A stretch of 64,000 nucleotides of DNA from Polytrichum commune (lineage: Eukaryota; Streptophyta; Polytrichopsida; Polytrichales; Polytrichaceae), in the NCBI GenBank assembly GCA_950295325.1, contig OX485804.1:15378001-15442000 (forward strand), given 5' to 3'. The stretch's first letter is position 1. Each line of letters opens with the position of its first letter. This document shows, in pieces, positions 1-64,000 of the stretch. The notes under the pieces are model-generated. The model was not told the origin of the DNA, searched no databases, and saw only the letters and a list, made by a program, of their open reading frames with translations. The position numbers and the translations under genes are program-made.

Positions 1-790
1 CCTCTGTCGGCGTTATTGGAGTGCTTCTCGAATCTCCGAGGTTTACTTGCGCCATTCCTCTCCCGCGGCCACGCCCTCGCCTTGATGTTTGTTGTGTTCC
101 GCCCGCCTTGTGTGAGCCCAAAATGGTGCCCACATGTGGTGATTAAGTCTTCGAAACCAATTTTAGTGTGACTTTGATGTGCTATGATTATTCACAAAAC
201 ATAAAAAGAGTGAAGTGTGGTATGGATTTAAGTTTAGGCATTAGAATGTGTTGTGTAGTAATTTCAAGGTTTAACTTCAATAAGAGGATGCCTTGATTAG
301 GTGAGTGGGGGGTAAGGTGAAGCAAGGTGAGCTCCGCGAGTTAAATGCCCACTTTTGGATCCACCTTGGTAGTTTGGGAAGAAGGAAGCTTGGTGGATGG
401 GGATTAGTCCCTACTTTGGAGGAGAGGGTTAAAGGATTGTGATTGGAGGTGCCAATCCTCTCACCCTATCCTCACCTCTTTCCCCCTCTCTCCCTCTCTC
501 CCTCTTTGCTACTTAAGGTGTTTTTTCTCTCATTTCTCTCTCTCTTCATCAAGCGCTCTCAAGGGAGCAAGCTCTTAAAAGCTTGAGCTACGCGTGTAGG
601 ACATTAGTTTTTAGTGAATTTAATTAGTTAAGTTCTCTCTCTCAATTCCTCTCAAGTGGAGTGAGCTCTTAGAGCTTGAGACAACATGTGGGGATTAGGT
701 AGTTATTTAGTGGAATTAGTGGGTTAGATTAATTCATTAGTAAAGGATCGAAAACAAAGACTTAGGGAAATGCTCGATTAGCGGCTAGGG
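1..790. repeat. Repeat-rich non-coding DNA, possible LTR fragment
   Basis: No gene is seen. A CT-rich stretch (about 466-545) leads into an imperfect tandem duplication of roughly 95-100 bp. The first copy is about 535-630 and the second about 633-728; both carry the CTCTCAAG...GAGC(T)CTTA.AGCTTGAG core followed by TTAGT-rich sequence. The order of TATA-like element (CTACTTAAGG), pyrimidine tract and repeats is reminiscent of the U3/R part of a plant LTR, but I cannot define TG...CA ends, a primer site or an internal coding region. The first 130 bases are GC-richer and unassigned. Confidence 0.35.
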
Positions 791-1050
791 GAGACTGTAT
801 CAAGAGGCAGCTGGTTAGCTGTGGTTGCGACTGCATTGGAGGCAGCTGGTTAGCTGTGGTTGTGATTGCATTGGAGGCAGCTGGTTAGCTGTGGCCGGGA
901 CTGTATCAGGAGGCAGCTGGTTAGCTGTGGTTGTGAGTGCATTGGAGGCAGCTGGTTAGCTGTGGCCGGGACTGTATCAAGAGGCAACTGGTTAACTGCG
1001 GCTGCGACTGCATCGGAGGCAGCTGGTTAGCTGTGGTTGTGACTGATTAG
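791..1050. repeat. 35-bp minisatellite, about 7 units
   Basis: Seven consecutive units of 35-36 bp share the core GGCAGCTGGTTAGCTGTGG. Each core is followed by a variable TTGTGACT/CCGGGACT segment and then GCATTGGA or GTATCAAGA. Two variant types alternate (GCATTGGA-linked and GTATCA-linked), which suggests a higher-order dimer. Positions 1051-1527 downstream show no convincing gene. Confidence 0.85.
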
Positions 1051-1527
1051 TTTATATTATTACATTAGTTTATAGACTATATTAGACTATATTAGTTTAT
1101 AGATAAGTAGTTGGCCACATTAGGTTAGGTGGAGGCACGTGTGGGTTTCATAAGTAATTGCACTTAGGATTGATTATGGGAAATAGCGTTTTTTAACGCT
1201 TGTATCCTCTCTATTAAATAAATCAAGTGCACAAGTAATGGAGAAGGTGGAGGACTTCCGCGAGGGGAAGACAAAGGAGGTTGGGTCAAAGTATGCAAGG
1301 GGAAAATCATTGAGGGCATGTGCGGCTAAAGCCGCGGGTTGGACTCTTGAGAAAGCCAACTCTAGCACAAGCCAAGAGGCCAACATTAATAAAGTACAAT
1401 GAGTGAGACAATGCATGTTCATTTAAACATGAAAATCACCTTGCATATGGTTCCATGTTGTGATAGATAAATGTGATTCTCAAAGTCATCACCCGGACTA
1501 GGACGCTTAAGGGTGGTGGATTTGGTC

Positions 1528-2311
1528 TCACACCTTGCTTCGCTGAAATCTTGAAGCAGGGGTCACAACATCCACACTTAGGGTTTCTGCGCATGGGTCT
1601 CCTCCTTCAGCTCTTTCGCGGCCTCCCAACAAATTTGATTTTAGATCTTCCTTTGCCGCTTTCCTCTTGGACGCCTTCATTTTTTCTCTTGCTTGAATCG
1701 TTGGTTGTCCCGACATCGGTTCTCGCTCTTCTAACGCCTTCTCAATTTGTTGTGCTACCTCCTTGTTGTCTTCTTCGTAGATATTTCCACTATCTCCACT
1801 CCCCCCTTCTTCCTATATTTAAGATAAAACAATGTTTATAACAATGATGACAAACCATAATATCTAAAAGAAAAGTTGTTTCACAGTTGAATATGTTCTA
1901 CCATTTTTATTATGTGCTCAAACAACTGAATATATGGAGAACCCGAAGAATACGTACGACACTTGTAGAGTTTGTCTCTTCGCGTGAGTCCTCTTGGATG
2001 CTGTCGTTTCCCAACTCCTCCACTTCTGCCATTGGTTGCTTTTTACTTCCGTCCGCCTCTTCTACAATCGGTGATAAATGAAAAGGCGGAATCCCACAGT
2101 CTAGCCTCCACGAAGGTTTCCGCAGGTCCTTTATGCTTTGGCTCAAATCCTCGGGCGTCCCACGGCCCTCGATTGGCGCTTTCCTTACCTGTGACTTTTG
2201 TGTCCTCACTGTCTTTCTCTTCTTATCAGTGTAATGTGTAGACGATCGCCTCCTCTTCTTTTTCTTAGATGGTTCCGTTGTCGGAGGTTGTGAATTGCCT
2301 ATTTCCTTCAT
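1528..2311 (-). CDS. Divergent two-exon nuclear-type protein, possible transposon helper
   Basis: Family not recognised. Exon 1 is 2311-1958 and exon 2 is 1812-1528, with a 145-bp intron (1957-1813) that has a strong GTACGT donor and an AAATATAG acceptor. The join is phase 0 and gives 212 aa. Visible features are basic clusters KKKKRRR (16-22) and KKRK (30-33) that look like a bipartite nuclear localisation signal, an acidic middle (about 84-150), and a second Lys/Arg-rich stretch (about 159-175). There is no enzyme motif. The gene is divergent from the transposase, with ATGs 320 bp apart and a TATATA about 110 bp upstream (2421-2426). Exon 2 ends with AAG followed by GTGTGAG just before the stop, so a further exon is possible. 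Reality as a gene is supported by the good splice sites and protein-like composition; the helper role is inference from position. Confidence 0.6.
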
Positions 2312-2630
2312 GTGTTCAACCCTCCCGCAATTCAGACCTATTCGCTCTATTTCCTTTCCACAACCTCACCACATCAAACTCACACATTGGAAAGAAAGTG
2401 AGCAATCGCATTCTTCTCAGTATATAATTGCAATACCTCCCGATGGGAGGCGCGCTTTACTATCTGACAACCATCTTTGTAATTAGGGGTATATTTTTTT
2501 AGGATGCCTGACAATTTTGTCTCCTTCCTGATATTCATGCGTATTTGTTTATAACTTCATCATCATCACCATTCTCCTTCTCTATGCATCTTTGCATCTT
2601 TGTTCCTTCACGTTTGCTTTCTCTGCCTTC
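2312..2630. promoter_or_regulatory. Bidirectional promoter between transposase and divergent gene
   Basis: This 319-bp spacer separates two divergent ATGs. It holds a TATATA at 2421-2426 that is well placed for the minus-strand gene (ATG 2311). A TATATTTTTTT at 2490-2500 is placed for the plus-strand transposase (ATG 2631). Both would give 5' leaders of roughly 80-110 nt. No other site is identified with confidence. Confidence 0.45.
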
Positions 2631-5600
2631 ATGGCTTCCACCTCAATTCTTCCTCCCGTCTCTGAGATGGCCGAACTTCGTTCACATGGCATCGGGGTCC
2701 CTATTATATTCCCCATTGGTGCACAAGGTATTGTTGTTGTCTCGGAGCTTCATCTTAGCATTAGGTTCTCTTTGAAAGCTAGTACAATATGGGTAGAGCG
2801 TGAGATCTACCATCCTGATACTGGATTGCTCGTTCATACCTTCCATGAGACCTCCAAGGTAACTGACAATGGCAATGTAGTGTGGGAGCTTGGCGCGGGA
2901 AAGTATAGAGTTTGTGGCTGGCCAGATTCTCAGATGGGAGTGTCAACAGAAATCCTTCCTCCTCTTCGATCATCCACTGTTGCCTTTAGCACACCCCCGG
3001 TAATAAGCGTCAAGACCGAGCCTGGTGTAGACAACGTTATAGACTTGTCTGATTCTTCGAGTGAAGATGTACCAATGCATAAGGCTGCTGTCCATGATTC
3101 CCCTCATTTGTTTCCCTTTGCATCCTACGTAACGCCTTCTCCATCTAGCTCTGTCCCTTCAACTACTTCGGTCCCTACATCTAAACCTCCTCAAACTATT
3201 GTTCAATGTCTTCGTCGTCTTGGCTCTATGCCCGGTAGTAAGAACGTCCTCAAGAAAATAGATTACGATAAAATCAAAATCCAAGAAGTTAATCACCTTC
3301 CCCCTCGTTTCGATGGCACCCAGTTATTTGTCCTCCCTGCAGCAGAAGTCTCTTCATCTCAAACCAGGGTCAAGTCGTTGGACGGCATGGACAAGCAATA
3401 TGATGGCCATGTTTGGACTAAAACTCAAACCACCAACATTACAAACGACGTTGGCCTTGCATTTCGTTCCTCTACCTGTGTTGGCCATCTCCAATGCCAA
3501 AACCCGAGTTGTGATTACCTTCAACGCGCCCATCGTACCTCTAAGGTCAATGACACAGAATTTGAAGGTTTCACTAAAGATCCTTTCCTTCTCTCTGGCA
3601 TTGTGCCATCCGGATCTACTCTTGTCTGTAGGATTTGTAAAGAGCCTCCCAAATGCATTGCACTATGCGAGGCCAAAATCTTCTACGTCCATGGGAAGGA
3701 GTCATCCCAAAGAGCCTGCATTCATCTCGGTTCTCATCAACATCCAGTGAAGGTTGGAGACTGCAGAGACAGTCGGAAGCGTATCAATGCACTTCTTGAG
3801 GAGCACGTTGAACGTACGCCTCAAGCCACCCACAGCAAGATCGTCCTTGAAGCTAGCAAGGACATTGTTGGTGAGTTTCTCCTTTCTGGCGATAATGACA
3901 CACACCGTCTCTTCTCTTTAAAAGAGCTTGAACCTGTTTTTGAGAGCTGTAGAGAGTTGAATTCCCCAAACCTTCGCTCTAAGGTTACCTCTTTCAAATA
4001 TTTGCGGAGGTTTGGTGTTATGGATGGCATCGCGAAGCTCCGAGGCGTTAGCAATTGGGCCTACGTCCAACGGAACCAATTCCCAGGACAAGGTGACGAT
4101 ACAGACAAGGTGTTCGTCTTCAAGATGTCGGAGGTTGGTCCTGGAAGTGGAGTGGATTTGGTTCGTCGGATGCAACCGGGTGGGGACCTGGAGAACGCGT
4201 GGATGATGTCCGATCACGTGAAGCAGGTCAAAGGGTGGACCACCATGGCTGCTCATGTGTACGATGGGACTTATCAACAGGTCATGACCATTTCATGTTG
4301 TGATTTCCAATCGGAGGATAAGGATGCCCAAGTTCTCTTCTGGCAGAACCTCAACCACGTCATGGCCCGACACGGTATCCCACATCCAAACTTTATAGGC
4401 TTCATGGCGGACAGTGCCCAAGCCAATTGGAACGTTGTTCGCATTGTGTATGGTTCAGGGGATCCCAAAGTTCCAATGGAGGGTCGTGAGCGCACTTGTT
4501 TTTTCCATTGGAAACAATCGCTCGAAAAACATACGAAATCGTATATAAAACATGAGTTACAAGACCAACATAGACATCTTTGCCTTCAATATCGAAATGC
4601 GTCATCTATGGAAGAGGCTGAGACTAGGTACCTAGCTATCAAGGCTTGGTGGGCGTCATCGAATTGTACAAGTGAGGACGGTCTCAAGCATCTTCAGCTC
4701 TGGCTTGCTTTTTGGCACTTCCGCTACCTTCAATGGGGTGGTTTCATGGAACTGGTACATCTCCTTTATAATTCATTATTGGTTTTTCTTGGATTCGATT
4801 TCCTCTCTCTGTACATTTATATTAATACTTGATTTCTCCAATCAGGAAAAGGTTTTAACCCAAGACCAATTGGCCAAGATGCCGTCGTGCAATCTTGCGG
4901 AGTCCGTCCACAACAAGTGGCTTCAAGCCTCCGGCAACAAGGGTGGAGATCTATACGTGGCTACGGTTGACGACTACATTCGCGCCTTCTTACAAGTTGT
5001 TGCATACTACCAGTTCCTTAAAGGTGGAATTGGCGGAGATGGTCCAAGCAAAGAAGAACTAAAGCTCAGGGGTGCTCAACGTCGAGCTCAGCGTACTGGC
5101 GACCCCACAGTGTTGCAGAAGGTCTTGCTTGACATGTCCGGTGGGGAAGAATTTTGCACTCGCGATCCACACCTTGAGGGCGCCGAGGTGTTTGGATCGC
5201 CGAAGCGAAGACCAGACACTCCAATTGGTGATGATGGCGAGACCCACCGCCCCGATACCGTGAACTTCTCTCGCCCTCCCCCCGGTAAGCGTGTCACTCG
5301 ATCTCAACCAGAAACACTACCCACTATCATTGAGGAGTCTTCCCCCTCTGTACAAGAGGTTCAAGTGCCTTCACCTGCAGGACTTGGTTTCCAACGTGTC
5401 ACTGCCGTGCAAGAAACCAAAGTAGATGTCTCTCTTTGGCATATTGCCCGCATACCCTATACGTCTGGGAAGTCTTGTTGGGCTAATCATGCGGGCACGA
5501 AGAAGAAGTGCACCGCAAGAATCGTCACTAATAATAAGAGCGTTCCTGCGCCGACCTACACCGGTATGTGGCATCATTACAAACTCCAATCTATGAAGCG

Positions 5601-6303
5601 CACGGACTTTGTATTTTGCCCAGACGACATTGAGCGTTGCATGAAGGGCCCTCGTCGGAAATGGGTCATGCAGTTCTCTGCTGATGACCAGAAGCCTCTT
5701 ATTCCCCCAATCTGGCCCGTGAAGATTGGTACCAACCTCACCCGCTCGGAGATCTTCGCCCTTGAGAACGCAGGTTTTCAACTCCCACCAAAGGAGCGCA
5801 TCACACCGACTCAACTCTTCACCAACTCTGCTCCCCCGCTAGATATGTCTGGAATCCGTGTTCCAGAAAACCCCGACATGATTCCTCCGACAAGATTGTC
5901 CAAGCTTGTTCGGCGATCCAGCAGCGCACCTTCGGCAAAGCAGAGGCAGATGGTGGCCTCTGCTGAAGCTGTGCATGGTACCGTTCTGAAGTTAACTATG
6001 ATCCCTCAACCGGGATTTGGTTGCATTATCACACTGCAGTCCAAATCAGAACCCCAACCACCGATCTACCAAGTGACAGTCAGTTCTCTTCCAGAGTGCA
6101 ACTGCGCATACTTCTTGGATATGATTTCCAAGTTCAGCCGCAAACGAAATTCTTATCTGAATTGTAAGCATTTGTATTACATTTTCATCAAGGTTTCTAA
6201 TTTGGATGCGGAAGTGAATTTGTTCATTCACGCCCCGACATTTAGCTTCAACGAAGTCAAACTCATCATCGAAGGGGGTCTTTTGACAAAGTCTACTTCT
6301 TAG
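2631..6303 (+). CDS. MULE-type DDE transposase with SWIM zinc finger
   Basis: Predicted catalyst of cut-and-paste DNA transposition, or a domesticated regulator derived from one. Exons are 2631-4754 and 4846-6303, with a 91-bp GT-AG intron (4755-4845) in phase 0; the product is about 1193 aa. The start is the ATG in context TTCATGG. In order: a SUMO-type site V127-K-T-E130 and a SUMO-interacting motif V136-I-D-L139 followed by Ser/Asp/Glu; a Cys/His-rich FLYWCH/GCM-like region (CxxxxC ... CxxC ... HLGSHQH); then the DDE core. The core has D545 (VYDGTY), D594 (FMADSAQ), a C623xxH626 motif (CFFHW) and E727 (LAESVH). A linker with KR-rich patches follows, then a C-terminal SWIM finger C1126-x-C1128...C1148-x-H1150. 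All expected catalytic residues are present and the frame is open, so it may be functional. AATAAA lies at 6388-6393. It sits between a divergent and a convergent gene. Terminal inverted repeats were not found. Confidence 0.88.
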
Positions 6304-6387
6304 GATTTATCTCAGCCTAGCAGTACTTTGGGCTATGATATATGTATCCATTTCTGGACCTCTTGTGAAGCAATAATTGATTGATAT

Positions 6388-6420
6388 AATAAAGGTATAA
6401 TCTCAATGATTAATTTTATT
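6388..6420. terminator. Convergent poly(A) signals
   Basis: The stops of the transposase (+, 6303) and the small charged protein (-, 6465) are 161 bp apart. A plus-strand AATAAA (6388-6393) lies 85 nt after the first stop. A minus-strand AATAAA (plus-strand TTTATT at 6415-6420) lies 45 nt after the second. The transcripts would overlap tail to tail. Confidence 0.6.
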
Positions 6421-6464
6421 TGCTTCAAAATTTTGTATTACAATGCTTCCTATGTCTATCAACT

Positions 6465-6932
6465 CTATTTTCGTTTTGCATACTTCTTAGATGATTGCGA
6501 GGGAGGTGGACCTGGTCGAAGCAAATCCATATAAGAAATTGTCTTATCTCTCTTTCGATCCTTCAGCGGAAGATGATGCGGCGTCATTCCTCTTATCCGT
6601 TCGCGAAATGAAAGAGACTTCGAAGATTCTCTTTCCACCTTCACCTCCTCTTCCGTTTCGTTCGATTTGTCTTCATCCAAATCAGCATCCTTCTCCGGCA
6701 CATGTTCCTGCATTTTTTCTTTTTTCTCATATTTTTTTTGCTCCTCCCGCACCCTCCACCTCCATGCTTGTGTAGACTGCGAAAATGGAGTCAGCTCGTA
6801 GTCATCACTACTTCGATTTCCAGCAGCAAACTCAAATTCCGGCGATGAATTAACCGGAATATGAGGATCTGCTAGACTTCTAATTTCCTTATCCCATCCT
6901 AATCCAGCAAATATGTCTCTCTCATCTCCCAT
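6465..6932 (-). CDS. Small charged nuclear-type protein convergent with transposase
   Basis: Family not recognised; single exon of 155 aa from the ATG at 6932. The N-terminus (MGDERDIFAGLGWDKE) and aromatic/Ser segment (about 40-62, including AWRWRVREEQ) are followed by a highly charged region (63-105) likely to be coiled or disordered. This contains a SUMO-type site V97-K-V-E100. A basic C-terminus ends KKYAKRK, a plausible nuclear signal. An ATTATAAAT lies about 45 bp upstream (6974-6980) and a poly(A) signal 45 nt downstream, so it looks like a complete small gene. Its tail-to-tail position relative to the transposase is that of mudrB relative to mudrA in maize MuDR, though I see no sequence resemblance to mudrB. 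Further upstream exons cannot be excluded. Confidence 0.6.
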   Translation of the reverse strand: MGDERDIFAGLGWDKEIRSLADPHIPVNSSPEFEFAAGNRSSDDYELTPFSQSTQAWRWRVREEQKKYEKKEKMQEHVPEKDADLDEDKSNETEEEVKVERESSKSLSFRERIRGMTPHHLPLKDRKRDKTISYMDLLRPGPPPSQSSKKYAKRK

Positions 6933-6984
6933 TGTGTGCAACTGTATATACAATGATGTTGGGTATGAATCCAATTTATAATCT

Positions 6985-8300
6985 ATTCGGCCACAAACGA
7001 TAATTGCTAAAGTCTAAGCTATAGAATAGACTCATATATAAGACAAAGAGAAAAGTGATGAATAAAAACCAAGCAAGTTTATTATTTTGATTCCTTTGTA
7101 TTTTGATTGACTCATTATTCAATTATACCAATCTCAAAAAATCCATTTTCATTGATTTTTTCTTGTAGTCATCCTTGGTTTTAATAATTCAACCACCTCA
7201 CGGTTTCCAAACTTAATGAGACCATTTCAAATTCAGGGTTTTTATTTTATTTTATGACCTATATATCCCACGGAAATAGGTCCAATTTTTTACTATTATT
7301 GTCAGATTCTGGTATATTCTTGGTATATTCTTGGCTATTTTGAAATATCCTAATTTTAGTCTGACAAGTTTACTATTTTTATTTCCTCTACGCTCACATA
7401 CAAGTGTCGTCCTGGTGGTGCATTCCAATGAACTTGGAGGTTTCAAACCATTCTTGATGGCGAGGGCATTTGGGTCCACTATCATTCTAATTGGCCACTT
7501 GCATGTAGAAGCCAACTTCATATTGAAAGTGTGAGAATCAAACTATCATCACTCCAACAAATTTTGAGAAGATCCAACAATTGCAAAGTTGAAGTAGCTT
7601 GTGAGATTATTGGTTTCTTTATGAAAGTTGAATGACAAGTTGAATGCAACCTTGGGATTTAAACATATACACATATATACATATACCAACTGGAAAACAT
7701 ACATGTGAGAACATGAATATCCAAATTTGGTGTGCATGTATCCAAAGTTAATTGATTAGATGATGAGTATTTTTTTTTTGGAATTCAAAGGCCATTGTTG
7801 GAGCTTGTTTGCTTTGGGACGTTGCCCATACTACTACAAGTAGTTGATTCTTATAATGGGCAACACCCACATGCAAGAAAACTTGCCTCCTTGCTCAAGT
7901 CTTAGTGACCTTCTACATGGATCAAATTCACCTCAGAGCATCGTTCTCCTGAATATTGAATAAAAAATTAATAGGATTTGCATCTATCTCTTCTTGAAGT
8001 ATATAAGAATCACCATGCCAAGTAGGAAGCTTGGATGATGGTGTGAAGTGGCAGTCTAGAACTCTCCCCCAACAAGAGATGACCCCTCAAACCACTAAGT
8101 GCACTAAAGGGTTATCATTAAAATATTGAATGATAAGGCTTTGATATAATTGGATAGTTGTAGTACTATATTTATAGTTTTATTTTCAAACCCATATTAA
8201 TTCATGTTCATGTAAAAACATATTCCTAGTTTTGAACATATGATGTTGTGGGCTTGAAAACAACGTAGGGTCAAGAAAAATTCCATTGTACAAACTACTA
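6985..8300. other. Gene-free AT-rich stretch
   Basis: Searched for the right end of the transposase block and for genes. The short open frames are not protein-like and no inverted repeat matching the 1.0-1.5 kb side was found. Nothing else identified. Confidence 0.5.
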
Positions 8301-8302
8301 TC

Positions 8303-9033
8303 ACTACAAGGAAAACATGAGAAAATGACAAGGGCCATATGACCGGATATGACTAGCGGTTTTAAAAAAGTCATATTGAACCAAAGTGATGACTACAAGT
8401 GACTTTAGTCATTATATGACTAAGGGGCGGTTTACACTATGGACCAAGAGCCATGACCACGAAATTCTAAAATCTGTGATTGGAGAGTAAAATGCTCTTG
8501 GTCCCATTTGGCTTTACACTACCTTGAAAAAAGGAGAATGACCACTAACTTTGAGGTCCCCAAAAACTACTAAAATCTGCCATTTGGATATTGTGCCATG
8601 GTCCAACGGGTTTTCCGTTGAGGCGAGGCAAAATGCTCGACTCAACGGAAATCAAGGGAGCCGTGAGGTTGAAAATCAGCCATTGGCCCTTTTTTTTTTT
8701 AATATTTTTTTTTCCTGATTTTTTTTGGGCATGTATTAAAAAAAATCAACACCTTCGCTTTTTGGTGTGTGGTCATTCCTCTTGGTCCACATTCGGTTTA
8801 CACCTAGTGAAGGGCCCATGAACCATGAAAACTAATATTTTAGTAACTCGGACCATGGAAGTCGTCCCATGAAGTCGTCCCACGCAAAATAGGCCTCTTA
8901 CGTGGGACGACTTCATGGTCCATAGTGTAAACCGCCCCTAAGTTTTTAGTCAGATCGGACAAGATTTGGATGGGAACCATGTAGAGAACATGTTGGGAAC
9001 ATGTTTTCTCAATATTCTATATTTTCATTGTAG
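8303..9033. mobile_element. CACTA-like non-autonomous element, split by a MITE
   Basis: The left end reads CACTACAAGGAAAAC, the canonical start of plant EnSpm/CACTA termini. The right end (about 9020-9033) is the inverse of GACTACAATGAAAA, one base off CACTA at the tip. No coding sequence is present. Without the nested MITE (8424-8938) the element is about 215 bp. I could not match a 3-bp target duplication, so the exact right border is uncertain. Confidence 0.45.
8424..8938. mobile_element. PIF/Harbinger-type MITE, family 1, copy a
   Basis: 515 bp bounded by terminal inverted repeats starting GGGGCGGTTTACACTATGG, flanked by a TAA duplication (8421-8423 and 8939-8941). GGG-rich ends with a 3-bp TWA duplication are typical of PIF/Harbinger (Tourist-like) elements. 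Near the right end is a perfect 17-bp hairpin (CATGAAGTCGTCCCACG and its inverse, about 8869-8917). No open frame of note. A longer relative lies at 47694-48809. Confidence 0.85.
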
Positions 9034-11345
9034 TCATAATGGTCAACATGAATAAGATTGATACTTAGTTGACTATGGTTTCCAGGTCCCAATAGGATTT
9101 TTGGGTTGCATTTGGATTTCCTTCGTGTTTATCCTTGTAGAAAGTCCATGGTTTTCTATTATTGCAACCTTTCTAGCTCCCCTTAACTATCTTGGTCATT
9201 TTTCAATTTTAATAAAGGTCACGAGAACTAACCTTTCACAATCCACTCATATGATTGGTTAGCTCCCAATACCGCGGACTCCTTTAGCTCACAGGTGGGG
9301 GACCAACCCTCCTAAAGTTGCATTTGGGACTTACCGCTTAATCGGTAACCAATGTTAACATGTGGACTTCCATTCATGGGAGTCCAATCTTTAGTTGATC
9401 ATCGTGTTGCCAGATGCCCGTGGATGTTGTGCCGTTCGGCCTCGGTGGGTTTGGCGGCCACACCGCCTCACCCATATAAGCCTCTAATACTTTGGGCAGA
9501 GCCCTTACCCCACCATGAAGAAACTTTTTGTCTCTTTACCAGGAGTTGGGGCCAAGTAGACATTTTCCCTTAGCCGCTGGGGCTGGAAGCCCCCAACAGC
9601 TTCAGACCACCATAACTTCTACATATGATTTCTAATGATATCAAGAAACCACTTTATTGACATGTGCTCTTTGCGTAAATGCCAATGCACTCCGCGTTTG
9701 CTCCATTCAGGCAAGTATCGAGGAAGTTATGCATGTTCAAACCTTGGCAGTCCTAGGAGCCACTCACACAAATCCAGGGATGATGGTTGGATTGTTTGTT
9801 GATTCATCATGCCTGGAGTTGATAGCGTCTAAATCGAGTGCACTTGTGCCTGGTTGTGGTGCTTAACAAAACATATATGACTACCAATAGTCATCAACAT
9901 AGGGAGCAATGATAAAAGATCCAAGCGTGACAGATGGTCTCTAACTAAGATTAATCATGCACAATGTAGAACAAGTAAGACTACAAGCAATCATTCTCTC
10001 TGTGAAAGGATGACTACATCTAATCATGAAGAACAAAAAAAACCTAGAACCCTACATTCAAGAGAAACCCTAGACCCTAACATAATCAATTGCATGCAAG
10101 GCGGACCAACTTCATATGGAGGGCGCCATGGTGCGAGCCAAAAAATTGTGCCCCCATGCTTGGTTAATAAAAAGACAATGCAATCAAGGGGGTAAGAACA
10201 CACTTACAAACTTAAATAACCCTTGGAAGGTTAGAATCGTCTAAGGTTAAGTTAAGAAAGAAGGAAGGAAGAAGAGAGTCCGTCGGCCATTGGGCAGCCT
10301 GGGGGAAAAAAAAGGGAAGCCTAGAGGGTCTTGGAGGCCACGAGAGATGAAGCTCATTAGGTAAGGTAGAGGGGAGAGAGAAAGAGCAACGAGGCAGAAA
10401 CATGCCTCGGTGGGAAGAATTTTGTGCAGGAGTGGTGGGATTTTGTGTGCAGCCTCAAGGGGGCAGGTGGAGAACAATTCAAGAATGAGCAAGAGCAGGA
10501 GTCAAGTTGGAGGCATGCTAGGTTTCGTCACAAAGAGGGGTGTTGGTGTTGAAGGAGGGCGATGGCAACTCACAAGACTCTGAAAGGAGAGGAGCTCTGG
10601 CAGTCCCTTCACACTGAGGTTGAGCCAGTTAGCGCAAGCAAACTCCAGAATATCAAGTCCAGTGCATACTTCACAACTAGCTTTAACAAATGGCAGCTAC
10701 AACAGTGCGGCGCTAATCAACGTTCATGGTGACTGCAACGCTGTGGATCCCTCTCATTGTAGTGGAGACACGAGGGATGATTTCAACAAGTACTCCTTCT
10801 CCTTTACCTCTATTTTTTTCATGCCCCTGCTGTTGTTATATCCCTTCAGCAATCAAGTAGCCATTACCGTGAGTTGGGTAAAGAATTGTAGTGCTCAAAG
10901 TGTCTGGGAAAGACGCTTTCACCTTAATTGTACACCTGGATTCATGATTGGAGTTCTGCCCTTATAGTTTAAGTCCACATGAATGAGCAAATTATTCCTC
11001 TCTAACATGAGCTTTTGAGAGCTTTCAAGATATGACAACATAGTATATCCCCCACCCCCCACCCCCCTCCCTCTTATCCCTCCCTTTATAATCAAAATTA
11101 TCATTGTCCATCAAATCTAGGATGAGAAGGTCTCTCTTTGGAAGCTGCGGCAAGTCGAATATGAGAACCCGATCTCTAGCAAGCACTCCAAGAAACAAGG
11201 CAAGTAGATCTAAGTGGGTATTGACAATTGCAAATTTGCCATTTGGAAATAAGATCAAAATCAAGAATAATTACTAAATTAAAGGCGAAGCGGGAATTTG
11301 GAACTCTCTATGGTAAAGAATGAAGAGATGGCGCTCCTCATACAT
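9034..11345. other. Gene-free intergenic DNA
   Basis: No coding region, RNA gene or element was recognised. The region holds C-rich runs (about 11050-11070) and short open frames without protein character. Confidence 0.45.
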
Positions 11346-11877
11346 TTACATAGTTTATGGTATTTAGTGTCACGTACACTATTTGCGAAGGGCCTAAACT
11401 AGATGCCTACAGATTTCAAAGAGTCATGTCCGCTAATTGCCAGTATGATATTGTTCGCCAACACAAGTGCCTTTTTAGGTGAAATTTTATTGACATCAAA
11501 GACATTTATTTCACGCAGCAAATCATAATACCTGAGATGATAGTTTTTCATTTTAATATGCAAGGGGAAGATATTATTGAGCATACTCATGTGTTTACAT
11601 TTTAGCATGCAAGAGGAAGATATTCTTGAGCATACTAATACCAAGTGTCATATTATTTACACTTTAGTCCACTTGTAGATCATTGTGTAACATTGGCATA
11701 CACCTCATAACATTATTGAACATACTCATGTCAAGATAGTAGTATGCACACCTGAATGCCAAGTGTCATGAGGTGTTACTTATAATAAATTATGTTGATC
11801 ATTAGTGTAACCTAGCATGTGCCTCAACATAGGGTAAGTGACACTATTATGCATGTGACTCTAACTACCATATCGCA
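11346..11877. repeat. Dispersed ACTACATTG-family element, copy B
   Basis: Related along its length to 52656-53597 and 44073-46788. It begins with a decayed TTACATAGTTTATGGTAT terminus and ends near CTAACTACCATAT. Internal landmarks shared by the copies are GAAGGGCCTAAACTAGATGCC, GCATGCACCTCATAA-like sequence, and GGGTAAGTGACACTATTA. Non-coding and probably a non-autonomous DNA transposon; the right terminus is degraded. Confidence 0.6.
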
Positions 11878-12144
11878 AGACATAAGCCTCAGGCTGAGAG
11901 ATTCATGTTTGCATGAAAACAACATGTGCAGGAGAAGGAGGGGCCTTGAGGATCGGAATCAAGGTCTAGAGGGTCTTGAAGTTAGGTTAGCTGTGCAGTG
12001 GAGTCTTTCTTGAAGGCCGAGTTTGTGGATAAACTAAGTTAAGTAATACTCTGGTGCCCCACGTGACATATTGTAGATATGTTAGGTGTTGCAAATGAAC
12101 AACATTACCTACATTGATTTGTGCATTAGGTTATCTTTGCAAAT

Positions 12145-12590
12145 AGGTAGCCTCTTTACCACGGGGGAGGTCACTTCATTGTCAAGTTGACACCACGTGC
12201 GGACAAAGTTTGCTACCCATATATTACATGCCATATATAATTTTAAAATTCATAATATTTTTTCTACATATACATAATCATTGATAGTATATTTTGTATA
12301 TATTTTTTGAAATTTTTCGTCATCTATATTTTTTTAGTAATTGTTTTAGTTCAATTCTGTGTCATTCTAGTTAGAAACGGTATGTTTTATGAAAAAAACA
12401 AATCATCAAATTTAGTTACCACTTTTAACTATGTCATAGGTACTATGTATATCTACTCATGAAAAAAATTGATAAAATTTTGACCCATTTTGGTGGTGCA
12501 ACTTACCAGAAGAAGATTTTTTTTGGTCGCATGTGGTGTTCAACTTGACAATGGAGTGATCTCCCCGTGCTCTTTACCCATGCAAATTAT
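12145..12590. mobile_element. Inverted-repeat element (MITE-like)
   Basis: About 50-bp imperfect inverted repeats at about 12150-12205 and 12528-12585, sharing CACTTCATTGTCAAGTTGA-type sequence and CACGGGG. They enclose about 320 bp of AT-rich non-coding DNA. The family and target duplication were not determined. Confidence 0.55.
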
Positions 12591-13874
12591 CTTGGGTCAA
12601 AATCGAATCACAAAAACTATAGTTTTGTTTATCAATATGTGTGGCAACCACAACAAAAAGACAAAATCGCGTGTGTTTTGTTACCATGGTAATAAACATC
12701 CAAAGTAGTGTGGAAGTTGGTAAATTAACTTGGGGTAAACCTAATTGCATAAATTAGTGTAGTTATCTACAAAGTCCCTCAATGACGGAAAGAAACTAGG
12801 AGTTTGGTCACTCTTTGAGAGATTTTTAGTGTCAAGAGCTCGTTAGCTTATCTTGTGTCTTAGTCTGATTCTAAAAGTTGGGGGAAATTCTTTGAACCCA
12901 AGCCTCTTTCAATCCCAATGTTTATATCTATCTTTAGGATTTATAGGAGGATGTGCCCAACTTGGGAACCGTCACCCTTAATCTTGGATAGGCATGTCTG
13001 GGTGTGAAGATTAAATGGAATTGGAAAATGGTTAAAGAATAGGTTCAAGGGTGATGGCTTGGGAATTGTCATAGGCTTGGTGGTTGGTTATGTTGTGGTG
13101 CTCTCCTTACGTGGCAGTGTGACATACTTGAGGGGCCTCCGCCTCCCCTCCAAGTGGGTGCATTGTTCTTTGGTTTAATTCATCCTTGGCATTGGTTGAT
13201 TGGCCTTCTATCTCAAAATAGAAAAAGAGAAAGCACAAGAAGACTTGCCAAACAATAACTTGCTTGATCATGATGAGGCCAATAATGATTATAATAGTGT
13301 TCATTGCAAAGTAAGCGAGCTTAAAATAATATGGGCTCATGTGCATTAGTGGAGAGTAATTGTACCAAGGGATACTTAAGTATATGTGCCTAAAAGCGAT
13401 ATTTCCAACAAGTTTATCCCTTTCAGTGAACTTGAATTTTTCAAACAAATCTAACAATGCTACAAATGTTTGAGAAGTGAATTTGGAAAATACTAAAAAT
13501 AAAGGATTCATATGCGACCTAAAAATATTTGCAAAGTCATTTCAAGGTTGTTGTTGAATGGTGTATGTTATTTGTAGATATAATTTTGCTACATTGGAAA
13601 ACCGGCTTACTTATCAATGCCCAACTTTTTGGCCAGTTGTCATTACAATGAAGAGGAAATTAGCCGGCACTTGAAAAAAAAATATAGGATATTGGCCGGT
13701 CCAAATTAATGGCAACAAGTTTGCAACCGGTCAAATCATGAAAAAAACCGGTAGAAGTTGTGAAGGGGCCGATTTTAGCTGGTTGAGCTCAAGAATCTCC
13801 CGAACCCTACCGCCAAGTTTGTGAAAGGTATTCCTCACATGTGCTCATGCCACCGACCAAATCTACAAAGAGGG
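12591..13874. other. Gene-free intergenic DNA
   Basis: Nothing recognised. A minus-strand open frame (about 13107-13511) has hydrophobic stretches but no family resemblance and no supporting signals. Confidence 0.4.
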
Positions 13875-13877
13875 TTA

Positions 13878-14401
13878 TGCCCCCTCCCCACCTAACTTTA
13901 CCTAAGCCTAAAAGTTGGTGCTAAAAATAGAACCTTCACACCATTGACTTTATCTAGTGCCGAGCTTAATTGGCAAATGATGTGGCGTGGCTTAAAAGTG
14001 GAGGTTTTAATTAAGTCTCAAGCACCGACCCTCCCATCAATACCTAGACATGAGGCAGGAATGTAGGACCTTTAAAAGTGTCACCTCCCGCCCTTGTGAT
14101 TGATTGCTTTTAGTCTTATCTATGAGGGCACGAGGAGCTCCATCAACAAAAACCGGTGGCAAGATAAATGAGTAGTAAGGCATTTGGGAATGGGACAAAA
14201 ACTATCCAACATTCATTGCGTGGTAGATAAAACAATGAACATGTGCGAAAGCTACTTAACTAAAACCTATTCAAAAACCTCCGGAGCAAGTTCTTGTAGG
14301 TGCATTGGGATAGCCGGATGCCTCCGCTATAACCAAGGGAGCTTTGCCCGGCTTTTAGGAAAGATTTTGGTTATTTGGTAAAGTCAAGTGGGGAGGGGGC
14401 A
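13878..14401. mobile_element. PIF/Harbinger-type MITE, family 2, copy a
   Basis: 524 bp with terminal inverted repeats TGCCCCCTCCCCAC..GACTTTAC and a TTA duplication (13875-13877 and 14402-14404). The second copy, in opposite orientation, is at 60450-60979 and matches over nearly the whole length. Non-coding. Confidence 0.8.
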
Positions 14402-14404
14402 TTA

Positions 14405-15700
14405 GTAACGTACACGAGGTAAATAATAGGAGAACCCAGTTATTATCTATGTCACACAATCACGTACAACATAATCATTCATTTTGTATCACCGAATACA
14501 CATACAATCATTGAGTATTCTAACCTAATATTTAGCCATTTGAACCTTGTGAGATTGGGCTTTTTGGTAGGTACACACTCCCTCCACCTTTACTAGTCCT
14601 CATTACTTAACCTAATATAATCCCAAGGGTTACTTAGGGTAAATAACCGTTGTTGCTTAAACTTTGAAGAAGGCTCTCATGGTTTTCTCTACTTATTATA
14701 GAATTAGGTGAGTACCCTTGACCATAAATCCATAGAACCGGATCTACGGTCATCAGTGGGTGGATTCATTTATGCTGGAGAGACAGATTCCCCACCTCAA
14801 GTCATATTTTGGCAAAACTCCCCAAACATGGTTGTCCATTTCAATTTAGTATTCATAACCTTGGGTGGGTGGTGGGGACCAATTCCCTTCAAAATTCAAA
14901 TTTCTTCGTAAACTTAGCAAAATGCATAGTATCATAGTATGTGTTTTAACTATAGTATTAAGGCACGAGGTGTTGTGTGATCAAAGAGACTAAGTTGAGC
15001 AAACATGACCATTTGTGTCAAATTAGCCATTTCACAATAACTTGAGAATAAAGGGTATGTTTACCTTGTATCTTCAAAACTAGGCATTTAGCGGTCAAAA
15101 ACAAAACACAAAATCATTGTCATTTAACACATGTCATTGTCTCAACAAGAACTTGCATAAATCACAAGCGCACGTGTAGCAAATGATCACATATATATGT
15201 TTTTGCTCCTTCAACTTGATTGTAGAAGCTAATCTATGGACTAAGAGAGAGAGGTTCATCCTCAATTGTGTCCATGCAACCCAACATAACCACAATTTTG
15301 TTATGAAGCGTACATGGTGTTTGTTGAGATGTACTCAATTGCTATCACAATTGCAACTAGTACAAAGCTAGTTCACTTCAACACGTCTACACATGGTCAT
15401 ATATGCCAACATTTCTCTATCTTTGAGTAAGGTGAGTGTTATTTGCTACACTTTTTTTTGGTGTCATGAGGTAAGAGGCTAGTTAAAATATGTTCCTCCT
15501 ATTGTCTCTTTAACCTTGTAAACAAATCACATACATGTTGAGAGCCAACTGTGATTATAAGAAATCTAGCATGGTTTGCAAAGACTATTTTGGGCTTCAT
15601 GTTGTTTTTAATAGCCTACATTGCAATTGATATTCATATGTGAAAAATCTTATTCATCAAATGATAACATAGATGCCTTAGATGCTCATGGAGCCTTAAG
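14405..15700. other. Gene-free intergenic DNA
   Basis: No gene or defined element recognised. Confidence 0.4.
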
Positions 15701-15714
15701 GCATATTTGGTTTG

Positions 15715-15875
15715 ATCTCATGCCATCATATGTATTAACTATGAGTTATTGGTTTATATGATGGCATATGGAATAACCTAAGAGTTGATGATTTATATGA
15801 CAACACATACAATAACTAAGAGTTATTGAATTGCATGATGACATATGCATTAACTCGAAGTTATTGAGATATTTG
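15715..15875. repeat. Short tandem repeat, about 50-bp unit, 3-4 copies
   Basis: Degenerate units built on ATGATGGCATATG..AATAACTAAGAGTTATTG repeat at about 50-bp spacing. Copies diverge by several bases. Non-coding. Confidence 0.65.
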
Positions 15876-17630
15876 TAGGGGTGATTATTGCATGCTCACA
15901 TGTGAACCCGAAACATGTTTACATAACATGGTTGGCATTCAATGTGTCACTAAGAAATCGTAGTTCCTATGACGATTGTTAGTAGGACTATGGTTTCACA
16001 CTTTTTGAGCACACAATTTGTAGTCCAGAAGAATGGGAACAATGAGCCTACAATATATCTTCATGTTTTAACTATACTCATGAATTTTAAGTGTCTACAA
16101 TAGGTCATGACAAAAATAGGTGTACCCGCCCTACACCAAGCATTATGGGTTTTGGAACATGCCATTGTCACGGTGCCACCTCACAATGCCATGCACATGA
16201 TTTGGTGTGTTGGAACAAAAAAGCCATTTTATTGCAAAGAAAGCATAAACAAATCGTTGATGTCATCAAGAAACCATAATATCACATGTTTTATTTCAAG
16301 AATAATAACTATGGATAAAATATCACCCCTCCCACATTGTAGGACATGTTTTACATTGTTAAAAGTTAAAGGTTCAACTTAATGACAACTATTTCACTTA
16401 CATTTTAGTACAAATGCACCTTAGTAACCCCCCCCCCCCAAGCAGCCATAGGGTTGTCCCTCTACTTATGACACCATGACAAGATTGGGGTTCTTGGAGC
16501 AATTCAATTTGATTTTCCAATCAATTTAACCTTTCAAAATGGATACGAAAGTCATCCAACTTAGAATATTTGAATCACACCTCAATTCCTATTGAATCAT
16601 TCAAATTTTGAATACTCACGCATGCCCTGATAAGATGATTGTTGAATAATCTATCGTGGCCTTGCCTAGAGTGTGAGATTGTGGACCCACATGTGACATG
16701 CCACACTTGCTTATACCTAAATTACAATGCCATACAAGAGTTCCAATCACAATGAAAGCAACTTGAAATACCTCCACTTGGCACTTGCCTTCGGCATGAT
16801 GTGCTATGTGGTGGACTTCCATGTGTGCACGTAACTTGTATTATGCATGCTATGCATACACTTGGATTCGGATATCTTGGAAACTATGTAACACATTCTT
16901 TGTATCCATTATAATGTAAAATTTAGGTGTCTAGAATGAGATCACAAACCAAAACTTTACATGTACCTTAGGTGTTGGGGGTAGGAGGTTTATTATCTAT
17001 AATTAGGGAATGGTGTTTGGGTGGGTGGTCACAAGCCTGATCCACCCATTGCCCGTTATCTAACATGATTATCATGGAAAAGAGATTATACATATCATTG
17101 AATAACTTTGAATCGATCTCTTGGGTTTTATGACCTTTTATGAGTGAGGTGAAGACATTGGAGACAATCAAAGAAAAAATTAAAAGTTCACATTTATATA
17201 TGATAAAATAATGTCAATTTGATTGATATATATAGAAATGTATTCATTTTTGGAAATGATGAAATTGCCAAATAAATCCATTCAAACATAGAAACTGGTG
17301 AAATTGCCATATGAAGAATAATGAGTACACATGATGGGAATGAAAATTAATATCTCACGATCCATAATTTAGCTTTAGTGCCCATCAAATGTTGCCAATT
17401 CAACAACATTGAAATCTAAAAGGAAGTAAGTCATTGGTTTGAATGTGTAGTCCACCCTAAAATTGGGGGGGGGGGGGTTGAAAGTGAAGTTAGCTCAATT
17501 GGGCCAACTTTATGGCAACTTAGCTCACATTTAATAAGTTACCTACACGACCATGTAGTTTTGTAAATGAGCCTAATTTATATGGTTAGTTTACTTTATC
17601 GAAGGTTTGAAGGCATGGGTAAGGCAATTT
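15876..17630. other. Gene-free DNA with G/C homopolymers
   Basis: No gene recognised. Contains a C-run at about 16430-16439 and a long G-run at about 17465-17478. Open frames here lack protein character. Confidence 0.4.
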
Positions 17631-17634
17631 TCAT

Positions 17635-17931
17635 CTACAAGTACACTAAATAGTCCTATTATTATGGGTCACATTAATTACCAACCACGCTAAATTTCTA
17701 GTAGAAAATTAGCATGGGCTACAATAATTGTTTTCTTAGAAAATAAATGTGCGTGATTTTTTTTTTTTTGTGCTACTTTTGTTTTACAAGTAATATTCAG
17801 TGTGTTGCTTGGAAGTCGTTATGAAGACTTAGGGGAAGACCCATGTTAATTCCACCTAGACTAGAAAGTTACCCTAGGCCCACCCTAATTTTCCACCCAC
17901 ACTAATAGGACTATTTAGTGTACTTACAGGA
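17635..17931. mobile_element. MITE with AAGTACACTAAATAGTCC termini
   Basis: Nearly perfect inverted termini (AGTACACTAAATAGTCCTATTA at the left, its inverse at about 17909-17928) enclose about 240 bp of non-coding DNA. Superfamily not determined. Confidence 0.65.
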
Positions 17932-19140
17932 GTGGCACCAACACACGTGTCATCCTCTAACTTCATGGTAAGTTCCATTTGTGAACCCGACGAACTTGTT
18001 TTTTTAGAGCAACATACATGTAATTGTGAATAAACTTAGGTTAAGGAACATAGTGCTTACTGTAGTTAGCCATTAGATAGATACAAATTATCATTAAGTG
18101 AACTTCACACACACGTATAAACATTCCCTAAGAGACTTGAGGGAAGGTCATGATCTCTTCCTCATGAAGACTATCCATAGTGTCTGGATCTGCATTAACT
18201 GAGCATCCTATGATTATATTCTCGGGGCCCACGTGAATGAACACACACTACTTAATAATGTTATGATCTTGGTGTATTTTAAGCCCATTGGCTCCCGCAC
18301 TTTAAAGTTGATTTCATTTCATGGAAGTTGCGGGTAGCTTAAACCCTACTGGACAACAAGAAGTGACATATCATGCCACCGAATCAAGACCCCCTCAACT
18401 TTGAGCTTTAAACTTTCAAGGCCCCTCTCAAGACCCCTCCCCCCCGCCAAACAAACACCGACCCTCTCGCGCACGCCATGTGTTTCCGCCAATCTGTTCA
18501 CAAGATGCATATTAAAGGCAACAAGCTCTGTGCTTTCCCTCATTCAAATCTCACCAACTCAAGTGATCATTTCCTCTCTACCGAGATCGGAGGCTGCCAC
18601 AACTTCAGAGTTTTGATTGAAATGCTCAGGTACTTGATTCAAACCTAAGCACACGAGGTTGAAGCCCTGTTTGATGTGTCCAGAGTTTGGTGTGGATTCA
18701 AGATGCAAGACTACTTTTGTGGAGATTGGTGAGAGTGAGGAGTTGGTTCTCGATGAGCTTGACATTTCAATCAATCAGTGCCTTCTGGAATTGAGTTTGC
18801 TCAGATTGTGGGTTCTTTCTGGATGCTATGCAATTGGTGCTGATGAAGGTGATGTGCAATTTGGTCGCAGGAGATCGAGGAGAAATTGATGTTAGGAAGT
18901 CTTGACATAAACGGAATTTTTTAAGTTGCGAAAGCGTTACCCACGCGCATATCTCTACTCAGGTATTTCATGATTCACAACTCAGCTCTCGTGGGGCTAT
19001 TGGGGACATCATTGCAACTTTGCAACTTTGCTTGCACTAAGTTGGGTGGCTGATCTAATAAGCGTTTCTTGTCCCGTTTGACCAGTCATAGAAATTGGTT
19101 GAAATGACTCTATCAGATAATCTTTCTTTATTTAGGTTAA
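17932..19140. other. Intergenic; possible 5' leader of VIT-vWA gene
   Basis: A CT-rich, GC-elevated stretch (about 18400-18620) ends in a CAG-GTACTT donor-like site near 18629, and an acceptor-like GATGTCGCAG lies at about 19822-19831. A non-coding first exon for the downstream VIT-vWA gene is possible but unproven. 18211-18290 resembles one arm of the hairpin at 57357-57425. Confidence 0.3.
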
Positions 19141-19144
19141 TTAT

Positions 19145-19815
19145 GGAGTGGTGGACTCCATCACCTTCATTTTCATACAAGTAGTGCTAGTACCATTCAG
19201 TGTCTGTCTATTCACTTTGCACTGATGAATTAGAGATGGCATAGAAGTGACGGCATTATCAGAGCATCATTCTGTAATTGCGTTAATTCTTGAGCGGTGG
19301 AGTCCATCACCTTCATGCTTATACAACCATTGCTACTCCCATTTGATGTCTATCTATGTACTTTGTGCTGATGAATTAGAAACGACATAGAAATGATGTC
19401 ATTATCAGAGCATGATTCTGGAGTTGTGGATTCCATCACCTCTATGCTCATGTAACCTTTGCTAGTCCCATTCAATGTCTGTCTATTCACTTTGCATCGG
19501 TGAATTAGAAATCACATGGAAATGGCACTATCAGAGGATCATTCTGTAATTGGGCTCATTTTTTGGCGGTGGATTACATCACCTTGATGGTCATACAATC
19601 ATTGCTTGTCCCATAAGATGTCTGTCTGTGCATTTTGTACCGATGAAATAGAAATTACGAAGAAATTACTTTATCAGCGCATCATTCTGTCCTTGGGCTG
19701 TGGAACAGATTTGAACCTTTCGTGGTGGATTCCATCATCTTCTTGCTCATACAAGCAATGCTAGTCCCAACGAATGTCTGCCTATGCACCTTGTACTCAT
19801 GAATTAGCTGATGAT
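19145..19815. repeat. Five-copy tandem repeat upstream of VIT-vWA gene
   Basis: Five units of about 130-160 bp start near 19145, 19293, 19421, 19561 and 19720. Each has GTGGA.TCCATCACCTTCATG...CATACAA..ATTGCTAGTCCCAT..GATGTCTGTCTAT...ATGAATTAGAAA..ACATAGAAAT..TATCAGAGCATCATTCTG. The last unit ends about 65 bp before the ATG at 19882, so the array lies in the promoter, leader or first intron of that gene. Confidence 0.85.
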
Positions 19816-19881
19816 CTTTGGATGTCGCAGGACCCGAAAGACTAGAAATCGGCTCCTGAGCACTTGTAAGAAGCAGGAGGC

Positions 19882-22836
19882 ATGGAGAGTTCTCTGTACT
19901 ACGTTCGAGTCGGCCATGGAGATGGCAACTTTTTGGAAAACTCCCGGTGCTCTGCCCCACTGCAAAGTGTGTGTGCAACCGGGATCGTCCGTGACAACGT
20001 TGCGCAGTTCACATTAGTTCAGACATTTGTGAACCCACACAAGGATGTGGGTATCGAAGCCGTGTACCAATTCCCCTTGTACGAGGGAGTGGCGGTGCGC
20101 GGGTTTAAGGCCGAGGTGGACGGTCGGAAGATGGTGGGCAGGGTGGAGGAGAAGGTCGCCGCGCGGAAGGAATTCGAGGAGGCCGTGGAGAACGGCAAGA
20201 TAGCGAGTTTGTTGGAGCAGGAGAGGCCCGACATCTTCCAGACATCCGTTGGAAATATTCCTCCCGGAAAGCAAGTGGTGATTACGTTAACCCTAATCTC
20301 CGAAATCAAGAACGACGCCGACGAAAGCCAAATCCGCTTTGTCTTGCCCACCGCCGTTGCCCCTCGTTATGGTCGCAGCAATGCGTGGGCATCTGGGGAG
20401 ACCATCTCCACGGAAAAGTCCCATCTCTCCATCGACCTTTCATTCGCCATGTCGCAACCCATCACTTCGCTCCAATCCCCCTCGCACACAATTGAAGTGC
20501 ACCTTGGCACGAAAAAATCCCCGACTTCTTCTATCGATTCTCACACGACCGGCTCTACCAAGTCAACTTTCGACCCGAAATGCGCTCGAGTGAGCTTGAC
20601 CTCGGATGCGATGTTGGAGCACGACCTCGTGATTGTGGTGACAGCCCCGGGAATTGAGGAGCCCAGGGCGTTGGTCGAACGACATCCGACACATCAAACG
20701 CACGCGGTGGCGCTCACGTTTTCCCCCCGTTTTGCGCTCAACCCGATCCGCTCGTCCGAGCTCATCTTCCTTATCGACCGGTCGGGGTCGATGGGCGGCT
20801 CGCAGATGGAGCAGGCGCGACACGCGTTGCAGCTGTTCTTGAACTCGATTCCCTCGGAAAGCCATTACGTGAACGTGATCGGGTTCGGGTCCACGCACGA
20901 GTCGTTGTTCCCGAAGTCGGTCGAGTACGACGAAAGCTCGCTCAGAGCGGCCTCGTCTTACACGCGCGCCTTACAAGCCGACATGGGCGGCACGGAGATC
21001 GCGAGCGCCTTCCGTGACGTCTTTGAACGGCGACGTCGCGATGTGCCCACCCAAATCTTTCTGCTCACAGACGGACAGGTTTGGGACGTCGAGGACATCG
21101 CGCAGTCGATTCGAGAAGCGGTGCGCGAGGGCGAAAAGAGCAACGCGTTTGTGCGGATTTTCAGCTTAGGGGTCGGGAACGACGTATCGCATAACCTGAT
21201 CGAGGCCGTCGCGAGGGCCGGCCATGGCTATGCGCAAGTGGTGGTGGACGGCGAGCGGATGGAGAAGAAGGTCATCCAGTTGTTAAAAGCCGCGTTGACC
21301 CCGCCCGTCAATAACTTGTGGGCGCAATGGGTGGCGGACGACGGTAATCCGAGTATGTCGACAGACTCAAAACTTGTCGCGGAAGTGGGAAAGGACAAGG
21401 AATTAGACGACTTCGAAATGGTGGAAGTAGCAGATTCCTCAACAACATCTGCAACCTCGACCAATGCTACTACCAATGTAGTGACTGCTCCGATCGACTT
21501 ATTTTCCAGGGCTGTCGAGGAGCCAACTCCGCCTCTACAACCCGATTGCACCGAAATCGTGGCGGAAATCTTACAGTCGCCGTTCCGAATTCCGCCCTTG
21601 TACCGCGGGGCTCGCTTCACCGTGTGTGCCATCCTCTCCCCATCCACCCCCGTTCCGAAAGAAATCATAGTGCGAGGCACCACACTCGACGGCCCCGTCG
21701 AGTTGCGCGTCAAGGTCGGGGAATTAGAAAGGCAACAGGATGATGATACGACGATGTTGCACACCTTGACAGCACGGAAGTTGTTGCGGGATCTGGAGGA
21801 AGGCACATCGCATGTGGTTGCATTGCTAAGGAAGCCAACGACGACAACACGGGAGCAGAGTACTACTGATCAGGATGCACAAATGTTGAAGAGGTTGGGC
21901 ATTCGATTGGTTCATGAAACCCTAAACCATCCCCCATCCACCCTCGAACTCACGAAGAAGGAAATGATCAAGATTGGACTGAAATATGGGTTGGCCAGCA
22001 AATACACCAGCTGGATTGCCATCGACGAGAGTAATAAGTTCATCAACGCTAATCCACAGGCAGGCGCGATCCAAGTTAAAGAAGTACCGATTATGGCGGT
22101 TCGTCATGGATTCCTGCCAATGAGAAATGCGAGTCGATCTCCACTTTATTCTCAACCATCTCACCCAACTGGAGTTTTGTATAGTGATCCTCCTGCTGCT
22201 GCTCCTGGTGCTTGTTTCGGTGGTCCAGGGGTGATCTGTGAACAACAACAACTTTCCTTGACGCCGATGACGTGCTCGTTCCTTGACGCCGGTGCTCCAA
22301 ATTCTGTATCCAATTTCTCTCTCCAATCGTCTTCCACATTGCCTGACTTTTCATCTTTCTGTTCAGCCCCACCTCCCAGTTTTGGCCGCGCTCCGGCGCC
22401 ATCCAACGAAGACTTCTCAGATTTGATGAGTGATGATCTTGACCCACACGTCCGGCTTCACGCCCTTGTGCAACACCAATCGTTCGACGGCTCCTTCCTG
22501 CTGGGGCAGGAGTTAGGGTCCTTCTTCCATGCCTCGGTGCAAGAGATGCAATCAGCATTGGATGAGGTTATGACATCATCGTGTGATCCAGCTGATTCAA
22601 GCCTCCACCAACTTTCTGCAGAGGAATGGAGAGTGGTGTGGGCCACGTGTTTGGCGGTTGTGTACATGGAGCAGCAATTAGGTGAGTTGCAAGAGGAGTG
22701 GGAGTTGGTGGTGGAGAAAGCCCAGAGGAAGCTGGAGCTTATGGTGCCAAGCAAGGAGGTGATGGCACAGGTGAAGGAAGCAGCCAGCAAGTTTTGCAAG
22801 CTTCATCACCTGCCCCAAGGAGATCAGAATCCATGA
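19882..22836 (+). CDS. VIT and vWA domain protein (VWA5A-like)
   Basis: A 984-aa uninterrupted frame. It combines an N-terminal VIT domain (about 30-145) with a von Willebrand factor A domain (about 290-470), the layout of VWA5A/inter-alpha-trypsin-inhibitor heavy-chain-like proteins. The metal-binding MIDAS site is intact: D299-x-S301-x-S303, T371 (GGTEI) and D397 (LTDGQ). A Ser/Thr-rich linker (about 500-530), a second conserved block (about 545-690), a Pro/Ser-rich region (about 740-850) and a C-terminal module (about 870-970, with the LVQHQSFDGSF motif typical of VWA5A/PARP4 tails) follow. There is no signal peptide, so it is probably cytoplasmic. Its physiological role in plants is not established. 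Coding DNA is clearly GC-richer than its surroundings. AATAAA is at 23051. An upstream non-coding exon is possible. Confidence 0.88.
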   Translation: MESSLYYVRVGHGDGNFLENSRCSAPLQSVCATGIVRDNVAQFTLVQTFVNPHKDVGIEAVYQFPLYEGVAVRGFKAEVDGRKMVGRVEEKVAARKEFEEAVENGKIASLLEQERPDIFQTSVGNIPPGKQVVITLTLISEIKNDADESQIRFVLPTAVAPRYGRSNAWASGETISTEKSHLSIDLSFAMSQPITSLQSPSHTIEVHLGTKKSPTSSIDSHTTGSTKSTFDPKCARVSLTSDAMLEHDLVIVVTAPGIEEPRALVERHPTHQTHAVALTFSPRFALNPIRSSELIFLIDRSGSMGGSQMEQARHALQLFLNSIPSESHYVNVIGFGSTHESLFPKSVEYDESSLRAASSYTRALQADMGGTEIASAFRDVFERRRRDVPTQIFLLTDGQVWDVEDIAQSIREAVREGEKSNAFVRIFSLGVGNDVSHNLIEAVARAGHGYAQVVVDGERMEKKVIQLLKAALTPPVNNLWAQWVADDGNPSMSTDSKLVAEVGKDKELDDFEMVEVADSSTTSATSTNATTNVVTAPIDLFSRAVEEPTPPLQPDCTEIVAEILQSPFRIPPLYRGARFTVCAILSPSTPVPKEIIVRGTTLDGPVELRVKVGELERQQDDDTTMLHTLTARKLLRDLEEGTSHVVALLRKPTTTTREQSTTDQDAQMLKRLGIRLVHETLNHPPSTLELTKKEMIKIGLKYGLASKYTSWIAIDESNKFINANPQAGAIQVKEVPIMAVRHGFLPMRNASRSPLYSQPSHPTGVLYSDPPAAAPGACFGGPGVICEQQQLSLTPMTCSFLDAGAPNSVSNFSLQSSSTLPDFSSFCSAPPPSFGRAPAPSNEDFSDLMSDDLDPHVRLHALVQHQSFDGSFLLGQELGSFFHASVQEMQSALDEVMTSSCDPADSSLHQLSAEEWRVVWATCLAVVYMEQQLGELQEEWELVVEKAQRKLELMVPSKEVMAQVKEAASKFCKLHHLPQGDQNP

Positions 22837-23059
22837 AGAACAAAATCCATGAACAACCAACAATCTGAATCTCTCAGCCTGTCTGCATATCATGATGTTG
22901 TTACGATGCTGCTTGCCGCTGTAATGTGAATTGTAAGTAGTTCCTAGAGTAGTACCTGAGTCTCATTGCAACAAGAAATCCCAGCGCTGGCAGTGTGGAT
23001 GATGCCAGACAGTTTTGACCATGTATATTCACAAACAATTTTGTGCAAGTAATAAATAA

Positions 23060-24009
23060 TATACTGAGCTCAAAATAAGCTGTCATTGCTATTATTTGAA
23101 TCACATTTGGTGGGTTTGTCAAGGTGAGAGAATCTTTGTATACCTGAGTTGCAGTATTATTTGGATCAACACCTACTCAAAGCTTCTAATGCTTGAATTC
23201 ATCGGCTGGATGATTCCACAAAGTTGAAGGTATCCAAATTAGCCTCATCTACCTTATGTTGCGTTCCACATGACTCCCAAAACCATGAATTAGTAAATTG
23301 TGTTGGACTTCAAAATAATACTCTAAAAAACTTCTAACATTTTTACTATGGACATTTCACAATTCTAGCTAGATCACAAACATCGAAGTGTACAAAATAA
23401 AGTATATTCACATTGCACATTATAGATTACATTGGGAGTACGTTTTAGCATATAAATCATCCCCATGAGGCCTTCACAATCCCTGTGGAATATCTAAACT
23501 TGAGAGATGAAGCCCTGGTAGTACTCTTGTATGTATTTGTTTGTATCTTTTGCATACCAACTTCAAATTGCACTTATTGTTGTTGGAGATGGTACTATGT
23601 TTGATTGTCTAAGTTTTCTTAGTTCAAGAAAATTCCAAAAATAGTTCTTCTCTTAGCACAATCAAGCTCCGAAAATTTGTTCATAATTCATTTTCCCTTC
23701 AAACCTCCTCACTTCTTGAAAATGCTTGCTGAATTTTTTTCATATCTTTTGCATAACATTTTGAAGTCAAAAAGTTACTCTTGGAGGTAGTACTTTGTTT
23801 CATGTACTACCAACTTTCTCTAGTTGGCCATAATTCCAAATAAATGCACCTTCTATGTGGAATTGAGGTCCAAAATTTTATCAAGAACATAGACCAAGTT
23901 CCTAGTACATAGTCTTGCAATTTCATATTAATCCGTATTCTTTGCAATGACTAAGGATAACTTGGAATATAATGTGAACCCCTCCTCTATACAATTGTAC
24001 TCTAATGGA
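23060..24009. other. Gene-free intergenic DNA
   Basis: AT-rich sequence downstream of the VIT-vWA gene; nothing recognised. Confidence 0.45.
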
Positions 24010-24023
24010 TTAGTAATACTACA

Positions 24024-24389
24024 GATAGATAGAAACTCCAACCCCTTTCAAGCAAGGGGCCGGCGTGAATAAAGTGTCCGTTCGTAATGCCAATGACCCG
24101 ATGCCCACTGGACAAGGGGACATTGAGGCAATACTACTCTCCCCTTTCGAGGATGGACACTATAGTGACACACTATACAAGTTCCTAGCTAGCCACTAGT
24201 GCCTTGAAGATACCGGACATGGTATCCCCCCAAAGGGCTTTGAGGTACCCATACAACAAGGTCCAAGGACCCCCCACCATAGTTGGGTGGCCTAAGGTGG
24301 TGAGCACCACGCCGGCATGGGGAATAGAACCCACAACCTCCTCATTGGGGGCCATGAGCCCTAACCACCAAGCCAAGGCCCGTGGTGCC
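24024..24389 (-). mobile_element. Complete tRNA-derived SINE
   Basis: 366 bp in minus orientation, flanked by identical 14-bp target-site duplications TTAGTAATACTACA (24010-24023 and 24390-24403). On the minus strand the head carries a Pol III A box TGGCTTGGTGG (24375-24365) and, about 45 nt on, a B box GGTTCTATTCC (24331-24321), as in tRNA-headed SINEs. The 3' end is a short (CTAT)n tail (CTATCTATC). Boxes, tail and duplication together make this a secure call. The partner LINE is unknown. Confidence 0.85.
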
Positions 24390-24574
24390 TTAGTAATACT
24401 ACATAAGCTTGTGTAGAGTGAGATTATACCATATTTTGGCAAAAATGTGAAGTAATAATTGTTGAAGTAATTTTGGCAAATTGTGTCTATCATTTTCACA
24501 AGAATCCACCATTCATTTTTAGAATTATTTTGTACCAAACCGGCTCTCTACCTATAGTACTAAAACTGTGTTGA

Positions 24575-25002
24575 AACACAACCAATAGCGTGAAGAAGCA
24601 CATTGACCCATCAATAACCTTCAAAGTAAGGGTGAGGGAATTTTTGCTCTCCTTACTGCACAATCTCATAGTTACTTTGTGGACATGCTCGCAATGGGGG
24701 GAAAAGAACTTCTTTGTGTAGTCCCTACCAGCGCATATTGCTTTGACCTTCTCAAGCAGAGGAAGATGTCATTGATACTTTCACAAGATTATTGTGAGGC
24801 ATCGGCATACAAAGATCCGAGGAAGCCACTTGTACCATTTTGGTTCAAAGATCTCAACGTTGTGTTCAAATGTGTGCAAGGGGCTAACAATGAAAACATT
24901 TACTTTATTGATGATAGCCCAACGAAGAATCTTTTGCATGATACCCTAAATGGGCTCCACACTCTCCCTTTTGATAGGGAGAATCCAAGTTCTCCTCATT
25001 GA
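24575..25002 (+). pseudogene. FCP1/SCP-like HAD phosphatase fragment, frameshifted
   Basis: The second half (frame of 24607-25002) contains PFWFKDLNVVF and the hallmark IYFIDDSPTKNLL, matching the C-terminal part of the FCP1/CTD-phosphatase-like domain. The preceding motif (VREFLLSLL...LWTC..WGEKN) is in a different frame (about 24577-24720), so a frameshift separates them near 24710. The N-terminal catalytic DxDx(T/V) motif is not found upstream. It is a decayed gene fragment, possibly captured by a transposon. The stop is TGA at 25000-25002. Confidence 0.55.
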
Positions 25003-25189
25003 TGTGCAAATGAACATGATGTAGCCCCTAGCTGTCACTTCAAGACGCTAATGTGGTAGTTTTTTTAAACTGTAGATTTTTTTTGTAAATAATTACATTT
25101 TGGTTGATTGCTCTAATCGATTGGTACTAGAAAATGAAAATTTAAAACAAATTTTGGAATTTACAAAATAAAAATAAAAACTTAGACTA

Positions 25190-25410
25190 TTAGATCTTGT
25201 TAGATGCATGATCTAGCAATCCAATTTTTTTGGGGATTTAAAAAAAAAAATCCCCTTGAAGTTGTCTGCTAGTAGGAATCAATTAGCTAGTCAATTGCAA
25301 TAGTCAATTTTGAGCAATCAACTAGCTAGTCGACTACTACACCACAAGATCAGAAAAAATTCCCCAAAAAATTGGACCATCATATCTTGTAGCCAATAAG
25401 ATCTGACGCT
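25190..25410. mobile_element. Hairpin-type inverted repeat (about 220 bp)
   Basis: Arms of about 43 bp at about 25195-25238 and 25360-25405 share GATCTT..TGG.TA.AAGAT.TGATGG-like sequence and CCAATTTTTTGGGGA. The intervening DNA contains repeated GTCAATT/AGCTAGTC words. Non-coding and likely a foldback MITE. Confidence 0.5.
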
Positions 25411-28400
25411 TCATAATTTCTTGAAATGTTTTAATCCTTTTCCTTTGCAATCGACTGCTATGTTGACTGTTATTTTGCAATTGACTACTATTTCGACTAT
25501 AAAATAATAGTTAACCATACCATTGACCAAGGGGTTGACTGCGTCAATTTACTCTTAAGTGAATTATTGGATTTACCCTTGCTGATGTAATATTTTTTGG
25601 TGCAACGTCACATCGCCATCACATGACGTGACGTGACGAATAAACATGAACGTGAAATCCCTATTCTCTTATGGATTACCTCATGACCACTTTGTTGCCA
25701 CACTTGATGTGCATGAAGAACAAGGGAGCCCCTATGCAAAGCGTCGCAACATAGAACACAATATCATTATCAACTCCTAGGGAGATGTGGAACAACACAT
25801 TTGGCAAGATGATGTTGTCAAATATCAAGAGGTCCTCCTAGCCAAAGGAGCAAGAGATTGCCAATTTGAAAAATACGCAGATACACACGGCACAGTAGAA
25901 ACCGAATAATATAATCTTAGTAGTTTTCGGTATAGAGGGGACATTGACAACATGCAATAAAAAGTTCTATACGACATGAAATTATTATGTAAATTCTATC
26001 TAGTAACAACTCCATTAGAGCTCCAATAATATATGTGGTGCACTGCCATTTCGTCCAATGTGTAAGTGTTGCATGGAACTAGGCAAAATATTGTGCTTGT
26101 CAATGGGCCCCATGATAGGGAGGAGCACAACAATCAATGTACTCAAATCACAACACAAGCTAAGGATATTATCAATGACATCCATACATGTCAATGCAAT
26201 AGATAGTCACATACAACACATACAATCATTTATCCAAATCACAATCATTGGAAAGGATATCATTCAGTTTGTTGGGCCACACACTGTTGGTCAAGTACTT
26301 TGTTTTCTTCTCGCCATTAACATTTTTGTAATGAGGATCACACATTTTTTCATAACAATGTAGTTTGGACATTTCATCATTATAATGATGTCGATTGCAT
26401 GTGGAGCACATAGCATGCATTGACACCCGCACATAGAAAACCAAAGCATAAACGTGTTTCATAATGCTTGGGGCAAAAATATTATTGGACATTACCATAT
26501 CCACCAAATATCAACATAAACATGGTATGGCAATAATCAAATCCAAACCAATATCATTCTAGTTTGTAAGGTACAAACAAATCATAGTTTTTGGACACCC
26601 TGGTAATCCAGAAGTACCTAAATATGTATTTTGTCAACAAACTTGGTACATTGAAAAGTACTGTTGTTTGATCTACATTGTTAGAAAGAATATCAATCGA
26701 AAACACCTCCTACAAAGGCATCTTGTATGTTAAATTGGTAGTTATTGATCCCTAATTGATTATGATGGATATGTGTGTTTGTACTGGAGGGAAAAGGTGA
26801 AGGTCATTTTGGTAAGAGGGCATTTATAAGTGGGGTTTCATAAAAACACAGATACAATTCAAGTACTAGATACTGATATGATTATATACATTTATGAATG
26901 TGTTTGTGGGTGTTCATAAGGATAAGTATATTATGGGATGCAGATTTTACCTGCATCTAACAATGTCAAGATGGAACAACAAAAGCATGTCAAATATAAA
27001 ACTGACAATTCTTTATACCAATTTTTATTGCCCACGAAGTTACAGTCAACTGAGTTAGTTATATTCACTCTAAGATTTAAAATAGTACAATTATAGAGCA
27101 AGAACATGTGATCCCTCACAATGATCAACAAATTCAGAACCATGAGCACCTAATGCTATCCATGCAGCATGGGGCATGTGCCATTGAGCATGCATCATCA
27201 TACATAACCATGTAAATTCTAGGGATCAACAGGATAGAACAACAACGATCACTGGGGACAGACTTTGTTGACAACCCCTACTCCCTTGATTTCCTCAGAG
27301 GTGGTTGTTTAACCTGTTTTCTCATGAGGGAGACCCACGGGACCTTCTTTTGCGGCTTGCCATGAAACCTAAGCATCTATGGCCTCATCATGCAGCTGAG
27401 GTGATGCCCCTCCCGAAGGCAAACCGAGCTCCATGACAAGCTGAGTTCCTTTTGCCACACAATCAACTGTCGAATGTGACTCACCACATCGAGAGATATT
27501 TTGAATGTCAAGATGTTCACCGCCAACACTGCCATGTTTCATCGTGGAATGATGGAAGGGGCTGAAGGCCTTAACTTACTTTAACTCATTCGCTCTGGAG
27601 TCTGCATGGATAGCTGACTCATGGACAAATTAAAGTTAAGTAAATTTCCATCATTTCGCTTACATCCTCTTTTATAATTGCAGCCCTGCACTGAGTCTAC
27701 ATAACAAAATTAAAATTAGAAAATCTTCCCAAATTTGGCTGTACAGTACAACTAAGAAATCAGAACAAAGAAGTACTGTACCATGAGTGTGGTTTATTTA
27801 TGTGGGGATGAGGATAATAGAATTGTACATCCATCCTGTACGTGAGCATTAATAAGAGGGCCTTTTCACAAATTCTGTGAGAATCAAAACCTCAAGTGCC
27901 ATGCTAAATAATTGGCTCAGTAACTTTAGACATAAATTATACCTGTTCTACATTGAAATGATGATGCTGGGACCCTTGGTGTAACTTAGGCAAATGATCT
28001 TCGTTGCAAATTAATTACATGCCATAAATGTCCACAAGAAAACATTGTTTGTCCATTTCAAATTCTCACATACTAACAAACAAATGTGATGTTTATTTTC
28101 TGCAGACAAATTATGATGATTCATTCCTGCTAACGTTATTCATGAATTCCTCATAATTATATAATGCTTTGTATTTATTTAATGTGAATTCGGCCATTAT
28201 CATGTCAAACCAACATTGAGCTGTTCTATTTCACAAAAACCATAGTATTCTTTCCAACACTTTGTTGGTACCTAACTTGTGGTTCAATATTCATGTATAC
28301 ATCGATACATTTCAGGTTTGGAGTTCACAGCACCCACATTTATACAGAGCATCAAAGTCCTCAGGACGCCCATAATTTTATTTGTGATTAAAAAAGAAAC

Positions 28401-31037
28401 CTAAATTAGCAAAAAGAAAAACTCACCTCAGGAGAACACTGTGTTTGGTGCTGGAGTAGCTCCAAATGGTAATCCACACTAATTGAAATAAGATGTTCCT
28501 ACACCAAGAATAGTATCCTCCTGAGATCACTTTGTACTTCCAGATTATAATTCACACTAATTGCAGTGACTGTGATGATTTCTCAATAAGTCCTTAAAAC
28601 TAAAATAAAAAGGCAAGTGAAATTTCATGGCGTTGAGGATGAGACCTCATTTTGCTTGGACAAACCTATTTTAAAGGTTGGACTCTGGACAATATGTAAT
28701 TATCTCTGCAAAATCTTGTAGACATCCTATAAGGACTTCAAGGAAGCTGGCAGCAACGATATTGTTTGACAGGGACATAATATATGGTTAGGAGAGAATT
28801 ATAGAGCTTATTGCAGTACAAGGTTAACTATGTGTATGAAAAACGTACCCAGCGCATTTATACACACATATCCCTTGGATCCCGTGCCTTGATGGATAGA
28901 GTACAGTATGATTAGTTAGATTTAAATTAGCAAGTGACAGCTACAAACGCTTTATGACAACCTTATAATTTCGGTGTAATGTGTTCAAACCTCCAGTGCA
29001 TGCCTCTGTGCATGTAGGTTCCAGTCAGTGCGCCCTCTGCCTCCTCTGTGCAGCCATCCTGTCGTGGATACAAATTAATCACTCCAGACAAGTTATTCTC
29101 GCAATTATGACTCGGAATGAGGTGGTTTGCAGGACTCTTACTTCAAGTTTGCTGGGGCGAATTCAGTCCTCAGAACGGACACTCTGAATGCCTGTCGAGC
29201 TCAATACATTTGGATCATCAGTTCCTTCACAAATCTCTCGCGAATTTATATAAAAGAAAATTAGCGACCCAATGTAACTGGAAGGGTTAGGATTTGCGAG
29301 TGGCACTTGAAGAGCACCGGCAACAAGGATGTTATCCAACCATACTTTGGCCAGATCAGGAAGATTGCTGTTCGACTTAAATGGCAACAGCTAAGTTCAA
29401 CTGTTGGCAGATCCTTACTTCCTTTCGAGGCCACTTAAGACTCTGAAATCGGAGACATTTTTCAACTAACATTCTCAAATTCAGTGAAAGGTTTCCAACT
29501 ACCTGCTCAGCAATGACCGAAAGTTGTCATCCCGCTGCAAAGTAAACTCGAACTCGCATTACATTAATACTGCGGTGTCTCTTCCATGTTTCAATTCATG
29601 ATTTGCATTACCGTTCAAAAATTGAATGTAAGAAGAGAGCCTGTCCTTCTGATCATCCAGGATATTTGCTGGATTAATGGAATGCCCATTGTATGAAACG
29701 ATGAAAACGTAGTATAGAATTATTGAAATAGAATAAGAGATGTTCACAATTCTACGTCCGGGCAACCTACCCACAGTCTATGTCAATGCATTACAGAGGG
29801 AATAGGACTCATTTTGCAATTCGTTAAAGAATCGATATCTACAACCAGCTAGAGGAATCTGAACAAAGCTCTATAGTATATTCTTAGTCCAAGGAAAACT
29901 AGTGGAAGACTGCTCACCAAATTGCACCCAGATCGAAGGTAATAATCTCAAAACATCTATAAATAAGCATACAATTTCAGCGTGTTTGGACGGCAAAATG
30001 TCATTATGATTCACTCAGAAAATCCTGGATACACTATCTGGTGGCAAACGCAAAAAGTTGTATTCCAAGGTAAATGTCCAGGCTTACCTGCTCACCATTC
30101 GCAGTTGCCTCGGCAGATCGATCACGCACAGGCTCTGATGGAAGAAGCAGAATTAGCAGTTGCATCACGCTTAGCCGTGTCAAAATCATTGTATAAAATA
30201 ATATTCTGGACAGGAGTAACTAGAGTCTAATCCGATATATTCCTTTGCGAAATTCTGTGGTATTCATGATTTTCAGCGTCGAGCAGTATTTCGGCATTTC
30301 AAGTTATGTAGCCGGTTCTATTAGTGCTCCACATCACGTTTGGTGGTTTCAACCAACTATGAAAAGCTCTACGTGCGGTAAACAAATGCTCAAAAATGAT
30401 CTATGAGCACAAAGGATGCTGCAATGCTAATAAACTACAGACAACACATGATTATTATAGAAACGAGCGAGTAGTATTAAGCTGGATGCGATGCAATGTT
30501 CAGACACCAAAACAAGGATCAGGATTCGAGAAGTACCTATTGGTGGGTCATAGTACTATTTGAAACTCGTTAAGCTCGGAATCAGGAGCAACGGGCGTGT
30601 ACTAATTTTTATTGACAGAGAAGTAGACGGAACATATGATGAATTGCAACAGGGACGACTGATCCTAGAAAAGATACCCGGTAGATACATTTGTGATAGT
30701 AAGAAAATACGAATGACCATCTCTGTACGGTTATTTAGATCGTCCTGGCTAATTATTGTCATAGATGGTAAGATGTCCTAACATATGGATTTGATACATG
30801 ATTTACACAACTTTCTTCTACTTTGTAAGTTGGATCTGTGATCTGATGACAACATGTTGCCTGCTAACCACTGTAGAATGAGAAGGAATTTGATCAAGGC
30901 TAGAACAAATTAAGCTCAATGCATGCATATCAGAAAGGTATGTGAGAACGAGTAGCTATTCTATCAAGATGGAAAATGTAGTTGAGAAGTTGGATGTTAT
31001 AACTCTAGTTCTTCAGAGGTTTCAAAATTTCGAGAAG
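25411..31037. other. Long gene-free interval
   Basis: 5.6 kb without a recognisable gene, RNA or bounded element. About 25607-25640 carries a TGACGTGACGTGACG run (TGACG is the core of bZIP/as-1 sites) without a gene attached. A plus-strand TTTATT at about 30608 could be the minus-strand poly(A) signal for the F-box gene, 430 nt past its stop. Small open frames at 29-31 kb have no family resemblance. Confidence 0.4.
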
Positions 31038-32201
31038 CTACAATGGACCGTCCAGTCGCGCCTCCAAAGGAAAGCCTTGCAATCCTTTTCGCTCAAAACT
31101 CCCTATGTAAGGGCATCGCGGCAACCATCGCCAAATTTTGGTCAGTGAATTAAACTCCAAGATCTCATCAGCACTCTCTCGGATGGTGATTAGTATCAAG
31201 TCTCCGTGCCCAATGCAAGTGAAGGCAGAGTCGCAAGAGACTCTAATGAAGTCATCGTACAAACTCTGGGGCATTCTTTCCAACTCCACCCAGACATTAT
31301 TCGGCGTCTGCAATCCCCAGATGCGAATACTTTTGGGGACGTTGAGCTTATTCTTCTCTACAGCAGCTACGAGAAGTAGGCGATCTCTGCAGACAACAAG
31401 GTTCGGTGTCCTTAAGAACCGCCGCATTGGCGCTTGAATCTTACTCCACGCACCTTCGTCGATTTGGTATGCTAGCAAACTGAAAGGACTAAAGGTCATA
31501 CTGTAAAGGAAACCATGGAGGAACACGGATTTTCCTGATTCAAGGTTACAGAGGCGAGGTAAAGCGCCCGTCATTTGCCAACCTCTGAATCTCGAATCAT
31601 AAACTTCTGTTGTGAGGTTCTTCACAGCAAACGGCGAGATCATGTCATCTCCAGCAACCATCACTTTGTACTCGTTAGTTTGATTGTTGACAACGAAGCC
31701 CACCGTTGGCACAAAGCGTTCCTTGAGCGTTGGAGGCAGCCCTACCCAGGCCTTTGTGAACGGGTTGCAAATGTACAAAGTTTTGTATCCAGCAACCTCC
31801 GATATGCAACAGAAAACGCCACCGGCAGTTGCCACCACCTGGTGTTTAGGAGGGAGAAAAGAAAGAGGAAGCTTTATCCACTCTCTGTCCAAAGGATTGT
31901 AAAGAAATCCTTCTGTAGAGATTCCTCCAACTCTGAACATCAAGAACCACAACCGAGGAATTTGGAGTTGCGAGCATATATGCAGGAATCTGTGCGTGTA
32001 GATGAGGTAATTCCACCGTTTGCATACACACCGAAGCCGAAAGAAACTCGCAAGTGGTAGAAATGCCAATATCCTTTCCAGTATTTGCTCTGGGAGCTGA
32101 CTCCAAAGCCTCGGATTTAACTGCTCTTCTCGCTCATCATAGTACTGAAAATCCTGAAAGTCTAACTCTGAGGTTTGCAGAAGCGCTAAAGCATCCTCCA
32201 T
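31038..32201 (-). CDS. F-box/kelch-type protein (LCR/At5g15710-like)
   Basis: 387 aa, single exon, ATG at 32201. The N-terminal F-box (about 32-72: LWSQLPEQILERILAFLPL..FFRLRCVCKRWN) would bind SKP1 in an SCF ubiquitin ligase. The rest is an F-box-associated/kelch-like beta-propeller (for example FLYNPLDREWIKLPL, YICNPFTKAWVGLPP, TEVYDSRFRGWQ, SIRIWGLQ..NNVWVELERMP, ILEFNSLTKIWRWLP) expected to recruit substrates. The pattern matches the LEAF CURLING RESPONSIVENESS (FBX6), At5g15710 and UFO group. At 31268-31287 (minus) the coding sequence for LERMP resembles the miR394 target of LCR with four mismatches. A TATATA lies at about 32335-32340, some 135 bp upstream. Which ortholog group it belongs to needs a tree. 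Confidence 0.85.
   Translation of the reverse strand: MEDALALLQTSELDFQDFQYYDEREEQLNPRLWSQLPEQILERILAFLPLASFFRLRCVCKRWNYLIYTHRFLHICSQLQIPRLWFLMFRVGGISTEGFLYNPLDREWIKLPLSFLPPKHQVVATAGGVFCCISEVAGYKTLYICNPFTKAWVGLPPTLKERFVPTVGFVVNNQTNEYKVMVAGDDMISPFAVKNLTTEVYDSRFRGWQMTGALPRLCNLESGKSVFLHGFLYSMTFSPFSLLAYQIDEGAWSKIQAPMRRFLRTPNLVVCRDRLLLVAAVEKNKLNVPKSIRIWGLQTPNNVWVELERMPQSLYDDFIRVSCDSAFTCIGHGDLILITIRESADEILEFNSLTKIWRWLPRCPYIGSFERKGLQGFPLEARLDGPL
31268..31287 (-). promoter_or_regulatory. miR394-like site in F-box coding sequence (decayed or ancestral)
   Basis: On the coding strand 16 of 20 positions match the complement of conserved miR394. The AGAATGCC core is retained. Mismatches face miRNA positions 1, 2, 11 and 16; the one at 11 lies beside the slicing site, so cleavage is doubtful. 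The match may simply reflect conserved LERMP codons. Confidence 0.3.
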
Positions 32202-35200
32202 GGATATGATAGCAAGCCGAACGTCGATGGCGATCTGATAACACTAATATTGATATTTACAGTATTTCTTAATCTTGATAAACTGATGAACTGATAACCT
32301 ACGAAGCTTTCCAAACATGAAAGGGATGCTGCAATATATATTGGAGCTTTATTTCTGGTGTTTCAGGAAGCTGATGTCTTTCTGAGCACATGATCTGTGA
32401 TCGATGTTTGACAGGATCGGATAAGGATAGCCATACATGTACATGTCTTCCCAGGTCTGTTGACCTTGACTCTTCATTGCTCGATCGATCTCCGGGCGTG
32501 TCTAATCTCTTCCACTTCTGTTTCTCGCCATATTCTCTTACCTTCTATTCTTCAACTCTCCTGAGGTCTCTTTAGCCGTTCCTGCTGTGTACCGGAGCTC
32601 CGAGCAAGAGTGGAGTTCTCTCGGTTCCTCTAGACTCCGGTGAAGAACTTGTGTCGATCGGTTTACTGTGGTTAATTTCTGACAAAATTTCTGACTGTAA
32701 TCTCTCTGTCCGTCGACTGCAGTAGACGGCTGCTTCTGCTTGTACTTCAACCTCTCGAATTGACAGAAACTCAGTCTGTCGGTCTCCACAAGTAAACAAA
32801 ACCCTCGGTTCATCCTTTCTTCTCCAGACGCTCAAATTTGGAACTGCAATCGCAAGGTTCCAGAAGGAAAATGAAATCAGTCGTGTGCCTTTTCAACTAG
32901 ATGTCTCGAAATGCATTTGTCAACCGCTAAGAGAATGATGATGACACTACTGGAGCACTTCCTATTTCCATTACTTTAGTTATTTTTACTGACAAGTCTG
33001 TCAAATGTATTGGAATCGTCTCATGTAAGGTCATCATCAACCACGATCTGCAAGGAAAAGCTAGAATATCTTGCCAGAAACATCGCTAGCTCATGCAACA
33101 CTTAGGTAAAAGTTTAGGTCGCTCAAGCATAAGCCACCTCCGTCACCCGTTGCGTTTCCGGTGCAATATCTGTGCATCCTATATATATACTGAACTCTAG
33201 AAGAGCGTGATCACCGTTTCTTTGTGGTTCAGCAAACAGAGAGTTATAATATGGATAGACTGAATTTTCCTCTGGAGGACTTTGTAAGACTTCTAGCCGC
33301 CTGTTTTCGATGTAATCTTGTTTGTGCAGGGAGATCGATTGCGACAATCTACATACTGCGATTACTGTAATTTTCTCACGGGGCTTTATTTATTATCGAA
33401 GTAATTAACCACCAGCCTAAGCTTGCAAAATTCCGTATTAAGCAGCTGCTGCAGCTCCAATCACAAAGCTTATGTGGACGAAGTGGTGCATCCAATTAAT
33501 CATTCTCAAGAACATTACTTGCTCCATATAAGCTATGCACTTTGGAATATCACTAATGCAGCTCACCAAGCTCGTCCTCAGGACTGTCTTATAACACCCT
33601 ACAAGGCACGCAAACTTCGATAATGATATCACAGTGATGCAGTAATTCTCTATGTCGAGACTCACCTCAGCCTAAGCCAAAAGCCAGCAGATCTGTTAGT
33701 GGATAAATAGTGACTCGATCGAAGCTCTGTTAACCTTTGTACTACGGTAGCCGGGTGAACGTATTCTAAGGATGTGCTCATGCAAAAGTCTATTGTTAAT
33801 TATTAGATGTATCGATCTCGGATCTGAGAAACAATGAAAGCCCCTTGAAAACTCTTTCCTACATGAAAACTCTATTTGAAGGTTGTAGGTAAGATGAAAA
33901 TGGCGTCGACAATAGTATAATATTGTCGGTTTCCCTTAACACTAGTGTACTCTACCAAGGCAAGAAGCAAGATGACTCACGAGCTAGCTTTAATTTTCTA
34001 GGTACAATATAAGTTATCACAATCTGACTTGCAACGCGGAGCCTTGCAAAGAGAGATCTGATAACGCTTGAGCACTATCGAGACCTTCTTGGTTCACAAA
34101 CAGGCTTCAATTTCACCACCAGGCCGTGCGTGCAGGTATCTCGATCCGACAGCTTTGGACCGAAGAATCTGCGCATGGACCATAAGATTGACAAAGCTAA
34201 AATAAGTCTTCTGATGACTTACTTACACAGAAACAACAAATGCGATAGTGATCCGCTAGCTAGGGCCTTTGCAGCTGGAGTCGAACCTCACTTCTCTTCG
34301 CCAACGTCACCTGTCTTTCTTGAATGATCAAGGGAACGGGAAGGGAACCAGTAGCGCTGCCGTAAACGAGCTCAAATAGCCCCCGAATCCTTACCAGCTC
34401 ACAATGATCATCGCACACCACAGCTGTGCATCCGTAACCACGTTGCCGAGGGAGGCAGTAAAAAGTGAACTACTACCTGCCCTCACATACCTGAAATGGA
34501 AGCCGCTGTACCTCCAAGTTCCTACTCCACACCAGGATGCCACGAAATTAGCTTTCACCAAGTGATTCCGCGTGCCTGTGAGCAGAGGGTTTTGAGAGAT
34601 TTGAAAGAGGAGAAAGAGAGAAAAGAAAGTGAGAGTCTGAGGAAGACAGAGACAGAGAGAGAGATGCTTTTGGCCTATCTAATGAAATGTCACCAAGTAG
34701 GCACTCAATTTTTACTTTATCCTGTATGTGAGGTCTGTAATTCCATCACTCCAGCGTGCTTGATTAGTTCCCAGCTGCATTTACTCGTGTCACTCGAGCG
34801 CCATCGAGTTCACCGTCGTGGACGAGGCTGCCAATTAGGTGAGCCCTAGTAAACTCGAGAAGAGCTTTTACATGCGCTAACGTAAGTGGCCGTGATTTAA
34901 TGGACACCTTTTAGCTCTGCGCCCACATAATATGAAGCACTTGATAAGTGCGTAATGAGATGATTAGCCAATCTAAGTTGAGGATGCAGTCGTGTTAGGA
35001 GGTCATAAGAATGTCTTATTCTTGCCTATCAAAATGGTCGTATAGGTCCTTGAGTCTCAATAATTGTGTCGACTATTGAAGTGTTGTCGAATTCAAATTG
35101 TTTCATGTCATAATGTGTCTTTTTGGTGTCTGTTCTTAGATCCATATCTAATCACACAGCACTCAAATGCATACTAGGTGATCAATTGAATGTAAGAAGT

Positions 35201-36059
35201 ATTTAGATTAGGTCCGCCTATCTTATAGCTTGTATGACTAATTTGGCCATTCTGAAAAGAAATGGAATGGGACCTAGGTACTAGGTCATATGTTACATCC
35301 AACCATATTATGAATTGTACAAGGTTGTCAACATGGCACATGTATTACATTGCATGAGTGGGGAGAGCTCACTCACTTCCTCTAAAAATGAGTATCCTAG
35401 ATGGCTTTGTTTTGACTCTAAAAGTACAAGATGCATAATATTGCTTTGATCCTAGCTTCAATCTCAATTGGATGGAAGATAGGAAGTAGGATTTGGTAGG
35501 TTTGTAAAATGAACAAGTCTCTCAGTAGGTTGAGTAAGTATTTGAAGTAAGGAACATGTTGTCAAGTTGTCGAAGATTTGTCAAAAGTCTAGGTTTGAAC
35601 TAGAAATTTGCTAGATGTCCATACAGGAGCTCATGCCCCGATCACACCAAACTTTCTGTCCGGTTCTAGTAGTAATTTTGTTGAGGATTATGTTGAAAAA
35701 TAGATGTTGACTCACCACTTTTCACATTATTAGATCCAGAGGTGATGACGGATGGTGCCAGAAATGACTAGTGTGATGAACCCCTCAACCTACAATGTTC
35801 TCTTTCAAATGCAAAGACAACATTGTTAAGCATTCATTGGGACATTGACCATGGCATGATGGAATCAACTTGTGAACATATCAAAATCCACCTCAAATCA
35901 CGATGTTAGGTTATTCCATTTTGAATCCTCTTACTACATGTTAGGTTTTTAATGGATGTTGATGGGAAATTGCATTGGAAATGATTGTCTCATGCCTCCA
36001 CAGCAAGCCACCACCTGGTCCATCTAGAAGGAGGGTGAGAAAGGATTGGGTTGTGCATA
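32202..36059. other. F-box upstream region and gene-free DNA
   Basis: 32330-32345 holds a TATA-like element for the F-box gene, and 32400-32830 is CT-rich and GC-elevated like a leader or promoter. From 32.8 to 36.0 kb no gene was recognised. A plus-strand frame at 34496-34849 has a Lys/Glu/Arg-rich stretch but no family and is not called. Confidence 0.4.
35670..35800 (+). repeat. Dispersed repeat, copy 1
   Basis: Matches about 40752-40872 at GTTG.GGATTATGTT..AAATAGATGTTG..CCACC..TTTTCACA.TAT and GGCGGATGGTGC.AGAA. Both are non-coding and divergent, probably remnants of one interspersed element; ends undefined. Confidence 0.5.
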
Positions 36060-36062
36060 TGA

Positions 36063-36561
36063 GGGCCACTTCACACACGAGACTGAGAGCCCGTGACCAT
36101 TACACTTCAAGCACTCTCCTTGCTGGAAAAGGTGGAGCCGGTCCAAGTTCGCTTCACACTACGCTTGAGGGACCAATGGAGTATGTGAATGCAAGATGGA
36201 TGTAAAGTCTACATGGATTCCTACATGGCATCAATTGGGTCATGTTTCATGGTCACTTGGACTATTTTTAAAAACCACCTCTTGGAGGTAGGCATAACAC
36301 AAAACCGGGAGACCATGGCACTCCGAATGCTTACAACCGTTGATTTATTCTATTTTATCATGTGTGAGGACCCGCGAGAATAGAAATTCATTGAAAGAGC
36401 ATTTGGTTGAGGGACCAGTCACATATGACTTCACACTACACTTGAGGGTGTGTGACCACACTACATGATTTTGGAGGTGTGTTGGGACGGCCTTTCGACA
36501 CTTTCTTTTGGGCTCTCACAATTTCATGGTCACAACTCTTGGCTCGTGTGTAAAGTGGCCA
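36063..36561. mobile_element. PIF/Harbinger-type MITE, family 3, copy a
   Basis: 499 bp with terminal repeats GGGCCACTTCACACACGAG and a TGA duplication (36060-36062 and 36562-36564). It is closely similar end to end to the copy at 42492-43001 but more diverged (for example ACATGATTTTGGAGG where copy b has ACATGATGATGTTGGAGG). Non-coding. Confidence 0.8.
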
Positions 36562-36564
36562 TGA

Positions 36565-39500
36565 GCATACCTCTTAACCATCCATGTTATAAACTTGCCT
36601 TGGACCCCTATGAGTTTGTGGTTTATACATTCCAAACAAGTCATGGGGGTGCACCTTTCACTAAAAACCAAGGATCATGTGCATTTGCAACATACTCTAA
36701 AAATCCCCTATATTCAAGTTTTTGTAAAATCAATAATTTGCATACAATTTCAATGATAAACATACAAGTAACAATATGAATCCATACAAATATTTACATT
36801 CATATACAATCGTTAACTTAAGTATACAAATATACTTATGAATAACAATCAACTCCTATCATATGTAAAATATAAAACCCTAGCATTCATCATAAAGTTG
36901 TTGAAGACTTTCATCTTTTAGATGTAACTCATAAGCATCTAAGTCTACAATATATGTCATAGAAGCTAATGCAATTATTGTTTCAAAATGGCAATAAGAA
37001 CATAAAGAGTTTGTCATCAAATGAAGAGTATGATCGTAACTTCACTTGTTGTTGGCCTTTTTAATACCAACATAAACCAATCTCTATGTTTGATGGACAG
37101 TCCATCAAGTCAATTGGATCCCACTACTCCGCCCAATGATTGCCAAATTTCCTATGCATCTTATAAACCCTCCTAGTAAACCACACCTTAATTGGAGTTG
37201 ATGTTTTTGGTTTACCATTTTGACAATTTGAGCTTCGGGTGTGTTCTTGTCTTGACTCTCCTTGCTTGCATCTTGTAGTGGGCTTGTAGTTTTGATAGCA
37301 ATCATGATTCAAAATATCTTGAAGAAAAAATAGCTACTTGACCCATATTACTCCACTTGTTAAGTAGTCTCTACTATGCAGGCTTCCATGATAGTTACAT
37401 CTTAATTCAAAGACAAGACAAGCATACTACTCTCTATTTAAAACCATGAATTCAATTGTTGGAAAAAAAACGTTTATAAACACATTTTGTTGCTTTCATT
37501 ATCAAATACACAAACCACTAATGTGACAAGCACCCAAAAGGAGATAGGGGCAATATAAAACACACAAAACAAATGAGTAAAGGAGGAGTTTTGAGCACCT
37601 TCATAATTTCAATGGATTTTTTGTTGGTCTTTGTGACAAGACCTAAGTTCTAAGTCATCTAATGCCTGCAATCACTACTTGCATCAACCACATGCATCTC
37701 CTTTGATTAGCCTTCATGAAGAAGCACGTCATGTTTCCTCTTGCAACTTGAGCAAGAAGTGGCCTTGTTCTCAACTCAATGACTCCTCCCAAAACCCTAA
37801 TACTACCTCTTCCATACATGCATGGATGAGATAAGGAAATGACCAAATTGTTCATCCTTGTTTCATCCAATATTGAATACTTATCCCATAAAGTATAGTG
37901 ACACTACCATATAAGTACAAATGTTGTGTATTTTCTAAAAATCCTTCATACATGTACATAATTACGAGTTATAATTTGTGTAGCGTATGTATATGTAGTA
38001 TGGTAAAGTAATTCAAATCTATATCCCTATTATGCACTCACTTATACTCTTACGTGTTATGAAAGGTGCACCCCCTGGGCAAACATGTACCATTCAAATA
38101 ACTTGATATTTAATTTGAAGCTAATTCCAATGTCAAATTATCGTCAAAAGCAACTCCCGACCTACATAATGTTTCAAAAGCATTTTTGTTGGATGAATGA
38201 GTGATACGCCTAGGAAGAGTTACTTAATATTAAGTTGTGGGGGTGAAGGAAATCAACATGTAGCGAGCAACATCAATTTAGGGCTAAGCTTAGTTCACAC
38301 GAGTCCCAAGTATGATATGGATGCCTACAAGGCAACATCTTTTTGGAGGTGAGGCTTGGGACTTGTGTTGAGAGTTGGATCGAGCTCTCACCACAAGTCC
38401 CGCAAATATTTTTTGCATCAAATAATCCGACTTTAATGGTAATTGACCATATATTAATGTTTTCTTGAGGCTCAAAATGTGGGACTTACTAACATGAGTG
38501 GGACTTGGGACCCCATGTCAGCCAACCCTTAGATCACAAACTGCCATATAAACTCATGGTTGTTGGTAAGTAATATAAGGCTAAGTGAGCTTTTAGAACT
38601 TGGGGGTGGCTTTAGATAAGCTTTTATTGGAATTGACTTAACCATCCAATCCTCTACATAACATTACTAAGAGGTGGGGCCTTGTTCTCATTTCTAATAT
38701 TGGATACAACCTCCATGCTCTACAATGTTTAAGTTATAGCCATTGTTGATATCTCTATGTTGAAGCTCTAGCCTATCATGGGACTTAGTATTCTATTCTT
38801 GAATCTCATTGTTTGATTAATGAGCCCACAAAACAAGCTCAGCTTGCTACATGATATTATGTAATCTCCATTTAACTCATTGTCATGATGATGACTAATG
38901 TTCACCTATCCTACACAATGAAAACCTAATGAAGAGGCAAGCAAATCTTGAGACATGCTTGCCAACTTTGCTAAAAACGATTATAATGTGAAAGCAACTC
39001 CAAAACAATACTTCTTAGAAATATTTTTAGTAGCCAAGTTCTAAAGATGGTGGCTTTTGCAAGTGCTACAGATAGTTGCCATCTCAAAGTATAGGCTCAA
39101 GAGCTCCTTCGGAGGATGACTAACCCATGCCTCAAGGCAAGAGCAAATAATAAAACAACTTATAAATCAAACTCAACTATGTTATGGCTAATAAAGGCAC
39201 ATAGGAAGACTCATACGTACACTATGCAAAGGAACTCGCCAAGGCCAACAACTAAAGTGGATGCGAAGACCCAACTTGGGCATTTTGGCCTAGAAATTAG
39301 TAAACCCAATCTCAGGGGTTTGGAGAATGCTTGAAAACAATCGCCAGTGTTTCACCTGCCCAATTGTCCAACACGTGCCATGCTAGAAAAATCTCGTACA
39401 CAAGACAATTGATTGAAATGATACATTTCTTGACATTAGATTGGTCATATGCAATGCCCAACTTTAGAGAGAGAGAGAGAGAAAAGAACTAGTTCAATTT

Positions 39501-39569
39501 GAATAATTCAAGATACAAAATTGAAAGAGTTAATGCCGCTTGGGTTATGACCCCGAATGCATTTGGGAT
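36565..39569. other. Gene-free intergenic DNA
   Basis: Nothing secure. A minus-strand segment (about 37100-37312) has somewhat protein-like composition but no family. A GA microsatellite lies at about 39467-39482. Confidence 0.4.
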
Positions 39570-39572
39570 TTA

Positions 39573-40153
39573 GGGCCGGTTCACACTATGGCTGTCGAAG
39601 TCGAGAGGCCGTGGGATTGAGTGGCCAAACTTTGTTGAGAGTCCAAAGAAATGAGCTGAAAATAGTCAATAAAATATAGTAAGTGGAGCCTTTGGCCAGG
39701 CATAGTGTGAAGCCTCCAAAGGCTAAGCCCAAAAAGTCCTAGCCTTTGGCCATGAACTCCCACAGCCTCTGGACTTCGACTGTGAAGCCTCCAAAGGCCA
39801 AGCCCAAAGTCCAAACCCAAAGGAGCATCCCACTTTATCCCTTGCTCAAAATAACCCCTCCAATCTAATGGTCAAGATCTTGTCAATGATGGATATTTTA
39901 ATGAAAAAAAAGTTCAGCCTCTCAACGGAAGTTTGGGTCGAGCATTTTGCTTCACCCAAACTTTGCTCGAGAGGCCGAACTCTTGGCGCCATAACTTCCT
40001 AAAAGTGCTGCCACCTAGGCTCTTTTGGAGGCGACGTCCTTTGGACTTCGGCCTCTAGTGTGAAGGCCGAGAGGACGGACTTTGGACATTTCTGCATTTT
40101 CATTGGTCCAAACGCTTCTCCTCTCGAAGTTTGGCCATAGTGCGAACCGGCCC
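39573..40153. mobile_element. PIF/Harbinger-type MITE, family 4
   Basis: 581 bp with terminal repeats GGGCCGGTTC(A/G)CACTATGGC and a TTA duplication (39570-39572 and 40154-40156). Internally it has multiple repeats of TGAAGCCTCCAAAGGC and TTCGGCCTCT-type words in both orientations, giving strong self-complementarity. Non-coding. Confidence 0.82.
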
Positions 40154-40156
40154 TTA

Positions 40157-41295
40157 AGCCATGGGCCCCCAACAAAAACCCTAGCATCTTATGTCAAGCA
40201 TCATATGAAAATACAGCCTCCCACAAAGTGGATATTACATTGAAGGGTGGTTATACATACATGGTACCACTGCACAAGAACTTAGAATGGGAAATTATCA
40301 AAATCAAATACCAAATCAAAATAATCAATGTAGAACTACTGTCAAGATTTTTATTTTTTATTCTTTTTTCAGAATTTTCAGAATTCTTTTTTCCTCTCTC
40401 ACTTACTTGAGGTACTGACCATATACGTATGCATGTAAGTCATGCCGGGAAGCTAATTAAGTTGATGAGAAACACGAGTACCTACAAACAATGATCGTAC
40501 GGAGCCGAGTGAGGAACATTTACTACTGCCAACTCCATGAAATCATTAGTACTTACCAGGGTACTAATGACTCCATCTGGAGGAGTTAGTAACCCTCTCA
40601 TTATCATTCTTACAATGCTTTTTCACCAGCCGAGGCAAGACTTAAGTAAAGCTAACTCATGAGCACAATACCTTAGAATCATTTCATAGTTTCATTCACA
40701 TCAACATTCTTTAATAGCATGCCCACACTTACTAGTATCATGGGCCACCCGTGAAATTGTTGGGGATTATATGTTCATAAATAGATGTTGGCCCACCAAT
40801 TTTCACACTATCACAGCCGGGGATGCCGGCGGATGGTGCTAGAACTAGCCAGTGCAATCAGCCCTTCAGCAAGTGCTTGAAAGCGAGTTCCGTTACATCT
40901 AGTGGCCATCACTGGCCAAGAGGTCCCTGTTGGTTGGAGGCGTCCACTTGCCCCCGACACTAGTAAGCATGGGCATGCCATAGGCTAACTCAAAACAACC
41001 TCAAGGGTTTGAACTTTGCACAATTGTTAGGAAGTTGGGTACTTAGGGTGGGTTTACAGAGAGGTCTAGACTCCGAGACAAGAGGAACTTTGAAATCGAG
41101 CAATCCTATTGATCAAGAGCAAATGTTGGAACCCAATGAGTTTATAGTAGGGTTCGAGTCCAATTCGAACAAATGAAGTGGTACTAATGTGGCCTCAATT
41201 TTTATGTCAAATCTTATTTGTCCCAACAGGTATTCATGTTCTAACTACCTACCAAGGGGAAGGGTAGATTGTGGGAGGGAAGATGCAAACACCAG
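40157..41295. other. Gene-free DNA with repeat remnant
   Basis: About 40752-40872 is the second copy of the 35.7 kb repeat. The remainder has no recognised feature. Confidence 0.4.
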
Positions 41296-41296
41296 T

Positions 41297-41626
41297 CACT
41301 ACACAAAATATGATATTTAGTGTTTGATACATTGAATACGAATGCATACACTAAATATCAATAACCCTATGAAAGTAAGTAACATTAAATGTAAACTCAA
41401 ACACTAAATATCAACTATGGTAATATGTGAAAGTTGCATGTTTGAATTTAGTGTTAATAAGGATATGGAAAAAAAGATATAATAAGGGAGGTGGCAGTAG
41501 GAAAAGTAGCGGCACATTTATGTCTAACACTAATTGTCAAAGAATTGAAAATTAGTGTTGAACATGATAAGGTGGTAACAACACTAAATGTAATCAAAAA
41601 CTAAATATCATATTTTGTATAGTGTA
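41297..41626. mobile_element. CACTA-like MITE
   Basis: 330 bp with inverted termini CACTA(C/T)ACAAAATATGATATTTAGT. The interior repeats the theme TAGTGTT / AACACTAA several times. No coding sequence. Flanking triplets (AGT left, TAG right) do not match, so the duplication has decayed or the borders are off. A diverged right half is present at about 48275-48413. Confidence 0.6.
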
Positions 41627-42488
41627 GAGCTCAATGATTGTTTTTAAAGGAAAAACAACCCATAAATTGGGGTCAAAGAGCCCAAATTAAGCTCTCAAAA
41701 ACTGAATTTAAATTGGGGTAAATCAATAACCACCATGTAAGGAGCATCTTTTAACTATTCACCCCCTTGACAAGTGTTGTGAAACCAGACCCGCTCCTCG
41801 TACTTTAAGGATCCAATCTTGAGCCCCAAAACAACATCCATCCATGCGTGTTTTGGACCCATACCCTAATGGAAACCCGCCCCTTCTATCTGCCAACAAA
41901 TCATGTTTGGACACGTGGCTTACCACACGATGAATTACATCCATAAAATTTTCCGGTGAAACTCCAACGCAACACTCCCGAGTTCCCCCATTACTAAGGT
42001 AAAAATATCATACCTCATTAATCACCCTCTACCCGTGCACTAGACCGCCGACATAATGGTGAAGTGCCATTTCTAAAACCAATCATGGTTCGGCGGCAAC
42101 TTCACTGCGTGTACGTTGAGTGTAGCCAATGAGAGTCAAGTGTTAATGTACTCATGAGGCAACCGATTCAGGCGATGCTCTATATGAAAATGCGGATTAC
42201 CGAGTTCAATGTAGGAAGAATCTAGTGAACAAGTAAGGGATCGGACAACTCTCCACTTTGAAAAATTGTAGCATCATTTTGTTTGTTTATATAGGGCAAG
42301 AAAATATGACACAACTTGCATTCTTCACGAATCCTTGTCGTCTATCGTGGGAAATCATCCATCTCATGATTGTCAGACCGCATCTTCAATGCATGCGAAC
42401 GAATCACCTTATTTTCACGGGTTATGGTATTTCAACCTCAACAACACATGACATGTCCTTTGTTAGCAAGTGGAGCATCATCGTAATC
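41627..42488. other. Gene-free intergenic DNA
   Basis: No feature recognised. Confidence 0.4.
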
Positions 42489-42491
42489 TTA

Positions 42492-43001
42492 GGGCCACTT
42501 CACACACGAGACTGAGAGCCCGTGACCATCACACTCCAAGCACTCTCATTGGTGGAAAAGGCGGAGCCGGTCCAAGTTCGCTTCCCACTACGCTCAAGAG
42601 ACCAACGGAGTATGTGAATGCAAGACGGATGTAAAGTCTACATGGATTCCTACACGGCATCAAATGGATCACGTTTCATGGTCACTTGGACTGTTTTCAA
42701 ACACCACCTCTTGGAGGCAGGCCTAACACAAAACCGGGAGACCACGGCACTCCGAACGCTCACAACCGTTGGTTTACTCTATTTTATCACGTGTGAGGAC
42801 CCACATGGATACAAATTCATTGAAATAGCATTCGGTTGAGGGCCCGGTCACATATGACTTCACACTACACTTGAGGATCCGTGACCACACTACATGATGA
42901 TGTTGGAGGTGTGTTGGGACGATGGCCTTTGGACACTTTCTTTTCTTTTGGGCTCTCACAATGTCATGGTCACGGCTCGTGGCTCGTGTGTGAAGTGGCC
43001 C
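42492..43001. mobile_element. PIF/Harbinger-type MITE, family 3, copy b
   Basis: 510 bp, terminal repeats GGGCCACTTCACACACGAG with an exact TTA duplication (42489-42491 and 43002-43004). This is the better preserved of two copies (other at 36063-36561). Confidence 0.85.
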
Positions 43002-43081
43002 TTAGGTTGACTAAGGTGGGATACAGCAGTGATGATACACACACACCTTGAGTCATTGGTGATGATGGAGGAGTGGGACCT

Positions 43082-43122
43082 TGGCACACTGCATACCTTA
43101 CCTTACCTTACCTTACCTTACA
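43082..43122. repeat. (CTTAC)n microsatellite
   Basis: About five to six ACCTT units in a row (TACCTTACCTTACCTTACCTTAC-type), followed by unrelated sequence with short CAG and GCTGGG repeats (43150-43190). Confidence 0.8.
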
Positions 43123-43461
43123 TAATAAGGAGAGTGCAATCGGTGGATCCAGCAGCAGCAGCAGAGGCCTGGGCTGGGCTGGGGCTGGGGCCATGCATGC
43201 AGTCGTCTACAGAAGAGACAGGGAATGTGCATGCCACTAAGGTTATCATTTGTGAAGTTTGGTTACTAATTTTGTACGTATGTGTCATCGGCAGGCCCAT
43301 TGAATGCCTCCACCAACATCCCCTTTATTGTACTCACCCTCTACCATACCCCAACAGGGCCTCGATCGCCCGACACCCACCGCTGCCCACTTTATACTAT
43401 ACACTACTCGATCATCAACCACAATCTTTCAGGAGCTTTCACACTGAACGGATCATTTTGT

Positions 43462-44030
43462 AGGAATCCATCGAGAATTTAATTATGTTACCCCACTTTA
43501 CTGACGAAAAAACACCGACGCATGTCGCCGAGTCACCGGTTGGACTTGGCAACACTAGGATGTCGAATCTCTCTAGACAACCGTATTAGGTTATAGGAAT
43601 CCATAGAATATAATTAAGTTACCCCAATTTAATAATGAAAGCACCCCAATTTATAACGAAAGCACCCCAATTTAACACCAAAAGATGTCATTGTGTGACC
43701 AGTTGGACTTGGCAACACTAGGATGTTGAATCTCTCTAGACAACCGTATGAGTTTATAGGAATCCATAGAATACAATTAAGTTACCCCAATTTAACACCA
43801 AAAGATGTCACTGTGTGACCAGTTGGACTTGGCAACACTAGGATTTCGACCGATGATGTCTACAAATCTTTCTACACAACCGCATCAGTTTATAGGAAGC
43901 CATAGAATATAATTAAGTTGCCCCAATTTAATAAAGAAAACACCGAAGATGTCACCGTGTCACCGGTTGGGGTTGGAAACACTAGGATGTCGACCGATGA
44001 TGTCTACGAATGTCTCTAGACACTGGACCT
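43462..44030. repeat. Four-copy tandem repeat, 130-160-bp unit
   Basis: Units start near 43462, 43596, 43757 and 43891. The shared blocks are AGGAATCCATAGAATATAATTAAGTTACCCCAATTTAA, AAAGATGTCA..GTGT.ACC.GTTGGACTTGG, CAACACTAGGATGTCGA and CTCTCTAGACAACCGTAT. Internal length variation arises from small duplications (repeated ACCCCAATTTA). Non-coding. Confidence 0.8.
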
Positions 44031-45379
44031 TGAAACAAACTAGGTGATGTTGAAGCGCTAGCATAGTACGTACTACAGTGTTTAGGGTGTTTAGTGCCAC
44101 CTACACTCTTTGCAAAGGGCTTAACCTAGGTGCTTCAAGGTCTCAGAGTGTTGTGCTTGCTAATTGACAATATGATTTCATTCATCAACATAAGTCATTT
44201 TTTTGGAGTGAAAAAATGTCTACATTATGAAGTGTAGAGTAGAGGCATCTATAACCGATCATTGAAGAGATCTTGCACTAGATCTGGAGAAGTATAAGGC
44301 CGTGCAAACATTTCCCATGTAGGAAGATAGAAAATAGGAGGACGTCAATTGTTGTTTTTTTGGGTAATTCTATTCCTTACATTGAAATTAATGTGAATTT
44401 TTGAAGCCAAAAATTGACCCAAACGTATTACCAATGTCTAGAGCCTCCCTTGTTCTTCCTCACCTTAGCACTCAAAACCAAGACATGTGTCATGGCACTA
44501 TTGGTTTCGGCATGATTGGACTTCAATCCCAACCAAATCAAAATTCACTTCCAACCTAATTGCGAATGGGGTCATGATCAAGTATGGGTGCCTCTACTAG
44601 AGATGATATTCTTGCATTTTAGTATGCAAGGAGAATATGTTTTTGAGCGTTCTAATGGCAAGTGTCATCTATGTAAAATTTAGTCAAATTGAAGTGTCAT
44701 TGACCCCTAGATGCTCAAGCCTTCACATTCTATTTTCGGGCACCTAACAACACCAATGCTAAAAGTTTATGTTATGTAGCAACATAGACTCTAATTTCTT
44801 CAAATCCAATTGTACAAATGTGAACTATACTACCATATATGATATTATTTGTGAAAATTTGAAGTCAATCGGACCACATTTGCTAGGTCAGCTTGACATA
44901 TGAACATGGCCTTCATCCGGGGTGCAGCTATAGAGAACTCTAGAATTTTTTGTTTCATGACCATTTTGGTCATGCCCACAAATTTTAGAAAGTTGACAAC
45001 TTTCCCATAATATATCATGTGGATGATAAATGAGGTACTCCCAAATAACTTGTTATTTTTAGTAAATTTAGATCAAGTCCATCACCCTCAAAGTTGGAGG
45101 GGCCATGTGAGGTCATTTTGGGAGATTTCCCCTTTTTCATGGAGCAAGCAACAATGTGTACTAAATTAATTCCAAATCCATCTAATCAAGTTGTGCACAA
45201 CCGTCACCTTGTCACCTTGTAAGGGGGAAAAATAAACCCCACCCAAATTGGGCATCATATGTGAAAGATATCGGCTCCTAAATTTGGCTTTTGCATTTGA
45301 GCAACACATCGAATGATCGAACCACCTCCCAAAACAAGCAATTCTAACCTATTAAAAAATCCTACAATTACAAACAAAA

Positions 45380-45976
45380 CTAAGTACACTTTGACATCAT
45401 GCATCCCCAAATCATCACCAATCCACCACCATGCTTTACGGTGTAATGAACATAATGAGGTCTAAGACATTCTCCATTTCCAATCCTACACCATGACCCA
45501 CCACCTGAGTTAGACCTATTTATCTTTGTCTTGTCACTACAAATCACGCGTTTCCAATCATCAATGGTCCAATTCTCATACCTTTGAGCAAACCTTAGGT
45601 GTGCGAGAACATGTTTGCGACTCATTGATGGCTTCCTTTGTTGCACTTGTGCGCCCAATCTAGCCTCACTCAAGGCACACCTCATAGTGATGCCAAACAA
45701 CAATTTACATGTTTCCTATCAAACTTGTTTTGCTGCTGCAAATGCAATTTCAAGTCGACCTTCAATAACGAGAGTGACACAACACCTCTTCTCTTGGTCT
45801 GTAAGAAGCTTTGGATGCCCTCCTCTTTGTCTCTCAATCTCGTCCCCTGCATCTTTCCTCAGATGCACTATAGATTATTGGCTCATGCCCACTAAAGCGG
45901 AAAGTTTGAGAGTAGAAACATTGCTTCTAAGTTGCACCAAAGCTTGGTGTTTTTGTTCTCGAGACAATGGAGGCAT
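45380..45976 (-). pseudogene. Tc1-like transposase pseudogene
   Basis: Reading from an ATG at 45976, one frame gives the N-terminal helix-turn-helix region (LSREQKHQALVQLRSN..., RGGHPKLLTDQEKR) and the core segment KPSMSRKHVLAHLRFAQRY-NWTIDDWKRVICSDKTKIN, ending TVKHGGGLVMIWGCM. This is the Tc1 transposase pattern up to the second catalytic Asp (the usual WSDE is CSDK here). In-frame stops occur at 45877-45875 (TAA), 45721-45719 (TGA) and 45718-45716 (TAG). The C-terminal third, with the last catalytic residue, is missing. Non-functional relic; terminal repeats not identified. Confidence 0.82.
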
Positions 45977-46490
45977 ATAGCTACAAACGATTCTACAAAT
46001 TGCACCTCACGTACTATGGAACCAAGGCTACACAATGCACAAGAAATCTCATGACGCTCTCAACTACACAATGCACACAAAGATGTCGATGCTGGAAGAA
46101 TGGCAGTGAACAAAAACGAGTACTATAACCCTAATTACTTTGACATTTCCTATTTTAGAAACCCTATTTCCTTTTCACATTTATGCAATTGATTACTTGG
46201 ACTCTTGCTTTGATCACTTCATCACTTTGTTTGTGATTTGAATTAACTAACAATGGGAGCCAAAGTTGAGTTTGTGTACAACATACTTCAGTTTTGTTCG
46301 TAATTATACATGCTTGGAGTATGAGATTTTTATATGTTATTTTGGCCCACATGGTAGTGGGCACCACCCTTCACCAATTGATGCCTTTCCATCCACGTAG
46401 ATTGCCACCTAGTGGGTCAAGAACCCAATAGAATACTAGGTGGCGACCCATTTCGGGTTGCTTGAGCATTTAAGGTAATATTTCTAGCCC

Positions 46491-46552
46491 GTCATATTCT
46501 AGTGGAAATGTAGATTCCACTTGTTGACATCAACATTTCCTTTAGAATATGG
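46491..46552. repeat. Short imperfect hairpin
   Basis: CATATTCTAGTGGAAATGTAGA and the near-inverse ending TTTAGAATATGG pair over about 28 bp around a short loop. It lies inside the 1.9-kb insert of copy C. Confidence 0.5.
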
Positions 46553-46831
46553 TGGACAACTGGCCTACATGGAAACTAAGCCTAAGTAACATAGGCATGC
46601 ACCTCATAACATTGTTGAAGATACCCATTCCAAGATATTAGTATGCACACTTAAACACCAAGTGTCATGAGGTGATACTTATGATGAAGTTGTTAATCAT
46701 AAATGTAAGCTTGCATATGCCTCAAAATAGGGTAAGTGACACAATTATACACGTAACACTAAATACCATATATGGTGTACTACTCTTAACTACACAGTTT
46801 AGTTAATTATACTCCATCATGTTAGGAGACT

Positions 46832-47070
46832 GGGAATTATCGTATATGAGTGTACCTCTCATTCATCCAACATAAAAGCCTTGCAATAGTATGCAGTATG
46901 GTGTTTCTTTTTCTAACTGATTTGACATTGGAATCAATTTTAAAAGACACCAATTTAGTGTACTTGAGATCATTTGAGATGAATCAGTAACAAATCTTAA
47001 GGGGGTTCAAGTTTTTATGTTGGATGGATGAGAGGTACACCCGTATACAATAATTTCCTCTAACCATCAT
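46832..47070. mobile_element. MITE with GTACCTCTCATYCATCC termini, copy a
   Basis: About 240 bp. Inverted termini of about 45 bp share AATTAT.GTATA..GTGTACCTCTCATCCATCCAACATAAAA. The second copy is at about 60045-60412. Non-coding; target duplication not resolved. Confidence 0.65.
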
Positions 47071-47690
47071 CTTATGGATATTTACCAAGAGAGTTATAAA
47101 ACAAGGCCCCGGTATGATATGCTTAGGGCCATTTTTACACATGACACAAACAAAATTAAAAATTAAAAATAAAGAGAAGAAGAAAAAAACTTTATGATTT
47201 CTCATGGTCATAGTTGGCAGTCCAAAGATCATGATGAAGAGAATTTCATAGATTCACTTTCTTCAAAAGCTAAACTGGTCACATGACATAGTGTAAAGTG
47301 GACTTAGACTAGGATGTAGTGTTTTCTTATGGAACAAATGAAATAAAAATTGAAGATAAATGTTTGTAAATAATCATTTTTTGATTGAGAACATTTTCCT
47401 CTACCATAGTCATGATCTTTATATTATGTTGAGATAATGTATTTGGGTTCTCTTGTTGCAGAATTTGGGTGATCATTGGCAAACAATATTTATTGGCAAA
47501 CATGTAGGATTCCATGTTATATCTGTATCGCTTTCTCATCCATTTCTCATGACATGATCACTTCAATCTTTGGTGACCATGTGCAAAATGATATGAGACT
47601 ACCACACATTTTCAACCAATGAGAAAATTTAGAAAATAGTGGTCACGGTTATTGGTCATTGGTGTTAACATGCCCTTAACTAATGGAAAC
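47071..47690. other. Gene-free AT-rich DNA
   Basis: Nothing recognised. Confidence 0.4.
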
Positions 47691-47693
47691 TCA

Positions 47694-48809
47694 GGGGCGG
47701 TTTACACTATGGACCATGAAGTTGGACCAGGGCTCTGCAAGGCAGCTGATTGGCTGTTGAAGTTCTCCCGGGACAACTTCGGTTTACACTAAGGAAAAAA
47801 TGGTAGAGGGACCATGGAGGTCGAGGTCCCCAAAATATAAATTTTAAGGCCTAATAAATGCACTGACATGGTCCAATGGGTTTTGCGTTGAGAGAGGCAA
47901 GAGAGGTGGTCTGGTAGGAAAAGGCAAAGGCCCATGTCAGAGAAATACCTTTTCAATAAATTTTTAATGAATCTACCTTTTAAGCACCTTAATTATACCA
48001 TAGCCCATGAGACATACCAACATTACCTTGCCCTACCCCTTAAACCGGCTCACACGTGTTTCACCAAACAACGCGGGACATCTAGAACTCAAGAATTCAA
48101 GTGCAGATTTGTTTTTTTGGTCTACCAAATGTAATGTTTGGAATTTTGGGGCTTTTAATATACCGTTGGAAAGGTCTTGAAAATACCTTTCCAACGGTAT
48201 ATTAAACACCCCAATTTTCTTACAAAATGCAGTTGCAAAACAAAAAAGAAAAATCTGTAGTGGTTTAGTGATTGTAGATCAGGGTAGTCAAAAGAAGTGC
48301 AATGGGAAATCTTCTAACATTAATTATCAAAGAATTGAAAATTAGTGTTGAGCAAGGTAGGGTGGTAACAACATTAAATATAATCAAACATTAAATATCC
48401 TATTTAGTGTAGTGACAACACAAGGTACATGTCACATGTACAAATTAAATTGCTCATTTTATTTTATTTAAAAAAAATTGTTGTGAGAAGATTTGCAAGC
48501 CACATCTTCGACATATTTCACAAGAAGTGAAGACAAGTGAAGCCCAAGAGAAGACAAGGAATGATCAAACTTAATTTTTTTTCAAAATTGCCCTTTTTGG
48601 GCATGTATTAAAAAAATCAGCACCTCCACTTTTTGGTGCATGGTCATTCTTCATGGTCCACATTCGGTTTACTCCTAGTGAAGGGCCCATGAACCATGAA
48701 AACTAATATTTTAGTAACTCGGACCATGGAAGTTGTCTCATGAAGTCGTCCCACGCAAAATAGGCCACTTACGTGGGACGACTTCATGGTCCATAGTGTA
48801 AACCGCCCC
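47694..48809. mobile_element. PIF/Harbinger-type element, family 1, copy b (longer)
   Basis: 1116 bp with the same GGGGCGGTTTACACTATGG termini as 8424-8938 and a TCA duplication (47691-47693 and 48810-48812). It shares the right part with copy a, including the 17-bp CATGAAGTCGTCCCACG-type hairpin (about 48738-48786). It is enlarged by a hairpin at about 48143-48220 and by part of the CACTA-like MITE seen at 41297-41626. No transposase. Confidence 0.82.
48143..48220. repeat. 34-bp-arm hairpin inside MITE
   Basis: AATATACCGTTGGAAAGGT and its exact inverse are separated by 9 nt (CTTGAAAAT). Pairing extends outward through TTTTGGGG..TTT with few mismatches, giving arms of about 34 bp. Confidence 0.75.
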
Positions 48810-48812
48810 TCA

Positions 48813-49719
48813 AGATAAGTCCACTACCAGCTCAAATTGCTCATGCTAATGTTTTAAATGCCTATATAGGACACATTACTCCACAACTCCAACATCAAAT
48901 CAATGAATTGAAGGCATATTTCATCGGATGAATTCATGAGAATAAACACAAAACCACACCAACATTTTCTTGATTATCATACATAAAGAGGGGTGTCAAC
49001 CTATTAAAAGCCGGCTTGCTAACTTGTCCCACTAGGATGGGTGAGCCAAACTAAGCCTTGCATAGATGATCCAATATTTAAGATAATGGGTCCCATGCGC
49101 ATGCTCTATTTTAGATCCTAAAATTCTTTCAAAAGTTCGAGAGGTAGAAAGGAGGTCTCAAAAGTTTCACCCAACTTTCAAAACGGGCAATGAGCTAACA
49201 AGCTCTTAATAGAAAGTTTCTCAAAGAAGGATCAAACCCAAGCTTGCATCCTTGTTTGAAGGAACTTTACAGATAAGTATATTGCTACGAGTATGTGTGT
49301 GCTTAGACACTACTAATGTAGTATACTTCCTTTCTATGTGCTGGGCTCCATAGGAAGGGACTCAATACAAACGATTTAAGTAAATGCGAATTGACTAAGT
49401 AACATTTCAGATGATACTAAAGTTTGACAAACGTGATGCAATATGCAACCCAAAAGGCATTCCTACAAATAGTAAAACATGGCTGTGCACCGACAAAGAG
49501 CCTTGTAAAAGCACTGGAAATCATGAACAATCCGAAAATTGATGATACTTGCTTACACAATCAAAACTTTATCATATATCAAACAGAAATTTCACAGCGA
49601 TTGAAACTGTCTCTACAATTCAGCTGCAGGCAGCACAATTCAATGGTGTCCGGGGTCCTACGCCGATTTCTCAAAGACATGTATGTACGGATGCCTCACG
49701 AAACGGTTGTGATATTCAC
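48813..49719. other. Downstream flank of peroxiredoxin gene
   Basis: No gene recognised. The last part is expected to include the peroxiredoxin 3' UTR (minus strand), but I did not find a canonical AATAAA I trust. Confidence 0.4.
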
Positions 49720-51493
49720 TCAATCCGCGAAGGTGAGCCGGAGGTATGGTTTGCCAGATGGCAGATTCACAGTCTCCCATCCCTGAGGGAACTGCTTCTT
49801 GGCATCGGAGTCGGACACAGACGGCGAAATAACTACAGCTTCACCCTTCTGCCAGTTGGCTGGTGTAGCAATGCGATGTCTGGCTGCCAATTGAAGAGAA
49901 TCCAGAACACGAATAACCTCGTCGAAGTTACGACCAGTTGTGCCTGGGTAAAGGAAGCTCAGTTTCAACTGCCCAAAAAAGCAAGCAAATCCCGGGTGAG
50001 TTTCAAACTTCCCATAATCGCATACTCATAACATTCTAACGCCAAGCATACTTACATAAATTAAAGGACAAAGACACAAGTCCACTAGTATCCTAAGCCT
50101 CAGTCAGACTAATAATGCTCACTAAAGTTATCCTTTAATCCTTCATTCTTGTTTGGCACACAATAAAAAATTTCCACTCGTGGTGCATGCTCGTAGGTGG
50201 TGAGAAATTGAATGAGGAGCAACCTACTTCAGTTCATTAGAGGGCCAAACACATTTTACCACCTCTTGGGATGCCAAAACGTGTTTGACCATCATGGACC
50301 GACATAGAGTGTTTTTTTTTCATTCACTACATCTAAGCATGCACGGAAACTTACCCCACGTGGAAGGTGTTGTATGCAATAACAACCAACTCCCAACCAA
50401 AAGTCAAGATTAGCTAGGAGGATAACTCTACTTTCAACAATCTGAACCTCCAACATGGTATTTATAGCCATTAATAACTGACGTTGTAAATTTCATCAAC
50501 TCCTTGAAGCTTCAGGCAGCATTTTCGAGAATTTCTGGCAGATGAATTATGGTTCATTAAAGGCAAACAGTGGAGAACTTACACGGCAATCAGGGCCAAT
50601 GATATGCAATGCACGGGAGGCAAGAGGCCTTCCATTGGCATCCTTCTCGTCAGGGTCCATCATGTTTAGGGCAACCGTTAATTTCCGGTCCGGGTCGGCA
50701 AGAATGGGATACTTCACTGGTGCATCCGGCTGCACAAACAGCATTGCATAATCATTACGCGTAGAAATTGACAACAAATCCAATAGAGGTCATTAACTCG
50801 CCACACAAAAATCATGTTACAGAAGTTTTGTCAGCTAAGCACTGCTTACGGGACGTGCAATTTTCAATATCCAACAGAATTTGCCACCGTGTGTTTTGAG
50901 AAAATGTAGTAGTCGACTTACCGTGTATGATTCAATATCTTTTATCCATCCCTGGTGATCCTCTACAGAATCAGTAGAAAGTCCTAACAGCTTAGCTCCA
51001 CGCTTCTCAAACTCAGGTGCATACGCTGCAATTCTCCCCAGCTCCGTGGTGCACACTGGCGTGAAATCACCTATTCCATGCAGCCAAACAATATCCCGCA
51101 TGTAAAGTTTAGTACCTACAAGTTTAAAAGTGCAAAATCTCCACCTAGAAGGCAACCTCGTAACTTTCTGCCGAACAGATTCAACAATCTCGATAGTTGA
51201 ATCCTTATCCTACCATGAAGGGAAACATGCGTGTCAAGAATTCCACCAAGCTCAATCCCAATGCAACAACAGCTCGACATGCAAATAATGAGGAAATAAT
51301 TAACCATCCAGTGATACGAAGTAGGTTCAAAACAACAACCAAAAAAAGAACATAAGAGGAACAACCGGTACTTACCAGGGTGAGAGAAGATAATAGTCCA
51401 CCCGTCTTTGCAGTAATCCCGAACCTTAATGTGTCCCATAGTCGAGTCGGCCTGGACATCGGGCACCAAATCTCCCAACGCAAGTCCTGGCAT
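49720..51493 (-). CDS. PER1: 1-Cys peroxiredoxin (Prx6 type)
   Basis: Thiol peroxidase that reduces H2O2 and organic hydroperoxides; in plants it is typically nuclear/cytosolic and linked to seed or desiccation tolerance. Four exons on the minus strand: 51493-51376, 51070-50922, 50729-50583 and 49968-49720, with introns of 305, 192 and 614 bp. All have GT-AG borders and the joined frame gives 220 aa, the normal family length. The peroxidatic cysteine is C46 in [11 protein letters not shown]. Other family blocks are [74 protein letters not shown] and the C-terminal FPQGWE. Start chosen at the [11 protein letters not shown]. The gene looks intact and functional. ACGTG-type elements upstream could confer abscisic acid response (see separate entry). 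Confidence 0.95.
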
Positions 51494-51567
51494 CTTGTCG
51501 AACTCGAAAATTCCGCAACCTCACAAACACTCAAAATTAACCCTCTCTACAACAACACACCGTCACA

Positions 51568-51910
51568 GCTGCACACACACACACACACACACACACATGC
51601 ATAAACATAAGGGAACCATAAACTCCATCCCGATCGACAGTCCAGTCCATCACAACAACCATCACAAAACAGCCAGACCACAAACACACACCTCTCTCAC
51701 AGCATAGAACACGTCGAACGAATAAAAAACCCGACGCACCTCACCGAAGCGGCGCACCGACCTTGGAAATCACGTACGTATGCACAGACACACACACAGC
51801 ATGCAGCAACACGCCTCTCGATGTAACAAAAAATGTGATAATAGGTAAGAAGAGCAAGCATGCAATGAATGCCGAAGCATGTGAGGGGGAGCGGGGGGGG
51901 GGGGGGGGGG
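51568..51910. repeat. (CA)n and poly-G tracts upstream of peroxiredoxin
   Basis: A (AC)12-13 microsatellite at about 51572-51597 lies some 80 bp upstream of the peroxiredoxin ATG, and a G-run of about 18 at about 51893-51910 lies 400 bp upstream. They fall in the likely 5' leader or proximal promoter. Confidence 0.8.
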
Positions 51911-52131
51911 TTAGTTGTGTGATGGATGGAACCTGCGAATGGATCGGTTGAAGCTTGGCGAAGTTTCCAGATCTTTGTGGAAGTGATGGGGAGGAAGAGG
52001 AGCGGCGCCCGCGACATCAGTAGTGAAGCATCTGTGCTTGTTTCGTTTGGGAAGGGAAGTTGATGTGCATGGAGCCCGCGTGGCAGCCCCTGGTTGGCTG
52101 TTGCCAAGCGTCCCCAACAAGTGTCGTTCCT

Positions 52132-52332
52132 ACGTGGTGGACATGGGGTTTCACTGTTCCTTCAACTGCTGTTGTTGTGAAACTGGTGGTTGATGTGGCG
52201 CTCCTGAGTCACCCTTGTTCATCAACTTGCCATGCAAACCTCACCTCCAACTTAAGCTACGGTAGGCGGGCCTTCTTCGGTGACACTCTAAACTCCGTAA
52301 TATCACGCTTGCGGGGAACCAACGTGCACGTG
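52132..52332. promoter_or_regulatory. ACGTG-core elements upstream of peroxiredoxin
   Basis: TACGTGGTG (ACGTGG at 52132-52137) and CACGTG (52327-52332) lie 0.64 and 0.83 kb upstream of the peroxiredoxin ATG. ACGTG cores are ABRE/G-box sites bound by bZIP factors, and plant 1-Cys peroxiredoxins are commonly ABA and dehydration induced. Short motifs occur by chance, so this is a weak call. Confidence 0.3.
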
Positions 52333-52655
52333 ATTGTTAAGGAGTTTTGTAGGGTTTGCATGGGTGTGCGATTAAAAGAGAATTAGTGTCGCATGTGACA
52401 TCATAGAATATCGTAAAGTGTAACATTGCAATGATCGTAATGATGACAACGGGCTGTGTGCGAGCGTGTGGTTTGAATTCTTCGGTGGTTTACTTTACTG
52501 TCGAACCCCATGATATATGGGAGGGAAACATGATAACAAGGAGTGAGATTTAAACCAACAACATTCATTCCCTAGGGTTTTGGGGTATAAGAGAAGGAGT
52601 GGCATTAAGGAGGTTGACAATATGGAGTTTAGAGTGTATGTATCTCAATCGGACA

Positions 52656-53597
52656 ACTACATTGTTTATGGTATTTAGTGTCATGTACATTATTTGTGAA
52701 GGGCCTAAACTAGATGCCTAGAGGTCTCAAAGTGTCACGCCTGCTAATTGCCAATATGATTCCATTCGTCAACATAAGTATAGTAGCCTCCCGCCTAAGT
52801 ATGCAACTTGAACCTGGGAGGATTGTGCGTACTTAGCCGGTAGGTGCGCACTTTAGGGTTTAGGGTTCCTAATCGCTTGACTCAAGCGTCAGGTCCGGGG
52901 TTAGGAAACACCGTTGTATTTAAGGGATTCAAGTCACTTTATAAGCAAGTGGTTGATATAGAGGATCAGTTGCTCTGCTCCAAAGTTCGAGAAGAGGTTG
53001 AGGAAACATTCGATGATCTTAGAAAGTTGTTTGAATCGTTTCAAAGTAAGGTCGGGGCTGTCACCTTGAAAGCCAAACGCAAGAATCTTCAAAACTTGCG
53101 CCAAATGACAATCCATGACACGTTGAACTAAATAAATTTGAACCCTATTTTTTTAGGAAAATAATGCGTACGTTACCGGGATGCGTATGTAAATGGGTGC
53201 GTACTTAGGCGGGAGGCTACTGTAACTTTTTAAACTTCTTTGACTTCTTTATGACATTTAAAATCATACATTGGGATACGTGAGATGATAGTCTTTCATT
53301 TTAGTATGCAAGGGGGAGATATTCTTCAGCATATTAATGCCAATTGTCATTTGTGTGTACTTTAGTCAACTTGTGGACCATTAAGTAATATAGGCATGCA
53401 CCTCATAATATTATTAAAGATACCCATGCCCGCGAATATGCTCAAAAATCTCAAATTGAGCGCACTTGAATGCCAAGTGTCATGACGTGACACTTATGGT
53501 GAAGTTGTTAATCATCAATGTAACCTATCATACACCTAAAAGTAGGGTAAATGACACTATTACGCATGTGATACTAAATACCATCAACAATGTAGTG
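52656..53597. mobile_element. ACTACATTG-family element, copy A (best termini)
   Basis: 942 bp bounded by ACTACATTGTTTATGGTATTTAGTGTCA and, inverted, ACTACATTGTTGATGGTATTTAGTATCA. Minus a nested insertion (52782-53221) it is about 500 bp, agreeing with copy B at 11346. Non-coding; termini are CACTA-like in some copies. A truncated end of another copy is at about 57860-57950 in reverse orientation. Confidence 0.75.
52782..53221. mobile_element. Nested mariner/pogo-like non-autonomous element
   Basis: 440 bp with inverted termini AGTAGCCTCCCGCCTAAGTA. The flanks are TA on both sides if the terminal base is counted as T/C (TA-[T/C]AGTAGCC), consistent with TA-targeting Tc1/mariner/pogo elements. 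Inside, 52920-53131 (+) encodes a coding-like stretch of about 70 aa (LYKQVVDIEDQLLCSKV..., ending RQMTIHDTLN) that resembles the C-terminal tail of a transposase. A short open frame upstream begins with two TTTAGGG-like units by coincidence. Confidence 0.6.
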
Positions 53598-53909
53598 TAT
53601 TTTGATTGGTGTATGGTTAGGTTAGATCTATCAAGGCCCAATTTAGACTACGGTGAAGTCTATTAACTAAAAATGCACCTCATTGGTTGAGAGAGATAAC
53701 ATTCTAACGATTGATATTCTCTACTTTGGGGGGGTATGACTTTGAAATTTGATGAACTCAAGTGAATTAGCTTCCTTGTGGAAATTTTGCGTGAATATTT
53801 TATACATGTTAAGGGTGCCAAGTGCTTGAAGTGATTGGTATATATTGGTGCTTCTACATTACAAAGCTGATTGTGGGTCAAGTATCAACCACGACAATGA
53901 TTTTTTTCC

Positions 53910-54745
53910 CATTCATAGTTGTCTTGTGTGAATCGTTGTGGTGAATAGTCAATGGTGGGGTTGGTCTTCAAAATTGCAATTAATCGTTCGTTTAGGTCTT
54001 GAGGCTCAATGTCAAACAAGTAATAATGGTTATTATTCTTGTTGGCTTTGAATTGTAGTGTAAAGTGGTTGCCTTCTCAACTTTCTTCTTGACCTTGGCC
54101 TTGAAGCTCACTAGTTTTGCCACATGAGCATGACCAACCACCATGAGGATGGTAAATCATGCAGAGCAATGGGGCTGATGGGGTAGAGGATGGTTGTGGT
54201 TGCATGTTGAACATTTATTATGCCTTTTACATGGAAATATAATTGAAGAAAAGTAAAGCACAATTACTTCAAGTGTAAACAACCCTTGAATCGTCATTTT
54301 CCACTTCAAAGGTGGTTGTAGTTGAGGTTGAGGTCAACCACAACATTCAATCACTCTACAGTTCTTTTTCATTTACATTTGTCTTATGTGAATCCTTGTG
54401 GTTGTGGTCATTGTGGGCTTGGTCTTCTAATTTGCATTGGTTCAAGTCTTGACCTTAAGACTCCAAATTAAAGTGATTACATCCTTGTGGGTTTTGTTTT
54501 GTAATGTTATAATGGTTGCCTCCTCAACTTTCTCCCCGACCTTGGCCTTGAAGCCCTCTAGTGAAGCCACATGAGCATGAACAATTACTCTTTTATGGGT
54601 GGTTAGCCATTCATAGTAGTGCGGTTGAAGGGGTAGAGTGTGCTTATGTTCAACATTATTATGCTTTTACCATGGGAAGTGGAACCAAAGAAAGTTAGTC
54701 ACAACCACAACCACCCCTAGTGTATAGTGTAGACAACCCATGACT
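53910..54745. repeat. Tandem duplication, about 460-bp period
   Basis: Copy 1 (about 53910-54290) and copy 2 (about 54370-54745) share TTGTCTT(G/A)TGTGAATC.TTGTGG, TGGTTGCCT(T/C)CTCAACTTTCT, ACCTTGGCCTTGAAGC, GCCACATGAGCATGA and a final ATTATGC.TTTTAC. Divergence is substantial, so the duplication is old. Non-coding. Confidence 0.7.
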
Positions 54746-55450
54746 TCTAAGGTAAGCAAGCCTAAATCAAATACTCATCTTAGTCAAAAGCATGTATTTA
54801 GGTGGTGTGTGGTTAGATGTGAATCTAACCATGTTCTAAGAACAAATCATACCAAAAAGACATATGGGTAGTGGTGCATTTCTTTTTATTTTATTTCAAA
54901 ATACACATTTCAAAACGCATTTAAAAATACTCGGCAAATTTTAAGGCATTTTTAAAGTTTTTAATTATAAATTCTCGACTACAGCCAGTCACTGTCCAGG
55001 TTAGTAGGGCAAATATAAACACTCTCAACTTTGCCATTTGTTCCGTATTACCATACAACATTAGTACATTCAAACTCAATGGCAATGTCTAAACCTTGAG
55101 TGGTGCCACACAAACTGACAAATACTTGAATACATAATGCACCACATGGCACACCGGACAAGTGGTTTGCATTCGCAATGTCTTCATTCTTGGATCAATA
55201 CTTGGGTGGAGAAGAGCTCATAGAACTGATCTTAGAAGAGGGGAATGTTTTCGACAATGATTTGCCATAAAGGACCTCATGGATTGATGTCTTCGATGAT
55301 TTTCAAATTTCTTTTTTTTTTTTAAATATTTGAAAATTTTTATAATGCCACCTCCGACCTCTAGAATAAAAAATGCAACACTACATATGGGCCACAAAAT
55401 GATTGGACTAGGTGCTCAAAATTTGTTCAATATTCTAGGTTTAATCAACA
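54746..55450. other. Gene-free AT-rich DNA
   Basis: Nothing recognised; T-run at about 55313-55323. Confidence 0.4.
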
Positions 55451-55454
55451 TATT

Positions 55455-55725
55455 GGGGTTTGGAGAGGGTTGGGACTAGAGCTCAGGCCCTTTGGGCAGG
55501 CCCTAGCTGGCCAAGTCATGACCCCATCGTGGAGGGAAGGGGGTGTCAGGGCCGGGGTCCACAATCTGGCACCCATGGGCAACCCCTTTTTTTTTGTTAA
55601 TCATCTCGACCGAAAATTATTACCCGCCCCACCCAATTCCAAAAACATCGCCCTTGTAGTCTTGAAGGTTTTGTTGTTCACAAATCCCATATTAAGTGCA
55701 CTTCACCTTGAAGGTCCAAAATTCA

Positions 55726-55778
<53 letters not shown>

Positions 55779-56760
55779 CGTGCGCGCGCGCGCACTTCCC
55801 CTTAGTAAATACGCAATTTACTGGGATTTCATTCCCAAAGTGAAATTGAAAGCATGTAAATGAACATCAATGAAGCATGTAATGAACTTGGAAGTAATTT
55901 TTTTTTTATAAAATCCTAATTAGAATTGAGCTTATAATGTATGTGACTTACCATTTGAAAGGGTCTTTAGTCATTCTACATGAAACCTATGTTTAGTTTG
56001 TTAAGTTTATAATAGTTTAGTTAATGCCTTCTACTTTCACAGGTATTCATATATATTCAAACTAATTAAGCACGATTAAATGTAATAAATCATAATTAAA
56101 TACCCTAAAGCACAATTTAAATATAATCAAGCTTAATTGCATTGGTAAGCATAATTTATGATTTAATTTAATTTAATTATAATTAGGCTTAATACACTTA
56201 ATAGCTTTTATTCAGCTTAATTAGTCTGTGAGGACTTATGAGAGTAAAAGGGATCAACTAAAATATTATAAAATAAACCAACTAAAAATAACGCACTACA
56301 TATAAAGTTTCATTTTAGAATGACAAAGACCCTTTCAAATGTTAAGTCACATATATCATAGCCTCAATGTGAATGAAGATTTTATAATATTTTTTATTTC
56401 CATATTCATTATATGATTTATTGACATTTATATACTATGCTTTTGGCTTCCTGGACTTTAATATTATTTTCATTTCATTTCATTGATGGTTTCACTTCAA
56501 GTGAAGTGCACTCAAAATGGGATTTGTGGATAAGCAGCGTTGAAGAATGCAAGGGCAATTCTTTTGGAATCAGGCAGGGCAGTAAGCAGTTGGTAGTCAA
56601 GATTTCTTTTTCTTTTTCTGTTTTTTTGCTACCCAAGGATATTGGATCGCGGGCCCTGACCTTGACACCCCCTCCCCTCATGATGGGGTCATGGCTTGTC
56701 CATCTGGGATCCGCTTAAATGGCATGAGCTCTAGCCCCAGCCTTCGGAGAGGACCTTTAT
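55455..56760. repeat. Long imperfect palindrome, about 1.3 kb
   Basis: Left arm about 55455-56070 pairs with right arm about 56205-56760. Matching blocks include GGGACTAGAGCTCA / TGAGCTCTAGCCCC at the outer ends; GTCATGACCCCATC..GGAGGG..GGGGGTGTCA with its inverse; CACAAATCCCAT.TT.AGTGCACTTCA with its inverse; TTTGAAAGGGTCTTT with its inverse; and TATAATA.TTTAGTT and TAATTAAGC near the centre. The arms are roughly 450-550 bp with indels, and the left arm carries the (TA)(TG)(CG) tract. No protein is supported. Confidence 0.75.
55724..55794. repeat. Compound (TA)n(TG)n(CG)n tract
   Basis: About nine TA, then about thirteen TG, then about twelve mixed CG/TG dinucleotides in uninterrupted alternating pyrimidine-purine phase, a classic Z-DNA-prone sequence. 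It interrupts the left arm of the long palindrome and has no counterpart in the right arm. Confidence 0.9.
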
Positions 56761-57246
56761 GATCATCTCATAAGAAAGATAATCTTTGCTTTAAAATGAA
56801 TAAGACTTCAATATGGGTTCTGAGACTTATGATGAGGAAAATGGCTATGGCATTGAAATGGATCTATGGGTCATCTCTCACTATACTTGTGTTTAACATC
56901 TTAGGAGAAGTGGATACAAAGAAGAAGAAGAACCATTTTAGAATCATCCACCTTACGGGTCCTAATGCCAAGATGGGGTTCTCAACCTTGTTTAAAAATA
57001 TTCATATATATAAACATCTACGGCATCAATCATAACAATTTGCACACAACATGTGCGTAGACATTGTTTTTTGGGAGGAATACAAAATGTTTAGGAAAAA
57101 CGTATAATGCATCTTGTAAGAAATAGACTGGTTTTTATAAACAATCTATGAAATTCAGGTCAATGTAAGTGGTTGGTGCCTTCATTTTTTATTTTATTTT
57201 ATTTTAAAAAATCATGATTTTTTTAAAGTTTTTTTGTAATCATAGT
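56761..57246. other. Gene-free intergenic DNA
   Basis: Nothing recognised. Confidence 0.4.
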
Positions 57247-57435
57247 CTTGTCATAACATTATTAAGCAGCGTGCATTTGTTCATGTGGGCCTTGAGAATA
57301 TTATCATGGGATGGCCCAACCTAGTGCAAGACTCGGATCAACTCTTAACATGCATTAGGTTGGGGCATCCCATGGTTATATTCTCATGGCCTACATGAAT
57401 AAATACATGTTGCTTAATAATGTTATGTTGCTTGT
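57247..57435. repeat. Hairpin element with about 75-bp arms
   Basis: Left arm (about 57247-57325: ATAACATTATTAAGCAGC..., GCCTTGAGAATAT, CATGGGATGGCCCAACCTA) is complementary to the right arm (about 57352-57435), with about 85-90% pairing around a 27-nt loop. The right arm has a relative at 18211-18290. Typical of a young foldback MITE and similar in size to miRNA precursors. Confidence 0.75.
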
Positions 57436-57859
57436 GATACACCAATCAAGGTATTGAGGAAGCGTTACCTTTAACTGGATTGATTTATTGAAGATATTGT
57501 ATCGTGATTGTATCATGATGAGATTGAGTAAGGTAGAGGGTGCCTCGAGGAGGGTGCTAAAACCAACACCTATAAACTCCTTCCAATTGCCAACACCCTG
57601 CTACAGTCCACCCTCGATAAGTGTTACCACGGTAAATGTTAAAATCATATATAGACTTCAAAGGATGGACCACTCAAATTTGAGAGAATACTTATGTATA
57701 TTCTTGCAAGCATAATACAAAAAGACGGGTGTCTTGTAGGTATGAAAGAGAAGCATATGAACTTCAATTGTGGCTAGGTTCAATGTACTAATATAAATAT
57801 CATAATGTTTTCACTTAAAGAAGTTTCTAATGTTAACAAACGGGACCATATCAGCAATT

Positions 57860-57948
57860 AGCATGCATGGCACTTTGAGACCTCTAGGCATCTAGTTTAG
57901 GCCCTTCGCATATAATGTACATGACACTAAATACCATAAACAATGTAG
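57860..57948. repeat. Truncated ACTACATTG-family end (reverse orientation)
   Basis: Carries GAGACCTCTAGGCATCTAGTTTAGGCCCTTCGC and ends CCATAAACAATGTAGT, the inverse of the left end of copy A. Only about 90 bp remain. Confidence 0.7.
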
Positions 57949-58990
57949 TAATCTTCACTTTGACTAGGGCTTTGCAAGTCATCAAACTTCAAACATCACT
58001 TCTGATTAGTTGAAAACATCTCTTGCACTCCACTTTCAAGGCTATTACAAACCTCTGTCCTAAACGGCCATTTTCATAACACCTTGACACCTCCAACCCA
58101 TTGAAAAATCACTCCTATTGATTCAAAGCAATTCTCTTCAAACCTACTCTCAAGCTTATTACAAACTCCACTCTACCTTGTTCCTACTTTAATAGTTGAT
58201 CTAGTGACTTTTAAGGAAAGATTTAAAAGTAATGTTGACAAAGTGCACATTGGTGTAATGTGGAATGGGGGATACAATATGTTTTAGTAGAGCAAATTTG
58301 TGTGTTGCATACTGTAACAATGAGAAAGGGATAAGAGACAATCTATTTGAATTGAAGTCGATCTAAGTTTGTTGGTGTCTTCATTTTTTGCTTTGTAAAC
58401 CTTATTGTCTTCATTTAAAAAGCCAAATTGTGTTCATGATAAACCAATCAAGCTTTTGAGGAAGTATACTAGTTACAAAAGAAGCTTCTTTATATCACAC
58501 GTTTCACATACATAGGGTGTGGGTAGTGTTTATGCTATTGCAACTCAAATGTAAGCATGTCAAGAATGTCAATTAGTATGTAATGTCGTTTAGGCAAGGT
58601 CAAAATGCTCAAGAATGTCGTCCACATTTTGCTCAAGGCATCTCACAACCATGACTTCCAGGCGAGGTCCTAAATGTTTGATCAAGATCCCAGGCAAAAT
58701 GTGGGTCAAAACCTAGATAGGTGGTGCAAACACATGGTCCAAGGCCCTACCTACAGTATATTGGAGCCCCCACTCACTTGTCTTTGACTCAGTGAGTTAC
58801 ACAATGTACATGTGCACACAAGGGGCACATAGATCACGATGTAGGCTTCTTTCCTTTTCTTTCTTTCATATAAACCATATAATATGTATACACAAAGCCA
58901 TAATTTAGGGATTTTTATGTTTTTGTAACCAAAATAGGGGCACCTCTTTAGCTCCAACGAGGTAATGGAGACATTAATCAAATCACTCTA
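57949..58990. other. Gene-free intergenic DNA
   Basis: Nothing recognised. Confidence 0.4.
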
Positions 58991-58991
58991 T

Positions 58992-59141
58992 CACTACTAG
59001 GATTGTGGGCACTACCACACACTCGCATTTGACATAATGGTCCTTTGTGTTGAAGTAGCCATTTGCTAAATGGTCACTTTTACACCAAAGGACCATTGAG
59101 TCAATTGCAAGTGTGTGTTTGAACCCACCATCCTAGTTGTA
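58992..59141. mobile_element. CACTA-tipped foldback MITE, 150 bp
   Basis: Starts CACTACTAGGATTGTGGG and ends with the inverse of CTACAACTAGGATGGTGGG. Arms of about 60 bp pair (including AATGGTCCTTTG and CACACACT) and the central GCCATTTGCTAAATGG is itself self-complementary. The whole element can form one long hairpin. Confidence 0.65.
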
Positions 59142-60044
59142 GAAAAATTTGAACCCTAGGTTCTTGGAAATGACATGTTGGGCCCTACCTGCTGATAGAT
59201 GTCAGCACTTACTGTGTACGTGAATTTTAATATTAATCAATTTTCAGAGAATTTCACCTTTCTAAAAACAAATGGAAAAAACAACGGTAGCGGGCACATG
59301 TTGTTAGAATATATGTATTTTAATAAAGAATAGTAATACAAAGAAGCAGGTCTCGTAGCACAGGGTGTTAGAAGATCTACAATTTAATATACTTACCACA
59401 TAAAAAGTGTGAAAATGACCATGGTCATTACAACGTGACCCAAATGACAACTATTTGATTGGAGGTGTCGGATATGATCAGTATGTTGACTATAGTCATA
59501 GTAGCCATTTTCAATAAAAATTAGGTCAGAATTGTACTAAAGTACATGCACCCATTTTACTTTGTGTGACCTAGTATGAAAACCTAAACTTAAGGGTGTG
59601 GTAGACACATAGCTTATGCTACATGCCCAGGGATGTACACATAGTTGAAATAACAAAAAGGATACACATGCGTTGCTCCTAAATCAACACCCTTGCATAC
59701 AAAGTTTTAGGCCACAAAAAAATGTATATGTACAAACTTATAAATGATAAGAAATGGCCTCAAGTATTTACACATGTTGGAAGATGATGAATAATAAAAT
59801 TCCCAACATGTATATCCCCAAGTACATGATGCGAATAACCCTTAATGTAGGCTTATGGCTCTTATTGCATTAGAATTAGCCAAGTATATCCACAAGGTGA
59901 AGAAATCATTACATAACCTATAACTATGTATATTTTGTATCCCCTACCCTTAAACCATACTCCTGTTGTGCACCTGCCTGAGTAGATACAACCAATATTG
60001 TGTGCATCCCGTTTTCAAAAACACTTCATATTGGAGAAATGACG
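59142..60044. other. Gene-free intergenic DNA
   Basis: Nothing recognised. Confidence 0.4.
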
Positions 60045-60412
60045 AGAGGAAAATTATTGTATACAAGCGTACCTCTCACTCATCCAACATAAAAAGCCTT
60101 GAAATAAATCTTGTAGATCAAATGTCAAATTTTTGAGTTGATTTGACATCATAATTCACTTCAAAAAGCTCAAATTTTGTTAAGGCGAAGCCATTCAAAA
60201 TGAATCAACCACAATCCTACAACTATGGGTCAAATTTGGTGTCTTGTGGATGAGAGTCATCCACCTCATTGAATGTGGTTATCAATCATAATCGATTTGC
60301 TCATGGATGTAAGCTACATGTTGTGGACGAATGTTGTCTGCATGGATAATAAACGCAATAGAGTTGTTGGTTATGTTGGATGGATGAGAGGTGCACATCC
60401 AAAAATAATTAA
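60045..60412. mobile_element. MITE with GTACCTCTCAYYCATCC termini, copy b
   Basis: Left terminus AATTATTGTATACAAGCGTACCTCTCACTCATCCAACAT; right terminus the inverse, TGTTGGATGGATGAGAGGTGCAC. Same family as 46832-47070 but with a longer interior. Non-coding. Confidence 0.6.
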
Positions 60413-60449
60413 GCCCTTCATCTTCAATATTGTTACCGATCCAATCTAA

Positions 60450-60979
60450 TGCCCCCTCCCCACCTGACTTTACCAAATAACTAAAGTTTTTCTTAAATCA
60501 TGGGTAAAGCTCCCTCAGTTGTAGTGGAGGCATCCAGCTATCCCAATGCACCTACAAGAACTTGCTCCGGAGATTTTCAAGTAGGTTTTAGTCAAGTAGC
60601 TTTCACACATGTTCATTATTTTATCTATCAAGGAATGAATGTTGGATAGTTTTTGTCTCATCCCCAAATACCTTACTACTCATTTATCTTACCATCAGTT
60701 TTTGTTAATGAAGTTCCTTGTGCCCTCATAGCTAAGACTAAAAAGCAACCAATCACAAGGGCAGGAGGTGACACTTTTAGAGGTCTTATATTCTTGCCTC
60801 ATGTCTAGGTACTGATGGGAGGGTCAGTGCTTGAGGCTTATAACCTCCACTTTTAAACCATGCCACATCATTTGCCAACTAGGCTGGGCACTAGATATTG
60901 TTGATGGTGTGAAGGCTGTGTTTTTAGAACCAACTTTTAGGCTCAGCTAAAGTCAGGTGGGGGGGGGGGGGGGGATGCA
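60450..60979. mobile_element. PIF/Harbinger-type MITE, family 2, copy b
   Basis: 530 bp, inverted relative to 13878-14401, with the left terminus TGCCCCCTCCCCACCTGACTT and a TAA flank (60447-60449, 60980-60982). The right terminus has been remodelled into a run of about 16 G before ATGCA, so the GGGGAGGGGGCA end is no longer recognisable. Confidence 0.7.
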
Positions 60980-60982
60980 TAA

Positions 60983-63900
60983 GGGTCCCTTGTGGTTTAT
61001 ATTGGAGCATGCCTTGGGCTGTCTATGAGTATTAACCGACATCTGCGAATGAACATCATCGAGGTCCTCCACTTTCATCCATACATCCATCCATCCCTCC
61101 ACGCATCCTCCTCTGTCTTTGGCCTTTTTGTCTCTCCTCCCAAGAGAAGAATCCCGCGACTCGCTCGCTGCGCTCGCCCCGAGCATCGAATTGCTGAGCT
61201 CAATTCAATCATTGCGACCTTAGAAGCTGTGAAGCTGTTGTAATCTGAACACTTCGAATTAGGTCGCAATCGCAATCGAAATTGGCAGAAGCGTCCGCAT
61301 TTGTCAAAGAGGTACTTAGGCCGTCTATCCACCCCGGGGGTACCCGTGCTTCGATCTGCTTGATTTGGCCATCATCATTTTTAGTGGAGGCATAATGTTG
61401 TGCAAGCTATGGTACTGGATGGATTATTAGAATCAGATTGTGGTTGTGTCTGTGTGTTCTTCTTCTTTCTCGTGTTTGGCCTCCGGAGATGAGATGCGAT
61501 GTGAGTCGATGTGTAATTTGTACGAACACTGGCTGTACTGGGAGGCAATTGAGGCCATTCGCATGCAATGTAATTTTTTCATGTTTTTTTTGGAGTATTT
61601 AGGTACTCAGACTTATCTGAAGACTTCTTCACTGATGTGCACAGGTTTGGATTCCTCAGACTCGCTATGGTACATCTGGCACACCTGTGAACTATTCGAG
61701 GACACATGTCTCTTGCATTCGTCGTCCAACAAGGTTAGTTCTCGTATTACATATTGTGATGCTTCAGAAGAGTGTTCCTTGGGACTGGGACTAAAAAATT
61801 ATGTAAGAATATGTTGTGCAATTGTGAAGTCTTGATCTGAGATTTTATGTAGGCTTTACTAATTAAGATATGCTCATGATGGAGTGAGGACAAATAAGAG
61901 CTTGCCATGTGAGTATACTCGGCATTCATTCTTGGATATGATGACCTGATGGCTGGAGATTTGTTCCTTGAGTTTAAATGGAAAGAGAATGAGCTCGCTA
62001 GGCTTAAGAATGTTATGTCAGTACTGGAGCAGATTGATTCACATGTTTAAGTGATCTATGGACTACATTAATTACCGGCCTGCTACCTGAACTTAACGAC
62101 CTTTTCCAGTGACACTTAGTCATTAGAGCTGCAGGTTTCATTTTATTTTGAGAGAACGTATTCTCAGCGATGAATGTCCGCAACTTCGGATGATTTGTAA
62201 ATGTTCCGAACTTCGCTGTCGGTATTCATTTTGCCTTTATGGAATTCCAGGATTTGCATGTCGAATATCCAATATTGTTCGAAGTTAGGATCGGCATCTT
62301 CCAATTCTTGATTTACGACTGTTACACTGTTAAAAAATAATCCCACAAAATACTAGGAAGTTGTTTCAAGAATAAAATCATTACACCAAGTTGCTAACTT
62401 ATGTACAATCATGCAATTTCATAGTACGATGCACTCTGTTAAATCAGTCTCACTTAGTGTTGGCCACACTGTGCATCATTGAGCCAGTGTCCCGTCTCTG
62501 GCTGGCAAGCATAGAATTTGGCCATGGACAACTGGTACTAACTTACATGAAGAATCTAGTAAACTTGGCACACCGACTCTTAGTTCATACTAAATCAGAC
62601 CAATAGTGTAGCTTCGGTGACAAGTATGGCAACATGACCCCACCCGCCCTAGCAATCTTGACAGGCCATTATAGAGCTAGTCAATGAGGTCAATGTAACA
62701 AATTAGTTTTTAGACCTCCAGGTTGTGGCCTCAAGATGATCACTGAGGTCATATTTCTAGTGTATTTGGGATGTCTTGAGCACTTATGGATCAGGAGATT
62801 AGGTTCAAACATCCCCTTCTAACCTTAGTGGTGGTGGCTTTGTTGCGTTGAGCATGAAGTTTGTCATCGGTTTTCCTTTTCGTGGCTCATAGCGGGCTCA
62901 AGTTTTGCCCTTTCGACAAGACGAATGTTTCCTAATCAGTAAGGAGTGCTGCACAGCTGGAGCTGTGAGCGTTTCATTATGTATCACTTGATTTAAAATG
63001 GAAGTGCCGGTTTTGAGCCATTAGTCAAGCTGTAACTTCAAGAGTGTTTGACAAAAGCATGGTCTAGGATTCAGTATTGACAGCTGTGCTCCTGGAATCT
63101 TCCATTCAATCACCCCGATATAAATCAGATCAAACCAATCTTTTGAATATGCAAAGCAATTTATGGAGTGTTTCTGAAAATTGTGGCTGGGTTTCTTGGG
63201 TGTGTTTGACGAGAGCAGACAGTTGTATTATTTGAGTATAGATGGCCTTGTCCTGGTGTGCTCGCGGTGGTTACAATAACCTTGATGATGTTCTCTTCGT
63301 CCATAAAGATGTTGAGGTTATACTCTGTTCTCAACTATACGTGCAAATTACAATCTTGACTTCAAAATCAAAGCATAAGCTCACAAGCATATGTTCCAAA
63401 GCGAATGCTCCCAGTATTGCAAGCATACTCGTGATTGTTTTCCCTACTTACAGATTTTCTCTTCTGCTGTAGTATACATGCTAGACAACAATTTGCTTGA
63501 GACTTCCCGTTACCTCTAGAGATCAGTAGCAGAAATTCAAGACAAGGGTCCACAGTCCGGAACTGATGAAGTTTCATCAGTAGGGATCGTGTGGAAGGTG
63601 GCATCTTCCATGCAGAAAGATTTTTGTGGATGGCCCTTGCTCAAATGGCTTGCCATCATATGGCTGTTGCCACAGGTGTGATTTGATGTTTTCTATTTCA
63701 TTCTATTTTTAGATTACTTCCTTTTGATTACTTTGAACTGAGTATGTAATTCTAAAAGCTTTGGGTTAAGCATCTCTCTTTACAGTTCACTCGTTACCTT
63801 TCTCTGTAGATGTTGTCTCAACCTCAATACTTAGAAGGATGTTGTTTTAGTAATCCCACTTGGTTCCTGCTGTGAATCAGATACCTTGGCATGAAATTAA

Positions 63901-64000
63901 CTAGACTGGATAACGGATGTGTAGAGATGCTCCACAACAGAGTGGTGGTTTCTTGGGTGAATTTGATGAGAGCAGATAATTGTGTTATGGTGTGAGTGTA
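60983..64000. other. Possible 5' gene region; no product identified
   Basis: 61075-61310 is GC- and CpG-rich (CGCGACTCGCTCGCTGCGCTCGCC) with pyrimidine tracts, like a promoter or leader. A plus-strand frame at 61440-61835 (131 codons, Cys- and Trp-containing) follows but resembles no family I know. From 61.9 to 64.0 kb only short open frames occur. A block at about 63184-63238 recurs at about 63947-64000 (TTTCTTGGGTG..TTTGA.GAGAGCAGA.A.TTGT). A gene extending beyond the window is possible. Confidence 0.3.

Follow-up and report, generated by a model that had tools for sequence, protein, structure and literature searches.

A high-copy, multi-gene Mutator-like transposon family of the moss Polytrichum commune with a methylase-related accessory gene and palindromic repeat arrays

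VANDALs are non-TIR transposons, and the layout of maize MuDR comprises the mudrA transposase and a convergent mudrB gene. Multi-gene Mutator-like elements (MULEs) and ParB-methylase accessory genes have already been described, separately, and the precedent of VANC establishes that site-specific anti-silencers can be carried by transposons. VANC, encoded by the element, binds motifs within that element's own tandem repeats (PMC5735166), and the target duplications of MULEs fall in the range of 8-11 bp (PMC6446971). Here, we present a family of multi-gene DNA transposons of roughly 16.7-18.3 kb from the moss Polytrichum commune with Mutator-like anatomy, including imperfect terminal inverted repeats (TIRs), 10-bp target duplications, which lie within the MULE range, and a SWIM-type transposase. 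A single land-plant element of high copy number here unites methylase ancestry with a ParB-like motif, arrays of palindromes and mosaic exchange; no such element from a land plant was among the literature matches listed, although absence is not proven thereby.

In contrast to VANDALs, the moss element has TIRs and a length of 17-18 kb, and it features a methylase-derived candidate binding protein and sites of up to 20-22-bp palindromes in an array of about 5 kb, while the likening to VANC is by description, not by sequence. The moss element and the Arabidopsis VANDALs with VANC are alike in being multi-gene elements of MULE type with short-motif tandem repeats in their non-coding parts (PMC5735166, PMC10398659), in that the repeats differ between related elements, and in an accessory protein with conserved and variable parts (PMC5735166). 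Maize MuDR (mudrA, mudrB; PMC6446971) likewise combines a transposase and a convergent small second gene with TIRs and duplications in the 8-11-bp range, whereas a divergent gene A, a gene C and the arrays are features of the moss element, in which the transposase gene T starts inside the element; gene B is likened to mudrB by position only. The giant DNA transposon Sola1-1_Ec32 of Ectocarpus also has an accessory gene opposite in strand to its transposase, and there a ParB-like part is joined to an N4C/N6A methylase part (1104 aa, versus 1087 aa in moss, likened by description and not by sequence; PMC12477816). However, Sola1-1_Ec32 represents the Sola superfamily in a brown alga (PMC12477816), whereas the moss element, from a land plant, has a SWIM transposase and duplications of 10 bp, and the altered motif IV and the co-varying palindromic arrays of the moss element have no mention for Sola1-1_Ec32 in the excerpt of that article. 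The bacterial ParB-family anti-silencer VirB (PMC10653881), a ParB-type protein offsetting silencing, acts on H-NS silencing and is an analogy of mechanism only, with no sequence likeness implied.

The window, i.e. the whole stretch of 64,000 bp that was analysed, holds at positions 1-7412 (+ strand) the right-hand portion of an element of 17,828 bp (G000:C2:15367585-15385412), delimited by alignment with copies and by the element ends. The element extends about 10.4 kb beyond the left edge of the window, its left end being 10,416 bp away. At the right end, the outer 22 bp of the TIR (GGACGACACTTGTATGTGAGCG) occupy 7391-7412 (- strand). The 10-bp target duplication, TGGTGGTGCA, follows with its right copy at 7413-7422 (+ strand), and its left copy ends at G000:C2:15367584. 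Searching with the right-end 22-mer did not locate the left end, as the two ends are unlike in their outer 10 bp. TIRs with 9-bp duplications had been suggested as a check in a preliminary description of the locus; the TIRs are present, in imperfect form (identical columns 56/71 in element c3 and 54/71 in c6), and the duplications are perfect in all four elements read end to end, at 10 bp rather than 9 bp. TIR identity is weaker in elements c1 (48/78 columns) and w (41/74), which have both lost repeat units at the right end. In the element, the left TIR is followed by the leftward gene C, an array region of about 5 kb and the leftward gene A; then come T, which points rightward, the leftward gene B and the right TIR. 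Copies of the element are numerous in the moss genome.

All gene-recurrence counts refer to 63 scored T copies, drawn from 2389 first-look candidates. Gene A lies upstream and on the opposite strand, as expected, at 48/63 of these copies, where random placement gives 0.135 of 63 on average, and the expected side and strand were likewise found for gene B at 47/63 and for gene C at 54/63, with all four genes together at 33/63. For gene C, the controls amounted to 2/63 on the wrong side and 1/63 on the same strand, with a random mean of 0.5 and a maximum of 4 of 63. Since the genes are found together, as a unit, at numerous loci, the element is a multi-component transposon, as the preliminary description had guessed from T, A and B; transposase homologues that never have these partners nearby would have spoken against that guess, and the partners are nearby at most scored T copies. 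The 5.4-kb three-gene unit it had outlined was rejected, as the fourth gene C and the arrays also belong to the unit and the left end lies further out. Its alternative of a domesticated descendant, i.e. a host gene, was rejected as well: there are 63 scored near-identical T copies, and the best element copies, 97-99% alike, together with the perfect target duplications in 4/4 elements argue for recent mobility.

Gene T encodes an open frame of 1193 aa in two exons (2631-4754, with the ATG at 2631, and 4846-6303; + strand) separated by a 91-bp GT-AG intron. A SWIM-type motif, CNC...CKH, is located at 6097-6171 (+ strand), and the pattern CxCx(n)CxH was present in 4/4 T sequences, including the window copy and three diverged relatives. 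Conserved D, CxxH and AE positions, placed by eye in A3, are candidates for a DDE triad in which C..H falls between its second D and its E. The Pfam search yielded neither a SWIM match nor a match to the MULE profile PF10551 for T, the T of the window was absent among the 142 matches listed in the genome search with PF10551, and there was no significant MULE support for T from Pfam, PDB or profile-profile searches. Of the apparently intact SWIM-finger MULE transposase reported initially, the open frame and the SWIM motif stand; the assignment to MULEs is based on anatomy and motifs, with a transposase function that is putative. The weak matches of T, A and B in Pfam, NCBIfam and PDB (FERM_M, ANAPC15, ZipA and similar) were judged to be chance.

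Between genes A and T lies a head-to-head region of 319 bp (2312-2630), close to the 320 bp given earlier, which may serve as a shared promoter, and the tail-to-tail gap of 161 bp between T and B was confirmed. The first exon frame of gene A (1910-2311, - strand) encodes 133 aa from the ATG, with a splice site somewhere before the frame end, and has 138 genome matches. For gene A, dN/dS was 0.26-0.56 in six comparisons with finite dS, and all finite dN/dS values were below 1. Gene B (6465-6932, - strand; 155 aa) has at least 150 genome matches and a dN/dS of 0.33-0.64; it was not found at v6, the most diverged locus read, and may therefore be dispensable.

Gene C consists of 11 exons encoding 1087 aa in one copy and has the lowest dN/dS (0.10-0.29). 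The Pfam search with the whole 1087-aa protein returned 0 families, and direct library matches to N6/N4 DNA methylases were weak by themselves (E 0.001-0.13). One half is connected to Pfam N6_N4_Mtase through an intermediate, L043 (gene C versus L043, E=2e-18; L043 versus PF01555, E=7.9e-8), and, judging from this homology, is derived from a bacterial-type N6/N4 DNA methylase. Active enzymes of this class carry a motif IV of the form (D/N/S)(P/I)P(Y/F/W). In gene C the last residue of this catalytic motif is non-aromatic in 18/18 copies, being E (16), D (1) or G (1), whereas the related L043 keeps DIPY. The other half is ParB-like by a GNHR-type motif only, with no supporting match in profile searches. 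Phage records gave 11 matches to gene C (best E 3e-3), each covering the SAM motif and each carrying a methylase or methyltransferase annotation, and 0 relatives were confirmed among 44 and 26 pattern matches in viral contigs.

The arrays between genes C and A contain a 20-bp palindrome, AGGCCTCGGATCCGAGGCCT, in 31 (c3), 35 (c6), 26 (c1) and 29 (w) copies per element in four elements of the same group, and in 0 copies in s8 and s9, which belong to other groups. Genome-wide, the palindrome occurs 2137 times and the reversed control 0 times. Elements s8 and s9 carry other repeated sites, that of s8 not being palindromic, and the different site types share CTCGGA. In c3, c6 and w, whose array units vary in length between about 96 and 487 bp, the palindrome is kept at 1.83-1.85 bits with flanks down to 0.72-0.83 bits, and the s9 site has a core of 1.83 bits versus flanks of 1.50 bits, these core values being inflated since the sites were chosen by similarity. 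The random 20-mer control was uninformative and not clean, as the words ranking highest in it were themselves variants of the site. Site type co-varies with the ParB-like half and gene A, whereas T, B and the methylase half do not follow it; for example, the element at C1:16467309 combines the second site type with identities of 90% for T, 95% for the methylase exon and 66% for the ParB exon. The level of ParB identity does not simply determine site type, as u1 and s9 fall in the same band of ParB identity to c6 (64-65%) and the array of u1 is different, of GGTTCAGATT type with only a few degenerate sites.

We regard the chances as evenly balanced that this is a Mutator-like element whose cassette provides site-specific anti-silencing, similar to VANDAL/VANC in working and made of other parts. 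Judging from knowledge of the family, T and the TIRs would provide cut-and-paste movement. The gene C protein would bind the array of its own element via the ParB-like half, perhaps with A, gather on the element and keep host silencing off it, and with binding to own-type arrays only elements with a matching array would be helped. A more specific version is tentative and somewhat unlikely, namely that a ParB-derived protein, fused to a methylase that has lost its catalytic residue, loads at own-type palindromic arrays, spreads along the element and blocks silencing. Specificity would then evolve as elements that are otherwise near-identical exchange a cassette made up of the ParB half, the array and gene A. 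If true, it would represent a self/non-self anti-silencing system of bacterial ancestry that is independent of VANC. Should the arrays be the targets of the protein, the elements would offer a clean natural series, with the same transposase and different sites, for the evolution of target specificity in selfish DNA, as well as a view on the role of a methylase fold once its catalytic motif is altered.

Gene A could be the binder instead, since it too co-varies with site type, diverging between groups as strongly as the ParB half (28-40% identity in s8, s9, v2, v4 and v6), and it is small, basic and adjoins the array. That gene A is the specificity factor and gene C has another role is nevertheless unlikely in view of the ParB-typical motif, the longer conserved frame and the lowest dN/dS of gene C, and ParB proteins bind palindromes. 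Quite unlikely is an active gene C methylase marking the element's own DNA at N6-adenine or N4-cytosine: the replaced aromatic residue in every copy opposes it, despite the methylase fold predicted by homology and the methyl marking suggested for such ParB-methylase transposon proteins in the case of the Ectocarpus element (PMC12477816). Functionless satellite growth of hairpin-prone DNA appears very unlikely as the origin of the arrays, given that one palindrome is kept over such variable unit lengths and CTCGGA is common to different site types, even though tandem arrays expand readily and the s9 flanks are almost as conserved as the core. Finally, it is highly improbable that the transposase uses the arrays as subterminal binding sites, as transposases of other superfamilies do with subterminal repeats, because T identity reaches 87-91% between groups with arrays that have no blastn similarity, yet the outer 22 bp of the TIR are kept (74 exact matches genome-wide, 146 with at most one mismatch).

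The window copy itself is not the packed and intact block of the preliminary description, as its gene C is frame-broken and a nested insert of 1422 bp (111-1532) splits the last exon of gene A. The insert is solo-LTR-like, with TGTGAG...CTCACA ends and a 5-bp repeat, CCTTG, at 106-110 and 1533-1537, and is missing from 7/7 compared copies (L001-L007). To its right lies one part of the second exon frame of gene A (1533-1812, - strand), which is continuous in L001 and L002, and the remainder occupies 1-110 and continues further left, beyond the window. The start assigned earlier to the block, position 1528, falls just within the insert.

The genes of the window copy lie where the preliminary description had placed them: gene A runs leftward from an ATG at 2311, the transposase gene (T) runs rightward over 2631-4754 and 4846-6303 with a frame open over 1193 aa and a SWIM-type CxCx(n)CxH motif, and gene B runs leftward at 6465-6932, with gaps of 319 bp between A and T and 161 bp between T and B. 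No significant Pfam match was obtained for T, A or B. Joint recurrence of the three genes at other loci, raised as a possibility at the outset, was also borne out. The host genome (408 Mb, seven large contigs) contains 63 scored matches to T exon 1 at 86-100% identity, drawn from 2389 first-look candidates, as well as 138 matches to A and at least 150 to B. Within 15 kb and on the opposite strand, A was found upstream of 48 of the 63 T copies and B downstream of 47, with both present at 35 (133 of the 138 A rows were used, those left out being short fragments), while a mean of 0.135 of the 63 T copies had A under random placement. For the 34 copies with T identity of at least 97%, these counts were 32 for A, 28 for B and 26 for both.

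The unit is larger than the three genes first assigned to it, as leftward comparison of copies places the left ends approximately 10 kb before the window start, and a fourth gene (C) and repeat arrays lie between the left terminal inverted repeat (TIR) and A. Seven copies (L001-L007) align to window 1-110 and 1533-7395, thus marking 111-1532 as a nested insert special to the window copy; this insert is 1422 bp long, solo-LTR-like and carries internal 71-79-nt repeats. The left end reads GGGAAACTCAAGTATGTGAGCG... and the right end, as its reverse complement, GGACGACACTTGTATGTGAGCG...; from base 12 the two agree over the stretch that follows. The anticipated target duplications were present and perfect in each of the four elements that were read over their full length, the duplications being 10 bp rather than the expected 9 bp: c3 (16,664 bp, CCCACCCGAG), c6 (18,315 bp, GGCCAAAACC), c1 (17,274 bp, GCAGTTTCTG) and the window element, w (17,828 bp, TGGTGGTGCA).

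Within 40 kb of 54 of the 63 T copies, at least one of the ParB-like and motif-IV exons of C lies on the side and strand expected, compared with 2 on the other side, 1 on the same strand and a random mean of 0.5 (maximum 4), using 149 of 150 ParB rows, and all four genes occur together at 33 of 63. At the most diverged locus read (v6), T is 58% identical, A is present and the locus adjoins C (L028), and B was not found between T and the right-end-like sequence of this single, possibly defective locus. Gene C comprises 11 exons running leftward in the left 5 kb of the element, and is open over 1087 aa in c6, interrupted by one internal stop in c3 and three in c1, and frame-broken in the window copy. 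Its exons recur in order at approximately 38-88% identity, with 10 of 11 in s8 (an element of another group) and the further loci u1 and u6, and nine in u2; the ParB-like and motif-IV exons each have at least 150 genome matches.

Compared directly with the libraries, the C-terminal part of C gave weak matches, always to DNA methylases, including Pfam N6_N4_Mtase (E=0.13), a DpnA-type enzyme in PDB (0.006; with profile 0.0012), NCBIfam CcrM (0.002), a PHROGs methyltransferase (0.0019) and, among phage records, methylases in 11 of 11 matches; the whole 1087-aa protein matched no Pfam family. Another protein of the same genome, L043, exceeds the PF01555 cut-off (E=7.9e-8, 1-216 of 221) and matches C over 225 aa (E=2e-18; by profile 2.6e-23, the best among 200 shuffles reaching 2.2e-4), and sequence similarity through this transitive link firmly supports methylase kinship. 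Motif IV is DIPY in L043. Because this motif ends in E in 16 of the 18 copies of C, in D in one and in G in one, catalysis has probably been lost or changed. L043, at G000:C1:9661501-9663400, represents a second, related DNA-methylase family, and chromosomal PF01555 matches number approximately 80 at E up to 1, most of them weak and short. The N-terminal half of C has a GNHR-type motif and resembles ParB by eye only, unsupported in PDB, Pfam, NCBIfam and PHROGs. Pfam ParB_N matches in the host genome are restricted to three small contigs of bacterial look. ParB_N or N6_N4_Mtase matches occur together with long open frames on the small contigs C10, C12 and C23, which look like bacterial contaminants in the assembly.

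Approximately 5-7 kb of tandem arrays, with several unit lengths from about 70 to 487 bp, separate C from A. The exact palindrome AGGCCTCGGATCCGAGGCCT occurs 31 times in c3, 35 in c6, 26 in c1 and 29 in w, and not at all in s8 and s9, the elements of other groups. Genome-wide it was found 2137 times, against 0 for the reversed control, and of the first 50 positions listed, 46 belong to the arrays of the elements C1:2249067, 12944085 and 13998656 and 4 lie elsewhere. Three exact palindromes at G000:C1:2490249-2497090, away from any listed T copy and with a weak PF01555 match between them at C1:2492264, perhaps mark another element with the same site. The repeated site of s9 is ACCCTCTCGGAACCGAGAGGGT. 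Its inner 18 bp have 1630 genome-wide occurrences, and the 100 of these that were listed lie at two loci, both with parts of the element family. The repeated site of s8 is the non-palindromic GCCTAGCCTCTCGGAATCTAAGTG. CTCGGA is common to all three site types. Conservation per site is 1.85 bits in the core vs 0.72 in the flanks for c3 (similar in c6 and w), 1.83 vs 1.13 for s8 and 1.83 vs 1.50 for s9, core values being inflated by picking sites by similarity. The array of u1 is of the GGTTCAGATT type with few degenerate sites, and lies partly in a 2.4-kb intron 5 of C (L026 2277-4646), an intron of 81 bp in c3.

Compared part by part with group I, the elements are mosaic. Eight copies with T at 90-92% have A at 31-32%, the ParB exon at 63-66% (in 5) and the methylase exon at 65-68% (in 6), while eleven with T at 86-87% have the ParB exon at 64-66% (7) and the methylase exon at 85-90% (7); in these eleven the genome search did not find A, s9 nonetheless having a 29%-identical A in place. 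Two copies with T at 88% have A at 69-77%, ParB at 81% and methylase at 89-90%, one of them with two exact palindromes. Since the identities of the parts differ, as in element C1:16467309 (T 90%, methylase 95%, ParB 66%, second site type), site type in these comparisons does not track T, B or the methylase half. The ParB half or A may be what it tracks, with u1, which has the ParB band of s9 yet a different array, counting against a simple rule.

Every finite dN/dS (Nei-Gojobori, no significance test; non-finite comparisons reflect saturated dS) was below 1, at 0.10-0.36 for T (9 of 12 comparisons), 0.10-0.29 for C (17 of 31), 0.26-0.56 for A (6 of 11) and 0.33-0.64 for B (5 finite; one target without match), with A and B the weakest cases.

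Transposition would depend on T and the TIRs, as is general for the family. ParB proteins are palindrome binders that also spread. The nearest working model for the non-transposition parts is VANC, described in PMC5735166 as binding short motifs in the tandem repeats of its own element, removing methylation and co-evolving with these repeats. In the present element, C and A are the candidate binders, and most of the sites are palindromic. VirB, a ParB relative, counteracts silencing in bacteria (PMC10653881). We infer that element proteins may bind the arrays and act against silencing. The separate kinds are already known: as far as the sections consulted go, a 21.5-kb Sola transposon of Ectocarpus has a ParB-methylase accessory gene, with green and red algal cases mentioned (PMC12477816), and multi-gene MULEs are described (PMC6446971). 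A land-plant element that combines these features with a changed motif IV and co-varying arrays of palindromes was not seen among the papers listed, which are a part of those matching the searches.

The host genome also contains chlorophyll a/b-binding genes, including fourteen equal-score matches within 95 kb at G000:C5:1751760-1846160, a tandem cluster. For a 217-aa LHC protein, the best single-domain PDB chains were 8htu_U (479.6 bits) and 7xqp_a (477.6), followed by 8c29_G (447.0), and the 620-aa chain 9vfj_2 scored higher (546.4 bits, 2 stretches); 8htu and 7xqp are presumably moss structures, so that the host would be a land plant and probably a moss. A set of seven chromosomes would be in keeping with Polytrichaceae. 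Elsewhere in the window, 8419-8943 is a MITE-like sequence of 525 bp with 31-bp inverted ends 94% complementary, and 19870-22836 and 31038-32243 hold open frames of 988 and 401 aa which, by eye, look like a VIT/vWA protein and an F-box protein, respectively.
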